A stretch of 57,668 nt of DNA from Lachnospiraceae bacterium. Lineage in GTDB: Bacteria; Bacillota; Clostridia; Lachnospirales; Lachnospiraceae. This document shows, piece after piece, positions 1-57,668 of the stretch. Under the pieces are notes generated by a model that saw only the letters and a program-made list of their open reading frames with translations, did not search any database and was not told the origin of the DNA. Location of the stretch: positions 1 through 57,668 of the forward strand of contig JAFSYI010000081.1 in the NCBI GenBank assembly GCA_017450065.1, written 5' to 3'. The stretch's first letter is position 1. Each line of letters opens with the position of its first letter. Position numbers and translations under genes: made by a program.

Positions 1-1
1 A

Positions 2-346
2 TCATATCATCTGAAAATGCCTCATCGCATCTTCGATAGCCTTAACCTTCTCTTCCGAACACCCCGGCTGTTTACTATCGGGAGACTTAGGCTTGTTATA
101 GTTCTCCCGCTCGATAATCCCATGCTTCTGCTTCACCTGCGCGATATTTAGATTAGTCACCCGATAACCATATTTTGCTTTTATCCAATCCCATATGGCA
201 TTATAGGTCGCACCCTGCTTAAATCCGTCGGTATCCATATCCTCCAGACTGAACTCCACACGGATCTTTTTACTCTTGACATCTCCCTTGGAAAGCAAAC
301 AAACCGTCTCAACATGTGAATGTTCGTCTTTATCCAAACATATCAA
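2..346 (-). pseudogene. Detached C-terminal domain of RNA uracil methyltransferase (rumA/rlmD 3' fragment)
   Basis: The 114-residue reading frame begins, after about ten unrelated residues, with HVETVCLLSK, the usual end of the RumA/RlmD catalytic domain. It continues into the extra C-terminal domain that many clostridial RumA proteins carry (motifs VTNLNIAQVKQKHGIIERENYN and a final RHFQMI). The SAM-binding, TRAM and Fe-S parts are absent. The only available start is a TTG at 344-346 without a convincing ribosome site, and an in-frame TAA lies just upstream. The missing 5' part fits the gene at 13,826-15,367, which ends at the equivalent codons on the same strand. I infer a host rumA 3' end cut off by insertion of the island between them. 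Translation of this piece alone is doubtful. Confidence 0.7.
293..316 (-). other. Candidate attachment core A (attR-like)
   Basis: These 24 bases encode HVETVCLL on the minus strand. On the 5' side the sequence is not RumA-like; on the 3' side it is. That is the expected pattern for a junction between element and host gene. By eye it shares 18/24 bases with the core at 3,565-3,588 and 17/24 with that at 13,838-13,861; differences are mostly at codon third positions. The exact crossover point cannot be fixed from one genome. Confidence 0.45.
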
Positions 347-443
347 AGCAGCTATTTATCGCTGTTTCATTCCACTATTTTATAGTTACAGTGCCGAATG
401 AAATGTAGTCTTTGCTAAATTATTATATAATATGTCTGATCTG

Positions 444-2201
444 TCATCGCAATTCAAGCAGCATTCCTTCATAAGGTAACAAATCTATTTCTTTGTAAAA
501 GCAATCAACTGTTCCCCTTTCATAAATGTCAAATAGCAAGGATCCTTTTCCTGGAAGATTATTACTGAAGTGTGCTTCTTCACCGGAAAAATTCATTACA
601 GCCAAAAGTCGTTGACAGTCAGACTCTCGTAAGAAGGCTAAAACAGCTTTTCCATCTTCCCCTTTTTGGATCCAACGGAAAGCCGCTGCATCATAATCCT
701 TCTGCCACAAAGCGGGGTTTTCAATATAAACTTTGTTCAATCTTCGGCAGTATTCCTGAAACTCAGCATGGACAGGATTTTTTAATGCATCCCAGTCAAG
801 TTCCTTTTTCTCATCCCACTCAAAGATCTGGGCAAGTTCATTGCCCATGAAATTCAGCTTCTTACCGGGGTGCGTAAACATGTATAAGTAAAGCAGTTTA
901 GCTTGTCTGATCCTTGTTTCAAACTCTCCGGACATTTTGTTAACAATGGTTCCCTTGCCGTGTACCACCTCATCATGAGAAAGGGGGAGGAGATAGTTCT
1001 CATTGAAAAAGTAGTCCATTGAAAACAGCAGCTTGCCGATATCCCGTCCTCGATCTGCCGGAGTTTCCCCCATGTATTTCAGCGTATCGTTCATCCAACC
1101 AAGATCCCACTTATAGTCAAAGCCAAGCCCGTTCTGGGACACTGCCTTTGTCGTACCGGAGAAAGGAGTCGAATCTTCTGCAATCAGCATTACATTCGGA
1201 TAGAGGGCCTTTAAGCCAGTGTTCATCCGCTGCATAAACTTCACCGCGTCTTCATTGATTCCTCTGGCACTATTTCCCTGCCAGTAAATGAGATTACCGA
1301 CAGCATCATACCGGAGGCCATCGAAGTGGTACTGATCCAGCCAGAAAGCGCAGGCTGACTGCAGGAATGAGCGGACATCACCACGGGAGTGCATGAAATT
1401 GCAACTGCCCCATTCACTGTATCCGACAGCCGGATGCGGATACTCATACAGAGCTGTGCCGTCAAAATTCCACAGGGCATAGTCATTTACGGCAAAATGA
1501 ACGGTCACGACATCATGAATGACAGAAATTCCATTCTGATGACATAGGTCGACAAGATACTGAAGTCCGTGCGGTTCTCCATACCGAGATGTAACGCTGA
1601 AAAGCCCTGTCTCCTGATAACCCCAGGACTCATCTGCCGGATGCTCTGCCAAAGGCATTAGTTCAACGGCGTTATAGTGATTCTCTTTCAGATATGGTAT
1701 CAGTCTGTCAGCAAGTTCCTGATAAGTGGCCCATCCATCAGCCGGATCTGTTTCACCGTCCCATTTGGCTTTTCTGATCCACGATCCGGCATGAACTTCA
1801 TATATATTCAGTGCAGACTGTTTGCGGTCGTTCCGGGTCTTTAACCAACTCTCATCACTGAATGAATATTGAAGATCATATAAGACCGATGCCGTTCCTG
1901 GTCTTTTTTCGCTCCAGAAAGCATACGGATCGATGTGATCGATGTAGTTCCCACCTTTCTTATAGACCCTGTACTTATATAGTTGCATCACCTTTGCGAA
2001 AGGAACAGACACTTCGTAGAACTGCCCGTCATAAATCTTTTGCATCGGTATTTCTTCCCAGTCAGAAAAATCACCGATTAATGATACTTTGACTGCCGCC
2101 GGTGCATACACTCTGAAGATACACCCTTTATTCAAAGGATGTGCACCCAAATACGCATAGGCGTTGAATTCTTCACCTGCATAAAACTTCTGAAAATCCA
2201 T
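444..2201 (-). CDS. glgB: 1,4-alpha-glucan branching enzyme
   Basis: GlgB forms alpha-1,6 branches in glycogen by transferring oligoglucan chains. The 585-aa protein has an N-terminal CBM48-type module (about residues 20-110) followed by a GH13 barrel. The catalytic nucleophile is in DGLRYDAV (D299), the acid/base in MLIAEDST (E342), and the third carboxylate in PLSHDEVVHGK. The AED form of the acid motif is normal in Firmicute branching enzymes. Length is slightly below the usual 620-730 aa because the N-terminal extension is short. The ribosome site GAGGGAGCAGG lies directly before the ATG. It starts only 32 bp after the serine recombinase stop and lies inside the island that splits rumA, so it appears to be cargo rather than part of a glg operon. 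Glycogen phosphorylase is encoded 43 kb away in this window. Confidence 0.9.
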   Translation of the reverse strand: MDFQKFYAGEEFNAYAYLGAHPLNKGCIFRVYAPAAVKVSLIGDFSDWEEIPMQKIYDGQFYEVSVPFAKVMQLYKYRVYKKGGNYIDHIDPYAFWSEKRPGTASVLYDLQYSFSDESWLKTRNDRKQSALNIYEVHAGSWIRKAKWDGETDPADGWATYQELADRLIPYLKENHYNAVELMPLAEHPADESWGYQETGLFSVTSRYGEPHGLQYLVDLCHQNGISVIHDVVTVHFAVNDYALWNFDGTALYEYPHPAVGYSEWGSCNFMHSRGDVRSFLQSACAFWLDQYHFDGLRYDAVGNLIYWQGNSARGINEDAVKFMQRMNTGLKALYPNVMLIAEDSTPFSGTTKAVSQNGLGFDYKWDLGWMNDTLKYMGETPADRGRDIGKLLFSMDYFFNENYLLPLSHDEVVHGKGTIVNKMSGEFETRIRQAKLLYLYMFTHPGKKLNFMGNELAQIFEWDEKKELDWDALKNPVHAEFQEYCRRLNKVYIENPALWQKDYDAAAFRWIQKGEDGKAVLAFLRESDCQRLLAVMNFSGEEAHFSNNLPGKGSLLFDIYERGTVDCFYKEIDLLPYEGMLLELR

Positions 2202-2233
2202 CCTGCTCCCTCTTCGTCAAATACCGCTCTGCA

Positions 2234-3244
2234 TTAGTCTTTTATTGCTTCAGGCCAATTGATTTCGTCATTACTCTTCTTGACTGTAGTATTGTCTCGC
2301 GCCTTATCCCACTCGAGTTCTTCAGCAAGTGTCTTGCTTACACTGTCTGTCTTTCTTTTCCTTTTTGCTCTTTTATCGATCTGTTGCTGCACTGCTGCAA
2401 ATTTCTCCTTCGATATGATTGCCATATGAGCATCATGCAAGACGTATCTATTATCTGTGGGATTTGATTTCAGTACCTCGACATTTCCTGTATATTTTGC
2501 ATTCGTGAGTACTGTTTCGATGGCCCGTTTACTCCATCGCTCACTCCCTCTTGGCGATGGGATATGCTCCTCTGCAAGAACATCTATGATTCCACTATAG
2601 CTTTTCCCGGCCAGATACAGTTCAAAAATGTGGGATACCACTGCGGCTTGATAGGCGTCACATACCAGTTCTCCCTGATCATTCTTCTTATATCCATAAC
2701 AGGGCTTACGGTACAGTCCGCTTTCTCCACTTTCTGCGCGGAATCGCAATCCCATCTTTATGTTTTCACTGCGATGCTCGTTTTCTGATTGGTTAACAGC
2801 AGAGCGCAGACTTAATTCCCATTCGGGATAACTCGCATCGACATCTATGTCCTCTTCCATAAAGTATATGGTGACTCCGGCGCTGACGAGGGTTCTTATT
2901 GATTCTATTACCTCAACATTATCCCGTCCGAATCGTGACAGGCTTTTCACCACCACGACTTCAATTTCCTGTTTTTTACAGTCATCCAGAAGACGGACAA
3001 ACTCTCTTCGTGATGAACCTGTCTTTGCAGAACCCACTTCCATGTAGATATCCTTTAAGATCCAGTTCTCCCGAGAATAAACATATCGGGTCATTGCAGA
3101 CACCTGTGAACTGAGGCTTCTCAGTTGTTCAGACCGCGCAGTACTGACCCGCACATAGATGCCCGCCTTTATAAGATGAGGTTCCTTCTTGTGGGCAGGA
3201 ATCACTTTTACTTTCGCATTTTCCCGCATAGATCTCTCTCCCAA
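2234..3244 (-). CDS. Serine site-specific recombinase
   Basis: This is a resolvase/invertase-superfamily recombinase that cuts and rejoins DNA through a serine nucleophile. The 336-aa protein has the catalytic motif GIYVRVST near residues 27-34, the LSRFGRD motif, and a following Recombinase domain (KPCYGYKKN, then the DNA-binding stretch around PSPRGSERWSKRAIETVLTN). It lacks the zinc-ribbon and long coiled-coil that most large serine integrases (450-550 aa) carry, so it is a short form. It is the only recombinase in the window and lies 340 bp from one rumA-like core and 1.9 kb from another, so it is the natural candidate for integrating this island. glgB follows directly on the same strand. 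Confidence 0.88.
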   Translation of the reverse strand: MGERSMRENAKVKVIPAHKKEPHLIKAGIYVRVSTARSEQLRSLSSQVSAMTRYVYSRENWILKDIYMEVGSAKTGSSRREFVRLLDDCKKQEIEVVVVKSLSRFGRDNVEVIESIRTLVSAGVTIYFMEEDIDVDASYPEWELSLRSAVNQSENEHRSENIKMGLRFRAESGESGLYRKPCYGYKKNDQGELVCDAYQAAVVSHIFELYLAGKSYSGIIDVLAEEHIPSPRGSERWSKRAIETVLTNAKYTGNVEVLKSNPTDNRYVLHDAHMAIISKEKFAAVQQQIDKRAKRKRKTDSVSKTLAEELEWDKARDNTTVKKSNDEINWPEAIKD

Positions 3245-3320
3245 TGACCACTCTACATAGACCGGGTTTTCTCAGAATGATTATTAGTCCAAGCTCATTT
3301 TACTGCATGATTGGAGTTGA

Positions 3321-3440
3321 AACGATTAGTAAACTCATAGCCTCGACCTACCCCAAATAGTAAAATCGTTTTCTCGTTTTGCCCAAAATAGTAAAACTGT
3401 TGACTCGTTTTCCGAAATAGTAATCTCGTAGCCTCGACCC
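3321..3440. repeat. Four imperfect tandem repeats of about 31 bp
   Basis: TAGTAA recurs at 3327, 3358, 3389 and 3418 (spacings 31, 31 and 29), each followed 8-12 bases later by CTCG or CTCAT. The outer two copies end in the same GCCTCGACC. The array lies between the recombinase start and the core at 3,565. Copies are immediately adjacent with no unique spacers, so it is not a CRISPR. A minus-strand frame of 52 codons (3,295-3,453) runs through it but has no ribosome site. Possible roles are recombinase accessory sites or a degenerate mobile-element end. Confidence 0.6.
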
Positions 3441-3552
3441 TGCTTCTGGACATGTTCCCACATAGGATACCCGAGGGCTTCCATCACACCAGGCACGATT
3501 TGCTCCCAATTGTGGAAACCCCAGTATTTCAGGCTTTTTCAGCCCCTTTTCC

Positions 3553-3726
3553 TCAAGAATGTGTTAGTAGACAGACAGTCTCGACATGGGGCCCATCTTT
3601 ACACTTCATTAACATACTGCGCTCAAATGTTTTATCCCACCCCTTCAACAACCATACGCGTATTTCCCGGCCATCGGTGTTGTAAATCTCTGAAAAACAT
3701 CTGTCCGCCACTTTGTTTTTACCCAT
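3553..3726 (-). CDS. Small hypothetical ORF ending in a RumA-like HVETVCLLTHS peptide
   Basis: An ATG-initiated frame of 57 codons encodes a protein starting MGKNKVADRCFSEIYN and ending HVETVCLLTHS. The last residues copy the RumA C-terminal motif but the preceding 45 residues do not resemble RumA. No clear ribosome site precedes the ATG. It may be a real small gene, but more likely the frame passes through an attachment-site core derived from rumA. I do not recognise the N-terminal part. Confidence 0.25.
   Translation of the reverse strand: MGKNKVADRCFSEIYNTDGREIRVWLLKGWDKTFERSMLMKCKDGPHVETVCLLTHS
3565..3588 (-). other. Candidate attachment core B (internal junction)
   Basis: This is the third copy of the rumA-like core, encoding HVETVCLL on the minus strand. 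It matches 18/24 bases of both the other cores. Sequence on neither side resembles RumA, as expected for an attP-like core or for the junction of two elements inserted in tandem at the same site. Together with cores at 293-316 and 13,838-13,861 it divides the island into a 3.3-kb recombinase-glgB unit and a 10.3-kb restriction unit. Confidence 0.4.
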
Positions 3727-3760
3727 AATAACAAATGCTTATTTTCAATATTAATAGCCC

Positions 3761-4528
3761 TTATTCATCAACTTCATCAACTACTTCTCCATCTATTCCC
3801 TTGTAGTATTCAACATCAGCCACATTGCATGTTGATAAATACTTCCTAAGTTTTTCAGACATAGGCTTATATGTTGCTAAAGTCAATCCTCCCGAAATGA
3901 TTGCTCCAACAACAGGAACTGCTTTAGAAACGCCTCTTGCAAAAATCTCCTTCGTCATCTGAACGCCTAACAAAGCAGCTATCTTCCTTACAACAGGATA
4001 AACTACCCCTTTAGTTAATGCTTTCCTAGGAAGCTTTTTTGCGACCTGTTTTGCTACTTGTCCTGCAATCTTATTTACTGCATTAACGGCCCCATTGACT
4101 CCAAACATTATCCCCACAAATAATGTCAACAGATTTTTAGTCTCCTCATTCATTTCAGCCGAATCGAGATGTAACTCCTGCCATCCATACAAATATATCA
4201 ACTCTTGAAGAATTCGCAGAATATGCCCAAAATACTGGGCTAAATCTGCCGGAACTGTGCCTATCATCGCAAAGCCACCCGGAATACCTGCCGCTGCTGA
4301 TAGTGCTGTTACCCTTGTAGCTTCAGCATTTATACAGCTCTTGGCTATCTTGTTGATTTCTTCTACTTGTATGCCCGCATATGCCGGATTGTATTCTATT
4401 GCTTTTTCAACTACATCTTTGTTATATCTGCCCTTTAATTCCTTACGAAGAAATAGTTCACGGTCTATTTTAACCATCGGCAGTTTTGCTGACTCTACAA
4501 GCACAGTCTCAAAGTCTATTCTTTGCAT
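3761..4528 (-). CDS. EcsC-family protein
   Basis: The 255-aa protein resembles the EcsC family (PF12787) of Firmicutes, named from a gene beside the Bacillus Ecs ABC transporter; its biochemical role is unknown. The clearest stretch is AAGIPGGFAMIGTVPADLAQ with a following helical segment (YFGHILRILQELIYLYGW), then glycine/alanine-rich hydrophobic segments near residues 135-150 and 195-215 that may touch or enter membrane. The C-terminus is acidic. The ribosome site GGAGGG precedes the ATG. It follows the nuclease-pair genes after a 196-bp gap and is the last gene of the restriction part of the island, so it may be a third cargo gene or an independent passenger. Confidence 0.65.
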   Translation of the reverse strand: MQRIDFETVLVESAKLPMVKIDRELFLRKELKGRYNKDVVEKAIEYNPAYAGIQVEEINKIAKSCINAEATRVTALSAAAGIPGGFAMIGTVPADLAQYFGHILRILQELIYLYGWQELHLDSAEMNEETKNLLTLFVGIMFGVNGAVNAVNKIAGQVAKQVAKKLPRKALTKGVVYPVVRKIAALLGVQMTKEIFARGVSKAVPVVGAIISGGLTLATYKPMSEKLRKYLSTCNVADVEYYKGIDGEVVDEVDE

Positions 4529-4724
4529 TTGTTTCCCTCCATTTTCAGATTGGCATATTTCCTTATTCTACTTTCCACAAGTATCTAACATCAAAATCGA
4601 AAACAATTAATGTCCACGCCAGTTGCCCTATTTCTGCTTTTAAATATTTCATGGGACAAGTATCAACAATCCATCTTAATCTTCACGATTCGCTTAAATT
4701 ACGCCATCAAAGCCAGAAGTATTA

Positions 4725-6083
4725 TTAAAGATCGGTTCGTCTACTAGGCCATTCATAAGAATATTCACATATTTCTATATTATCCGGGCACAAATCAAAT
4801 GTTTCATTCCCAATGTCTTCATAACCTGTCTTAAATTCGCCGGTTTTTAGATTAATAAAATCATGTACGCTAAAAAACTCATGTATAGCGCTACCACCAC
4901 CATCGTCTTTGTATTTTCCGTTAGACCATTTATATATTATCCCTGTTTCAAGGAAAAAATGAACTAGACGAGCATATGCCGAAGGATTGATATCTTTAAT
5001 ATAAAAAATAGTGCTACCACTTGGCATAGGCCTTTCAATAACGTCAGCAATATTATTCACAATTGCAAGCTTGCATATTGTCTCAAATTCTTCATTGTTT
5101 TGCTTCTTATTTCTAAAGACCCACCACGAACCATAATTATCCATTATAAACCTTCGCCATGCAAATCTTGATTGTTCGATATACGGAATTTTCTCTTTTG
5201 AATAAAATATAATATCTTCTTTTGCTCTAATGGATTCGGTTTTTATAGAATACTTGTATTCAAACTCATAACAAATCCTCTCATGTGACTTGCCCCTGCT
5301 CAAATCGTCCCCTATAAAATTATTCCAATATCCTATAACATCTGTTTCCACCTTCCTGATAGTCTCAGCTGCTATCCTGGAAACGTCGATTACATATGCC
5401 ATATTCTGATGCGGATTAAAGAAACCTATTCTTGTGATGTTATTAAAGGCACTCTGCCCGGAGTGTTTTCCCATAATCCAGTACATTAATATCTGAAGGG
5501 TATGCCTTGATGTTACTTTTGATTTTCTTACCTTAAGATCCCATAGTCCATCTTTTGTTAGATAATCTCCGTCTCCAGAGCTTACTTCTTGGGTGTATCC
5601 GCCTTCGAATTCGAAACTTGTTTTCACAACCGGACCATACATCTTAAAAAAGGTAAGATTACGATTAATAAGAATACGAATATTTTCAATTGTCGGTATG
5701 TCCGGATTCACTTGTTCCTGCGTAGGAGATAAGGCAGCATACAAAGGATTTCTATACCAAACATCATATGCCACAAGCTTACATGCACTTATAATGGATG
5801 TATCAGTTAATCCTCGTATTCTCCTTAGTAAGGGTGACACCTTTTTCCTTTCACCCGCAAGAGATGCTCCATAAAGGGAAATATCAAAGGCTATGGATGG
5901 TTTTTCACCTAACATATATCGTGTAAGGTAATCAACAGCTAACCCCAAAAGAATGGGAGAGATGTTTATCTGTTCATTTAAAATCTGCCCATCCTCAAAA
6001 GATTCAGTTGTAAACTCTTTAACCGGCAGATATCCGCCATAAGGTTGTTTAATTTGTGAGATTCTTCCACTTACAGATGGCAT
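4725..6083 (-). CDS. Uncharacterised protein with RecB/Cas4-like PD-(D/E)XK nuclease signature
   Basis: The 452-aa protein has no name I can assign. Residues 170-205 carry the pattern of a PD-(D/E)XK nuclease: an acidic residue in SGDGDYLTKDG (D173), the core strand LWDLKVRK (D182, K184), then Q197 in TLQILMYWIMG. The spacing D-x8-D-x-K with a glutamine and tyrosine on the next helix matches RecB-, AddB- and Cas4-type nucleases. The helical first 150 residues are typical of that group. The last 200 residues match nothing I know. The gene starts with ATG, 24 bp after the 462-aa gene, so the two are very likely co-transcribed. Base composition is AT-rich like the neighbouring hsd genes. DNA cleavage is inferred, not shown. 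Confidence 0.6.
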   Translation of the reverse strand: MPSVSGRISQIKQPYGGYLPVKEFTTESFEDGQILNEQINISPILLGLAVDYLTRYMLGEKPSIAFDISLYGASLAGERKKVSPLLRRIRGLTDTSIISACKLVAYDVWYRNPLYAALSPTQEQVNPDIPTIENIRILINRNLTFFKMYGPVVKTSFEFEGGYTQEVSSGDGDYLTKDGLWDLKVRKSKVTSRHTLQILMYWIMGKHSGQSAFNNITRIGFFNPHQNMAYVIDVSRIAAETIRKVETDVIGYWNNFIGDDLSRGKSHERICYEFEYKYSIKTESIRAKEDIIFYSKEKIPYIEQSRFAWRRFIMDNYGSWWVFRNKKQNNEEFETICKLAIVNNIADVIERPMPSGSTIFYIKDINPSAYARLVHFFLETGIIYKWSNGKYKDDGGGSAIHEFFSVHDFINLKTGEFKTGYEDIGNETFDLCPDNIEICEYSYEWPSRRTDL

Positions 6084-6107
6084 TTTTCCTCCACGTTTAT
6101 TTTGCTA

Positions 6108-7496
6108 TTAAAAAGCCAGATACTGAGGCTTACTATCCATTACATTGCCATTGACTCTTGTTTGACTTAGACTCCACTTGTGATATTCCATATATATCTT
6201 ATGTTTGTTCTCAATAATAATATTCTTATTTTCAGGATTTAGTGCTGTATTTTTTATTATAATATAGACCACATCAACTTTTGCCATATTCCTGCTGTAT
6301 TTGGCAATTTCACTTAGCACAGTAATATCCGGCCTTGCATAATCCAAAAGATGATCAGAGCCGAAGCTTATGCGCAATGTACTTCCTTTGTTTATAACCT
6401 CTGCCCCCGGATATATTGATTTTATTGTCTGGCATAGCATTTCAAAAGTTTTATACCCATAAAGCTGTTCTATATATTGGCAGGCCTTTTCATATCCAAA
6501 CGTTAATACTCCTCCCTTGCCTTCCTTAACAATATCCTTAATATATTTCTCGTAGCTTTGACGTAAAAAGTATTTCTTCTCAGCTGCCATTAGCAGCTTC
6601 CTATTTAAGGCTTCATATTGTATCCTCTCATCCTGCTCCTGCATTGATTGATAATACAAGAAATTTATAAGAATAGTTGAGAACACCTTTTTTATAATAG
6701 CCGACTCCATCTCATCCCTATTGGGGATATCATCTATTGGCTTTCCTATGATCTTCATAAGAAACGAAGTTCTTGTCTTAACTACATAATCAAGTGTGAA
6801 TATATCTTCTACCGGATCCTTGCTACAATATTTCTCAAAGATCTCCATAACCACTTGAACAATGCCTATATAATGCTCTAATTCCACAACATCTACATAG
6901 ACATCATTCATCATGCCCTTTACTTTTCCCTTAATAAAGCTTACAAATCTCTTTTCTTCAGTCGTTGCTTTTCTACCGACCCTTTTAGGTGACTCTCCAT
7001 CAACCGAATAGTCACTTTCTCCAGCAGTATCCTTTTCGTCCTCAAATATGATCCCCATATGCCCGGTTCCCAAAAATCTATGGACAAACATATTACGGAT
7101 TTTTGATACCGCACTGTACTGTTTGTATGCATATCTATACTCATCCGGGATCTTAAAGTCTATAATGAAATCTTCCGGCTCGCCATCGTCACCTTCCTGT
7201 TCCATTTTTATCTGATTCATATACTTTAAGTTATTCTTATAATCTTGCCATTCCGTTGCTGTTGTAGCTTCAGCCTTAAAAAACTTGATCCTATCTTCTA
7301 TGAACTTGTTCCCAGATGATTCTATTTCAAAATCATTAAGACTATCCTGCTTGCTTTGCGATTCTCTATAATTCGCCAGTGCCACAGGATTATAGGCCCA
7401 GCATCTCAAATTCTCAACCTTGTCTTCATATGCAAGAGATACTTCAAAAATATCCGTAAGATAATCCCGGCTTTCCTCAGTGATATATACTTTCAA
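6108..7496 (-). CDS. Uncharacterised 462-aa protein paired with the nuclease-like gene
   Basis: I do not recognise this protein. It has no signal peptide or membrane segment, and a charged, mostly helical character. Residues 145-180 are a low-complexity acidic-to-basic linker. The last 100 residues (TLRISFGSDHLLDYARPDIT followed by KVDVVYIIIKN and NIIIENKHKIYMEYH) alternate beta-like strands with acidic and lysine residues and could be a second nuclease-like fold, but no motif is decisive. The start is TTG at 7494-7496 after AACGGAG; no ATG lies nearby, so the exact start is uncertain. A terminator behind hsdS and a TATAAT box at 7,571 separate it from the restriction operon. It is the first gene of a two-gene transcript with the nuclease-like protein. 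Confidence 0.6.
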   Translation of the reverse strand: MKVYITEESRDYLTDIFEVSLAYEDKVENLRCWAYNPVALANYRESQSKQDSLNDFEIESSGNKFIEDRIKFFKAEATTATEWQDYKNNLKYMNQIKMEQEGDDGEPEDFIIDFKIPDEYRYAYKQYSAVSKIRNMFVHRFLGTGHMGIIFEDEKDTAGESDYSVDGESPKRVGRKATTEEKRFVSFIKGKVKGMMNDVYVDVVELEHYIGIVQVVMEIFEKYCSKDPVEDIFTLDYVVKTRTSFLMKIIGKPIDDIPNRDEMESAIIKKVFSTILINFLYYQSMQEQDERIQYEALNRKLLMAAEKKYFLRQSYEKYIKDIVKEGKGGVLTFGYEKACQYIEQLYGYKTFEMLCQTIKSIYPGAEVINKGSTLRISFGSDHLLDYARPDITVLSEIAKYSRNMAKVDVVYIIIKNTALNPENKNIIIENKHKIYMEYHKWSLSQTRVNGNVMDSKPQYLAF

Positions 7497-7570
7497 CTCT
7501 CCGTTAGATAATCTGAACAGGTTGTATTACATCATTCATGATAAATCCCAATATTTATTGAGACACATAT

Positions 7571-7600
7571 ATTATATGATATTGATCATTTATAAATAAT
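7571..7600 (-). promoter_or_regulatory. Candidate promoter of the two-gene nuclease cassette
   Basis: A perfect TATAAT lies at 7,571-7,576 on the minus strand, with a weak TTATTT -35 seventeen bases upstream. It sits between the hsdS terminator and the 462-aa gene, so the cassette can be expressed separately from restriction. Confidence 0.4.
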
Positions 7601-7606
7601 TCACAA

Positions 7607-7636
7607 ACGGCTTTCGACTGTTTTATCGAAAGCCGT
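7607..7636 (-). terminator. Hairpin terminator behind hsdS
   Basis: Perfect 11-bp stem (ACGGCTTTCGA / TCGAAAGCCGT) with an 8-base loop, 5 bp past the hsdS stop. The run after it on the minus strand is TTTGTGAATTATTTA, moderately T-rich. It closes the hsdRMS operon. Confidence 0.7.
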
Positions 7637-7640
7637 CTTA

Positions 7641-8897
7641 TTAAACAATCTTCACTTTTTGCGTAAGCACTAACGGAGATATTGTTTTCAGCAAATTAGT
7701 TAGCTTTTGATTTTCTTGTTTGAGAGCATTTACTTTATCAAATGACTCCTTTGTCATTTCACAATATCTATCAATCATAGGATTTGGTTTAATAATATAC
7801 ATATCCCTTAGGTCACCTAAACCTATGAATTTTTGAATACTGCCACTAAGCATGCCTTCAGTAAACCTTCTCATATATGAAGACTTCAACCACATATAAA
7901 TATAATTCCTGTTTTTGTATATACCTGAGGTCTTGTATAATGCAACATTTTTTATTGCAAAATTAATATTCTCCTCTTCTACCTTATACACATTTCCTAC
8001 AGTTCCAATCATTGAATAAAGAATATCACCAGTTTCAACTTTACTTCTCTGGTTAATTGCTGTGTAATCCTCCTCTGAAATCAAATAGGCGGCATCAAAA
8101 TCTATACCCCAATCCGTTAAATGCTTTGATGTAATTAAATGAAAACCGTTATCATTTGGCTTAGGAGATTCATGAGTCCCATCTCTAACCTCAACCACAT
8201 CTCTCATCTTAACTATTTCCCAAGAGTCCGGAATATTATGCTTTATTTTTCCATCATATCTTAATTTTTTACCTAAAGATTTATACGTACCATCATCATA
8301 CGGAAACTCGAAAGATAGAAACCATCTGTCAAAGAGCAATGACTGTGTTCTTTCTATCAAGTTAATTTCTCGTAAATTCATATCTATTTTTGAGTCTATA
8401 CTATTTAACACATTAACTATATCATTTTGCAAAGCAATATCCGGCAATTCAAACTCAAATTCAGACAAATCCTCCTGGTATAAGTGACTTATAGTACTTC
8501 CCATTGCTTTGTTTCTAAAAATAAAATCTTTGAATATAGGGCTCTTGAGAAGATGATACAAAAAATCAAAATTCAGCTTGTCCGGTATAGTATTTCTCAA
8601 AACAAATATCCCTGCCGCAACTGTTGTTGGGCCTATCATGTTTTTCACATATCCTATTTTCCCTAGAGTTCCATCCTTTGAAATAAGCAAATCGTTTTCC
8701 TTAAGCATTATTTCTGGAGACTCATCATATCTATCCTTGCTTATGTATCCACAATTATCCCAGTCAACAAATCTATCCATTAATGCTGTAGCATTTATTA
8801 TTCTATATTCACTTTTATCAAGGTATTCATCTTTGTTTAATCCACGCCATCCTATCCTGCCTTTTAAATATAGATCTCTACCAACATTAAGCTTCAT
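7641..8897 (-). CDS. hsdS: Type I restriction-modification specificity subunit
   Basis: HsdS gives the DNA target of the type I complex. The 418-aa protein has the usual two target-recognition halves, each ending in a conserved helix: the central one near residues 160-200 (IALQNDIVNVLNSIDSKID) and the C-terminal one near 375-410 (NALKQENQKLTNLLKTI). Length is normal. The start is set by AAGGAG eight bases before the ATG. The ATG lies inside the end of hsdM, overlapping it by 11 bp, so translation is coupled. No second hsdS half or inverted repeats lie nearby, so I see no sign of phase-variable specificity. Confidence 0.92.
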   Translation of the reverse strand: MKLNVGRDLYLKGRIGWRGLNKDEYLDKSEYRIINATALMDRFVDWDNCGYISKDRYDESPEIMLKENDLLISKDGTLGKIGYVKNMIGPTTVAAGIFVLRNTIPDKLNFDFLYHLLKSPIFKDFIFRNKAMGSTISHLYQEDLSEFEFELPDIALQNDIVNVLNSIDSKIDMNLREINLIERTQSLLFDRWFLSFEFPYDDGTYKSLGKKLRYDGKIKHNIPDSWEIVKMRDVVEVRDGTHESPKPNDNGFHLITSKHLTDWGIDFDAAYLISEEDYTAINQRSKVETGDILYSMIGTVGNVYKVEEENINFAIKNVALYKTSGIYKNRNYIYMWLKSSYMRRFTEGMLSGSIQKFIGLGDLRDMYIIKPNPMIDRYCEMTKESFDKVNALKQENQKLTNLLKTISPLVLTQKVKIV

Positions 8898-10521
8898 AAG
8901 TTAGTCTCCTTAAATTTTTCAGCAACTCTTTATTCAACTTTTTGTCATGCTCAAAGCATAATTCAAGATTAGATGTTAGATTGTTAATTTCGTTTTCAAA
9001 CTCTTCCTGAGTGTATTCTTTGAATTCCAATTTTGCCTCAAAGTATAAAGCTACACTTAACGAATATTTTTTGCTCTTTATCTGATCAATCGTTGTCTTG
9101 GCAGAAATTTTATCAACAATCTCCATATTAACGAACATATTTACTATTGACTTCATTTCATCATCGTTTAGGACCGTTCGTTGATTCTTACCATCCACCT
9201 TTACCTTCGTACCCATTCCAGATGCATCAATCAATATTACATCTTCATTCTTCATATCTTTATCTAAAAAAAGAATGGAAACATTGGTTCCGGTAGTTGC
9301 AAATATATTTGAAGGCATAGATACCACGCCGCGAAGCATTTTTTTATCTATTATTTTTTCTCTTATAGTTTTTCCTATACCGTTTTTTACTGTAAGGAAT
9401 CCTGTCGGCACAACAACTGCGGCTTTACCTCGATCTCCCATTGAAAAAATGATATGTTGTAGGAACATCAAATATACTGGCATCTTTTCCTTCTCTTTTT
9501 TTGGTATATTAGGAACGCCCGCCCAGAATCTTTCCTTATATTTTTCACCTGCAAGGGTATCTCTATCATCAGAAAAATCCATATTAAAAGGGGGATTTGA
9601 TACAATATAATCAAACTTCATCAATCCATCTTTTTTCTTATTTAAGTGTTCGGGCTGCAGTAGAGTATTACCGTGAACCACATTACTTAACGAATGAACC
9701 AAATTATTTAGTATTAAATTTAGTCTCAGAAATTCATTCGATTTCTGAGATATATCTTGTGTATATATTGTACAGTTCTGCTCTCCTATTTCATGAGCCA
9801 ATGCCAACACAAGTGTACCAGATCCAGCAGCCGGATCATATGCCGTTACATTTTTAGCACCATTAGGAACAATGATTTTTGCAATAATGCTTGCTATAGA
9901 ATGTGGCGTGTAATATTCTGCGTACTTGCCGAAATCTTTATTATAATCCTTAATCAGATATTCAAACACAGCAGCAAAAAAATCGTACTTTTGTGTAAAT
10001 GCTTCTTCAAAGCTGAAATCAACAATTTTATCAATCATAGCTCGGCAAAAGTCTGCTCTCTTATTTCTCTCAGTAACATGAACAGACAGTGCATCAAACA
10101 AACGAATTTTATCTTCGGAACCAGTTTTTACAGAAAAAACATCTATATTATAATTCCCTATGTCTACAAGTGTATTGTCAAATAACTCATCAAATTTTTC
10201 AGTATTTTTACGATTGAATAGATACGAAATAAAATGTTCTCTCTTAAGCTGAGCTGTAGCGGGTGGTAAAGATGCCAAGAGGAATTCATACTCTTCCTCT
10301 GTCAGTTTCGATAAATCCATTTCAAGATTATTACTATCAGTGTACTGAGAATCTATCTCTCTCACTTCATGTAAAAATTTATCATTAAGAAATTTGTATA
10401 GAAAAATCTCTGTGATGATTTTATATTCACTGCTTGCGTTTCCTAAACCGAAGTTAGCACAAACAGTCTTCAAATCATCAATCATAGTTTTTGTTTTGGA
10501 CATTATCAATTCTGTTGTCAT
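8887..10521 (-). CDS. hsdM: Type I restriction-modification methyltransferase subunit
   Basis: HsdM is the N6-adenine methyltransferase of the complex and uses S-adenosylmethionine. The N-terminal helical HsdM domain (about residues 10-140) is followed by the methylase domain with YYTPHSIASII, the SAM motif DPAAGSGTLVL and the catalytic NPPF motif. The chosen ATG overlaps the hsdR stop as TAATG. An ATG 12 bases earlier (10,533) is also in frame, directly behind AGAAAGGAA, and would add four residues. Length (544 aa) is typical. The order hsdR-hsdM-hsdS with overlapping ends indicates one transcript. Confidence 0.93.
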   Translation of the reverse strand: MTTELIMSKTKTMIDDLKTVCANFGLGNASSEYKIITEIFLYKFLNDKFLHEVREIDSQYTDSNNLEMDLSKLTEEEYEFLLASLPPATAQLKREHFISYLFNRKNTEKFDELFDNTLVDIGNYNIDVFSVKTGSEDKIRLFDALSVHVTERNKRADFCRAMIDKIVDFSFEEAFTQKYDFFAAVFEYLIKDYNKDFGKYAEYYTPHSIASIIAKIIVPNGAKNVTAYDPAAGSGTLVLALAHEIGEQNCTIYTQDISQKSNEFLRLNLILNNLVHSLSNVVHGNTLLQPEHLNKKKDGLMKFDYIVSNPPFNMDFSDDRDTLAGEKYKERFWAGVPNIPKKEKEKMPVYLMFLQHIIFSMGDRGKAAVVVPTGFLTVKNGIGKTIREKIIDKKMLRGVVSMPSNIFATTGTNVSILFLDKDMKNEDVILIDASGMGTKVKVDGKNQRTVLNDDEMKSIVNMFVNMEIVDKISAKTTIDQIKSKKYSLSVALYFEAKLEFKEYTQEEFENEINNLTSNLELCFEHDKKLNKELLKNLRRLTYEA

Positions 10522-13500
10522 TAGGATACCCATTTCCTTTCTGCAAAGTATTCTTGTGATAAACAGGTATCAATAAACTTTACCTGTGGCATACTTACCT
10601 TTGTACCTTCCTGCTTACAAGCTTTAATAATAAATGGTTGTAATGATTTTGCAAAAAATGCTTCATTATCCAATACACTTTCATTATTCGCTATCTGATT
10701 GTCCGCATTTGACTTCACAAACATTAAGATTTTATGAACTGTCATCGCATCTGCTATCGGTGGAGGTGTTCCCATAATTCTCTTATGGGTACGCATGAAC
10801 TTAACATCACCACCATATTTTGCTGCAAGCATTTGGTCAGCATGATTGTGCTGTTCAGCTTTTTTTCGTAGTGCATCTAGCTCATCAGTCATCTTCTTCA
10901 TTTCATCAGCGGTCAGCTCTTCAATATTCTTTTTCTTAAAAATACGTTTTAGCTCAGCCAATAGAGAAGTGTACTCTGGATCTTGCGGATCAAGACAACG
11001 CTCGACTATTTCTCGTCTTGTTTTCTCCAAAGAACTACGGAAGGCATCTGCAATTACTAATTCTTCTTCTCCTATCTTTCTAAACTGAAAATCGATCTGA
11101 TCAAGAGCCAAATTTAGAACTCCTGACATGTCTTCCGCACTTTGTACATTCTGTTTAAAATTGATTATATTAATACGATTGTTTACTTCGTTCAATAACT
11201 GTATAGCTTTCTTAACATCAAAATTTTGAGCCAACTCATCATATCCAAACATCCTTATAAGATTATTTAGAATCTTATAATCTTCAAGAGCTTTTTTCAG
11301 GTCCAGCAACTGCCTCTTATCATCTATTCCATTGATCTGGTCAATGAATGAAACAACATTCTCTGTATCATACAGAAAAAGCTGGTTCTTAACATTCTTA
11401 AGATCCTTTTCTATATCATCCTTGCTTTTGAAAATATCACTGTAGTTTTGGATTTCATCACCCAATTCGGCTTGGAGTTCTTCAAAATATGCTTGGTTTG
11501 TTTTATCAAATTCCTCCTTAATATTCGCAAAATCAACAACATATCCGTAATGATAGTCTTTATAAGGTCGGTTTACTCTTGTCAATGTCTGTAGCAGATT
11601 ATGTGCCTTAATCATTCTTGCCAGATACTGCTTTTTAAGCCTCGGTGCGTCAAATCCTGTTAGAAGCATATTGTAAACAACAAGAATATCTATCTTACCT
11701 TTTTTGAAATCTTCCTGAATGTCTTTCCTAATTTGCTTTGACCCCTCGTCATGAAGAACCAAAGCGTGACTATAAGATGTAAGCCTTTTTAGTTGCTCCT
11801 CTACCTGTCTAGCCTGAGATGCCGAATCGCATACTACCATCGCCCCAACCGAATCATCCAATGTATTCCTTCCTTTTTCATAATCGTGTAGAATATATTC
11901 AACCATTCTTTCAACAAATTTGGGATGGGAATAAACATCCGCTTTTTTTAAAGATCCGATTTGAACTTCTAATTGTTCTAATGCTTCCTGCATTTTGGTT
12001 TTATAAGAAGTTTCGATTTCTTCACGTATCAATCTCAAAGTATATCCATCTGCAATAGATTGATTGTAATAATACTTATGGATATATTCGCCAAAAATAT
12101 CCTTTGTATTGTATCCATCACCGATTAAAGGCGTACCTGTTAGTGCAATCATAATAGCACTACGATCAGATGCCATCAAATTAGCCAGAAATGAACCCTT
12201 TGGATTATAACTACGATGGGCCTCATCAAGAAAATACACCCTTTGAACATTGACATTATAATCTGACTGCTTCGTCACAGATTCCGTCGAAAACTTCTGT
12301 ATATTCACAACAGTTATAATCCTTTTTCCACTCTTATCTTGTTCACCTACCGCTGCAATATTCGATTTAAACTCTTCCTTAGAATCAACAAGTATGACTT
12401 TTAGCCCACGTGCTTCAAACTCTTCTTTTGCCTGTATCGCAAGATCAATGCGATCAACTATAAAATAAAATTTTGCAATCTTTCCCTGTTCTTGCAGATA
12501 ATCTGTAATATAACTCACGTTTGAAAAAGCAAGTGCTGTCTTACCGCTCCCCTGTGTATGCCATATAATTCCCTTCTTCACGCCCGCCTTCAGTCTATCC
12601 TCTATTGCCAAAGTAGCGAAAAGCTGGGGATATCTCATAATATGCTTCTCTATATGTCTAATTCCATTCTTATCTGTCGAAACTTTATAACATAGTCCAT
12701 AATTTAGCAGAAATTTTATCCGGGCAGGCACATATAAAGATGTCAATATCCTGTTTGTTGGAGAATCTGGATTGATAGACGAAGAATACTCCGGCGTCCC
12801 TTTTATTGATACAAGATTGGTATCCTTCAATATTTCTCTTTCAACATCCAAATCTATAGGCTTAATCTCTTGCTGAAGTTCCTCTTTCCTTTGTTCTCGA
12901 AATTTACTGAAAAACATTTTCCCATAATTACTTGATGCATAAAACGCCCCTTGTATCGGCTCAATGTCCGTATCATCATATTCACTGTTATTGGAAAACA
13001 CAGTAAACTGAGTTATATTAGCATACCTTCTATATATGGGATTTGAAAATCTTCTGGTCATACGTTCACGTTCTACCAGAATTCCTTCTCGGTTATTCTG
13101 CCGTTTTACCTCCACAAAAGACAGTGGCATGCCGTTTATTAGAATTGTAATATCAGGTCTAAAACTATCATCACCATTTTCGTATGGCAACTCTGTTATT
13201 ACCACATAGCTGTTTCTATCTTCCTTTGAGAAGTCGACTAGTTTAATTCCATCACATCCCTTTTTCAGTAGTGCAAAAAATGACAGCCCCAAATCCTCGT
13301 TGTCGAGCTTTATCTTTATCTCGTCAACTTTTTTCTTTATTTCCTCTTTTGAAAGAGAAGTATTATTTATTCTATTAACAGATTCCATAAATTCGGCATA
13401 AAATATATTGGTGTCCGGATCATAATCACTTCCCCTCACCATTTCCTTTATGGACATATATTTATATCCGAGTCTGGTAAGATGCACCAAGGCGGGAATC

Positions 13501-13529
13501 TTTACTCTTGAATCTTCAGGTCTGCCCAT
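10521..13529 (-). CDS. hsdR: Type I restriction endonuclease subunit
   Basis: HsdR is the ATP-driven DNA translocase and nuclease of the type I complex. The 1002-aa protein has an N-terminal PD-(D/E)XK nuclease (D126 in SFRPDITIL, E140 and K142 in SFVEVKRQ), Walker A THTQGSGKT-like HTQGSGKTALAF near 324-335, the DEAH box VYFLDEAHRSYNP, the motif ALTGTPL, and the later helicase motifs MLLTGFDAP and LTRVNRPYKDYHYG. The C-terminal 250 residues are helical, for contact with HsdM. All key residues are present, so it looks active. The ribosome site AAAGGA lies 10 bases before the ATG. It is the first gene of the operon. Confidence 0.95.
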   Translation of the reverse strand: MGRPEDSRVKIPALVHLTRLGYKYMSIKEMVRGSDYDPDTNIFYAEFMESVNRINNTSLSKEEIKKKVDEIKIKLDNEDLGLSFFALLKKGCDGIKLVDFSKEDRNSYVVITELPYENGDDSFRPDITILINGMPLSFVEVKRQNNREGILVERERMTRRFSNPIYRRYANITQFTVFSNNSEYDDTDIEPIQGAFYASSNYGKMFFSKFREQRKEELQQEIKPIDLDVEREILKDTNLVSIKGTPEYSSSINPDSPTNRILTSLYVPARIKFLLNYGLCYKVSTDKNGIRHIEKHIMRYPQLFATLAIEDRLKAGVKKGIIWHTQGSGKTALAFSNVSYITDYLQEQGKIAKFYFIVDRIDLAIQAKEEFEARGLKVILVDSKEEFKSNIAAVGEQDKSGKRIITVVNIQKFSTESVTKQSDYNVNVQRVYFLDEAHRSYNPKGSFLANLMASDRSAIMIALTGTPLIGDGYNTKDIFGEYIHKYYYNQSIADGYTLRLIREEIETSYKTKMQEALEQLEVQIGSLKKADVYSHPKFVERMVEYILHDYEKGRNTLDDSVGAMVVCDSASQARQVEEQLKRLTSYSHALVLHDEGSKQIRKDIQEDFKKGKIDILVVYNMLLTGFDAPRLKKQYLARMIKAHNLLQTLTRVNRPYKDYHYGYVVDFANIKEEFDKTNQAYFEELQAELGDEIQNYSDIFKSKDDIEKDLKNVKNQLFLYDTENVVSFIDQINGIDDKRQLLDLKKALEDYKILNNLIRMFGYDELAQNFDVKKAIQLLNEVNNRINIINFKQNVQSAEDMSGVLNLALDQIDFQFRKIGEEELVIADAFRSSLEKTRREIVERCLDPQDPEYTSLLAELKRIFKKKNIEELTADEMKKMTDELDALRKKAEQHNHADQMLAAKYGGDVKFMRTHKRIMGTPPPIADAMTVHKILMFVKSNADNQIANNESVLDNEAFFAKSLQPFIIKACKQEGTKVSMPQVKFIDTCLSQEYFAERKWVS

Positions 13530-13581
13530 TAATTACAATTCCTTTCTTAATTCGTACCTTCAAAAAGATGTTATCTATTGT

Positions 13582-13610
13582 ATTATATCAAATGTTTCCC
13601 CATATAAAAT
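13582..13610 (-). promoter_or_regulatory. Candidate promoter of the hsdRMS operon
   Basis: TATAAT at 13,582-13,587 on the minus strand with a weak ATTTTA -35 seventeen bases upstream, about 50 bases before the hsdR start codon. The -10 box is perfect but the -35 is poor. Confidence 0.4.
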
Positions 13611-13619
13611 GATAAAACT

Positions 13620-13708
13620 CTGTCCGCCAATATGTCTAACACCTTTACGCAAAATTAATCCATACTCTTTGGCGTACATTTTCCAAGCCAAACATTATGG
13701 CGAACATT
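13620..13708. repeat. GGCGNACA motifs at the island end, one shared with the other end
   Basis: TTTGGCGTACATT (13,668) and ATGGCGAACATTTG (13,698) lie on the plus strand and ATTGGCGGACAGAG on the minus strand (13,617-13,630). A fourth copy, GTGGCGGACAGATG, lies on the minus strand at the other end of the restriction part (3,698-3,711). CTGTCCGCCA is identical at 3,701-3,710 and 13,620-13,629. They may be element-end binding sites. Confidence 0.4.
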
Positions 13709-13715
13709 TGGCTTG
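13684..13715. repeat. Imperfect inverted repeat in the hsdR-rumA gap
   Basis: Arms CAAGCCAAACATT and AACATTTGGCTTG match at 11 of 13 positions around a 6-base loop. No T-run follows on the minus strand. On the plus strand only a late TTCTTTTTA follows. More likely a protein-binding dyad near the island end than a terminator. Confidence 0.45.
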
Positions 13716-13804
13716 TCCGCTGTAAGGTGTTCTTTTTATGCACATGTCCTCTAAAATACATTTTTTATGCTTCGATTTCTGTTCTTATTTTTGCCCATAA
13801 AACG

Positions 13805-13848
13805 CCTGTAAAGCTCACAAATACGCTATTTCCTTGTGAGCAGACAGG
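13805..13848. repeat. Dyad spanning the rumA stop and attachment core
   Basis: Arms GCTCACAA (13,813-13,820) and TTGTGAGC (13,834-13,841) are perfect. Outside a short mismatch the pairing resumes with CCTGT / ACAGG, giving arms of about 15 bases. The rumA stop lies in the loop and the outer arm overlaps the HIETACLL core. It could act as the rumA terminator (TTTACAGGCGTTTT follows on the minus strand) or as an inverted-repeat recombinase site. Confidence 0.5.
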
Positions 13849-15367
13849 CAGTTTCAATATGTACAGTCGCAGGGAACTGATCGATGGCGCATATCCGGGT
13901 GGGTTTATAGCCGCAGGCTGTAAGCATCTCAAGATCACGTGCAAGAGAAGTGGGTTTACAGGAGATATACAGGATGTTATCAACGCCATAATTTATTATC
14001 TTCTTAAGAGCCCTGGGATTAACACCTTCGCGGGGCGGATCGAGGACGATCATATCCGGCTTATCCTCTATTTCATCCATCACCTTAAGGACATCTCCGG
14101 AAATAAATTCACAGTTATGTAAACCATTGAGCTCAGCATTTGCTTTGGCGGCTTCAACAGCCTCCTCCACTATTTCTACTCCGATAACCTTATCTGCAAC
14201 AGGAGCAAGGAGTTGCGCTATCGTTCCGGTTCCGCTGTACAGATCATATATCACACCCTTTTTCTCAATATATAATTCTTTTTTGCCAGAATGCCCCTCT
14301 CCATTATGTAAACCAGCGCCATCCTCGCCTTCCTCAACGGCGCGATGACCTGCACACGAAAGCACATATTCCCTTGCAGTATCATACAGTACTTCGGCCG
14401 ACAATGAATTGGTCTGGAAAAATGAAAACGGCGATATTTTGAACTTAAGGCCAAGCAGTTCCTCATAAAAGTAATCCTTGCCATATAATATGTCCGTTTT
14501 ATCGTTCATAATAGTATCAGACAGGGAATCATTTGTTGTGTGAAGGATACCGGCTATCTTTCCCTTAAGTTGACCCGAACGCTCTATGGTTAACATAACT
14601 TCCTTCCAGTCATCTATCAGTGATACCTCTGTACATATGGTAGGTGCCGGTTCTTTGGATGTTGTAACGAGATCGATCAGTATCTCACCGGTCTTAACAG
14701 CCTTTCTCACCAGGAGATGTCTGAGATAACCTTCATGTCTCATCTTATGATAGTATGGTGTTTCCTTACCCCGAAAATAGCTTAATGTTTCACTTAAGAT
14801 GATACGATAATCCTCATCAACTATCCTGCAGTCCTTAACTGAAATAACATCATAAAAGCTTCCTCTTTTATGTAAACCGAGTTCAAGCTCTCCATCCTTA
14901 CTTGAATCGCCGAATGAGAACTCCATCTTATTCCTGTATCCTAGCTGTACAGGACTCCCCTTGATCCCTTCAAATACTTCGTCAATATTTGGAACCACAG
15001 GTAACAGCAAAGCCCTAACCTGCTCCTCTTTAAGTTTCAGCTGTTTCTCATATGGCAGGTTCTGATAAGTACAGCCTCCGCACTGACCGAAATGCCTGCA
15101 TAACGGCTCTGTCTCATCCTGTGACTTCTCAAGGATTTCCACCAGTCTACCTTCACATTTTCCGCCCTTTTTCTTATTTACGATAAAGGATACCCTTTGT
15201 CCCTTCACAACATTTTTAACCGTGCATATCTCATTCTGCGAGAATTCCGCACTTGCCGGTACACACTTACCGTCTTCAGAAGCACAAACAGCTTCCACCC
15301 TGACAATTCCTTTATTCGGAAATTTCACCTCAGTAACCAGGCCTGAGTACATCTGCCCTTTTTTCAT
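13826..15367 (-). CDS. rlmD: 23S rRNA (uracil-C5)-methyltransferase, RumA/RlmD family, with replaced 3' end
   Basis: The enzyme methylates C5 of a uracil in rRNA using S-adenosylmethionine and a 4Fe-4S cluster. Residues 1-65 form a TRAM-like domain. The cluster motif is CRHFGQCGGCTYQ near 88-101. The methylase part has FFQTNSLSAEVLY, the SAM motif YDLYSGTGTIAQLL, VLDPPREG and the catalytic cysteine motif YISCKPTSLARDL. A glycine/glutamate-rich insertion of about 35 residues precedes the SAM motif. It ends ATVHIETACLLTRK and stops, whereas the gene's probable original 3' part, a further C-terminal domain, lies at 2-346. The catalytic domain is intact, so the enzyme is probably active. The last three residues come from the inserted DNA. 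Confidence 0.9.
   Translation of the reverse strand: MKKGQMYSGLVTEVKFPNKGIVRVEAVCASEDGKCVPASAEFSQNEICTVKNVVKGQRVSFIVNKKKGGKCEGRLVEILEKSQDETEPLCRHFGQCGGCTYQNLPYEKQLKLKEEQVRALLLPVVPNIDEVFEGIKGSPVQLGYRNKMEFSFGDSSKDGELELGLHKRGSFYDVISVKDCRIVDEDYRIILSETLSYFRGKETPYYHKMRHEGYLRHLLVRKAVKTGEILIDLVTTSKEPAPTICTEVSLIDDWKEVMLTIERSGQLKGKIAGILHTTNDSLSDTIMNDKTDILYGKDYFYEELLGLKFKISPFSFFQTNSLSAEVLYDTAREYVLSCAGHRAVEEGEDGAGLHNGEGHSGKKELYIEKKGVIYDLYSGTGTIAQLLAPVADKVIGVEIVEEAVEAAKANAELNGLHNCEFISGDVLKVMDEIEDKPDMIVLDPPREGVNPRALKKIINYGVDNILYISCKPTSLARDLEMLTACGYKPTRICAIDQFPATVHIETACLLTRK
13838..13861 (-). other. Candidate attachment core C (attL-like)
   Basis: Encodes HIETACLL at the end of the rumA catalytic domain. 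Sequence 5' of it on the minus strand is plainly RumA (RICAIDQFPAT). The three codons 3' of it lead straight to a stop. Shares CTGTCT and the downstream CT-ACA pattern with core B. Confidence 0.45.
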
Positions 15368-15580
15368 ATTAAATCAAACTCCTGAAAATATTTATTAACC
15401 GTTCAATCATGCTTCATCCTGTATATGCCGGATCACAAACGACCGGAACGCACAGCAGACCGGTGATCGTTACCTGTATACATCCATGTTTCGGCTTGAC
15501 CCCGCCTGTCGGATTATTATATCATATTCGTATATATTCAAAACAGACAAATACTACATTAATAACAGGAAACTGCTTCC

Positions 15581-16477
15581 ATGAAGGATCAAAAGCCAAA
15601 GAGTAAACGCAACTGTTTTATAGACGCATACCGCGGATTCACCATGATCAGCATGATACTTTATCACAGCTGTTATGATTACTTTATCGTCTTCGGACGC
15701 AATCCGGATTTTATAGGATCAAGAGCAGCATATCTGTGGCAGCAGTCAATCTGCATCTCATTCATACTTGTATCCGGAATGGTATGGCCTTTGGGGAAAA
15801 AACATGCTCTAAGGCGCGGACTGATACTTATACTTCTCGGCACTGCCATAACCTTTGTTACCGTCTTATTCATGCCATCCGAATCTATATATTACGGAAT
15901 ACTTACCTTTATGGGCGCAGCTACCCTTATCACCATGATCTGCGACAAGGGGTTCATGATCTTTGGAGCATCCTTAGATGATATCTCTTCTGTGAATGAA
16001 CCGGACGTACATACAGCCGGTGATCCCGTATCAGATACAGATTTTATAACGGCACAGGACAGAAAAAAAACATCCGGCAGTATGGGAAAAAGCAAAATTC
16101 CTGCCGGATTGGTTCACATTATAATATGTCTTATACTATTTGCACTTACAAAGCATCTGCCAAACGGATATATCGGTTCCAGATTTCATCCTCTGATAAG
16201 CATTCCGAAAACACTGTACAGATATCCATCGCTTGCCGTTTTCGGACTTCCGCCTGCTGATTTCTTCTCCGCTGACTATTTCCCGATAATACCGTGGATC
16301 TTTATGTATATCCTCGGATATCATCTGGGAGGCCTGCTTCTTTCGAATGAATCCTTTATAAAACTGGGTACCCGCAGGATTCCTTTTCTGTCATGGCTTG
16401 GCACAAAAAGTCTGCTGGTTTACATAATACACCAGCCGGTCTGTTTCGGACTCATCTGGCTGTTATGCCATAAATAA
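15581..16477 (+). CDS. Heparan-alpha-glucosaminide N-acetyltransferase-like membrane protein (DUF1624)
   Basis: The 298-aa integral membrane protein begins with a short basic tail and then AYRGFTMISMILYHSCYD, the typical start of the DUF1624/HGSNAT catalytic region, where a histidine carries the acyl group in the lysosomal relative. About seven hydrophobic segments follow. A polar loop of about 45 residues near 130-175 interrupts them. The end, LLVYIIHQPVCFGLIWLL, is the family's usual last helix. The bacterial function is unknown; acetylation of an envelope sugar is a guess. AGGAAA lies ten bases before the ATG. It is divergent from rumA and convergent with the next gene. Confidence 0.8.
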   Translation: MKDQKPKSKRNCFIDAYRGFTMISMILYHSCYDYFIVFGRNPDFIGSRAAYLWQQSICISFILVSGMVWPLGKKHALRRGLILILLGTAITFVTVLFMPSESIYYGILTFMGAATLITMICDKGFMIFGASLDDISSVNEPDVHTAGDPVSDTDFITAQDRKKTSGSMGKSKIPAGLVHIIICLILFALTKHLPNGYIGSRFHPLISIPKTLYRYPSLAVFGLPPADFFSADYFPIIPWIFMYILGYHLGGLLLSNESFIKLGTRRIPFLSWLGTKSLLVYIIHQPVCFGLIWLLCHK

Positions 16478-16486
16478 GCTTAACGA

Positions 16487-16801
16487 TCAGTCATCTTCAT
16501 TTTCAAAGAAATCATCATCGAAATCATCTTCGAACTCGTCATCATAATCATCGTCGAAATCATCAAGATAATCCGGTGTAAAATAGCAATACAGACCATA
16601 TATGATCGCTGCTATTGCCACAACCGAGACAAGGATCGTGCAGACAACAAATACAACATTTACCTTCTTCTCTTCTTTTTCCTTCCTCTTAAGGATCTCA
16701 TTTGCCTTAACAACATTGAGAATGTCATTTGCCTTGGCCGCGCCGATCGCTTCTGTTGCCTTTACGGTCTGAACTATGTCATTTAAATTATCGAAACTCA
16801 T
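16487..16801 (-). CDS. Small single-pass membrane protein with acidic tail
   Basis: The 104-aa protein has a helical N-terminal half with repeated AxKANDIL/VKANEIL-type heptads (residues 15-40), a basic stop (KRKEKEEKK), one transmembrane helix (about 48-70), then a tail of about 25 residues made almost only of Asp, Glu, Phe and Tyr. The positive-inside rule puts the N-terminus in the cytoplasm and the acidic tail outside. I know no function. Confidence 0.6.
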   Translation of the reverse strand: MSFDNLNDIVQTVKATEAIGAAKANDILNVVKANEILKRKEKEEKKVNVVFVVCTILVSVVAIAAIIYGLYCYFTPDYLDDFDDDYDDEFEDDFDDDFFENEDD

Positions 16802-16902
16802 ACGCTATACTCCACCCTTTCTTTTCTGATACGCATATGCATAAGCACTCTCTAAAGTGTCACATACAGTATATCAAATAATTTCCAACTTAGCAATTAT
16901 CT

Positions 16903-18069
16903 TTACGTATACGGTTTTTCAACGTTTATTACCGCAAAATGACTGCCGGGAAGTTCTCTGACCTTACTCTTTATCCGATCCACTATCTCATCATCGGAAA
17001 GCTCGAGTCCGTGCGGAATGACAAGATCGAAAATCAGATTGGTATGTGTTACACCCTGTACCATTCTGAAATCATTTATCTTAAGCCCGGGATCTACATT
17101 GGTTACGATTATCCTCGTAAAATCACGCATCCTGCCTGCCACCGAATCATCTGTACTGATCGGATCCATATGGATCACACACTCACAGTTAAGAACCTCT
17201 CTTAACTTTCGCTCTATATTATCGATAAGATCATGAGCCTCAACTATATTATCCTGATCTGATACCTCAACATGAAGCGATATCATACTCCTGCCCGGAC
17301 CGTAATTGTGGATTATAAGGTCGTGCATCCCGAGAACACCTCTCTGAGCAAGCACATATTTCTCTATAAGGCCTACATATTTGGGGTCCGGCTTGCTCCC
17401 AAGCAGCGGATCAATGGTATCTTTTACAGAGCTTACTCCCGAATAGATGATTATCACGGCCACGATAAGGCCGCACCATCCGTCTGTCACCCTGCCGGTA
17501 AACTCATATATAACAACAGAGATCAGTACGGCTGTCGTTGCAATAACATCCGTAAAGCTGTCAACAGCTGCTGCCTTAAGTATCGGGGAATCAGTCTTTT
17601 CTCCATACTTCCTGTCATAGAGAAACATATACATCTTAACCACTATGCTCGCTATAAGAACTGCAAACACGGTTCTTGACGTATATATATCCAGTGGTTC
17701 AATTATCCTGGTCACAGAAGATTTACCCAGCTCCACTCCGCAGACAATAATAAGTATCGATATTACCAGACCCGCTACATACTCGAATCTCCCATGTCCG
17801 AACGGATGCTCGGGATCCGGCTTCCTTCCGGCCAGCTTGAATCCGATGATATTTACAAGCGATGAACCCGCATCCGTCAGATTATTTACCGCATCCGTCG
17901 TTATCGCTATCGATCCTGACAGTATTCCCGCAAACACCTTAAAACAGCACAATACTATGTTAAGCAGGATAGACACCCATCCGCATACAACACCGTATCC
18001 GCGTCTTACCTTATCATCCCTTATATTATTGTAATCGTTTACCAGTATTCTTATTAGAATTCCTACCAT
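16903..18069 (-). CDS. Cation diffusion facilitator (CDF) family transporter
   Basis: A proton-coupled divalent metal exporter (Zn, Mn, Fe or Co). The 388-aa protein has six helices; the site residues appear in DAVNNLTDAGSS (helix 2) and AVDSFTDVIATT (helix 5), and HPFGHGRFEYVAGL is the family loop. The cytoplasmic C-terminal domain (about 210-290) has the usual HDLIIHNYGPGRSMISLHVEV pattern. A further 95 residues form a second, repeated-looking cytoplasmic part, longer than simple FieF (about 300 aa). DxxxD in helices 2 and 5 rather than HxxxD points to Mn or Fe more than Zn, by family knowledge. Confidence 0.85.
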   Translation of the reverse strand: MVGILIRILVNDYNNIRDDKVRRGYGVVCGWVSILLNIVLCCFKVFAGILSGSIAITTDAVNNLTDAGSSLVNIIGFKLAGRKPDPEHPFGHGRFEYVAGLVISILIIVCGVELGKSSVTRIIEPLDIYTSRTVFAVLIASIVVKMYMFLYDRKYGEKTDSPILKAAAVDSFTDVIATTAVLISVVIYEFTGRVTDGWCGLIVAVIIIYSGVSSVKDTIDPLLGSKPDPKYVGLIEKYVLAQRGVLGMHDLIIHNYGPGRSMISLHVEVSDQDNIVEAHDLIDNIERKLREVLNCECVIHMDPISTDDSVAGRMRDFTRIIVTNVDPGLKINDFRMVQGVTHTNLIFDLVIPHGLELSDDEIVDRIKSKVRELPGSHFAVINVEKPYT

Positions 18070-18178
18070 ACCGTAAATCCTGCCATATCATAATTTCTAC
18101 TATATTATTACTCTTTTCATGGCTAATAGAATTTCACACACCGATCCCGTCTTTCCGGTAATCTTACAGTGAACGAAA

Positions 18179-18823
18179 TTATTTATTTTCTTTACTAAAG
18201 GTTATATCATCCCCGGGGATTTCTTCTTCAGTATCCTCTTCACCGGTCAGTCTGTCAATAACATCATAAATCTCATCCCTGCCCTGTTTATTTAATGCCG
18301 AGAAAGGAATTACCGGCGTTCCGGGTTTCACACAAAGCTTCTTCCTGATCATCTTAATATTCTTATCAATCTGACTTCTGTTGATCTTGTCAAGCTTGGT
18401 TGCTATTATTATCGGATCGAAACCGCTGTTCACTATCCATGCATACATATCGACATCATTGGCGGAAGGCTCATGCCTTATGTCGATCAGAAGAAAGACC
18501 GCGCGAAGCTGCTTTGACTTTCTTAAGTATCTCTCGACCATGCTTCCCCACTTCTCCTTTGTTTCTTTGGAGACTCTGGCATATCCGTATCCCGGAAGAT
18601 CGACAAAATAAAGTTCATTATTGATATTGTAAAAATTGATGGTCTGGGTCTTTCCCGGCTGTGCGGAGGTTCTTGCCAGTGACTTACGGTTCATTAAAGC
18701 ATTTATAAGAGAAGATTTTCCCACATTACTCTTTCCGGCAAAAGCCACCTCCGGATACTTATTGTCCGGCAGTCCTGAGGTTATGCCGCACACAGTCTCC
18801 AGGCTTACATTCTTAATTTTCAT
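18179..18823 (-). CDS. engB: Ribosome-biogenesis GTPase EngB/YsxC
   Basis: EngB is a small GTPase needed for late assembly of the large ribosomal subunit. The 214-aa protein has G1 AGKSNVGKSSLINAL, the switch region TSAQPGKTQTINFY, G3 VDLPGYGYARV, G4 ATKLDK and G5 PFSALN. The last 20 residues are an acidic tail. It lies one base past the end of lon and is the last gene of the tig-clpP-clpX-lon-engB run. lon-engB adjacency is common in Firmicutes. Confidence 0.95.
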   Translation of the reverse strand: MKIKNVSLETVCGITSGLPDNKYPEVAFAGKSNVGKSSLINALMNRKSLARTSAQPGKTQTINFYNINNELYFVDLPGYGYARVSKETKEKWGSMVERYLRKSKQLRAVFLLIDIRHEPSANDVDMYAWIVNSGFDPIIIATKLDKINRSQIDKNIKMIRKKLCVKPGTPVIPFSALNKQGRDEIYDVIDRLTGEEDTEEEIPGDDITFSKENK

Positions 18824-18824
18824 A

Positions 18825-21197
18825 TCATTCCGCTTTCTTTACAAGTGAATGCTCAAGTACCTCTTCCATGGTCTCAACATATACTATTTTAAGACCCTCA
18901 AGAATCTCTGCCGATATCTCGGCTATATCCTTTTCGTTTTTTTTCGGAACAAGCACCGTCTTCAACCCGGCATTTTTTGCTGCAAGTGTCTTCTCCTTAA
19001 GGCCTCCTATGGGAAGCACACGTCCTCTTAAGGTAATCTCACCGGTCATTGCGACATCAGCTCTTACAGGTATCTCCGTAATCGCGGAATAGATAGCCGT
19101 TGCCATGGTTATACCTGCCGAAGGGCCGTCCTTTGGAACCGATCCCTGAGGAATATGTATGTGAATATCGTGCCTGGAAAAATAGTCTGCCTTTATCTTC
19201 GCCTTCGGACTTATCGACCTTATATAGCTCACGCCTGTCTGTGCGGATTCCTTCATAACGTCGCCAAGCTGTCCGGTAAGCTTGAGCTCGCCCTTACCGG
19301 GCATAACATTTACCTCTATCTGAAGAGTATCTCCTCCTACCGCAGTCCATGCAAGTCCCCTTACTATACCAACCTGATCCTCTTCATTGGCAAGCTCATA
19401 TTCATAGCGTATCTTTCCAAGATATTTCTCCAGATTTTTCGGAGTAACCCTCACGCTCTTCCTTCCGTTCTGGGCTATCTCTCTTGCCGTCTTGCGGCAC
19501 AGCTCTCCTATCTTTCTCTCCAGGCTTCTTACCCCGGCTTCCTTCGTATAACCTCTTATTATAAGCGCGAGAGCCTTGTCATCGATCACAAGCTGCTTCT
19601 TCGTAAGTCCGTTCTTCTTAAGCTGTTTTCCGACAAGATGCTCCTTCGCAATATGCAGCTTCTCATTTTCCGTATAACTGGTGACCTCTATTATCTCCAT
19701 ACGGTCAAGCAGTGGTCGCGGTATGTCCGAAAGTGAGTTGGCCGTAGCTATAAACAGAACTTCCGACAGGTCTATTGGAAGCTCTATATAATGATCCCTG
19801 AACCTGCTGTTCTGCTCACTGTCAAGTACCTCCAACAGCGCTGATGCCGTATCACCCCTGTAATCCTTGCTCATCTTGTCTATTTCATCAAGCAGGAACA
19901 GAGGATTCTTCACACCTGCATTCTTAAGTCCCACGGCAATGCGTCCGGGCATGGCTCCGACATAGGTCTTCCTGTGACCTCTGATCTCTGCTTCATCCCT
20001 TACTCCGCCCAGACTTATCCTTACATATTTCTTGTTAAGGGCTCTTGCCACGGACCGGGCTATACTGGTCTTACCGGTTCCAGGAGGCCCCACAAGACAT
20101 ACTATGGGTGAATCTTTACCGGCTCTCTCATCCCTGTTATTTCTTGTAAAGTTCCTCACAGCCAGGAACTCAAGCATTCTCTCCTTAACCTTCTCAAGTC
20201 CGTAATGATCCTCATTAAGTATCCTTTCAGCCTCATCAAGATCATCATTATCCGAAGATACATTATCCCAGGGCATATCTAAGAGCGTCTCGATATATCC
20301 TCTTATAACACCGTTCTCGGATGAATAGGATGCAGCCTGCGACAGGCGGTCTATCTCCTTCCTGAGCTTCTCCTTAACCTCTTTGGGGGCATTGAGCTGC
20401 TCTGTTCTTTCCAGATATTCCTCCTCATCGGACATCGATTTCTTTCCGCCCAGTTCTTCTTTTATTGCCTTAAGCTGTTCACGCAGAAAGTATTCCTTCT
20501 GATTCTTATCAACCCTTTCACGTACCTGCTCCTGTATATCATTTCTTGCTCTTCGTATATTTATTTCATTTTCCAGTATTGTGCAGAATATGACAGCCTG
20601 CTCACGGTCATCAGCCGCATCAAGCAGATGCTGTCTGTCACTTGCAGACATGGGCAGGTGGGATGCATACATATCCATAAGTGCAGAGAATGGAACATGC
20701 GCCACCTTGCATTTGCTCAGTACCTTTTCGACCTTTGGATTATACTTAAGATATTCCTTCATTGCTGCCATGAAGGTCTGTATCATGGCCACACGTTCAG
20801 GATCCGTTTCCTTATCATAGCTTACGGCGTTACTCTCAGAAACCGGACGTATCACAGCAATCCTCAGGCCTTCTTCATTTTCTTCAATTTCCTCAAGCCT
20901 TGCACGCCTGACTCCTTCCACAAGTACCCTTAAGGTCTTGTTTGGCAGCTTTAAAACCTGCTTGACATTGGCAATGCTTCCCATCCTGTGAAGCTCCATG
21001 TGATCCGGATCGTCATTATCCTCCTGCTCCTTCAGCATAACAATAAATATCTGCTGGTCTTTGGACACCATGGCCTTCTCGATCGCTTTAACCGCTCCGC
21101 CTTTTACTATATCAAAATGTATTATCATCCCGGGGATCACCGCGAGTCCGTTTAAGGTAACCACAGGAAGCTTCTTCTTATGTGCTCTTGCGGGCAT
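18825..21197 (-). CDS. lon: ATP-dependent protease Lon
   Basis: Lon degrades misfolded and regulatory proteins in the cytoplasm. The 790-aa protein has an N-terminal substrate-binding domain (1-200), a coiled linker with NQKEYFLREQLKAIKEELG, the AAA module with Walker A GPPGTGKTSIA, and the protease domain with the Ser-Lys dyad at about S693 (KDGPSAGIT) and K736 (GGLKEK). Length is typical. The ribosome site AGAGGTG precedes the ATG. It follows clpX after a hairpin, 61 bp downstream. Confidence 0.96.
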   Translation of the reverse strand: MPARAHKKKLPVVTLNGLAVIPGMIIHFDIVKGGAVKAIEKAMVSKDQQIFIVMLKEQEDNDDPDHMELHRMGSIANVKQVLKLPNKTLRVLVEGVRRARLEEIEENEEGLRIAVIRPVSESNAVSYDKETDPERVAMIQTFMAAMKEYLKYNPKVEKVLSKCKVAHVPFSALMDMYASHLPMSASDRQHLLDAADDREQAVIFCTILENEINIRRARNDIQEQVRERVDKNQKEYFLREQLKAIKEELGGKKSMSDEEEYLERTEQLNAPKEVKEKLRKEIDRLSQAASYSSENGVIRGYIETLLDMPWDNVSSDNDDLDEAERILNEDHYGLEKVKERMLEFLAVRNFTRNNRDERAGKDSPIVCLVGPPGTGKTSIARSVARALNKKYVRISLGGVRDEAEIRGHRKTYVGAMPGRIAVGLKNAGVKNPLFLLDEIDKMSKDYRGDTASALLEVLDSEQNSRFRDHYIELPIDLSEVLFIATANSLSDIPRPLLDRMEIIEVTSYTENEKLHIAKEHLVGKQLKKNGLTKKQLVIDDKALALIIRGYTKEAGVRSLERKIGELCRKTAREIAQNGRKSVRVTPKNLEKYLGKIRYEYELANEEDQVGIVRGLAWTAVGGDTLQIEVNVMPGKGELKLTGQLGDVMKESAQTGVSYIRSISPKAKIKADYFSRHDIHIHIPQGSVPKDGPSAGITMATAIYSAITEIPVRADVAMTGEITLRGRVLPIGGLKEKTLAAKNAGLKTVLVPKKNEKDIAEISAEILEGLKIVYVETMEEVLEHSLVKKAE

Positions 21198-21216
21198 AAA
21201 TTCACCTCTTTAAGAA

Positions 21217-21239
21217 ATGCCGCCGTTATCCGGCGGCAT
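21217..21239. terminator. Hairpin between clpX and lon
   Basis: Perfect 9-bp stem ATGCCGCCG / CGGCGGCAT with a 5-base loop. On the minus strand only TTCTTAAAG follows, so it is a weak terminator or an mRNA-processing or stability hairpin that tunes lon relative to clpX. Confidence 0.55.
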
Positions 21240-21258
21240 ATCGTTTCTTTTTTCTGTC

Positions 21259-22539
21259 TTATTCAGCCTTCTTAAGCTTGCTGCCCCTGCGCATAATAAG
21301 GGGCTCTCCGCCTGTTTCCACTGCGGTCTTGGTAATAACCACCTTATGGATCCTTGTGTCCGAAGGAATTTCATACATCAGCTCAAGCATAAGCTTTTCA
21401 AGTATTGAACGTAAACCTCTTGCTCCCGTCTTACGTTCATGAGCCTTCCTGGCTATTTCTCTAATGGCATCCTCTTCGAACTTAAGCTCAACCCCATCCA
21501 TTTCAAACAGCTTCTCATACTGCTTGATTATTGCGTTCTTCGGCTCTGTAAGTACCCTTACCAGAGCATCCTCGTCAAGTCCCTGAAGTGATACTCCGAT
21601 AGGAACACGTCCCACGAACTCGGGAATGATGCCGTATTTAACAAGATCCTCCGGCTGAACCTGCCTTAGCAGCTCATTGATATCCGTCTCGTTCCTGTTC
21701 TTTATCTCCGCACCGAAACCGATGGACTTCTTATCCAGCCTGTTCTCAACTATCTTGTCAAGGCCTTCGAATGCTCCTCCACAGATAAACAGGATATTGG
21801 TAGTGTCTATCTGTATAAGCTCCTGATGAGGATGCTTTCTTCCACCCTGCGGCGGAACCGATGCCTGTGTACCCTCAATTATCTTAAGGAGAGCCTGCTG
21901 CACTCCTTCGCCCGAAACGTCACGGGTGATGGATACGTTCTCTCCCTTTCTTGTTATCTTGTCTATCTCATCAATATAGATGATACCAAGCTCTGCCCTC
22001 TTTATGTCGTAATCGGCAGCCTGTATAAGCTTAAGCAGTATGTTCTCAACATCCTCACCCACATATCCTGCTTCGGTAAGTGCTGTGGCATCCGCTATAC
22101 AGAAGGGTACGTTTATTATCTTGGCAAGCGTCTGAGCCAGCAGAGTCTTACCCGAACCGGTAGGACCCAGCATTATGATATTACTCTTCTGAAGCTCCAC
22201 ATCGGAGTTTTCCTTAGCCGTAACCCTCTTGTAATGATTATAAACGGCTACGGATAATACCTTCTTGGCCTCTTCCTGGCCTATAACATTCTCATCAAGG
22301 AAGTCTTTGATCTCCCTTGGCTTCAACAGATTGATATGAAGGCTTCCATCAGCCGCATCATCTTCATCATCAATATAATAAGGATCCTCACCCAGTTCAT
22401 CCCTTATGATGTCCATGCATATCTCAACGCACTCATCACATATATATGCTCCGGCCGGACCTGCTATAAGCTTACGGACATGATTTTCCGGCTTGTTGCA
22501 GAACGAGCATCTGATCCTGTCATCCACCTTTCCTGCCAT
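21259..22539 (-). CDS. clpX: ATP-dependent Clp protease ATP-binding subunit ClpX
   Basis: ClpX unfolds tagged proteins and feeds them to ClpP. The 426-aa protein has the N-terminal zinc-binding domain (CSFCNK at 13-18 and ICDECVEIC at 33-41), Walker [13 protein letters not shown], Walker [11 protein letters not shown], the IGF-type loop KKSIGFGAE that docks on ClpP, and the sensor-2 region [13 protein letters not shown]. All are intact. clpP lies 34 bp upstream. Confidence 0.97.
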
Positions 22540-22573
22540 GTTCTTCTCCCCTGAATTATCAATATTAACAGGC

Positions 22574-23158
22574 TTACGCCCTCGTTGTAATGATCTTATC
22601 TATAAGACCGTAATCCAATGCTTCCTGTGCTGTCATCCAATTATCACGCTCTGTATCCCTTGCTATAACCTCAATAGGCTTTCCGGTGTTCTCTGACAGG
22701 ATACGGTTTAAATTTTCCTTGGTACGGAGGATCTGTTTAGCAGCTATCTCGATCTCAGTTGCCTGACCCTTGGCTCCGCCGAGCGGCTGATGGATCATGA
22801 CCTCGGCATTCGGAAGTGCGAATCTCTTGCCCTTCGTTCCGCCTGCAAGAAGGAATGCACCCATACTGGCAGCCATTCCCATGCAGTAGGTCGCAACATC
22901 ACATTTAACATAGTGCATTGTATCATAAATCGCATATCCGTCCGAAACCGAACCACCCGGACTGTTAATATAGAAATGTATATCCTTATCCGGATCTTCG
23001 GCTTCAAGGAACATCATCTGTGCAACTATAAGGCTGGATGTGGTGGCATTTACCTCCTCACCCAGGAATACGATCCTCTCCTTTAAAAGGCGTGAAAAAA
23101 TATCATATGAGCGCTCGCCGCGGCTGGTCTGCTCAATGACGTAAGGTACTAAGCTCAT
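22574..23158 (-). CDS. clpP: ATP-dependent Clp protease proteolytic subunit
   Basis: ClpP is the serine peptidase of ClpXP and ClpCP. From the chosen start the protein has 194 aa with the triad S98 (MAASMGAF), H123 (VMIHQP) and D172 (TERDNW), exactly the canonical numbering. The start is set by AAAGGAG before ATG; an upstream in-frame ATG (23,182) lies inside tig and has no such site. The stop of tig and this start almost touch, so the two are co-transcribed. Confidence 0.97.
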
Positions 23159-23159
23159 A

Positions 23160-24449
23160 TTATTTCTCCTTTGCGTTTTCAACTACGAAATTAACTGCCT
23201 TCTGCATCTTAAGATCCTCTATGATCTGCTCCTTCTCATACTCGCCGACCATATCCTTAAGCTTGTCAGCTTCCATCTGATACATCTCAGCCATCCTGTC
23301 TATTTCGTGGTCATACTCTTCATCCGTTATCTCGAATTTCTCTTCCTTTGCAACAGCCTCCATTACAAGCCGTGACTCTATACGTTTCTGTGCTCCGGGT
23401 TTCATCTGTTCAAGGAATTTATCCTTGTCCATACCGGTAAACATGAAATACTGTTCAAGAGAAAGTCCCTGCTGCTGAAGCCTTCCCGCATAATCCTGTG
23501 CCATCTGTCTGGCCTGTGTATCGATCATGGCCTCGGGAATATCCATCCTGCTGTCCTTCACGATAGCTTCGATAACAGCATCCTCTTTCTTTGTTTTAGC
23601 CTCCTGCTCCTTCTTCTCCGTAAGCTTCTTCTTTACATCCTCCCTGTATTCGGCAAGGGTATCAAATTCAGAAACCTCACTTGCGAACTCATCATCCAGC
23701 TCCGGAAGCTCTTTCTCCTTGATTTCATGCACCTTTACCTTAAATACGGCATCCTTTCCCTTAAGCTCTTCTGCATGATAATCCTCGGGGAATGTAACCT
23801 TGATCTCTCTTTCCTCATCCTTATTGGCACCGATGAGCTGCTCTTCAAAGCCCGGGATGAATGCGCCCGAACCTATGGTAAGCGAATAGTTCTCACCCTT
23901 ACCGCCCTCGAATGCTTCTCCGTCTACAAATCCCTCGAAATCGATTATCGTTATATCCTTATCCTTAACCGGTCTGTCCTCAACGGTTATGGTACGTGAA
24001 TTGGCTTCACGCTCTCTGTTGATCTCTTTATCGATCTCTTCATCCGTTACTTCCCTGTCGATCTTATCGATCTTAACGCCCTTATACTTTCCAAGCTCTA
24101 CTCCGGGCTTTAATGCCACTACTGCGGTAAATATGAAGGGTTCACCCTTCTTGCACTGTGTAACATCTATCTCAGGCTGAGATACAACCTCTACCTCCTT
24201 ATGCTCGGAAATCTCCTTTTCATAAGCATTGGGAATGATTATATTGGCAGCATCCTCATAGAACACCTCGGGCCCGTACATCTTCTCGATCATTGTCTGG
24301 GGCACCTTGCCCTTTCTGAAACCGGGAACGCTTATCTTATTCTTATTCTTCTTATATGCCTCGGTCATTGCCCTGGCGAATTCATCGGCAGGCACCTCTA
24401 TGGTAAGCTTAGCCATATTATGTTCCAAATTCTCAACCTGTAAACTCAT
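23160..24449 (-). CDS. tig: Trigger factor (ribosome-associated chaperone)
   Basis: Trigger factor binds the ribosome exit site and shields nascent chains. The 429-aa protein has the ribosome-binding domain with the signature [10 protein letters not shown] (about residues 39-48), the FKBP-type isomerase domain (about 155-240, [20 protein letters not shown]), and the helical C-terminal chaperone domain. The start at 24,449 is preceded by TTAGGAGG. A longer frame to 24,542 would add 31 residues foreign to the family and is rejected. It heads the proteostasis cluster. Confidence 0.95.
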
Positions 24450-24476
24450 TTCTAACTGATTCCTCCTAAATAGCAA

Positions 24477-24506
24477 ATTATAACTGATTGTTAAACATAC
24501 CAAACG
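24477..24506 (-). promoter_or_regulatory. Candidate promoter of tig-clpP-clpX
   Basis: TATAAT at 24,477-24,482 on the minus strand, about 28 bases before the tig start, with a weak -35 (GTTTGG) at 17 bases. A second possible -10, TATACT, lies 30 bases further upstream. Confidence 0.35.
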
Positions 24507-24570
24507 CAAGTATAACATATGCGTTTTAAAAATGCTACACAAATATCTTTTTTACCTTATAAACCTTATA

Positions 24571-24608
24571 AAAACGACCCCGTCCGCAGTTACCGGACCG
24601 GATCGTTT
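24571..24608 (-). terminator. Terminator behind the DJ-1/PfpI gene
   Basis: Stem of 15 bp with two imperfections (AAACGATCCGGTCCG / CGGACGGGGTCGTTT on the minus strand) and TTTTTAT after it. It separates the PfpI-like gene from tig. Confidence 0.75.
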
Positions 24609-24684
24609 CTTATCTAATATGATTATCTCGCTTATTCTGATCACTGAACTGATTTATTTCAGATCTGAAAACAGATCTTTTTCA

Positions 24685-25236
24685 TCAGTGATTGTATACG
24701 ATCTTACGTTTAAGCGCTCCGGCTTCCGTTTCGGATGAGAATATCCTTACAAGCTCCAACGCAAACGGTATTGCGGTTCCCAGGCCGCGTGAAGTGGTGA
24801 TATTTCCGTCAGTTACAACTTCATCCATGCTGACCTGAGCCCCGGCAAGCTGGCTCTCCATACCCGGATAGCAGCATGCCCTCTTTCCTTCGAGAAGACC
24901 CAGATCTCCAAGAACCGTGGGTGCGGCACAAATGGCTGCAATACGACGGTTGGTTGCTCCGAATTCCTTAACCATTTCCATAAGCGGTTCACATTCCTTA
25001 AGATTGAGTGTACCCGGCATTCCTCCCGGAAGCACCAGCAGTGCCGCATCGCTCAGCCTGATATCCTTAAGAAGCTTATCTGCCCTGACCGGGATTCTGT
25101 GTGCTCCCTCCACCATTGCATCCTTCGTGATGGAAACTGTCTGAACCACAATATTATCCCTTCTTAATATATCAACTACGGTAAGTGCTTCAATCTCCTC
25201 GAAGCCCTCGGCAAGAAATACATAACACTCTTTCAT
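24685..25236 (-). CDS. DJ-1/PfpI family protein
   Basis: The 183-aa protein is of the ThiJ/YajL group: start MKECYVFLAEGFEEIEALT, the strand ALLVLPGGMPGT, and the nucleophile elbow with cysteine in AICAAPTVLGDLG (about C106). The glutamate that tunes the cysteine is in AEGFEEIEA. Members act as glyoxalase/deglycase-like or stress chaperones; the exact role here is open. It is transcribed alone, with a ribosome site AAAGGAG before ATG. Confidence 0.88.
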   Translation of the reverse strand: MKECYVFLAEGFEEIEALTVVDILRRDNIVVQTVSITKDAMVEGAHRIPVRADKLLKDIRLSDAALLVLPGGMPGTLNLKECEPLMEMVKEFGATNRRIAAICAAPTVLGDLGLLEGKRACCYPGMESQLAGAQVSMDEVVTDGNITTSRGLGTAIPFALELVRIFSSETEAGALKRKIVYNH

Positions 25237-25361
25237 TACTGTTCATCTCCTTTATGCTTTAATACTGGGCTGCTGTTTATGTCACATTTGGTTCAATATG
25301 TCCTGTTGATTATAACACATCCGAAAGATTTTTGCGACATTTGTTTTAAGAAAAAACAATC

Positions 25362-25396
25362 AGGGAGTCTGTCCGTGTATACCGGACAGACTCCCT
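25362..25396 (-). terminator. Strong terminator behind PPi-phosphofructokinase
   Basis: Perfect 14-bp stem AGGGAGTCTGTCCG / CGGACAGACTCCCT with a 7-base loop, then GATTGTTTTTTC on the minus strand. Confidence 0.9.
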
Positions 25397-25427
25397 TTAA
25401 TATTATTATTATCCGTATTACCTCAGC

Positions 25428-27092
25428 TTATGCCTCACCCTTCTCCAAAGCGAGCGTTCTTGTTGTTATATCGCACACCTCGGCAGGTCCGTAATACTGA
25501 ATGGCTCCGGGATATGTGAAGCATGTCTTGACCGCCCATTCATCCCTGTGCTCGCAGAAATACTTAAACGGAGCTCCGTCAAGCTCAACAAGAGCTTTTC
25601 TTATAACAGGCTTATCCTCTCCGTTCCTTCTCTCAATGTTCATCATCTTGGTTATCGGCATACCGCCTGCATTCCACTCCTCAGCCGGCTTGCTTAAGTT
25701 CGAAACCTTGGAAAGGTATCCGGTATAACCGTACTGGATAAGCATAAACGCATTGTATCCCAGTGAGTAGCAGTAATCCGCATCGAAGTTGGACGGGAAT
25801 GCACATCTTCCTTCATATCCGAAGAAATGATGCTGTGAACCGAACTTACCCTTGTATGTGCCTGCTTCCTTCCTCTTTGCAAGCTCATTCTTAACCATCT
25901 CCGAGAAGAGCTTCTCCGACTCGATGAGCGATACCTGAACATTACCGTGAGGATCTCTCTCAAGGAAGAGCTGCTGCTGGATACCCTGCGGAAGGATATC
26001 AAATACTGCGAATGATTCTGCGGTAAGTCCCTTCTTTATGAATTCATACTTGGCATTCCAATCGGGAAGAGCATTGAATTCTTCTGTCTTCTTTCCGGCA
26101 AGGAGCTCATTGATCTCTGCGATAAGTGCAGAGAACTCCGGTACGAACTCTACTATACCTTCGGGAATGATGGCAACGCCGAAGTTCTCTCCGTTGTTTC
26201 CTCTCTTCTCAACAGCATCTGCGATGTAATTGGTGATCTGTGCAAGAGACATCTTCTTAGCCGCAACTTCTTCACCGATAAGGCATATATTGGGCTGTGT
26301 CTCAAGTGCACACTCAAGTGCCACATGCGAAGCCGAACGGCCCATAACCTTTATGAAATGCCAGTACTTCTTTGCCGAATTGGCATCTCTCTCAATATTT
26401 CCTATAAGCTCCGAATAAGTCTTGGTAGCGGTATCAAAACCGAAGGAAGCCTCGATATCCTCATTCTTAAGGTCACCGTCTATTGTCTTGGGGCATCCTA
26501 TAACCTGCACTCCCGTATTATGAGCTGCCATATACTCGGCAAGAACCGCAGCATTTGTATTAGAGTCATCACCACCGATGATAACAATAGCCGTAAGTCC
26601 GTGCTTCTTTGCCACCTCTGTAACGATCTTGAACTGATCCTCCGTCTCCAGCTTGGTACGTCCCGAACCGATGATATCAAAACCGCCCGTATTCCTGTAT
26701 GCATCTATATACTCATCATCGAACTCTATAAAGTCATCCTCTATAAGACCGCTGGGACCGCCCTTAAAACCAAGCAATACATTATTCCTGTCGGTAGCCT
26801 TGATCGCATCATACAGACCGCATACCACGTTATGACCACCGGGTGCCTGTCCGCCGGAAAGGATCACTCCGACAACCTGCTTCTTTGCCTCAGAAGTGTT
26901 GCTGCCTTTAACAAATGTGATCTCGTTCTTTCCGTATGTGTTGGGGAACAGAGCCTTGATCTTATCCTGATCCGCTACGCTCTCCGTAGCTGCGCCGTCC
27001 TTAACACAGATTTCCGAAATACCGCCTCTTAACATTCCCGGAAGCTTGGGCGTGTATTCGTATCTTGCTTTCTGAAGAGGTGAAAGATTCAT
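25428..27092 (-). CDS. pfp: Diphosphate-fructose-6-phosphate 1-phosphotransferase
   Basis: Reversibly phosphorylates fructose 6-phosphate with pyrophosphate in glycolysis. The 554-aa protein is the long PFP form. It has [14 protein letters not shown], the phosphate-donor motif [11 protein letters not shown] whose second aspartate selects PPi over ATP, and PKTIDGDL with catalytic aspartate. [11 protein letters not shown] and [14 protein letters not shown] bind the sugar phosphate. The ribosome site AAAGGAG lies before ATG. It is a single-gene unit between a good promoter and a strong terminator, suggesting high expression. Confidence 0.95.
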
Positions 27093-27137
27093 CGTTTTTC
27101 TCCTTTACATATATAAAATTTTTTGTTTCCTATATCA

Positions 27138-27151
27138 GGCTCATCCGAGCC
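27138..27151. other. Small hairpin in the pfp leader
   Basis: GGCTCATCCGAGCC forms a 5-bp stem with a 4-base loop between the promoter and the pfp start. Too small to be a known riboswitch; may stabilise the mRNA. Confidence 0.35.
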
Positions 27152-27169
27152 CTGTCTGAACAGTATTAT

Positions 27170-27199
27170 ATTATACCACATCCAGCCCGTAACTGTCAG
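27170..27199 (-). promoter_or_regulatory. Sigma-A promoter of pfp
   Basis: On the minus strand CTGACA, 18-base spacer, TATAAT. Both boxes are near consensus, giving a leader of about 70 bases. Confidence 0.7.
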
Positions 27200-27216
27200 C
27201 ATAAGATTAGACTGCT

Positions 27217-28728
27217 TTATTTATACTCCAGTATTTCATCCCATGCCTTCTTCAGCGAATTGTCCACTTCCTTTTTCTTAACCTTCTTAACGGCTTTCAA
27301 AAGCTCGGGATTAAACTTCTTAATATTCGCATTTTCTGTTTTCTCCCAGTCCTTAAGAACCTTCGATGCCACCAGCCGGTAGCGGTATACAGCCGAGCTC
27401 AGTGCCGTTGTCAGCAGCTTTACACCCTTACCCGGATACTCCGACAAATGCTGTATCACAAAGTCAAGCTGCCAGTTCTGCGCCGAATCCGGAGGCGCCG
27501 TTTCCATACCCATCCCCTCCCGGTAGTCAAGACCCGAAAGATTCTTCTCACAGATACTCAGGAACTCATCCACCAGCACATCATTTTCCATAAAGTAGTA
27601 ACCATATCTGTAGTAGCCGATAAAATTGTATTTAAGCTGGCTCATGAGCTCCTCTGAGACATCAATCCCGGCTTCCCCTGCAGTATAGATGGCAAGATTG
27701 GTGGAATCAACCACCCCGCTTTTTATCATTTTATCCGCATCCGAAAGACCCAGCAGCCTGTCAAGCAGCTTGACGGCATTCTCTTTATCCTCCGGTGTTG
27801 ACCTGTCATCATTCTTACTCACAAATGATTTCAGCTCATATATATTTGCAATATCCTCAAGCTCTACCTTATGCTTCGAGAGTTCCTTAAGATAAAGCAT
27901 TGCCAGACGTGCGGGATGCTTAACCTCAGAAATCCCCTTCGCAGGTCCTTCATCCAGAAGGCCTCTCATGATGTCCCTTACACCCTGTATCTCCTCATCA
28001 TCAAGGCCGCCTTTTTTTAGTCTCTTTATCAGATCGCATTTCTCATATGCCGTTTTTCCCAGATAACCGTATGAAATGTCATTCCTGCAGCCGTTCTTCA
28101 GTATCCATTCTTTAACCTCGTCATTAACCGGATCCAGCTGTTCCATTGCATTTATCTTACCCCAGCCTGTAAGCTTCTGTGCATATACATAATAAACATG
28201 GTTACGTTCATTCTCCGGCCAACCCTTAACATTCGACAGAATATAGCTTGTAAATTCCTCATACAGCCCAAGGGTGATGAGATGCTTCTTTACAACCTCA
28301 TCATCCGCAAAATCAAAAAGTACCAGGAGCAGAAGCCCAAGCTTGACCGTCTCTGTTTTTGTTCCAAACATTACAAGCGAATACGAAAGTGTTGAAAGCT
28401 TATGGGGATCGAATTTATTTATATTGTCGATCACCTTCTTAAGAAGATGTCCTCTTATCAGCGCAACCGTAAAGCCGGGATCCTTGTCGTCAAAATTATG
28501 CACGGCAAGCCTTGCATTGATCTTAACATTCTCCGCTATCATACCGAACGCATTATTAAGCATCTCATCCTCAGGCAATCCGACAGGATGTCCCAAAAGA
28601 CCTTCCTGCGCTCCCCTGAACTTCGGTTCTTCCTCATTGGGTCTGAGTGCATTATCGAGTTCGAACTCCGGTGGAACATACCCGTTAAGTCTGACCACCT
28701 CGTCTATCTGTTCAAAAATGCTTTTCAT
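27217..28728 (-). CDS. Conserved hypothetical helical-repeat protein
   Basis: The 503-aa soluble protein has no motif I can name. It is rich in paired amphipathic helices (for example LYEEFTSYILSNVKGWPEN, and KLLTTALSSAVYRYRLVASK near the end), which suggests a HEAT-like solenoid. The C-terminus is lysine-rich (KAVKKVKKKEVDNSLKKAW). No signal peptide or membrane helix. Its neighbours are PPi-phosphofructokinase and 4-alpha-glucanotransferase, but its own promoter is unclear, so a link with carbohydrate metabolism is only by position. Similar clostridial proteins have sometimes been given unsupported enzyme names. Confidence 0.6.
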   Translation of the reverse strand: MKSIFEQIDEVVRLNGYVPPEFELDNALRPNEEEPKFRGAQEGLLGHPVGLPEDEMLNNAFGMIAENVKINARLAVHNFDDKDPGFTVALIRGHLLKKVIDNINKFDPHKLSTLSYSLVMFGTKTETVKLGLLLLVLFDFADDEVVKKHLITLGLYEEFTSYILSNVKGWPENERNHVYYVYAQKLTGWGKINAMEQLDPVNDEVKEWILKNGCRNDISYGYLGKTAYEKCDLIKRLKKGGLDDEEIQGVRDIMRGLLDEGPAKGISEVKHPARLAMLYLKELSKHKVELEDIANIYELKSFVSKNDDRSTPEDKENAVKLLDRLLGLSDADKMIKSGVVDSTNLAIYTAGEAGIDVSEELMSQLKYNFIGYYRYGYYFMENDVLVDEFLSICEKNLSGLDYREGMGMETAPPDSAQNWQLDFVIQHLSEYPGKGVKLLTTALSSAVYRYRLVASKVLKDWEKTENANIKKFNPELLKAVKKVKKKEVDNSLKKAWDEILEYK

Positions 28729-28810
28729 CGTAAAACCTCACTATATTCGTGCCTCTAAACTGCGTCTTAAGTCCCTTCCGTATCTTTATCGGACAAAAAT
28801 GCACAGAAAA

Positions 28811-28836
28811 GAAGAGGCATCGCAAGACACCTCTTC
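28811..28836 (-). terminator. Terminator behind malQ
   Basis: GAAGAGG / CCTCTTC stem of 7 bp with a 12-base loop, then TTTTCTG on the minus strand. Confidence 0.6.
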
Positions 28837-28867
28837 CATATTACCACATAATCCTTCTGTTTTGAAT

Positions 28868-30484
28868 TTATTTTTTCTTCGGCCCGGTCTTTTTTGATTT
28901 TTCTGTCTTGCCGGCTGTTACTTTCTTTTCCTTCGGCTCCTCTTTCGCAGCCTTTGTTTTCTCCCTTTCTGCCTTCTTCCTTGCATCCTCATTAAGCTTC
29001 TGTGGATACCTGCTGTACAGACAGGTCATGAAATATATCTTTTTGATCAGAGCTTTGGTAAATGCATCCTTATCCATCCTCCATACCCAGTTGCCGCCGA
29101 GGGTCGATGGTATGTTGATACGGGCTTCCGAACCAAGTGCCAGAAAATCGTGCATTGAGATAATACAGGTATCGGACACAGATGCCATAGCCAGTCTGAT
29201 GTAATCCCAGGCCAGTTCTTCACCTGTATGGCCTGCATTGTTAAGATAATCATCGGCATATTCCCTGTCAGCCTTCGAAATGCTGTCATACCAGCCCAAT
29301 ATGGTATCATTGTCATGGGCACTTGTATATACTATGCTGTTCTTAACATAGTTATGCGGCAGATAATCACTGTCCTCACGTGAATCAAATGCGAATTCCA
29401 GAACCTTCATTCCGGGAAAACCGGTATCCTTCACAAGCTTGAGCACAGACGGTGTCAGGAAGCCGAGATCTTCAGCTATGACATTCACATCTCCAAGCTC
29501 CTTCTTTATCGCCCGGAACAGAGCATAGCCCGGTCCCTTTACCCATTTCCCGTTAACTGCATTCGGCGAACCGTATGGTATCGAGTAATACTCATCAAAG
29601 CCTCTGAAGTGGTCTATCCTTACAATATCATAGAGCTTGAGACAGTGACGGATCCTCTTTATCCACCACTCATATCCGGTCTCCTTATGATATTTCCATG
29701 CATACAGCGGGTTTCCCCACATCTGTCCTGTCTTTGAGAATGCATCCGGCGGAGTACCCGCAACCGCGGTCGGTATTCCGTTCTTATCAAACTGGAACAG
29801 CTTAGGCTCTGCCCATGTATCCGCACTGTCGAAGGCAACATAGATCGGAATGTCTCCGATTATTTCCACACCGTTTTTGTTGGCGTAGGATTTTAGCGCT
29901 GTCCACTGCTTATCGAATTCATACTGGATGAATTTATAGAACTCCACTTCCTCCGCATATTTCTTACGGTACTCATCCACCGCCTTTTCTTCATGTCTGC
30001 GGATATCCTCATCCCATTCAATAAAGCTCACACCTCCGAAGGAATTCTTCACAGCCATGTAAAGCGCGTAATCCTCCAGCCAGAAGCTGTTCTTTGCAAC
30101 GAACTTCCCGTAATCCTTATCATTCGCATAGTCGAATCTCTTAAATGCATGCTTTAATACCTTAAATCTTGAAAGATATATCTTTTCATAGTCAATACGA
30201 TGAGGATCGCTGCCCCAGTCATACTTACCGCATTCCGCCCTTTTAAGGAGTCCTTCCTCAATAAGGGTCTCAAGATCGATGAAATAAGGATTACCCGCAA
30301 AGGTGGAGAACGACTGATAAGGCGAATCTCCGTATCCGGTAGGTCCCAACGGGAGAATCTGCCAGTAGCTCTGCCCTGCAGCCTTCAGATTATCAATGAA
30401 CTTATATGCCTCTTTCGAGAAACAGCCTATTCCATATTTTCCCGGCAGGCTGGCCACCGGCATCAGTACACCATTTTTTCTCAT
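28868..30484 (-). CDS. malQ: 4-alpha-glucanotransferase (amylomaltase)
   Basis: MalQ moves glucan chains between maltodextrins, releasing glucose. The 538-aa protein is a GH77 enzyme: start RKNGVLMPVASLPGKYGIGCF, the loop LPLGPTGYGDSPYQS, the nucleophile region YDIVRIDHFRGFDEYYSIP, the acid/base NVIAEDLGFLTP, and YTSAHDNDTILGWY. Catalytic D, E and D are present. After about residue 500, where typical MalQ ends, a lysine/glutamate-rich tail of about 40 residues (ends KTEKSKKTGPKKK) is added, an unusual feature. It follows the MalFG permease genes by 180 bp and fits maltodextrin breakdown. Confidence 0.94.
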   Translation of the reverse strand: MRKNGVLMPVASLPGKYGIGCFSKEAYKFIDNLKAAGQSYWQILPLGPTGYGDSPYQSFSTFAGNPYFIDLETLIEEGLLKRAECGKYDWGSDPHRIDYEKIYLSRFKVLKHAFKRFDYANDKDYGKFVAKNSFWLEDYALYMAVKNSFGGVSFIEWDEDIRRHEEKAVDEYRKKYAEEVEFYKFIQYEFDKQWTALKSYANKNGVEIIGDIPIYVAFDSADTWAEPKLFQFDKNGIPTAVAGTPPDAFSKTGQMWGNPLYAWKYHKETGYEWWIKRIRHCLKLYDIVRIDHFRGFDEYYSIPYGSPNAVNGKWVKGPGYALFRAIKKELGDVNVIAEDLGFLTPSVLKLVKDTGFPGMKVLEFAFDSREDSDYLPHNYVKNSIVYTSAHDNDTILGWYDSISKADREYADDYLNNAGHTGEELAWDYIRLAMASVSDTCIISMHDFLALGSEARINIPSTLGGNWVWRMDKDAFTKALIKKIYFMTCLYSRYPQKLNEDARKKAEREKTKAAKEEPKEKKVTAGKTEKSKKTGPKKK

Positions 30485-30666
30485 TAACCGTCAATCCTCT
30501 GTTAAGTGTTATTCGGCCACGGAAAGTTTCATTATGCAGTTATGCTTCCGCGGCATTTATCAAGATACTGCTTACTATGATACTATATCATACAACCTGA
30601 TAAATCAAACATATATAATCACATCCATGCAGCTTTCATTGTAAGTCTGTAATTACAGTTATATTA

Positions 30667-31536
30667 TCAGCCCTTAACGGCACCCTCGATCATACCCTCC
30701 ATGATCTGCTTCTGGGCGAACAGGAAGAGGATCACGATAGGTATTATTGCAAGCAGGGCTGCCGCAAGTATGAGATTCCACTGTTTTACATACGATCCCA
30801 CGAAGGCCTGTACCGCTACCGGAAGGGTCTTAACCTTGCCGTTCTGTCCAAGCATCATCGAAGGAAGGAGGTAATCGTTCCATATCCACATACCGTTAAG
30901 AATCGTTACAGTAGTGATAACAGGCTTAAGCAGCGGAAAGATTATCCTGAAGAAGGTCTGCTCCGGAGAGCAGCCGTCGATCGATGCAGCCTCCTCGAGA
31001 TCCATCGGAATACCCTTGATGAATCCGTTAAGGATGAACACTGTCATTGCACCGCCGAATCCGAGATACGCAAAGATTATACCGGGTACCGACTGAAGCA
31101 TAGGAATGCCTATGAACTTGCCCACATCCCTGAAGGTGGAGATAAGCGGAAGCATAACCACCTGGAAGGGAATTATCATAGACGCAATAAAAGTAAAATA
31201 TATAACCGTTGACCACTTCGTCTTGTTACGGCATATAACCCACGCTGCCATCGCGCCGAAGAGCGCAAGCAACACCAGCGACAGGACGGTTATGATAACC
31301 GAATATTCAAACGCCGACCAGAAAAGGAAGTGCGTATTGTTGATAACATCCTTCAGGTTGGATATAAGCTGCGGGATGCTTACTCCTTCGAAGCCTATAG
31401 GGTTGGCTGTTATCATATCCGTAGGCTTGCAGGAATTGATCACAACAAGGAAGAACGGAAACAGTACATAGATTGCTATAACTATCGCTATCACCAGCTT
31501 AACCGCGATCGTTGAAGTCTTTTCTCTTGTCTTCAT
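30667..31536 (-). CDS. malG: Sugar ABC transporter permease, MalG type
   Basis: Inner-membrane subunit of a carbohydrate importer (CUT1 family). The 289-aa protein has six predicted helices and the ATPase-docking EAA loop EEAASIDGCSPEQTFFRIIFP. The ATG overlaps the stop of the malF gene as TAATG, so translation is coupled. No ATPase gene is near, as usual for systems that share an MsmK-type ATPase. The sugar is probably a maltooligosaccharide, judged from malQ, GH65 and regulators around it. The symbol is by family. Confidence 0.88.
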   Translation of the reverse strand: MKTREKTSTIAVKLVIAIVIAIYVLFPFFLVVINSCKPTDMITANPIGFEGVSIPQLISNLKDVINNTHFLFWSAFEYSVIITVLSLVLLALFGAMAAWVICRNKTKWSTVIYFTFIASMIIPFQVVMLPLISTFRDVGKFIGIPMLQSVPGIIFAYLGFGGAMTVFILNGFIKGIPMDLEEAASIDGCSPEQTFFRIIFPLLKPVITTVTILNGMWIWNDYLLPSMMLGQNGKVKTLPVAVQAFVGSYVKQWNLILAAALLAIIPIVILFLFAQKQIMEGMIEGAVKG

Positions 31537-32603
31537 TACAGTTCCACCTCCCTCTTATTGGATATACGAACCTGAACTATCGATACAACGGCAAGGATTA
31601 TGAAGAACAGAACTGCCTTGGCCTCGCCGAATGCGTATTCATTGTTTATAACGGCTGTACTGTAGATATTAAGTGCCAGCATTTCCGTACCGTTGGTAAG
31701 ATAATTGCCCATAAAGTCAGCTACGGATCCTGTACCGTTAGTCAGTGCCAGGTTAACGTCGAACTGCTTAAACGCAGACGTAAGCGTCAGGAAGGTGCAT
31801 ATCGTGATCGTCGGGGCGATCATAGGTATCTTAATGTTGAAGAGTGTCTGTGTCGCATTGGCTCCGTCTATGGATGAAGCCTCCAGTACATCTCCCGGTA
31901 TCGTATTAAGACCGGTTATATAGATAAGCATTATGTAGCCGGCATACTGCCATATATATACGATCACGATGCCGATAAATGCTGTTTTTGTCTCCGACAG
32001 CATCGAGTATCTGGCATCAAACAGCGCCGTCGTGAACTTCGTGATAACATTCGAGAATATGAACTGCCAGATATAACCCAGAACGATTCCTCCTATAAGG
32101 TTCGGAAGGAAGTAAGCTGCCCTGAAGAATCCGAGACCCTTTATTTTTGATGTACACAACAGGGCAAGAAGGAACGCCACAAGATTAACAAGTATGATAT
32201 TGAAAACCACAAACAGGAAGGTTATAAGGATCGACCATATGAAACCGGGCTGCTTGAACATCCTTGTGTAATTGGCCATTCCCACAAACCCCTTCATCTT
32301 TATGCCGTTCCAGTCCGTAAAGGAATAGCCTATACCAAGCACAAGCGGTATGATGACCGTAACCGCAAATGCGAACAAAAGCGGAAAAAGGAATATTATG
32401 TTAACTATTGTTCTGTGGTGCTTAAACGTAGGGAACAGATAAAGCCCTGCGAAGAATAATACGGCTCCGACCACAAGAGCCCCTCCCCTTAATGTGTTTC
32501 CCGTCTTTCCTATAGCCATCGCCAATCCCCATATCATAAGGACCAGACCGGCTATAAGGCATCCGAAGGATGCTGTTTTTCTCATAACGGAGAATTCGCC
32601 CAT
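31536..32603 (-). CDS. malF: Sugar ABC transporter permease, MalF type
   Basis: Partner permease of the CUT1 importer. The 355-aa protein has two extra N-terminal helices (residues 10-55) before the core of six, as in MalF-like subunits, and the EAA loop LEASSIDGANATQTLFNIKIP. AGGAGAG precedes the ATG. It follows the binding-protein gene after a leaky terminator hairpin, the common layout that gives excess binding protein. Confidence 0.88.
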   Translation of the reverse strand: MGEFSVMRKTASFGCLIAGLVLMIWGLAMAIGKTGNTLRGGALVVGAVLFFAGLYLFPTFKHHRTIVNIIFLFPLLFAFAVTVIIPLVLGIGYSFTDWNGIKMKGFVGMANYTRMFKQPGFIWSILITFLFVVFNIILVNLVAFLLALLCTSKIKGLGFFRAAYFLPNLIGGIVLGYIWQFIFSNVITKFTTALFDARYSMLSETKTAFIGIVIVYIWQYAGYIMLIYITGLNTIPGDVLEASSIDGANATQTLFNIKIPMIAPTITICTFLTLTSAFKQFDVNLALTNGTGSVADFMGNYLTNGTEMLALNIYSTAVINNEYAFGEAKAVLFFIILAVVSIVQVRISNKREVEL

Positions 32604-32655
32604 AAGATTTCTCTCCTTTCAGTAAATCCTTTCCATAAAACCTTTTGTTAAAAAA

Positions 32656-32675
32656 TGGGGGCCGGAATGCCCCCA
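32656..32675 (-). terminator. Intra-operon terminator between binding protein and permeases
   Basis: TGGGGGC / GCCCCCA stem of 7 bp with a 6-base loop, followed by TTTTTTAAC on the minus strand. Probably allows partial read-through into malF. Confidence 0.8.
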
Positions 32676-32735
32676 CTTTTCAATTTACCTCACCGGTCTT
32701 TCGACCGTCTAAAATTAATTGTATCATTCTGTGTA

Positions 32736-34094
32736 TCAGTTAGCATAGTATGACTGTATAACCTGTGCCATTGTAGATGCGAACCCGTCGGCATCAAGCT
32801 TACCCTGAGCGTAATCTGCGAATACCTGACAGGTTACGTTCTGAAGTCCGTCCTTCTTAAGCATTGTATGCCATCCTGAGTACTTGCCGGCATCTATATA
32901 GCTCTTCATGCTCTTGTAGAAGGGATTGACTGCTTCGTACTTGCAATCGTCAAACGGAGATACAAGACCTGCCTGATTTACAAGAATATTCTGAGCCGAA
33001 TCACCTGAACACCAGTTGAAGAATTCCTTGGCTCCGTCTACATTACCTTCGCTGTATGCTACCCAATAGCTGGGGGGACCTGCTATTATGGTATCAATAC
33101 CGTCCTCGAAAGCGTAAGGAGCAAAGCCGCACTCGAAGCTTACATCATCAGGGCTGGTCACACACCAGTTACCCTGTGTTATAAATGCATACTTGCCATC
33201 CTTGAAGCCGGCAACCTGCTGGTCGTATGTACCGTCAACAAGAAGTTCGGGATCCGAGTACTGATTCATCATTCCTATGAACTCAGCAAAATCCTTCATT
33301 CTCTTCTCATCTACCTTGCCGCCGTCATTAAGAAGATCTATATAAGTGGTATCATCAGCCTTAAGGCCTGCATCAAGGTACTGGGCAAATACGTGTGTAC
33401 CTGAGCTCCATCCGAGATTGGCAGGCTCTGCACACCATCCGAGAACCGCCGTGATACCGAGTTCACCCTTCTTCTCATCAAGCGTCTTAAATGCATCCGC
33501 ATAAGCCGAAGGACTCGTAAGTGATGCAGGATCAACACCCGCTGCCTTGAGCACGTCCGCATTGTATCCGAGCGCTGTTGCTTCAACCGTGTAAGGGAAG
33601 CCGATGGTTCCCATTGATGCGTTAATAAGCTCGAAGCCTGTCTTATCTGTCCATGCCTCTCCCGCAAGGTCTGCCAGCATTCCGTCCCATGTATCTGCCT
33701 GATTGGCTTCTATAACAAAGATATCCGGCATGTTGTCAGCCTGGTACATCTTCTTAAGTTCATCTGATGCGTTGGTATCGCCGCCTATTGTCTCGACTAT
33801 AAGTGTATTGCCTGTTTCTTCGTTATAAAGCTTCGCAAGATCCTGCAACTGCTGATCGATCTCGGGCTTACCGTTAAGGAGCCTTACCTCACCTGCTCCG
33901 CCTGCTGCCGGTGCACTGCTGTCCGATGCTTCTTCCGATGCTTCTTCTGATGCTTCTTCCGAAGCCCCCTCATCTGTTGCTTCCGTTGTCTCACTTCCCG
34001 TTCCTGCCGCAGGTGCTGCCGGTGCTGCGCCGCATGCGCTTAAGCTCACTGCCATTGCTCCTGCCAAAAGAACTGATAAAAATCTACTCTTCAT
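32736..34094 (-). CDS. Extracellular sugar-binding lipoprotein 1 (maltodextrin-type)
   Basis: The 452-aa lipoprotein catches sugar for the adjacent permeases. The signal peptide ends in the lipobox LSAC (C about 21). A low-complexity linker with three EEAS repeats (about residues 38-62) joins the anchor to the bacterial solute-binding domain, which shows GKYAFITQGNW and DNMPDIFVIEANQADTW. The start at 34,094 is set by GGAGGGAAAC; the frame continues to 34,181 but those residues are not a signal peptide. Its promoter carries two LacI-type operator palindromes, so it is probably regulated by the LacI protein encoded at 39,802-40,845. It is clearly paralogous to the protein at 37,200-38,564. Confidence 0.9.
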   Translation of the reverse strand: MKSRFLSVLLAGAMAVSLSACGAAPAAPAAGTGSETTEATDEGASEEASEEASEEASDSSAPAAGGAGEVRLLNGKPEIDQQLQDLAKLYNEETGNTLIVETIGGDTNASDELKKMYQADNMPDIFVIEANQADTWDGMLADLAGEAWTDKTGFELINASMGTIGFPYTVEATALGYNADVLKAAGVDPASLTSPSAYADAFKTLDEKKGELGITAVLGWCAEPANLGWSSGTHVFAQYLDAGLKADDTTYIDLLNDGGKVDEKRMKDFAEFIGMMNQYSDPELLVDGTYDQQVAGFKDGKYAFITQGNWCVTSPDDVSFECGFAPYAFEDGIDTIIAGPPSYWVAYSEGNVDGAKEFFNWCSGDSAQNILVNQAGLVSPFDDCKYEAVNPFYKSMKSYIDAGKYSGWHTMLKKDGLQNVTCQVFADYAQGKLDADGFASTMAQVIQSYYAN

Positions 34095-34186
34095 TTGTTT
34101 CCCTCCATAAAACTCTTCTCTGTTTTCTGTAACCTTTCGAACGCCTTTGTACATATTGCACAATTGGCATTCTTCACACATACCGA

Positions 34187-34200
34187 CTTTTGCGCATAAG
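34187..34200. promoter_or_regulatory. Second operator, downstream of the binding-protein promoter
   Basis: CTTTTGCGCATAAG, one mismatch from the perfect palindrome 35 bp upstream. The pair could hold two repressor dimers or a loop. Confidence 0.6.
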
Positions 34201-34211
34201 TTGTTGTACTT

Positions 34212-34240
34212 ATATTAGCACCTTATGCGCATAAGGTCAA
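34212..34240 (-). promoter_or_regulatory. Promoter with embedded LacI-family operator before sugar-binding protein 1
   Basis: On the minus strand TTGACC, 17 bases, TAATAT. The spacer contains the perfect palindrome ACCTTATGCGCATAAGGT (34,220-34,237). The same arrangement occurs at the promoter of the LacI gene at 40,845, so the operator is probably that repressor's site. Confidence 0.8.
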
Positions 34241-34283
34241 GTACTTTTTTTAAATTTTCAAATTTTATGGAGATCTGTGTTAT

Positions 34284-34934
34284 TTACTGTGCTATTCCTA
34301 TTATGACAGGCAGTTCTTCAATGCCCGTAAGATTATACTCTGCTGCTTCGCTTCTCGCGGCTGCCCCTATGGCCGCAGTATGCATACCTGCTGCCTTCGC
34401 AGCTTCTATTCCGGCATCGGCATCCTCTACCACCAGACAGTTATCAGGATCCTCGCCCAACAGCTTTGCAGCTTTTAAGAATACCTCGGGGTCAGGCTTG
34501 GATCTTGTTATCTGCGTTCCGTCCGCCACTGCATCAAAGGCATCCGTCAACTCTGTCCTTTCAAGGATATATGCGGTATTCTTACTTGATGACCCTACCG
34601 CAAGACGTAAGCCTGCATTACGGAGTAAGTTCAGATTATCCCTGACGGCCGAATCGACATCATTTCTCGTCATTGTACCCAGATATTCTCTGTATATTTC
34701 ATTCTTCTCTTCCAGATATTTTTCCTTAACATCCTCAGATATAGGTTCACCATGATATTTCTCCAGAATTATCTCCAGGCTTTCCGCACGGCTTACACCT
34801 CTTAATCTGTCATTATCCTCTTCCGTAAAATCTATATCCAGCCGGTCTGCCAGCTTTTTCCATGCCTTATAATGATATTTGTCCGTAAAGACCAGAACGC
34901 CGTCCAGATCAAAGATCACAGCTTTGCAGTCCAT
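34284..34934 (-). CDS. pgmB: Beta-phosphoglucomutase
   Basis: Converts beta-glucose 1-phosphate to glucose 6-phosphate. The 216-aa HAD protein has VIFDLDGVL with nucleophile D9 and acid/base D11, the cap region with YHYKAWKKLA and RLRGVSR, VGSSSKN, and the metal site VVEDADAGIEAAKAAGM. It overlaps the GH65 phosphorylase gene by 19 bp, the standard pairing, since inverting GH65 phosphorylases release beta-glucose 1-phosphate. Confidence 0.93.
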   Translation of the reverse strand: MDCKAVIFDLDGVLVFTDKYHYKAWKKLADRLDIDFTEEDNDRLRGVSRAESLEIILEKYHGEPISEDVKEKYLEEKNEIYREYLGTMTRNDVDSAVRDNLNLLRNAGLRLAVGSSSKNTAYILERTELTDAFDAVADGTQITRSKPDPEVFLKAAKLLGEDPDNCLVVEDADAGIEAAKAAGMHTAAIGAAARSEAAEYNLTGIEELPVIIGIAQ

Positions 34935-37210
34935 TGTTCTCCTCCTCTTAACCTGTGAAGCACTCCCAAATGGCTGAATTCAATAATATCGCCCTCAGTG
35001 AGCTCCACCTTCATTTCTTCCCTGTCAACGCCCAGGCATAACAGGCATCCGTGATAACCGAACCTGAAGGAATATCCGGCAAGCTTGTCAGGAAGGAAAG
35101 GATCTATTGACAGTCCTTTTTCATCTATCCTTATTCCTCCGAAGCCGTATACAAGAGCCATATAGGCGCCTCCCATATTTGCCGTATGCACTCCGTCGGT
35201 ACTGTTTCCGTGAAGATTCAGAAGATCAAGCTTGGCCGAATCCCCGAAATACCTGACTGCCTCGTCATGAAGACCCAGCCTTGATGCCTGCATCGAGAAT
35301 ACGCAGGTCGACAGTGACGAATCATGCGTAGTGATCTTTTCATAATATCTGAAGCTCTTCTCCATGGTCTCTCTGTCCGCATTTCCGGGAAACAGGAAAT
35401 GGGCCAGTACCGTATCCGCCTGCTTACACACCTGATATCTGTACAGATGAAGAGGATGATAATGAAGGAGAAGCGGAAAGTCGCTCTTTGGCGTAGCCGC
35501 GATATCCCATACGGGTTTCTCCAGAAAGCTGTCATCCTGCGGACTTATGCCAAATCTCTCATCATACGGAAGATACATATTCTCCGAAGCCCTTATCATC
35601 TCTGCAAGTTCGTCCTCTGTTATATTCAGCCGTTCCTTCAGCTCTGCGATCTTCTCACGCCTCTCAAACATATGCATGAGCCTGACCGCCCACTTCATTC
35701 CGTATGCCGCAGCGCAGTTGGTATAGAAGTTGTTATCCACCATACAGGTATATTCATCCGGTCCCGTAACCTCATTTATGACGAACTTACCGTCACGGTT
35801 GTAATTACCCGTGTCAAGCCACAGCCTGGCTGTCTCTATAAGGATCTCCTCGCCTTCATCAACTATATAATCCGAGTCTCCCGTCGCCAGATAATAGCTT
35901 ACTACGGCATATGAGACCGCACCGTTTATGTGATATGCCGCACTTCCACTCGGAAAATATCCCGAGCATTCCTCACCGGTTATGGTTCTCCACGGATAGA
36001 GGGCACCCTTCTTATGTCCCAGTAAAGCTGCGTTCTCCCTTGCCTTATCAAGTGTTTCGTACCTGAAAGAAAGGATGTTGCGGGCAAGCTTTTTATCGGT
36101 CAGGATAAAGAACGGCAGAGTATACATTTCCGCATCCCAGAAATAGTGTCCTTCGTATCCTTCTCCCGTAAGGCCCTTGGCAGCAATACTGCTGCCCTGT
36201 ACCTTGGGTGCCGAACAGAAAAGCTGATACATATTGAAGGTCATGGCCATATCCAGGTCATCATCACCTTTGATCTCCATGCCTGCTCTCTTCCAGAAGG
36301 CACTCAGTATATCTCTCTGTTTCTTATACAGCGCTTCTGTATTCTTCTTCGCTTCATCCAGCACCGTGATCACGTCCGATGCCGGATCCTCATTCCTTAT
36401 CGAATCGGAAAAAGCAGAATACTTAATTACTTTAAACTCATTCCCCTGGGTAAGCTCTGCTTCTATCCTGCATACACATCTCTTATCCTCATTTACGGTG
36501 TATCCGGCTGATATCCCGTTACTGTCGGATCCGGGAAATACATGACTTACCGCAGATGCTATTACAACACCGCTTACTCCCGTTTTGCTTACGCACAGAG
36601 AGGTATCTCCTTTGACTTCGGCCCTCAATACGGTCAGATATGAAGGACTTTCCGCAGCCAGACGCGGATCGTCCGGATCGGAATAGTTCCTGACATCTGC
36701 CACATGCCATGAGTCAAAAGCCATTTCCCCGTCAAAGTCCTCGGCTTTTACCGTGTATTCCTGTACGAAGATCTGAGGCCTGTCAAGACTGGCCATCCTC
36801 TTTATATAAATACCGACGGTTCTGCCCCCGGGGCTTCTCCATCGTATCTTCCTTGCCGTAAAGCCTCCGTTCATGTCAAGGATCCGTTCGTTTGACAGAA
36901 GCTCACCCTGACCCATCTCAAAGCGCTCTCCGCAGACATACAGCTCAATAGTCTGGGTATCGGCCACGTTCAGCATGGTCTGCTTCTTCTCCACGAGATT
37001 GCACAGGCTCTCCGCCTGCTTCATGGGGATTATCTCATACACGCCTCCGAGATACATGCCTCTCATGGTTGAGTAACCGGAGGGTACACCCTCCTCGAGG
37101 GTGCCCCTTACTCCGATATACCCGTTAGCATTGGAAAACAGAGTTTCATTGAGTCTCAGTTCACTGTTATCATATTTTTCTTTTCTGATTATGATCCTGT
37201 TATTGTGCAT
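34916..37210 (-). CDS. GH65 alpha-disaccharide phosphorylase (maltose phosphorylase-like)
   Basis: Cleaves an alpha-linked glucose disaccharide with phosphate, giving beta-glucose 1-phosphate and a free sugar. The 764-aa protein has the N-terminal GH65 domain (NETLFSNANGYIGVRG), the (alpha/alpha)6 barrel with GYEGHYFWDAEMY, the acid residue in VTGPDEYTCMVDNNFYTN, and the C-terminal HSSLSTCVFS-like region HDSSLSTCVFSMQASRLG. The family covers maltose, trehalose, kojibiose and nigerose; sequence reading does not decide, though maltose fits the locus. The ATG at 37,210, behind TTGAGG, is preferred over a TTG at 37,222. It overlaps the binding-protein gene by 11 bp and pgmB by 19 bp: one coupled unit. 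Confidence 0.88.
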   Translation of the reverse strand: MHNNRIIIRKEKYDNSELRLNETLFSNANGYIGVRGTLEEGVPSGYSTMRGMYLGGVYEIIPMKQAESLCNLVEKKQTMLNVADTQTIELYVCGERFEMGQGELLSNERILDMNGGFTARKIRWRSPGGRTVGIYIKRMASLDRPQIFVQEYTVKAEDFDGEMAFDSWHVADVRNYSDPDDPRLAAESPSYLTVLRAEVKGDTSLCVSKTGVSGVVIASAVSHVFPGSDSNGISAGYTVNEDKRCVCRIEAELTQGNEFKVIKYSAFSDSIRNEDPASDVITVLDEAKKNTEALYKKQRDILSAFWKRAGMEIKGDDDLDMAMTFNMYQLFCSAPKVQGSSIAAKGLTGEGYEGHYFWDAEMYTLPFFILTDKKLARNILSFRYETLDKARENAALLGHKKGALYPWRTITGEECSGYFPSGSAAYHINGAVSYAVVSYYLATGDSDYIVDEGEEILIETARLWLDTGNYNRDGKFVINEVTGPDEYTCMVDNNFYTNCAAAYGMKWAVRLMHMFERREKIAELKERLNITEDELAEMIRASENMYLPYDERFGISPQDDSFLEKPVWDIAATPKSDFPLLLHYHPLHLYRYQVCKQADTVLAHFLFPGNADRETMEKSFRYYEKITTHDSSLSTCVFSMQASRLGLHDEAVRYFGDSAKLDLLNLHGNSTDGVHTANMGGAYMALVYGFGGIRIDEKGLSIDPFLPDKLAGYSFRFGYHGCLLCLGVDREEMKVELTEGDIIEFSHLGVLHRLRGGEQWTAKL

Positions 37211-38564
37211 AATATGCCTCAATAGCCTTACTTAATGTTTCAAGGAACTCATCCGTACTCTTAAACGATCCCTTGGCAAAATCCTGGAAGATAACCGCCG
37301 ATACGTTCTGGGCGAGTCCTTCCTTCCATCCCTGCCAATGCCATGCCGAGGTCTTGCCTGCAGCCGTATAATCGCTTATCGTTGCGGCGAAGGGATCCTC
37401 GGGCATATGAGTGGATGAGGTAAAGGGTGATACGCAGCCGCATTCCTTTGCAAGTATTTCCTGTCCGCCGTCATTCTCCGAACACCACTGGATGAAGGCC
37501 TTGGCTTCTTCAACATTACCCTCGTTATAAAGTCCCCACCAGTTGGGTGAATTGGTCTGGATGGTGTCCTGTCCCTCAATAAATGCGTAAGGGATCATTC
37601 CTACCTCAAAATTACCTGCTGCCGCATACTGATCCGCATAATTGCCTGTCATTGCGGCACCGATCCATGAACCCTGTGTTACGAATGCATACTTGCCTGC
37701 TGCGAAATTGGCTATCTGATCGTCATAGGTACCGGATACGCCGTTGTCATCCGTATACTCGTTAAACAGCGCTACCATCTCTGCCCAGGGCTTTGCTCTT
37801 TCCATATCCAGCTTACCGCCGTCATTTATAAGATCGATATAGGTAGTATCATCACGTGCAAGTCCCACATCAAGATAGGTTCCGAGAAGGTGCTGCCCTG
37901 CCGTCCACCAGAGGTTTGCCGCCTCGGTATAATATCCGACTACCGATGTAAGTCCCAGCTCATCCTTCATGGAATCAAGCTTCTCAAATGCCGCTCTCAT
38001 GCTCTCGGGACCTGTTATTGACTTCGGATCTATGCCTGCCTTGTCAAGTATTGCCTTGTTATAGGTAAGTCCGATCGCTTCCGTTGTTGTGGGGAAGCCG
38101 TATACTTTTCCGCCGTTTACATACTCGGCTTCGGTATCCTCTGTCCATGCCTCACCGGTAAGGTCTGTAAGCACATCCTTCCATGTCTCGTAATGGGTAT
38201 CGCCCTCGAATACGAAGATATCCGGCATGTTTCCGGCCTGGTAATAATTCTTAAGTACCGCCTGCGTATCCTGACCGCCGCCTATTGAATCGATCTCGAC
38301 CGTTATTCCCGTCTTCTCCTCGTATGCCTTAGCCAGTGAATGAAGTCCCACATCGATCTCTGCCTTATTGTTTACAAGACGGATGGTGGTCCCGCCTGCA
38401 GGAGCGGCTGCGTCTTCCGTTCCTGCATCCGGTGAATCATCCGATACTTCCGTTCCCGGATTCTGATCCGCTCCCGCTGTTGCCGCAGCTGCTCCCGCGC
38501 AGCCTGTAAGTGTCATTGCCAGTGTTGACATTGTAAGTAATAATGCCAATGCTTTTCTTTTCAT
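37200..38564 (-). CDS. Extracellular sugar-binding lipoprotein 2
   Basis: The 454-aa lipoprotein has signal peptide and lipobox LTGC (C about 22), an Asp/Ala/Gly-rich linker to residue 58, and a CUT1-type binding domain with MPDIFVFEGDTHYETW and GKYAFVTQGSWIGA. It is parallel in sequence to binding protein 1 throughout (TTYIDL-NDGGK, GKYAF-TQG). No permease genes accompany it; it is translationally coupled to the GH65 phosphorylase. I infer it delivers a disaccharide to the MalFG permease encoded 5 kb away, or to one outside the window. AGGAGGAAGC precedes the ATG. Confidence 0.88.
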   Translation of the reverse strand: MKRKALALLLTMSTLAMTLTGCAGAAAATAGADQNPGTEVSDDSPDAGTEDAAAPAGGTTIRLVNNKAEIDVGLHSLAKAYEEKTGITVEIDSIGGGQDTQAVLKNYYQAGNMPDIFVFEGDTHYETWKDVLTDLTGEAWTEDTEAEYVNGGKVYGFPTTTEAIGLTYNKAILDKAGIDPKSITGPESMRAAFEKLDSMKDELGLTSVVGYYTEAANLWWTAGQHLLGTYLDVGLARDDTTYIDLINDGGKLDMERAKPWAEMVALFNEYTDDNGVSGTYDDQIANFAAGKYAFVTQGSWIGAAMTGNYADQYAAAGNFEVGMIPYAFIEGQDTIQTNSPNWWGLYNEGNVEEAKAFIQWCSENDGGQEILAKECGCVSPFTSSTHMPEDPFAATISDYTAAGKTSAWHWQGWKEGLAQNVSAVIFQDFAKGSFKSTDEFLETLSKAIEAYYAQ

Positions 38565-38624
38565 AGCTTCCTCCTTAGTAAATTGTTTTTATATGCATCT
38601 TCTGCATTTGCTTTCCTGGAAATA

Positions 38625-38656
38625 ATCATAGATGGTTAACCGGCATGTATACAAGC
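38625..38656 (-). promoter_or_regulatory. Promoter and operator candidate before sugar-binding protein 2
   Basis: On the minus strand TTGTAT, 18 bases, TATGAT. The -35 lies within the near-perfect palindrome GCATGTATACAAGC (38,643-38,656), and GGTTAACC (38,634-38,641) lies in the spacer. Either could be the site of the neighbouring LacI-family protein at 38,801. The motif differs from the CTTATGCGCATAAG operator. Confidence 0.5.
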
Positions 38657-38683
38657 TGATTTTTTTACTTTGTTTACATACAC

Positions 38684-38730
38684 CAAAAAAAGGCTTCCCA
38701 TATGTGAAAATCACACATGGAAAACCTTTG
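38684..38730 (-). terminator. Terminator behind the LacI-family gene at 38,801
   Basis: Long imperfect hairpin on the minus strand, AAAGGTTTTCCATGTGTG paired with CACATATGGGAAGCCTTT, followed by a run of seven T. Separates the regulators from the binding-protein operon. Confidence 0.8.
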
Positions 38731-38731
38731 A

Positions 38732-38783
38732 TTTTACTAAATTATTATAAATTTTACTAAATCTGCCTGCATTTTTAGTAAAA
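38732..38783. repeat. Three copies of TTTTACTAAA
   Basis: TTTTACTAAA at 38,732 and 38,752, and its inverse TTTAGTAAAA at 38,774; spacings of 20 and 22 bp put them on one helix face. They lie between the LacI stop and the terminator. Possible operator sites, but no promoter is obvious there. Confidence 0.4.
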
Positions 38784-38800
38784 TCAGGTAAAATCCCCGG

Positions 38801-39766
38801 TTAATGCAGGTAATTCGTTACACTCTTACGCCATTTGACTCTGGCACCGATCCGGTATGTCTCATAATCGCCGCTTCCCTCGAAAATATTGATAAGCGCC
38901 TGTCCGGCAAGGAAGCCCCTTTCATAATCAGGTACGCTTACAGTCGTAAGTCCCAGATACCTCGCAATGATTATATCGTCAAACCCGCATACGGAAATAT
39001 CATCAGGTACCTTGATCCCGTTCTCCTGAAAACGCCTTATGGCACCTATTGCCATCATATCGTTGGCACACACAAGCACCGATGGCATCCTGTCCCTCAG
39101 CATTATGAGCCGTGCAGCCTGTGCGCCGCTCTTCTCACGCCAGTCACCATCGTAAAGGTCGTTTTTATTAAACGGGATATCATGCTCCTTAAGCACATCC
39201 CTGAACGCCCTGTACCTCTCTCTTCCGTCGTCGGTGTCCTCACCCTTAAGGAAGGCAAAGGTGGTATGCCCTGATTCCACCAGCCGTTCAACGAGCTGTC
39301 TCTCACCCTCGTAATTATTTACTATCATGCTCTTTATCATGGGATGAAGCATCTCGCGGTCAAGCGTTACGACCGGGATCCCCTTATCGGCTACCGCTCT
39401 TACATCCTCATCCCCGATACCCGAGCTTAAGATGATACAGCCGCTCACCTCGTCCGGATCCGAATACCGTTCCATGACGTCTCCCGCGCAGATCAGTATA
39501 TGATAGCCGTGTTTAACCACGTAATCGCTTATACCGTGAAGTATATCGAGATAAAACAGCGTATCGAAATCGCTGAAGCTGACCATTATGGTCCTTCGCC
39601 TGTCATCCACACTGTCCTGCATCCTGTGGACATATCCCATCTCACGCGCAATGGCAAGTATCTTATCCCTTGTTTCACGGCCCACATTCTTTCTTTTATT
39701 AAAGACATTCGACACCGTAGCCATGGATACTCCGGCTTTTTCCGCTATTTCTTTTATCCCCGTCAT
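38801..39766 (-). CDS. LacI-family transcriptional regulator 1
   Basis: The 321-aa protein has an N-terminal helix-turn-helix (GIKEIAEKAGVSMATVSNVFN) with the hinge around residues 45-60, then a periplasmic-binding-like sugar-sensing domain ending in ISVCGFDDIIIARYLGLTTVSVPDY. It is 35 bp behind LacI regulator 2 on the same strand, probably the same transcript. Its likely target is the binding protein 2-GH65-pgmB operon just downstream, whose promoter carries a different palindrome from that of regulator 2. Whether it represses or activates is unknown. Confidence 0.9.
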   Translation of the reverse strand: MTGIKEIAEKAGVSMATVSNVFNKRKNVGRETRDKILAIAREMGYVHRMQDSVDDRRRTIMVSFSDFDTLFYLDILHGISDYVVKHGYHILICAGDVMERYSDPDEVSGCIILSSGIGDEDVRAVADKGIPVVTLDREMLHPMIKSMIVNNYEGERQLVERLVESGHTTFAFLKGEDTDDGRERYRAFRDVLKEHDIPFNKNDLYDGDWREKSGAQAARLIMLRDRMPSVLVCANDMMAIGAIRRFQENGIKVPDDISVCGFDDIIIARYLGLTTVSVPDYERGFLAGQALINIFEGSGDYETYRIGARVKWRKSVTNYLH

Positions 39767-39801
39767 TGTATTTTCCTTATTACAGATTCACTTCCGTACA
39801 G

Positions 39802-40845
39802 TCAGACACTGCTGAAGCCGTAGAAACTTGATTTTCTCGGCCTGGTCACAGTATCCCTTATAACAAGCCTTGTCGGAAGTATGATCTGGCGCTTCGTCTT
39901 CTCACCCTTAAGCTGTTTAAGCAGGGTCTGCGCCGCTACTGTTCCCTTTTTCTTTACATCCTGATGTACCGTGGTAAGTGCCGGTCTGTGAAGGCTTCCA
40001 AGCATATTATCATCAAAACCCGCTATTGAGATGCCTTCAGGTACCCTGATCCCCCTGTCGGTAAGCGCCGCCATAAGAGTCACAGCATACAGGTCGGATA
40101 CACACATAACAGCCGTATAATCCATCGAACGTTTACACATCTCTTCAAGGCTCTCTTCTATCTCGTCGCTCTTCGGGCGGATCTTCAGGAAATCCTCTTC
40201 CTTATATTCAATACCGCTCTCTTCAATAGCTCTCTTATATCCGCTGAACCTCGCATAATCGACACCTGTATTGTTATCCGACAAAAAGGCTATGCGCTTA
40301 TGCCCGCAGGATATGATATGCTTTACCATATCGTATGTGCCCTTCTCATCATCAAGCCCGACATTTGTAAAATGTTTAAGTCCTTCAATACTGTATGTGT
40401 CTATGCATACGATGGGCTTCTTGTACTTCGTACTTACCCTGAGTCCGTCATCACCTATCATACCAAAAAGAATCAGCCCGTCAACATTCCATGTGGACAC
40501 GTGGCGCATAATTTTCTCAGTATCGCGTGAAATATAGAGCATCATAAAATACCCTGCATTCCTTATGGTCTCCTCTATACCTCCGATCAGTTCGGAAACG
40601 AAGGGATCCATGATAAGATTCTCATATTTATCTGCTCTTGCCTTAAGCGCCACGCCGATGATCTTTGATTCATTCTGCGCAAGATTTCTCGCATTTATAT
40701 TGGGAACATAGTCAACCTCATCGAGAAATTCCTGAACCTTGCGCTTGGTCTCCTCAGATACCTCCCCGGCCTTTCCGTGAATAACATTGGATACCGTGGT
40801 CGTTGACATATTTAAACGCTGTGCTATCTCTTTTATCGTGATCAT
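39802..40845 (-). CDS. LacI-family transcriptional regulator 2
   Basis: The 347-aa protein has the helix-turn-helix ITIKEIAQRLNMSTTTVSNVIH and a sensor domain with HKRIAFLSDNNTGVDYARFSGY and ISIAGFDDNMLGSLHRPALTTVHQD. The hinge AARNLAQ-type segment (NINARNLAQNESKIIG) is present. Its promoter holds CTTATGCGCATAAG exactly between -35 and -10, the same place as in the sugar-binding protein 1 promoter, so it probably represses itself and the maltodextrin importer. It is divergent from the kinase-GH13_18 operon, which may share the operator. Confidence 0.9.
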   Translation of the reverse strand: MITIKEIAQRLNMSTTTVSNVIHGKAGEVSEETKRKVQEFLDEVDYVPNINARNLAQNESKIIGVALKARADKYENLIMDPFVSELIGGIEETIRNAGYFMMLYISRDTEKIMRHVSTWNVDGLILFGMIGDDGLRVSTKYKKPIVCIDTYSIEGLKHFTNVGLDDEKGTYDMVKHIISCGHKRIAFLSDNNTGVDYARFSGYKRAIEESGIEYKEEDFLKIRPKSDEIEESLEEMCKRSMDYTAVMCVSDLYAVTLMAALTDRGIRVPEGISIAGFDDNMLGSLHRPALTTVHQDVKKKGTVAAQTLLKQLKGEKTKRQIILPTRLVIRDTVTRPRKSSFYGFSSV

Positions 40846-40893
40846 TATAAAAAACCCCTTTACAAACTCATAAAGTTATTGTATTTTGTTTGT

Positions 40894-40923
40894 ATGTTAT
40901 CACTTATGCGCATAAGGTGTCAA
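40894..40923 (-). promoter_or_regulatory. Autoregulated promoter of LacI regulator 2 with operator
   Basis: On the minus strand TTGACA, 18 bases, TAACAT. The perfect palindrome CTTATGCGCATAAG (40,903-40,916) fills the spacer. The site is 100 bp before the divergent kinase gene and may also affect its promoter, which I could not place. Confidence 0.8.
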
Positions 40924-41015
40924 TATTTTTAAAGATTGTTTGTGATGGTTTGCTTAATTTGATTAACTGATCATCAAAAAACAGAAATAAAATAAAAGAT
41001 TAAGTAACGGAAGGC

Positions 41016-41945
41016 ATGGGAATGGATCTAAAATTTATTAAAGAATTGGCAGATAACATGGTAATACCCGCCGATATACCCAGGGGTGATATGCCGGGTG
41101 ACAGGGTGAACATAGCAGACGCCCAGATAAGTAATGCAAGGGGCCTGTTCCCCCTGCTGTATGAGATGGCAGACAATACAGCTTCAGGCAATGCATCCGG
41201 TCGTGTTGTAGTATCCGTATACGGCGGGTCGGGATCGGGAAAAAGCGGAATGGCTGCGATCCTTACATATATGTTTGACCGGGCAGGTATCGGCTGCCGG
41301 TCCGTATCCGGTGACAACTATCCCAACAGGATACCTTCGGATAACGATAACGAAAGACTGCATATATTCAGGACGGGCGGAATAAAGTCACTCAGGGACT
41401 CAGGAAGGCTTGACATCGTGGTATCGGATGAACTTACTTCACTCATGACAGATAATAAGGACTCGGATACAGAGCTTTGCAGCAGATATGAATGGCTTTC
41501 CGTCTACATAGAAGGCGGAACACGTGCACTGCGTTCATATCTTGGATCAGCGGCGGAGATCGATTATGACGATATAAACGGAATACTAAAGTCCTTCAAA
41601 AGCGGAGCCGGCCATATCTGGCTAAAAAAAATGGGACGCAGTGCATCCGATCTGAGATATGAAGAAACGGATGTAAAGGATATAAAAGTACTGATACTTG
41701 AATGGACCCACGGCAATAATAAGAATCTTAAATATGTGGATATTCCCATCCTTCTTAACAGTACTCCGGAAGAAACGCTTAAGTACAGACTTTTAAGAGG
41801 TAGGGACGGTCAGACGGACTCTCCCTTTACGATGCTTACGCTTAAGCTTGAACAGGAGCTGCTTGATTCGCAGACAGACAGAGCCGCGATCATCATGTCA
41901 AAGAGCGGAAGGATCTGTTGCAGGAGAACAAATTATGAACGATAA
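41016..41945 (+). CDS. P-loop kinase-like protein
   Basis: The 309-aa protein has Walker A VYGGSGSGKSGMAAIL (about residues 68-83) and, after a DNYPNRIPSDND segment, DIVVSDELTS and the later motif VLILEWTHG, the pattern of uridine-kinase/adenylylsulfate-kinase-type small-molecule kinases. The substrate is unknown. It shares an 11-bp overlap with the following GH13_18 phosphorylase gene, so it may phosphorylate the acceptor molecule that enzyme frees. ATG at 41,016 and at 41,022 are both possible; the second is better spaced behind GGAAGG. No signal peptide. Confidence 0.65.
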   Translation: MGMDLKFIKELADNMVIPADIPRGDMPGDRVNIADAQISNARGLFPLLYEMADNTASGNASGRVVVSVYGGSGSGKSGMAAILTYMFDRAGIGCRSVSGDNYPNRIPSDNDNERLHIFRTGGIKSLRDSGRLDIVVSDELTSLMTDNKDSDTELCSRYEWLSVYIEGGTRALRSYLGSAAEIDYDDINGILKSFKSGAGHIWLKKMGRSASDLRYEETDVKDIKVLILEWTHGNNKNLKYVDIPILLNSTPEETLKYRLLRGRDGQTDSPFTMLTLKLEQELLDSQTDRAAIIMSKSGRICCRRTNYER

Positions 41946-43599
41946 TCAGATTACATGTGATATAGGTCCGATGTTAAACGCATATCCGGACAGTATGGGC
42001 GGTAAGCTTAAAGATACCGTCTCAATTCTCAAAAAAAATGAATTAAAAGATGTATTTAAGTCATTCTATATTCTTCCCAGCATTTATAATACAGATCTTG
42101 ACAGAGGTTTTTCGGTTATAGACTATGAACTCAACAGGGAACTGGCAGACCCCCGGGATCTTGAAGCTTTGGGTGAGATGGGTATCGATCTGAAGCTTGA
42201 TTTTATCCTGAACCACGCATCCGTATTATCACCCCAATTCCGTGATCTTGTAAAGAACGGTGAAAAGTCCGAATATGCCGATTTCTTCATTAACTGGAAT
42301 AAGTTCTGGGAGGGATGCGGGGAAATGACGGATGAGGGCTATATAAAGCCCGAGGATAAATATATTAAAGATATGTTCTTCAGAAAGCCGGGACTTCCCA
42401 TCCTTATGGTAAGAATGCCCGACGGGAAGGACGTCCCCTATTGGAATACCTTCTATCAGGAAATAAGGTATAAGGCTCCGGACACCATTGATCTTATGGA
42501 CATTTCGGATATACAGTATACGGAGGCGGAAAGACTGTCTTATATTATAACAGACGCTCTCTCCCACGGGATAAAACCCCGTGATATTGATTTTACCGGA
42601 TATGAGAAATACCGCGATGCGGTTGTGGAATATCTGGAAGCACACAGGCAATATCTCGGGCAGATGGATCTTAACATCCGGTCGGAGCTTGTATGGGAGT
42701 ATTACAGGAATACGCTTAAGCAGCTCAATAAATACGGTGCTAAGATAGTACGCCTCGATGCCTTCGCATATGCGCCCAAGACTCCCGGAAAGAAGAACTT
42801 CCTGAACGAGCCCGATACCTGGAATGTGCTCGAACGTGTTAAAGATATCGCGTCAGGTTACGGACTAAGCCTGCTGCCGGAAATACATGCGGCATACAGT
42901 GAGAAAATATATGAAACGGTGTCAGACAAGGGATATATAACCTATGATTTCTTTCTTCCGGGTCTGCTGATCCACGCCATTGAGAAGCACTCTCCCTGCG
43001 CTCTTGCGGACTGGGCAAATGAGATCATCGATAAGGATCTGCATGTCGTCAACATGCTCGGCTGTCATGACGGTATCCCTCTGCTGGATCTTAAGGGAAT
43101 ACTTAATGAAGATGAAATAAAGGAGCTTATAGATCTGATAGTTTCACGCGGTGGATATGTCAAGGATCTCCATGGTCAGAAAAACATGTATTATCAGGTA
43201 AACGCAACCTATTACAGTGCTCTTGGAGAGGATGATAGGAAGCTGCTCTTCGCCCGTGCCGTACAGCTGTTCATGCCGGGCAAGCCCCAGATATGGTATC
43301 TGGATCTCTTCGCAGGGCGTAACGACCATGATGCGGTTAAACGCGCAGGTGCAGGCGGACACAAGGAAATAAACCGCACAAACCTTACCATGGAACAGAT
43401 TGATGAAGCGCTAAAAAAAGATGTTGTATTAAAGCAGGCAGAACTGCTCCGGTTAAGAAATACTCATCCCGCATTTACATGGGACAGTAAAATAACAGTA
43501 ACAACAGAAGAAAGTATACTCAGTTTCACCTGGAAAAACGGAGAACACTCAATAACCCTTAAAGCCGATTTCAGTGATTACACTTATACCATATTTTGA
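41935..43599 (+). CDS. GH13_18 sucrose phosphorylase-family enzyme
   Basis: Enzymes of this subfamily phosphorolyse an alpha-glucoside, giving alpha-glucose 1-phosphate. The 554-aa protein shows the family marks: nucleophile in KIVRLDAFAYAPKTPG, acid/base in LLPEIHAAY, and LGCHDGIPLLDLKG for the third carboxylate. It is longer than classical sucrose phosphorylases (about 490-505 aa) and near the length of glucosylglycerate phosphorylases, so substrate is open: sucrose, sucrose 6-phosphate or glucosylglycerate. The start at 41,935 is fixed by AGGAG, inside the end of the kinase gene. A bidirectional terminator follows. Confidence 0.82.
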   Translation: MNDNQITCDIGPMLNAYPDSMGGKLKDTVSILKKNELKDVFKSFYILPSIYNTDLDRGFSVIDYELNRELADPRDLEALGEMGIDLKLDFILNHASVLSPQFRDLVKNGEKSEYADFFINWNKFWEGCGEMTDEGYIKPEDKYIKDMFFRKPGLPILMVRMPDGKDVPYWNTFYQEIRYKAPDTIDLMDISDIQYTEAERLSYIITDALSHGIKPRDIDFTGYEKYRDAVVEYLEAHRQYLGQMDLNIRSELVWEYYRNTLKQLNKYGAKIVRLDAFAYAPKTPGKKNFLNEPDTWNVLERVKDIASGYGLSLLPEIHAAYSEKIYETVSDKGYITYDFFLPGLLIHAIEKHSPCALADWANEIIDKDLHVVNMLGCHDGIPLLDLKGILNEDEIKELIDLIVSRGGYVKDLHGQKNMYYQVNATYYSALGEDDRKLLFARAVQLFMPGKPQIWYLDLFAGRNDHDAVKRAGAGGHKEINRTNLTMEQIDEALKKDVVLKQAELLRLRNTHPAFTWDSKITVTTEESILSFTWKNGEHSITLKADFSDYTYTIF

Positions 43600-43627
43600 T
43601 TCTGTAAATACTGTGACCAATAGTCGG

Positions 43628-43655
43628 AAAATCCCCGGATCGCTCCGGGGATTTT
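43628..43655. terminator. Bidirectional terminator between GH13_18 and glgP
   Basis: Perfect 11-bp stem AAAATCCCCGG / CCGGGGATTTT with a 6-base loop. Flanking runs serve both converging genes: TTTTC on the plus strand and TTTTCC on the minus strand. Confidence 0.9.
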
Positions 43656-43683
43656 CTCATTTTATCAGGTACCGTCTGCCGTC

Positions 43684-46020
<2,337 letters not shown>

Positions 46021-46113
46021 TTGCGTAATCCTCCTGAATAAACTGTGTCCGGCCCTCCGGCCCTTATCTGTTTTCTCTGCTTCGTGCCGGTGTGTTTTCC
46101 ACCCGACATCTTT

Positions 46114-46142
46114 AGGATACTTTCGGAAAACGTTTTCCGCAA
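46114..46142 (-). promoter_or_regulatory. glgP promoter with LacI-type operator
   Basis: On the minus strand TTGCGG, 17 bases, TATCCT. The 16-bp perfect palindrome CGGAAAACGTTTTCCG (46,124-46,139) overlaps the -35 and spacer. The central CG and the symmetric A/T arms are typical of LacI/GalR-family sites. Confidence 0.75.
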
Positions 46143-46256
46143 CCCCTAAAATAAAAAAATTTCATTTTGTAAAAGTTGCACTATCACTCCTGTCTGTTTT
46201 TGTGGGATTCTTACAAAAAAAAAGTGTGGGGCCTGTCCTTTCAGACGGTAAGTACA

Positions 46257-47246
46257 TTATACAATAACATCCTTATAATAAAGCTTCACAAGCTCATGCT
46301 TTGTATAGACGTTTCTTCCTTCATTTCCCTCATACAGAAGCTTAAGCTCAGCGACTGCCGTAGATGCTATATTATAGAAGTCCTGCCTTACGGTATTCAT
46401 CTGTTTTCCGACATAACCCATAAGGGTAATTCCGTCAAAGCCGCACACCGGGCGGAATATGTCCATCTCGATAAGGGCATTCATGGCGCCTATCGCCATA
46501 AGATCCGAGGCACACACAACGGCATCCCTGTTCTTCGCATACCTGAACGCTATCTCTCTTGCCTTAAGCTCCGAGAATTCCCCGTTCCTTACAAGAAGCT
46601 TAAGCTTAAGCTCCTCAGCAAGGCGTTTCATTCCCCTGAGGCGTTCATCCGATACGTATCCGTCGCGCTTTCCCTCGATATACAGTACACTCCGGCTCTT
46701 ATTCTCGAGCACTGTCTTCTTTGCAACGTCATACTGTGCCTGAGCATTATTTACCCATACGGTAGATGTGTTTTCATTCACAAGAGGCACGTCAACAAGC
46801 ACGGTCTTGAATACCCTGCTGTCAATAAGCTGTTTTAAGTACTTATCGTCCTTGGTCATTCCGCAGATGATAAGTCCCGATATACCCTGCGACTGCAGGT
46901 ATCTTGTTATCTCCTCGGGAGTCATATGATTAATCATCGAAAGGAAGATTGTGATTATCTCTATATCCGCCTCCCTTGCAGCGCTGAGGGCACCATGGAT
47001 ATACTGAAGTGTTATTTCGTCTATGACCTGTGTTCCCGTGTTAAGGTTAATAAGAAGCGCCGCCCTTGCCGTCTGCTTGGATGACAGGGCAGCTGCTATG
47101 GTATTCGGTATATAATTAAGCTCGTGAATGGCGTCCCTGACCCTGCGCTTGGTATCCTCACTGACATACGGATAGTTATTAAGAACCTTGGATACTGTTG
47201 AAATAGCAACCCCGGCACGCTCTGCTACATCTCTTATGGAAATCAT
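46257..47246 (-). CDS. LacI-family transcriptional regulator 3
   Basis: The 329-aa protein begins ISIRDVAERAGVAISTVSKVLN, followed by the hinge IAAALSSKQTARAALLIN and a sensor domain with IRF-type end VCGFDGITLMGYVGKQMNTVRQDF. It lies directly upstream of glgP, whose promoter has a perfect 16-bp palindrome, the obvious target. The ATG overlaps the stop of the ABC-F gene as ATGA, so it is translated from the same mRNA as that gene, an uncommon pairing. Confidence 0.9.
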   Translation of the reverse strand: MISIRDVAERAGVAISTVSKVLNNYPYVSEDTKRRVRDAIHELNYIPNTIAAALSSKQTARAALLINLNTGTQVIDEITLQYIHGALSAAREADIEIITIFLSMINHMTPEEITRYLQSQGISGLIICGMTKDDKYLKQLIDSRVFKTVLVDVPLVNENTSTVWVNNAQAQYDVAKKTVLENKSRSVLYIEGKRDGYVSDERLRGMKRLAEELKLKLLVRNGEFSELKAREIAFRYAKNRDAVVCASDLMAIGAMNALIEMDIFRPVCGFDGITLMGYVGKQMNTVRQDFYNIASTAVAELKLLYEGNEGRNVYTKHELVKLYYKDVIV

Positions 47247-49351
47247 TCAGACCACTCCGTCATTGTATCAAGAAGCTTCTCCTCCAGCGCATCTATCGTA
47301 TCCTGTATCTCCTGGAGCTTAACGTAATCACTGGCATTGGCCGGATCGTTGAGTTCTGTCTTCTTATCCTCTATCTCCCGCTCCAGCCTCTCTATCTCTT
47401 CCTCGAGCTTCTTAAGCCTGCGTTCCTGTCTCGACTGTTCCTTTCCCGCCAGGTATGAAAGCTGAGCCGCACTCAGTCCATCCGCGCTTCCCGTACCGTT
47501 ATCCTTCCCCTTCGTGCCGGCTGCGCCCGATGAGCAAGGGCTGGTATTTCCCGTGCCTGATGCCCGTGCACCCTGACTGTCGGCAGACCCCTGACTATCA
47601 TGTGATATAACCTTGCCTCTTGTCAGGTCATCCACGGATCCGTCATCTCTCTGCAGTGCTTCCAGCTCCTCCTCATACTGTCCGTAGCCCCAGTCATACA
47701 TCCTGACGGAATCGTTATCCATTATCATAAGGCGCGTAGCGACCTTCTTCACGAAGTATCTGTCGTGTGATACGAAGATGACCGTGCCCGGATAGTTGCA
47801 GAGCATCGACTCAAGAGTCTCCTTACCCACCATATCCATATGGTTGGTTGGCTCGTCAAGGATGAGCATATTGGGTCTGCTCTTGAAAATCTTGGCAAGT
47901 GCCAGACGGACCTTCTCACCTCCGGAGAGCATCCTGACATCCTTAAATACCTCGTCTCCGGTAAACAAGAGGGCGCCGAGGGCATTCCTCACCTCAGTCT
48001 GTGTAAGGTTGGGATACTGATCCCAGAAATCGTCTATAACGGTCTTATCGCTCACGTACTGAGCCATCTGCTGGTCGAAATATCCTATCTCCACATTGGT
48101 TCCGTAGCTGTATTCACCGGACAGTGGCGCTATCGCATCCACCAGGGTCTTAAGCAGGGTGGATTTGCCTATTCCGTTGCCTCCTATGATACCGAGACGC
48201 TCACCTCTCTTAAGGTCGAACGAAACCTGCGTAAGGACACTGTCATAGCCTATTGCCAGATTTCTTACAAACAGCACATCCTTCCCCGATTCTGTCCTTG
48301 GCGTGAACTCGGCGCGAAATGCCTTGTCATCATACCTGTCCGGCGCTTCTATTATATCCATGTGCTCTATTGCCTTAAGCTTTGACCTTGCCATGGATAC
48401 CTTTGTGGGCTTGCCCATGAAGCGCTCTGCGACTGAATTCAGACGCTCTATCTCCTTCTGCTGTGCGTTATGATCCTTAAGCTGCTTATCATAGGCTTCC
48501 TTCTTAAGCTTTACAAATGTCGAATAATTCCCGGGATAACGCCTCAGCTTATGACGTTCGATCTCATATACGGTATCCGCTATCTTATCAAGGAACATCC
48601 TGTCGTGTGAAACCACGACCACAGCCCTGTTATATGACTTAAGATATGACTCGAGCCACTCTATCGTCGAAATGTCAAGATGGTTGGTCGGCTCATCAAG
48701 AAGCAGTATATCCGGCTTACTCAGAAGAAGCTTTATAAATGCCAGCTTCGTCCTCTGACCCCCGGAGAACTCACTTAGCTTTTTTATCTTATCCTCATCC
48801 GTGAATCCGAACTGTTTAAGGAGCATCGCATATTCTTTTTCATAATAATACCCGCCTATGTCCTTGAACTTCTCCTCAAGATCGGTATATTCATGTATAA
48901 GGGAAGCATGCCGTTCTTCATCATCCCCGGCATTCTCCTCATCACTTCCATAATCCTTTATATGGATATTTCCCGGCCCGCCATTCCTTTCCGCACCCAT
49001 CAGGGCAACAAGTTCGTCAAGCCTCTCCTGCATCCTGATCACCGGTGCGAAGACCTTCCGGATCTCCTCATCAAGAGTTATGCTCTCATCCTCGAAGGTT
49101 ATCTGCTTTAAATATCCTATTACCGGATTTCCTGTCATCGACACAGAGGATGTTATGCCGTCCTTCTGCGTTATGTCAACCTCTCCGGTTATAAGCTTAA
49201 GCAGGGTTGTCTTCCCGCAGCCGTTTCGTCCGACCACCGCTACCTTTTCATTCTTATTCCTTATTTCAAACTGTATATTGTCAAGTACTGTATCCGCACC
49301 GTACTGAACGGTAGCGTTACTTATCCGGTATATCATATTACTATCACTCAA
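47243..49351 (-). CDS. ABC-F family ATP-binding protein
   Basis: ABC-F proteins act on ribosomes, as translation factors or antibiotic-protection proteins; they have no membrane part. The 702-aa protein has two nucleotide-binding domains: Walker A GRNGCGKTTLLKL and GGNGIGKSTLLKTL, signatures EFSGGQRTK and MLSGGEKVR, and LLLDEPTNHLD and LILDEPTNHMDM. The linker between them has the usual KERLNSVAERFMGKPTKVSMARSK-type helix pair. A Gly/Ser-rich stretch (about 590-635) leads to a C-terminal coiled coil (about 640-700), as in Uup/YdiF. The asp-rich loop at 115-150 is an insertion in domain 1. It overlaps the cysteine synthase gene by 8 bp. Confidence 0.92.
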   Translation of the reverse strand: MSDSNMIYRISNATVQYGADTVLDNIQFEIRNKNEKVAVVGRNGCGKTTLLKLITGEVDITQKDGITSSVSMTGNPVIGYLKQITFEDESITLDEEIRKVFAPVIRMQERLDELVALMGAERNGGPGNIHIKDYGSDEENAGDDEERHASLIHEYTDLEEKFKDIGGYYYEKEYAMLLKQFGFTDEDKIKKLSEFSGGQRTKLAFIKLLLSKPDILLLDEPTNHLDISTIEWLESYLKSYNRAVVVVSHDRMFLDKIADTVYEIERHKLRRYPGNYSTFVKLKKEAYDKQLKDHNAQQKEIERLNSVAERFMGKPTKVSMARSKLKAIEHMDIIEAPDRYDDKAFRAEFTPRTESGKDVLFVRNLAIGYDSVLTQVSFDLKRGERLGIIGGNGIGKSTLLKTLVDAIAPLSGEYSYGTNVEIGYFDQQMAQYVSDKTVIDDFWDQYPNLTQTEVRNALGALLFTGDEVFKDVRMLSGGEKVRLALAKIFKSRPNMLILDEPTNHMDMVGKETLESMLCNYPGTVIFVSHDRYFVKKVATRLMIMDNDSVRMYDWGYGQYEEELEALQRDDGSVDDLTRGKVISHDSQGSADSQGARASGTGNTSPCSSGAAGTKGKDNGTGSADGLSAAQLSYLAGKEQSRQERRLKKLEEEIERLEREIEDKKTELNDPANASDYVKLQEIQDTIDALEEKLLDTMTEWSE

Positions 49352-50270
49352 AAAGCGGCGTTGAGAAATATCTCTCTGCGGTATCGGGCAATACGGTTAC
49401 GACTGTTTTACCCTTTCCGAGCTTCTTTGCAAGCTTAAGTGCCGCCGCTACATTGGTTCCTGAGCTTATTCCGCACATAAGACCTTCAAGGCGCGCAAGA
49501 TCCTTGGCCGTACGGATCGCTTCTTCATCGCTGACTATATATATATCGTCATATATTTCTGTATTAAGATTATCGGGAATGATTCCGTCGCCTATCCCCA
49601 TCTGAAGATGCGTTCCGACCGTTCCGCCTGCCAGTATGGCGGCATTCTCGGGTTCCACCGCCCATATCTCAATATCGGGATACTGAGCCTTGAGCACTTC
49701 CCCTATCCCGCTTATGGTACCTCCGGTTCCTATGCCTGAGCAGAAACCATGTATCGGGCCCGCAACCTGCTCCATTATCTCAAGTCCCGTATGATGCTTA
49801 TGAACCCTGGGATTAGCAGGATTGGTGAACTGCTGCGGAATATATACCTTCGGATTCTCCTCAGCCATTCGCATCGCGGTATTAAGGCACTCATCCATGC
49901 ATTTTCCGATATCCCCGTCATCATGTACCAGAATCACCTCAGCGCCATAGTGTTCTACCAGCATCTTTCTCTCATGGCTTACGCTGTCGGGCATTATTAT
50001 GATCGTCTTATATCCCCATACAGCTCCGATAAGGGCAAGTCCTATTCCCTGATTGCCGCTGGTGGGCTCGACTATTATCGTATCTTCATCGATAAGGCCA
50101 TCCTTCCTGGCCTGTTTTATCATGTTATAGGCGGTACGTGTCTTTATGGAACCGCCCACATTAAGTCCTTCGTATTTTACCAGCACCTCGGCATCACCCG
50201 GATCGGTCATCCGGTTAAGCCTTACCATCGGTGTATGTCCTATGTACTCAAGTACATTATCACAGATCAT
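49344..50270 (-). CDS. cysK: Cysteine synthase-like PLP enzyme
   Basis: O-acetylserine sulfhydrylases make cysteine from O-acetylserine and sulfide. The 308-aa fold-type II PLP protein has the lysine in GGSIKTRTAYNMI, the substrate loop EPTSGNQGIG, the phosphate loop GIGTGGTISG, the SGTNVAAAL motif and the family end DTAERYFSTPLF. The usual NPGGSVKDR is changed to NVGGSIKTR, so the residue after the lysine is Thr instead of Asp; a related beta-replacement specificity is possible. It is the first gene of a run with the ABC-F protein and LacI regulator 3. No T-box leader was found upstream. Confidence 0.82.
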   Translation of the reverse strand: MICDNVLEYIGHTPMVRLNRMTDPGDAEVLVKYEGLNVGGSIKTRTAYNMIKQARKDGLIDEDTIIVEPTSGNQGIGLALIGAVWGYKTIIIMPDSVSHERKMLVEHYGAEVILVHDDGDIGKCMDECLNTAMRMAEENPKVYIPQQFTNPANPRVHKHHTGLEIMEQVAGPIHGFCSGIGTGGTISGIGEVLKAQYPDIEIWAVEPENAAILAGGTVGTHLQMGIGDGIIPDNLNTEIYDDIYIVSDEEAIRTAKDLARLEGLMCGISSGTNVAAALKLAKKLGKGKTVVTVLPDTAERYFSTPLFE

Positions 50271-50506
50271 CTTTGAATTTCCTCTTTCTTTCCAATATTT
50301 ATTACAGCTTTAGCTCTTGTGTCACATTAGACAGTGTATAACACCCTTCTGATTTTTACAAGCAAAAATGACCTTATTATTTGACCTGAGCAGGCATTTA
50401 ATATATACTTTAGGTGTTTACGTACTGATGCTTATACAGTGTTAAGCACTTTGAAATACTCTGAAATGTCATAGTTACCGTTTATGACAAACACGAAAGG
50501 AATATA

Positions 50507-51949
50507 ATGGAAAAAGTATTATTGTTCTACCCGCCCGGACTCCTGTTCCAGAGAGGCGAGGACAGATGTCAGCAGAATATTGACGATGGCTCGGCACAGG
50601 CCATGCGTGCATGCAACGATCTCGGATACGCTGCTGCAATACTGCTTAAGAATAATTATGATGTAAAGCTGTGTGATTATCAGACCGAAGGCTTCACCAT
50701 GGAGGATCTTTACAGGGATATGGCCGAATATAAGCCTGACCTTATTATGATGAGCATCACCAACACTACCATCTATGACGATCTTAAGATAATAAAGGAT
50801 CTCAAAGAGAAGTATAATCCGGTAACCGTTATCAAGGGAGCACTCTTCTATGATCCCGAACAGGCAATGCTTGATCTGCTCGACCTTAGCGGCGTGGATT
50901 ACATGATAGGCGGCGAGATCGATTTTGCAATAGGCGGGATTGCCGATTACGCATTAAGGCATGAAGGAGACATATCATCTGTTCTGTCCATACTTTATAA
51001 GGATGAAAACGGTGAATTTATAAGGACTGCATTCCATACCTGGGGTGAGGATCTGGATTCACAGCCCTTCCCCGCCAGACAGCTTATGAACAACGCTCTG
51101 TATAAAAGGCCGGATACGGATGAACCCATGGCGACCATCCAGACCGCACGAGGGTGTCCGAGCAACTGTGTATTCTGCCTGACACCCGGAATATCAGGTA
51201 AATGCGTGCGTTTCCGCTCTCCTCAGAATGTACTTGACGAAATGACCGAATGCTACGAGAAGCATGGTATCCGTACCTTCTTCTTCAAGGCAGATACATT
51301 CACGATAAATCCCAAATGGGTAAAGGAGATGTGTGAGCTTATCATCGCCTCACCTCTCCACGGCAAGATCGAGTTTACTGCCAATTCAAGGGTTAAGCCG
51401 CTCAGTAAGGAGACCCTTCAGCTTATGAAGGATGCCGGCTGCTTCCTTGTTGCTTTCGGGTTCGAATCGGGTTCCGATGAGATCCTTAAGCGCATCAAGA
51501 AAGGCGCGACCGTAGCAGATAATGTACAGGCCGCCAAATGGTGCCACGAAGTGGGGCTTCCCTTCTGGGGATATTTCGTTATCGGCTTCCCCTGGGAATC
51601 GAAGAAGCATATTATGTTAACTAAGAGGCTTGTCATGGAGGCAGATCCGGATTTCATCGAGGTAACGGTAGCCCTTCCGTTCTACGGAACGCCTCTCTAT
51701 GACACATGTAAGGAAAATGATCTTCTTGCGGAATCGGTGCTTGGCTCAGACTTCTTCCATTCGAGCATGAAGGGAACCATGTATCTTAGCATGGATGAGG
51801 TAATGAAGCTTCGCCGCAATATACTTCTCTCCTTCTATCTTCGTCCGAAATACATCTTCGGCAAGATGAGAGAATGCATAACCAAACCCGGAGTATTCCT
51901 AAACTACTGTAAATACGGAATCAAGCTTGTGGTTAATCTTTTTAAGTAG
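50507..51949 (+). CDS. B12-binding-type radical SAM protein
   Basis: The 480-aa protein has an N-terminal Rossmann-like B12-binding-type domain (about 1-150; no DxHxxG motif, so cobalamin binding is not assured) and a radical SAM core with C217, C221 and C224 in GCPSNCVFC. It belongs to the class B group that methylates, couples or rearranges unreactive carbons. The C-terminus (about 400-480) is helical and basic. It heads a plus-strand run with hemolysin III/PAQR and DegV genes, both linked to lipids, so a lipid substrate is possible. The reaction is unknown. Confidence 0.8.
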   Translation: MEKVLLFYPPGLLFQRGEDRCQQNIDDGSAQAMRACNDLGYAAAILLKNNYDVKLCDYQTEGFTMEDLYRDMAEYKPDLIMMSITNTTIYDDLKIIKDLKEKYNPVTVIKGALFYDPEQAMLDLLDLSGVDYMIGGEIDFAIGGIADYALRHEGDISSVLSILYKDENGEFIRTAFHTWGEDLDSQPFPARQLMNNALYKRPDTDEPMATIQTARGCPSNCVFCLTPGISGKCVRFRSPQNVLDEMTECYEKHGIRTFFFKADTFTINPKWVKEMCELIIASPLHGKIEFTANSRVKPLSKETLQLMKDAGCFLVAFGFESGSDEILKRIKKGATVADNVQAAKWCHEVGLPFWGYFVIGFPWESKKHIMLTKRLVMEADPDFIEVTVALPFYGTPLYDTCKENDLLAESVLGSDFFHSSMKGTMYLSMDEVMKLRRNILLSFYLRPKYIFGKMRECITKPGVFLNYCKYGIKLVVNLFK

Positions 51950-52022
51950 ATCATATAACTATTCGGAACAGGCTCTGATTATATGTGCTGTTCTGAACAG
52001 GGTACTAAATGGGAGTCAGCAG

Positions 52023-52694
52023 ATGGAACGAACCAAATTAAGAGACCGGATCCTCCCTACTTATTCAAAGGGTGAGGAAATATTCAATATGGTATCGCAT
52101 ATAATAGGCGCCGCATTGGCTATTGCAGCCCTTGTGATCTGCGTAGTCTTATCCGCCATGCACCACAATCCATGGGCGGTGGTCGGAAGCTCCATATACG
52201 GTGCATCCCTGATCATGCTGTATACGATGTCAAGCGTTTACCACGGTCTTCGGCCCAACATGGGTAAGAAAGTCATGCAGATACTCGATCACTGTACTAT
52301 TTATTTCCTGATTGCCGGAACATATACACCGGTATGTCTGGTGGCACTCAGGAAGACCGCTCCCGCAGGAGCATGGGTACTGTTCGGTATTGTATGGGGA
52401 CTGGCAGCGCTGGCCATTACGCTTACAGCCATAGATATAAAGAAGTATCAGGTATTTTCAATGATATGCTATGTAGGGATCGGCTGGGGAATAGTATTTG
52501 CTTACAAGCCTCTTATAGAAGCAATATCATTGGAGGGCTTCTACTGGCTGCTTGGCGGCGGCTTATGTTACACAATAGGCGCCATACTTTACGGTGTGGG
52601 AAAAAAGCTTAAGTGGGTTCACTCGATCTTTCATCTGTTTGTACTCGGAGGAAGCATCCTGCATTTCTTCTTTATGATCTTTTATGTTATTTAG
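52023..52694 (+). CDS. Hemolysin III / PAQR-family membrane protein
   Basis: The 223-aa protein has seven helices and the family marks: YSKGEEIFNMVSHIIGAAL at the start, SSVYHGL in helix 3 with its metal-binding His, LDHCTIYFLIAGTYTPV and, at the end, HSIFHLFVLGGSILHFF with the other metal histidines. PAQR proteins are probable zinc-dependent hydrolases in the membrane; the name hemolysin is historical. The start at 52,023 follows GGGAG; the frame runs further 5' to 51,927 but overlaps the radical SAM gene without a ribosome site. Confidence 0.9.
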   Translation: MERTKLRDRILPTYSKGEEIFNMVSHIIGAALAIAALVICVVLSAMHHNPWAVVGSSIYGASLIMLYTMSSVYHGLRPNMGKKVMQILDHCTIYFLIAGTYTPVCLVALRKTAPAGAWVLFGIVWGLAALAITLTAIDIKKYQVFSMICYVGIGWGIVFAYKPLIEAISLEGFYWLLGGGLCYTIGAILYGVGKKLKWVHSIFHLFVLGGSILHFFFMIFYVI

Positions 52695-52746
52695 AAGCAA
52701 CTATTCATAACAGGCCCTAAATTAATACGTGCTGGAGGAAAACATC

Positions 52747-53610
52747 TTGTCATTTGAAGTATTTGCGGACGGCAGCGCCAATCTGCCGAAGAGTATGTTG
52801 GAAGGTATCAATCTGCTGCCTTGTGAGTATACCGTTAACGGACAACCCCGGACATACCTGGGTGATGTTGATAACTTTGATGCGCCTTCATTCTATGAGG
52901 GTTTAAAAAAGGGAAATATTATAAAAACCACACTCCTTAATACGCATCTGTTCCTTTCGCATTTTACTCCTCTTCTCGAAAGGGGAAAGGATATCATATA
53001 TATATCCATGAGTTCGGGAATAAGCGGAACCTATAATGCAGCCCGTCTGGCTGCTCGGGAACTGATGGAAACCTACAGTGAACGCTTTGTCCATATAGTG
53101 GATTCACTGGGCTGCGGCTTTGGTAACGGACTCCTTGCGGTGCATGCCGCAGAACTCAGCCGTGATGGCGTTAACGTTAAGGATGCCGCAACGATCCTCG
53201 ATGAGGAAGTGCCGCATACCTGCCAGTACTTTACCGTTGATGACCTTAACTTTCTTAAGGGTACCGGACGTGTCAGCGGTGTTACCGCAAAGATAGGCTC
53301 AGTCCTCAATATTAAACCGATCCTGTTCGGAGACAGGACCGGTCATATCATATCGTGTGCCAAAGTACGCGGAAGGCTTAAATCCATAGAGGCACTGGCT
53401 AAAAAGTTCGAAGAGAAAAGGATTAAAACAGGCCGTCAGAAGATCTGCATCTCTCACGGCGACTGTATTGAGGATGCCAATAAGCTGGCGTCGCTTGTAA
53501 GAGCGATAACTCCGGATGTTCCGATAACCATCTGTCAGCATGAACCTTTCTCAGGATCACATGTCGGACCCGGAATGCTTGGTCTCTTCTTTTACGGAAT
53601 CGAGCGCTGA
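52747..53610 (+). CDS. DegV family fatty-acid-binding protein
   Basis: DegV/FakB proteins hold a fatty acid for phosphorylation by FakA. The 287-aa protein begins FEVFADGSANLPKSM and has MSSGISGTYNAARLAA, VDDLNFLKGTGRVSG and IKPILFGDRTGHI, with a closing HVGPGMLGLFF. The start is a TTG at 52,747, eight bases after GGAGG; an in-frame GTG at 52,729 lies upstream of the ribosome site and is rejected. It follows the PAQR gene after 52 bp. Confidence 0.88.
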   Translation: MSFEVFADGSANLPKSMLEGINLLPCEYTVNGQPRTYLGDVDNFDAPSFYEGLKKGNIIKTTLLNTHLFLSHFTPLLERGKDIIYISMSSGISGTYNAARLAARELMETYSERFVHIVDSLGCGFGNGLLAVHAAELSRDGVNVKDAATILDEEVPHTCQYFTVDDLNFLKGTGRVSGVTAKIGSVLNIKPILFGDRTGHIISCAKVRGRLKSIEALAKKFEEKRIKTGRQKICISHGDCIEDANKLASLVRAITPDVPITICQHEPFSGSHVGPGMLGLFFYGIER

Positions 53611-53683
53611 ACGTTTTATCATTTAAGTACTTTATTATCTTATTTTCTTATTTGTTCTGTTTTGATCGTGGAGGAAACATCTT

Positions 53684-54073
53684 ATGGCAATAAAGGAATC
53701 CGGTGAAATGTACCTTGAAGCAATATATGTTCTGTCTCAGAAGTCCGATGAAGTCCGTGCAATAGACGTCGGTGATTATCTTGGATATTCCAAGCCATCA
53801 GTAAGCAGGGCTCTGGGGCTGCTCACGGATAACGGTTATATCAGCCGGAATGAGGACAGCTTCATCAGTCTTACCGAGACCGGCAAAAAGCACGCAAAGA
53901 GCATATATGAACGTCATACTCTGCTTACCGAGCTGTTTACGAAGCTTGGCGTTGACATAGAGACAGCCACCGAAGATGCCTGTCGTATTGAACATTATAT
54001 AAGCGATACAACCTTTAACGCCATTAAGGAGCATATGCTGAAATGCAGCCGGAGCAAGGATAATCCGGAATAG
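53684..54073 (+). CDS. DtxR/MntR-type metal-dependent regulator
   Basis: The 129-aa protein has the winged helix start KESGEMYLEAIYVLSQK, recognition helix LGYSKPSVSRALGLLTDNGYI, and dimer-domain residues EDACRIEHYISDTTFNAIKEH. These include the metal-ligand positions seen in MntR (Asp/Glu near the start, ExxxH later). It lacks the SH3-like third domain of DtxR, as does MntR. The usual effectors are Mn2+ or Fe2+. GGAGG lies before the ATG. It could regulate metal uptake elsewhere; no metal importer is adjacent. Confidence 0.85.
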   Translation: MAIKESGEMYLEAIYVLSQKSDEVRAIDVGDYLGYSKPSVSRALGLLTDNGYISRNEDSFISLTETGKKHAKSIYERHTLLTELFTKLGVDIETATEDACRIEHYISDTTFNAIKEHMLKCSRSKDNPE

Positions 54074-54083
54074 ATCAGCCTTA

Positions 54084-54266
54084 TCAGTCCTCTGCTATCT
54101 TAAGGCGCTCTACAAGATCAAGGATTGCCAGCGTATCAAGATGAAGCGCTTCCGATATTTCCGTAAGATGCTTATCTCCCTGCGCAAGCTCTTTTATGTC
54201 CTGTGCCGCTCCTTCTATCTCTCTCAGATTCTTCTTGATCAACGCTATTCTCTCACTGTTTGTCAT
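54084..54266 (-). CDS. Small helical hypothetical protein
   Basis: A 60-aa acidic-basic helical protein (MTNSERIALIKKNLREIE...). The start at 54,266 is chosen because AGGAG lies just before it; a longer frame to 54,320 has no such site. No membrane helix. It is convergent with the DtxR-type gene, ending 10 bp from its stop. Function unknown; possibly a small regulator or antitoxin-like protein, but there is no toxin partner. Confidence 0.55.
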   Translation of the reverse strand: MTNSERIALIKKNLREIEGAAQDIKELAQGDKHLTEISEALHLDTLAILDLVERLKIAED

Positions 54267-54393
54267 TTTCTTCTCCTTCTCTGATTTGTCATAAGTGATA
54301 TGTATACCATCTGCCTTCACGGCAGAAAAGCCGTATCATCGTGATCACCGCCGGTACAACAGGCGGAATAAACAGCTTAAGTCTCTTCATCTG

Positions 54394-55023
54394 TCAGCTC
54401 TCTCTTAATCCCAGCATATTTAGAAATCCGATATCTTCATTCACGGGATCAATATTATATATCGCAATATGATCCCTGTCCTCGCATCTGTTCACAAAAG
54501 ACGGATACAGGAATCCCCATGCAGGTTCTCCCGCCTCATAGTCGCCTGTTACCGGACATATGGCACAGATTATGAATTCATATACCGTTTCGGAGCCCTC
54601 CAGCCATTCCCTGTCTTTCCCCTTAACGGGGACATCATATGCGCCGTGGAACAGGTATATACCATAATCTCCCTCGCCTGAATAGCTGTCACCGATAAGC
54701 TCATAAAATGTTTCAAGGAGAGCATCATTTTTAAGTGCGCAGGACTTCATTGCATACAGAAGCCTGGCCATTTCCACGGATCTTTTACTACTGCCCGGGA
54801 ATTTATGTGATCTTAACTGGACCTTTGTCTCGGAAAAAGGGATTGCCCTGGCGATCTTCAGATTCGCAGCCTTTTCTTTTTCCGTCAGCTTCAGAAAATG
54901 AATATTAAAAGAACCGTCCTCTATACCGTCCTCATCCCTGTAGCTTCCCGCAACACGGTCAAAACAGGTCCTTGCCGGAGTCATTCGTCTTGTAAGCTCC
55001 AGCATATCTTCTCTTGACAACAT
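54394..55023 (-). CDS. DUF4317-like protein, short form
   Basis: The 209-aa protein resembles the Firmicute DUF4317 family (start REDMLELTRRMTPARTCFDRVAGSY, later YGIYLFHGAYDVPVKGKDREW and VYEFIICAICPVT). Family members as I know them are about 400 aa; this one stops after the first part with PVNEDIGFLNMLGL. The function of the family is unknown. The gene has a normal start and no internal stop, so it may be a genuine short version or a truncated gene. Confidence 0.6.
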   Translation of the reverse strand: MLSREDMLELTRRMTPARTCFDRVAGSYRDEDGIEDGSFNIHFLKLTEKEKAANLKIARAIPFSETKVQLRSHKFPGSSKRSVEMARLLYAMKSCALKNDALLETFYELIGDSYSGEGDYGIYLFHGAYDVPVKGKDREWLEGSETVYEFIICAICPVTGDYEAGEPAWGFLYPSFVNRCEDRDHIAIYNIDPVNEDIGFLNMLGLRES

Positions 55024-55095
55024 TTACATTACCTCTGCCATACCTATTCCATCAGCGCCCATTATATCATATCCGGCATTAAAAGTAACATATTT

Positions 55096-55124
55096 ACTTG
55101 ATAATAATTATTAAAAAGTATAAT
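55096..55124 (+). promoter_or_regulatory. Promoter of the GH13 enzyme
   Basis: TATAAT at 55,119-55,124 with ACTTGA 17 bases upstream (or TTGATA at 15), in an AT-rich stretch. Leader of about 40 bases to the ATG, with AAGGAGT nine bases before it. Confidence 0.55.
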
Positions 55125-55169
55125 ATTAGATAAGGTTTATAAATATTACTAATAAGGAGTATTGTTACA

Positions 55170-57005
55170 ATGGCATGGTATGATGAATCGGTTTTTTATC
55201 ACATTTATCCACTCGGACTGCTTGGAGCTCCCAAGGAAAACAAATATGACGGAGTTACGCACAGGCTGCAAAAACTCGCACCCTGGATCGGTCATATTAA
55301 GGAAATCGGCTGCAACGCCATATATATCGGTCCGCTTTTCGAATCCGAGGGACACGGTTATGAGACCACGGATTATAAGAAGCTCGACAGCCGCCTCGGC
55401 GACAACAGGGATCTTAAGGATTTCGTTAAAAAATGCCACAAAGCGGGAATAAAGGTTATTTTCGACGGCGTGTTCAATCACACCGGACGTAATTTCTTTG
55501 CCTTCAGGGATATAAAGGAGCACCGTGAAGGCTCAAGATACAGAGACTGGTACTGCAACGTCAATTTCTACGGAAACAATGAATATAACGATGGTTTCTC
55601 ATATGATAACTGGGGCGGATATAATCTCCTCGTTAAGCTGAACCAGCGTAATCCCGAGGTACGTGATTATATCTGTGACGTGATCCGTTTCTGGGTTAAG
55701 GAATTCGATGTGGACGGTATCAGACTGGATGCCGCGGACGTGCTTGATTTCGATTTCATGAAGGCTCTGCGCGCTACCGCGAACGAAGTAAAGCCCGAGT
55801 TCTGGCTCATGGGTGAGGTCATTCACGGAGATTACACAAGATGGGTAAATGAAGGCACCCTTCATTCCGTTACCAATTACAACCTGCATAAAGCCCTGTA
55901 TTCCGGACACAATGATCACAATTATTTCGAGATCGCGCATACCGTGAAACGTCTGTATGACATGGGCGGAAGCCGTCCCGACGGGCTCAAGCTGTATAAT
56001 TTCGTCGATAACCATGATGTTGAGAGAATATATACAAGGCTTACCAACAAGGCACATATGACACCCGTGCATATCCTTCTGTATACTCTTCCGGGTGTTC
56101 CGTCGATATATTACGGATCGGAATTCGGTATCGAAGGCCGTAAGGAGAACTTCTCCGATGCTACCCTGCGTCCGGCCTTAAATCTTGACGATTATAAGGA
56201 TGCGGTTACCTCCAATCCGATCACTGCTCTTATTGCCCGTCTCGGACAGATAAGGCAGCACACTCCGGCTCTCTCCTACGGTGGTTACCGTGAGCTCGTG
56301 CTTACGAACCGCCAGTATGCTTTCCTTCGGAAATCATCTGACGGCTACTGTCTTGTTGCGGTGAATAATGATGACAATAATTATTCCATGTCTCTGCCCG
56401 CTGAAGGACATACTTCGTTTACGGGTCTTATATCAGGTGAGAAGATAAGTGCTCAGAACGGTCAGATAAGCGTTACCTTAAAGGGTAATTCAGGGGACAT
56501 ATTTGTTCCTTCGGACAGCTGTGACAGAGAGCTTTCCAAGGCTTCAAAGAATTCAAAACATTCAAAGATACAGAAAACGTCAGAGACCGAAGGCAGCAAG
56601 TCTGAAAAGGAAGTTATAAATGATACCGGTACGAACAGCGCAGCTCCCGATTCATGGCTTGAGGTTTCAGAGCCCGTTAAGGTTAAGAACACTGACTTAT
56701 CCTTTGCAGAGATCGGCAGCACCGGCAGAGCAAACACCGGGACAGCAGACAGCTGCGGAACACAGGAGCAGGTTAAGGCACAGACACCGGCGCAGAATCA
56801 GACATCTGCAGCTCCGGGATATAATGCCAATGCAAACACAGGATCCTCTCCGGCAGGTTCATATGAAGACGGAATTATAAAGGGTCTACAGGAAGCCGTA
56901 CTTGCCCGGATGGAAAAGAACGGACCTGTCACAGACCAGATGAGAAGGGATGTAGAAGAAAATGTTTATCATGACTCCCTGATCAACTGGATCAAGAGCT
57001 TCTGA
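55170..57005 (+). CDS. Intracellular GH13 alpha-glucan hydrolase with long disordered tail
   Basis: The 611-aa protein has a GH13 barrel (about 1-380) with nucleophile D187 (DGIRLDAAD), acid/base E216 (LMGEVIHGD) and D283 (FVDNHDVER), region I in FDGVFNHTGRNF, and a beta domain to about 450. It has no signal peptide, so it acts in the cytoplasm, probably on maltodextrins; neopullulanase/cyclomaltodextrinase- or alpha-glucosidase-like activity cannot be told apart. After residue 455 comes about 110 residues of Ser/Thr/Gln/Lys-rich disordered sequence, then a 45-residue helical end (DGIIKGLQEAVLARMEKNG) that may bind a partner. That end is unusual for the family. Confidence 0.85.
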   Translation: MAWYDESVFYHIYPLGLLGAPKENKYDGVTHRLQKLAPWIGHIKEIGCNAIYIGPLFESEGHGYETTDYKKLDSRLGDNRDLKDFVKKCHKAGIKVIFDGVFNHTGRNFFAFRDIKEHREGSRYRDWYCNVNFYGNNEYNDGFSYDNWGGYNLLVKLNQRNPEVRDYICDVIRFWVKEFDVDGIRLDAADVLDFDFMKALRATANEVKPEFWLMGEVIHGDYTRWVNEGTLHSVTNYNLHKALYSGHNDHNYFEIAHTVKRLYDMGGSRPDGLKLYNFVDNHDVERIYTRLTNKAHMTPVHILLYTLPGVPSIYYGSEFGIEGRKENFSDATLRPALNLDDYKDAVTSNPITALIARLGQIRQHTPALSYGGYRELVLTNRQYAFLRKSSDGYCLVAVNNDDNNYSMSLPAEGHTSFTGLISGEKISAQNGQISVTLKGNSGDIFVPSDSCDRELSKASKNSKHSKIQKTSETEGSKSEKEVINDTGTNSAAPDSWLEVSEPVKVKNTDLSFAEIGSTGRANTGTADSCGTQEQVKAQTPAQNQTSAAPGYNANANTGSSPAGSYEDGIIKGLQEAVLARMEKNGPVTDQMRRDVEENVYHDSLINWIKSF

Positions 57006-57009
57006 TACA

Positions 57010-57185
57010 CTACTTAAGTACTGTTTTACGGCGACGTTTCTTATCCGCATATAGCCGGATATCTGCTTCAGTTAGCAGCTCCCTTAAGGTAACGCCTTCT
57101 ATCGCCGTTACCTTAAGGCAACCGGCCTCCTCTCTGGTTCTGCTTATCGTAAGAGTGTCTCCGGACACGATCAGAAGATCGAATT
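57010..57185 (-). pseudogene. Possible GGDEF-like C-terminal remnant
   Basis: An open frame with no good start or ribosome site ends in GVTLRELLTEADIRLYADKKRRR, which resembles the last helix of GGDEF domains (ADxxLYxxKRxGRN). The rest of such a domain, including GGDEF itself, is missing. It lies just behind the MATE stop, in another frame. Could be a decayed domain or chance. Confidence 0.25.
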
Positions 57186-57233
57186 TCTCATAACGGCTGT
57201 ATGCAGACAGACTGGAATACTGATAATCATATC

Positions 57234-57668
57234 TTAATAATGATACGTTCTTTGCAATGCAGCCATAAAAATGGTCCCGGCTACTGCCGCCATCAGCTCT
57301 GCGAAAACAGCGGAACACCATATACCGTCCGCGCCAAGCAGTACCGGCAGGAAGAGTACAGCCCCAAGTTCAAATACAAATGTCCGTAAAAAAGAGATCA
57401 GCGCAGATATCTGTCCATTGTTTAAGGCAGTAAAGAATCCCGACCCGAAAATAGCCATTCCCGTAAACAGGTATGCGAAAGAGAATATCTGAAACGCGTG
57501 TACGGCATCTGAAAGCAGCTGTCCTGTATCCTTTAAGAACAAAATGGATAACGGATATGCCAGTACTTCAGAGAGAATAAACATTATGACTGATGTAAGT
57601 CCGATGATCACGAGACTCTTTATTCTCAGGTTTTTAAGCTCCGTATGATTCTGTGCGCCGTAATGGTA
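57234..57668 (-). CDS. MATE family efflux transporter, C-terminal part
   Basis: The frame enters from beyond the window edge (first residues YHYGAQNHTELKNL) and gives 144 residues with four membrane helices. YGAQNH followed by a basic segment and the helix pairs VIMFILSEVLAYPLSILF and AYLFTGMAIFGSGFFTALNNGQ are typical of the second half of MATE (NorM/BexA-type) exporters, which use Na+ or H+ to expel drugs. It ends with a normal stop at 57,234. Substrate unknown. Confidence 0.8.
   Translation of the reverse strand, partial: YHYGAQNHTELKNLRIKSLVIIGLTSVIMFILSEVLAYPLSILFLKDTGQLLSDAVHAFQIFSFAYLFTGMAIFGSGFFTALNNGQISALISFLRTFVFELGAVLFLPVLLGADGIWCSAVFAELMAAVAGTIFMAALQRTYHY

Follow-up and report, generated by a model that had tools for sequence, protein, structure and literature searches.

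Integrase-less segments bounded by att sites, known as CIMEs, can accumulate in tandem at one site, i.e., via site-specific accretion. In streptococci, ICEs that integrate in rumA exchange the 3' parts of rumA and of their own serine integrase gene, with the frame of both being changed (PMC4701971), and that exchange has been compared with the one seen with phage Mx8 (PMC4701971). The gene rumA is listed as well among the integration sites of IMEs (PMC5357655, PMC5704250) and is an integration hotspot in Dehalobacter (PMC11578063). Control over the direction in which a serine integrase acts, that is, integration or instead excision, has been achieved by fusing a directionality factor to the integrase (PMC5737554).

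The locus considered here is found in a draft genome from a Lachnospiraceae bacterium (100 contigs, 88% completeness). By 'the window' is meant the whole stretch of DNA that was analysed, 57,668 nucleotides, which is an entire contig (G000:C50:1-57668). Its features of interest, as read along the minus strand, are the following.

13826-15367, minus strand: rumA/rlmD, a complete 23S rRNA uracil methyltransferase (TIGR00479; PF05958 to residue 513)
13835-13861, minus strand: attL region, i.e., the codons for HIETACLLT, at the meeting point of rumA and island end (sequence and junction alignment)
13799-13828, minus strand: recurring island end TAGCGTATTT..., named class II (pattern search of genus genomes)
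10521-13529, minus strand: hsdR, type I restriction subunit (PF18766, PF04313; PADLOC REase_I)
8887-10533, minus strand: hsdM, type I methyltransferase (PADLOC MTase_I, 2.2e-222)
7641-8897, minus strand: hsdS, type I specificity subunit (PF01420; PADLOC Specificity_I, 9e-56)
6108-7496, minus strand: island protein without an assigned family (no match, at the limits used, in Pfam, NCBIfam, PHROGs or PADLOC)
4725-6083, minus strand: candidate defense gene, PDC-S61-like (PADLOC, 3.7e-101)
3761-4528, minus strand: candidate defense gene, PDC-S30-like (PADLOC, 2e-103)
2234-3244, minus strand: short serine recombinase of 336 residues, resolvase and recombinase domains only (PF00239, PF07508)
444-2201, minus strand: glgB-like branching enzyme (NF008967, 622 bits, cut-off 577)
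317-346, minus strand: probable integrase C-terminus remnant, ICLDKDEHS, sharing the tail's reading frame (motif LDx[DEGN][DEKSGT]H)
302-316, minus strand: attR region, HVETV (sequence and junction alignment)
2-316, minus strand: displaced integrase-type C-terminal tail domain (relatives, integrase fusions, profile comparison, structure model)

The order along that strand thus is rumA, island, and then tail, with 13.5 kb between the end of rumA and the tail. The contig ends with the stop codon of the tail, and the outer flank of the site therefore is not visible. An initial annotation had noted that rumA (13826-15367, minus) ends, just before its stop codon, in HIETACLLTRK and that HVETVCLLSK is found within the open reading frame at 2-346 (minus), from base 316 downward; both are as described, and the resulting tail of 104 residues (2-316, minus) indeed lies downstream of rumA on the same strand. 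The observation itself, a rumA end along with a displaced tail, is confirmed, and the phenomenon is more general than first noted. The further idea that only the catalytic part of the enzyme had been left behind fails, as at 513 residues this RumA is already full length by both TIGR00479 and PF05958, i.e., its catalytic part is not truncated. The protein belongs with RlmD/RumA by the equivalog TIGR00479 (E 2.3e-81, 273.8 bits against a cut-off of 183.55), and we read its final residues, roughly from HIETACLLTRK onward, as element-derived. As for the crossover itself, the dinucleotide GA was considered and then dropped, since the motif used for picking junctions contains E and GA accordingly is constant by construction.

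The insertion lies at the rumA 3' end, with the rumA junction on one side and the tail at the other end, as is the case with the ICEs and IMEs of rumA serine integrases. It also is bounded, in the manner of a CIME, by attL and attR, with no integrase of that specificity in between. Particularly, a large serine integrase (resolvase, recombinase, and zinc ribbon) is absent from the island, the sole candidate there being the 336-residue recombinase, which covers positions 67-366 of the 651 of the phrog_95 profile. The initial annotation had pointed to this recombinase, but it lacks both the zinc ribbon and the VETV junction of rumA integrases, and no counterpart was returned at E<=1e-60 from 36 other same-genus genomes; it was rejected as integrator and probably is unrelated to rumA integration. 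The source genome, searched with the integrase of locus L023, gave no match at E<=1e-100 (four of ten candidates scored). No conjugation or mobilization module is present among those island genes that have family matches, one island protein having no family. The complete glgB-like gene (444-2201), flanked by the recombinase and the displaced tail, is unusual cargo for a defense island.

Tail relatives were inspected as the best 80 of 570 matches, confirmed in genome contigs, along with 20 other same-genus loci, and among those best 80 the closest are from Lachnospiraceae. The best match outside of the window, 94% identical over residues 10-114, lies within a RumA reading frame of 622 residues in same-genus G008. 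By a first script, which undercounts, at least 76 of 108 tail matches are joined to RumA, and several tails are in-frame C-terminal extensions of large serine integrases, i.e., ones with resolvase, recombinase, and zinc-ribbon domains. The 148 distinct tail instances consist of 103 at RumA junctions, 19 at integrase junctions, and 26 orphans, with frame being kept at 102 of the 103 RumA-tail and 18 of the 19 integrase-tail junctions. The tails also have a median dN/dS of 0.078 (163 non-independent pairs among 94 RumA-fused tails). Conservation of frame, together with purifying selection across the exchange, suggests that the integrase benefits in some way from the tail. An integrase without the VETV motif, one of a tandem at L132, furthermore ends in a homologous domain (hhalign probability 99.7, E 4.4e-26). 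Judged from sequence, the tail is the C-terminal domain of large serine integrases having attP inside their own gene, rather than the accessory domain of RumA that had been supposed, as it goes with those integrases that target rumA.

The window's tail has no match in NCBIfam and none near the cut-off in Pfam. Its sole family-level match is to phrog_27283, of unknown function (E 3.2e-7); weak matches to Ribosomal_L23 are seen with 24 of 38 tails (best E 0.0011), and the best hit of a PDB sequence search has an E of 0.11. An AlphaFold2 model, made from an alignment of 38 chosen tails (mean pLDDT 77, pTM 0.56), has three helices, H38-49, H55-64, and H88-100, of which the first two, as modeled, look like a helix-turn-helix.

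Tails are found in other contexts as well. Tandem integrases are present at L132, L133, and L141, in each case with the upstream copy having a tail-type end without a VETV junction (as profile-tested for L132). At L078:8211-10345 an orphan tail is found just downstream of a different serine integrase, one 26% identical to the rumA type, and which stops before that tail. Plasmid records with a tail relative (e.g., L263) number 96, of which 90 are Enterococcus; in 39 of 40 listed rows the relative is a hypothetical protein or has no feature, and one that was examined sits among resistance genes. Three tails in the alignment, L070, L086, and L094, have a mosaic look, with the start of one type and the end of another, suggesting recombination inside of the tail.

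What very probably gave rise to the arrangement in the window is an exchange of 3' ends at rumA, one that keeps frame, with a tail arriving first, a tail-less element arriving later, and the latter's integrase then being lost such that a defense island was left. The rumA 3' end would, that is, serve as attachment site for large serine integrases that carry attP in the 3' part of their own gene, at a VETV-like codon motif that is read in the same frame as the HVEV/HVET of RumA. With each integration RumA would gain the integrase's C-terminal domain, and the integrase would gain whatever RumA had ended with. For the strain's ancestry we infer an order of events in which an element first would have given RumA a tail, a state that same-genus relatives still display. 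Integration of a second element, one whose end was short and had no tail, would then have transferred the RumA tail to that element's integrase at attR, with RumA acquiring its present end. Lastly, that integrase would have been lost except for its final codons, with the defense island remaining between attL and attR.

The motif LDx[DEGN][DEKSGT]H, picked after seeing the integrase ends, lies ahead of the junction in 9 of the 17 LD-type integrases, and within the window's 115,332 six-frame residues it is found once, right before the tail. This LDKDEH is the only trace seen of an integrase gene in which attR would lie, and from its position directly before the tail, attR probably held an integrase that now is lost except for its end. 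The other end of the island, that is, the TRK and stop codon of RumA followed by TAGCGTATTT..., recurs within the genus: when as many as 3 mismatches are allowed, 9 of the 37 genomes, among them the source genome, have it at 10 places in all, versus 1 match for a reversed control pattern in the same 37. At nine of these ten places the class II end comes after a RumA gene, which belongs to one or the other of two paralogue types; at the remaining one, in G036, it comes after an integrase-like remnant. A stricter pattern is matched at 6 places in 5 of 298 family genomes, five of them after RumA and the sixth (G002) after a short frame without RumA and with the stop absent. Pattern searches of these 37 genus and 298 family genomes returned no integrase bearing a class II end, and so it is from about nine codons and a post hoc motif that we infer this island's integrator. 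The source genome's second, distant RumA paralogue (G000:C4:63058-63341; L237, L271), 33% identical to that of the window, likewise has a class II end, with the contig end roughly 250 bases away.

Islands without an integrase recur at rumA ends. In six layouts RumA has a short end and is separated from an orphan tail by 0.83-14.5 kb of inserted DNA without a rumA-type integrase, these being the window, L274, L033, L050, L055, and L061 (L047 was left out, its tail belonging to a second rumA). The layout of the window is repeated in another genus (G195), with a class II end on RumA, 14.5 kb, an orphan tail, and no rumA-type integrase, and there the island holds PDC-S68, TmtA-like, PrimPol/helicase, and AbiD-like genes. 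Behind the class II end of G028 are type I restriction-modification genes along with ZacABC and PDC-S14, with no rumA-type integrase within 20 kb and no second end seen, and in G018 hsdM and hsdR are found in the 6.6 kb between the class II end and the end of the contig. PADLOC gave no match in the 20 kb behind the class II end of G032 (five genes tested) nor in the 2.7 kb to the contig end in G090 (two genes tested). Overall, defense genes are found behind 4 of the 6 RumA-linked class II ends that have more than 2 kb beyond them. PADLOC matches are seen also behind the integrase-like remnant of G036, and these look like ordinary dgt and dnaG genes. The inserts of L033, L050, L055, and L061, between short RumA end and orphan tail, are of 0.83-1.4 kb, with three of them holding one gene of 251-333 residues. 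The L061 array has five core-pattern matches, four of which adjoin RumA, tail, or an integrase end. Along L061:8593-12700 the VETV cores, one of them an integrase end, are some 1.2-1.4 kb apart with single genes between (MacB-like, unknown, and GNAT/YoaP), and by its sequence this stretch looks like a cassette array.

From a different perspective, the island could be a non-autonomous passenger, i.e., one which never had an integrase and which was moved in trans by rumA integrases recognizing its ends. The six layouts speak for such a passenger, as does the class II end being 99.5% identical over 199 bp between L268 and L269 while the RumA proteins in front of it are only 58.6% identical. The attR of the window, however, keeps a probable integrase remnant, and one L061 core is an integrase end, both of which favor integrase loss by decay; a passenger origin for the island is plausible, if on the whole somewhat improbable.

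Were the tail instead the original accessory domain of clostridial RumA, with one island having simply cut the gene, then its relatedness should follow RumA. Across 26 pairs consisting of a tailed RumA and the next downstream same-strand integrase (Mantel test, 9999 permutations), distances between RumA tails track those between integrase bodies (r=0.832, p=0.0001), which are kilobases away, and not those between RumA bodies (r=-0.056, p=0.87), the effective number being smaller than 26 since near-identical elements remain. The tail of RumA, by this comparison, goes with the integrase of the adjacent element. Left out were L029 and L137 (junction or partner unseen), L230 (a duplicate of L079), L075 (junction unmatched by script), and L243/L244 (frameshifted tail). 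The long integrase C-part, available for only 6 pairs, correlated with neither integrase body (r=-0.09) nor RumA tail (r=0.11).

The reciprocal of this exchange is seen with integrases that end in native-RumA-type sequence with a YYRI motif, L059, L079, L086, and L190 (L079 apparently being the same contig as L178 and L230). The L059 integrase end, VEVCCLLERLRSAKDHIEITIDAEDYYRIKDSEKKQDE, nearly repeats the untailed RumA end of same-genus G036 (L123), VEVCCLLEKLKSAKEHIEITIDAEDYYRIKDSEKKQDE. In G302 the order is RumA-tail, Int1-tail, Int2-tail, with the first two tails of the types expected from the neighboring element, and this is read as a stack of successive insertions. Among 23 family-sample pairs, chosen for tail and integrase on one contig such that the RumA side is biased upward and the integrase end is unselected, RumA has 22 full tails (that of L225 looking internally shortened) and 1 that is frameshifted, and the integrases have 4 full, 2 native, 2 partial, and 14 short ends, with 1 running off the contig. 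Integrase-first loci (30 from a longer list) have 28 visible ends: 5 full, 2 native, 2 partial, and 19 short. Of the 57 distinct integrase ends visible over all fetched loci, 20 have the full tail, 6 a partial one, and 3 a native end, the other 28 being short; an integrase, then, does not invariably carry the tail. Of the corresponding 124 distinct RumA ends, 93 are full and 7 partial, with 22 short ones and 2 of the native type; the tail was the main bait used in assembling this set, and the counts are BLAST-based, with L059 and L123 falling among the partial ends. That the intact copy usually is on RumA is what one would expect were the tail being preserved for the excised circle.

The native RumA end (AK-HIEI-IDAED-YYRI; L109, L112, L123, and integrase L059) resembles the first third of the tail, which is why L059, L112, and L123 score as partial tails. 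This resemblance hints at a common origin of native RumA end and tail start: long ago, a RumA end may have been the source from which attP was copied, and a very old RumA origin of the tail's first third is conceivable.

Relatives of the same genus display the site in different states. The RumA of G008 is fused to a complete tail, 95% identical to that of the window, as the initial annotation had anticipated of some intact relative. G019 (RumA 88-89% identical) and G035 (RumA 82-86% identical) each begin the same tail on RumA before the contig ends. With G021, by comparison, the syntenic site is empty: RumA is 77% identical and ends in HVEVCCLLERIRPA and a stop codon, followed by a hydrolase gene, and two neighbors upstream of this rumA are common to the window. 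An uninterrupted rumA, as also had been anticipated, is here in that the island is absent, but the tail is absent too. The gene which follows the empty site was not found in the window's own genome, and the outer flank could not be located there by that route.

A single cut through a native RumA domain is, given the above, quite unlikely. It is consistent with order and strand in the window, with how common RumA-tail fusions are in the tail-baited set, and with the native RumA end resembling the tail start. The tail nevertheless follows the integrase and not RumA, RumA can have a native, tail-less end, as at the syntenic site and in other places within the genus, and the same domain ends an integrase which has no junction motif. 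Of the interrupted gene as first described, what stands is an island with a rumA junction on one side and a displaced tail on the other; what does not is the tail as an original part of RumA. Least likely of all, indeed very improbable, is that the orphan tail is a stray fragment neighboring this rumA by chance, since, even though orphan tails are found also away from rumA, e.g., on plasmids, here strand and order agree with rumA, the tail is 93-95% identical to those on RumA of G008 and G019 (over 46 residues for G019), and the same layout is found in another genus (G195).

Returning to the exchange of 3' ends, one consequence is that many long RumA proteins in the set end in about a hundred residues which behave as borrowed integrase sequence, and RumA and integrase families therefore are easily mislabeled. 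A tail that apparently is useful to the integrase furthermore makes a domain-swapping recombination 'switch' directly testable. As the rumA site gathers integrase-less defense islands, RumA ends in -HVETV- can serve also as a beacon for these. Tentatively, RumA might be viewed as a chromosomal parking place for the integrase tail, with the hand-over being a switch that helps to set direction and with defense islands as passengers. While integrated, the helix-turn-helix-like tail would be made as part of RumA, with the integrase in residence usually being without it; excision would return the tail to the integrase, such that the integrase of the circle would differ from the chromosomal one; and integrase-less defense islands would use the same sites as passengers.

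Streptococcal rumA ICEs and IMEs with a single serine integrase (PMC4701971, PMC5357655) resemble the present system in the rumA target, a reciprocal exchange of 3' ends, and a suggested functional difference between two integrase forms, and their attR lies within the integrase gene, as that of the window probably once did. The window's island, however, has no integrase of this kind, and it carries defense genes. Streptococcal ICEs also are reported to change frame (PMC4701971), whereas the exchange seen here preserves it and involves a conserved tail domain. A streptococcal phage record, YS162, nonetheless has RumA and tail in a single gene of 1638 bases, so that frame is not always changed in streptococci either. 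Phage Mx8, of Myxococcus, is similar in having attP in the integrase gene and a replaced C-terminus, with the altered integrase reported to be less active, but its integrase is a tyrosine integrase, and that description, as far as its partial text goes, has no domain handed to a host enzyme (PMC4701971). The Dehalobacter hotspot resembles the present one in its use of the rumA 3' end and its nested recombinase islands, with the text of PMC11578063, in the part accessible, describing no exchange of protein tails.

CIMEs are similar in being integrase-less between att sites and in their tandem accretion at one site, and differ in that the sites of the window are inside of a protein gene, have a translated tail, and are serine-integrase sites, mobilization in trans here being putative. 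The open-licence literature, as represented by partial texts, yielded no description of a conserved tail domain common to RumA and integrases, nor of an exchange that preserves frame. What is seen here is a frame-preserving variant of the known habit of integrating in rumA, and what is new is a conserved, frame-preserved, and selected tail domain along with integrase-less islands at the rumA site.
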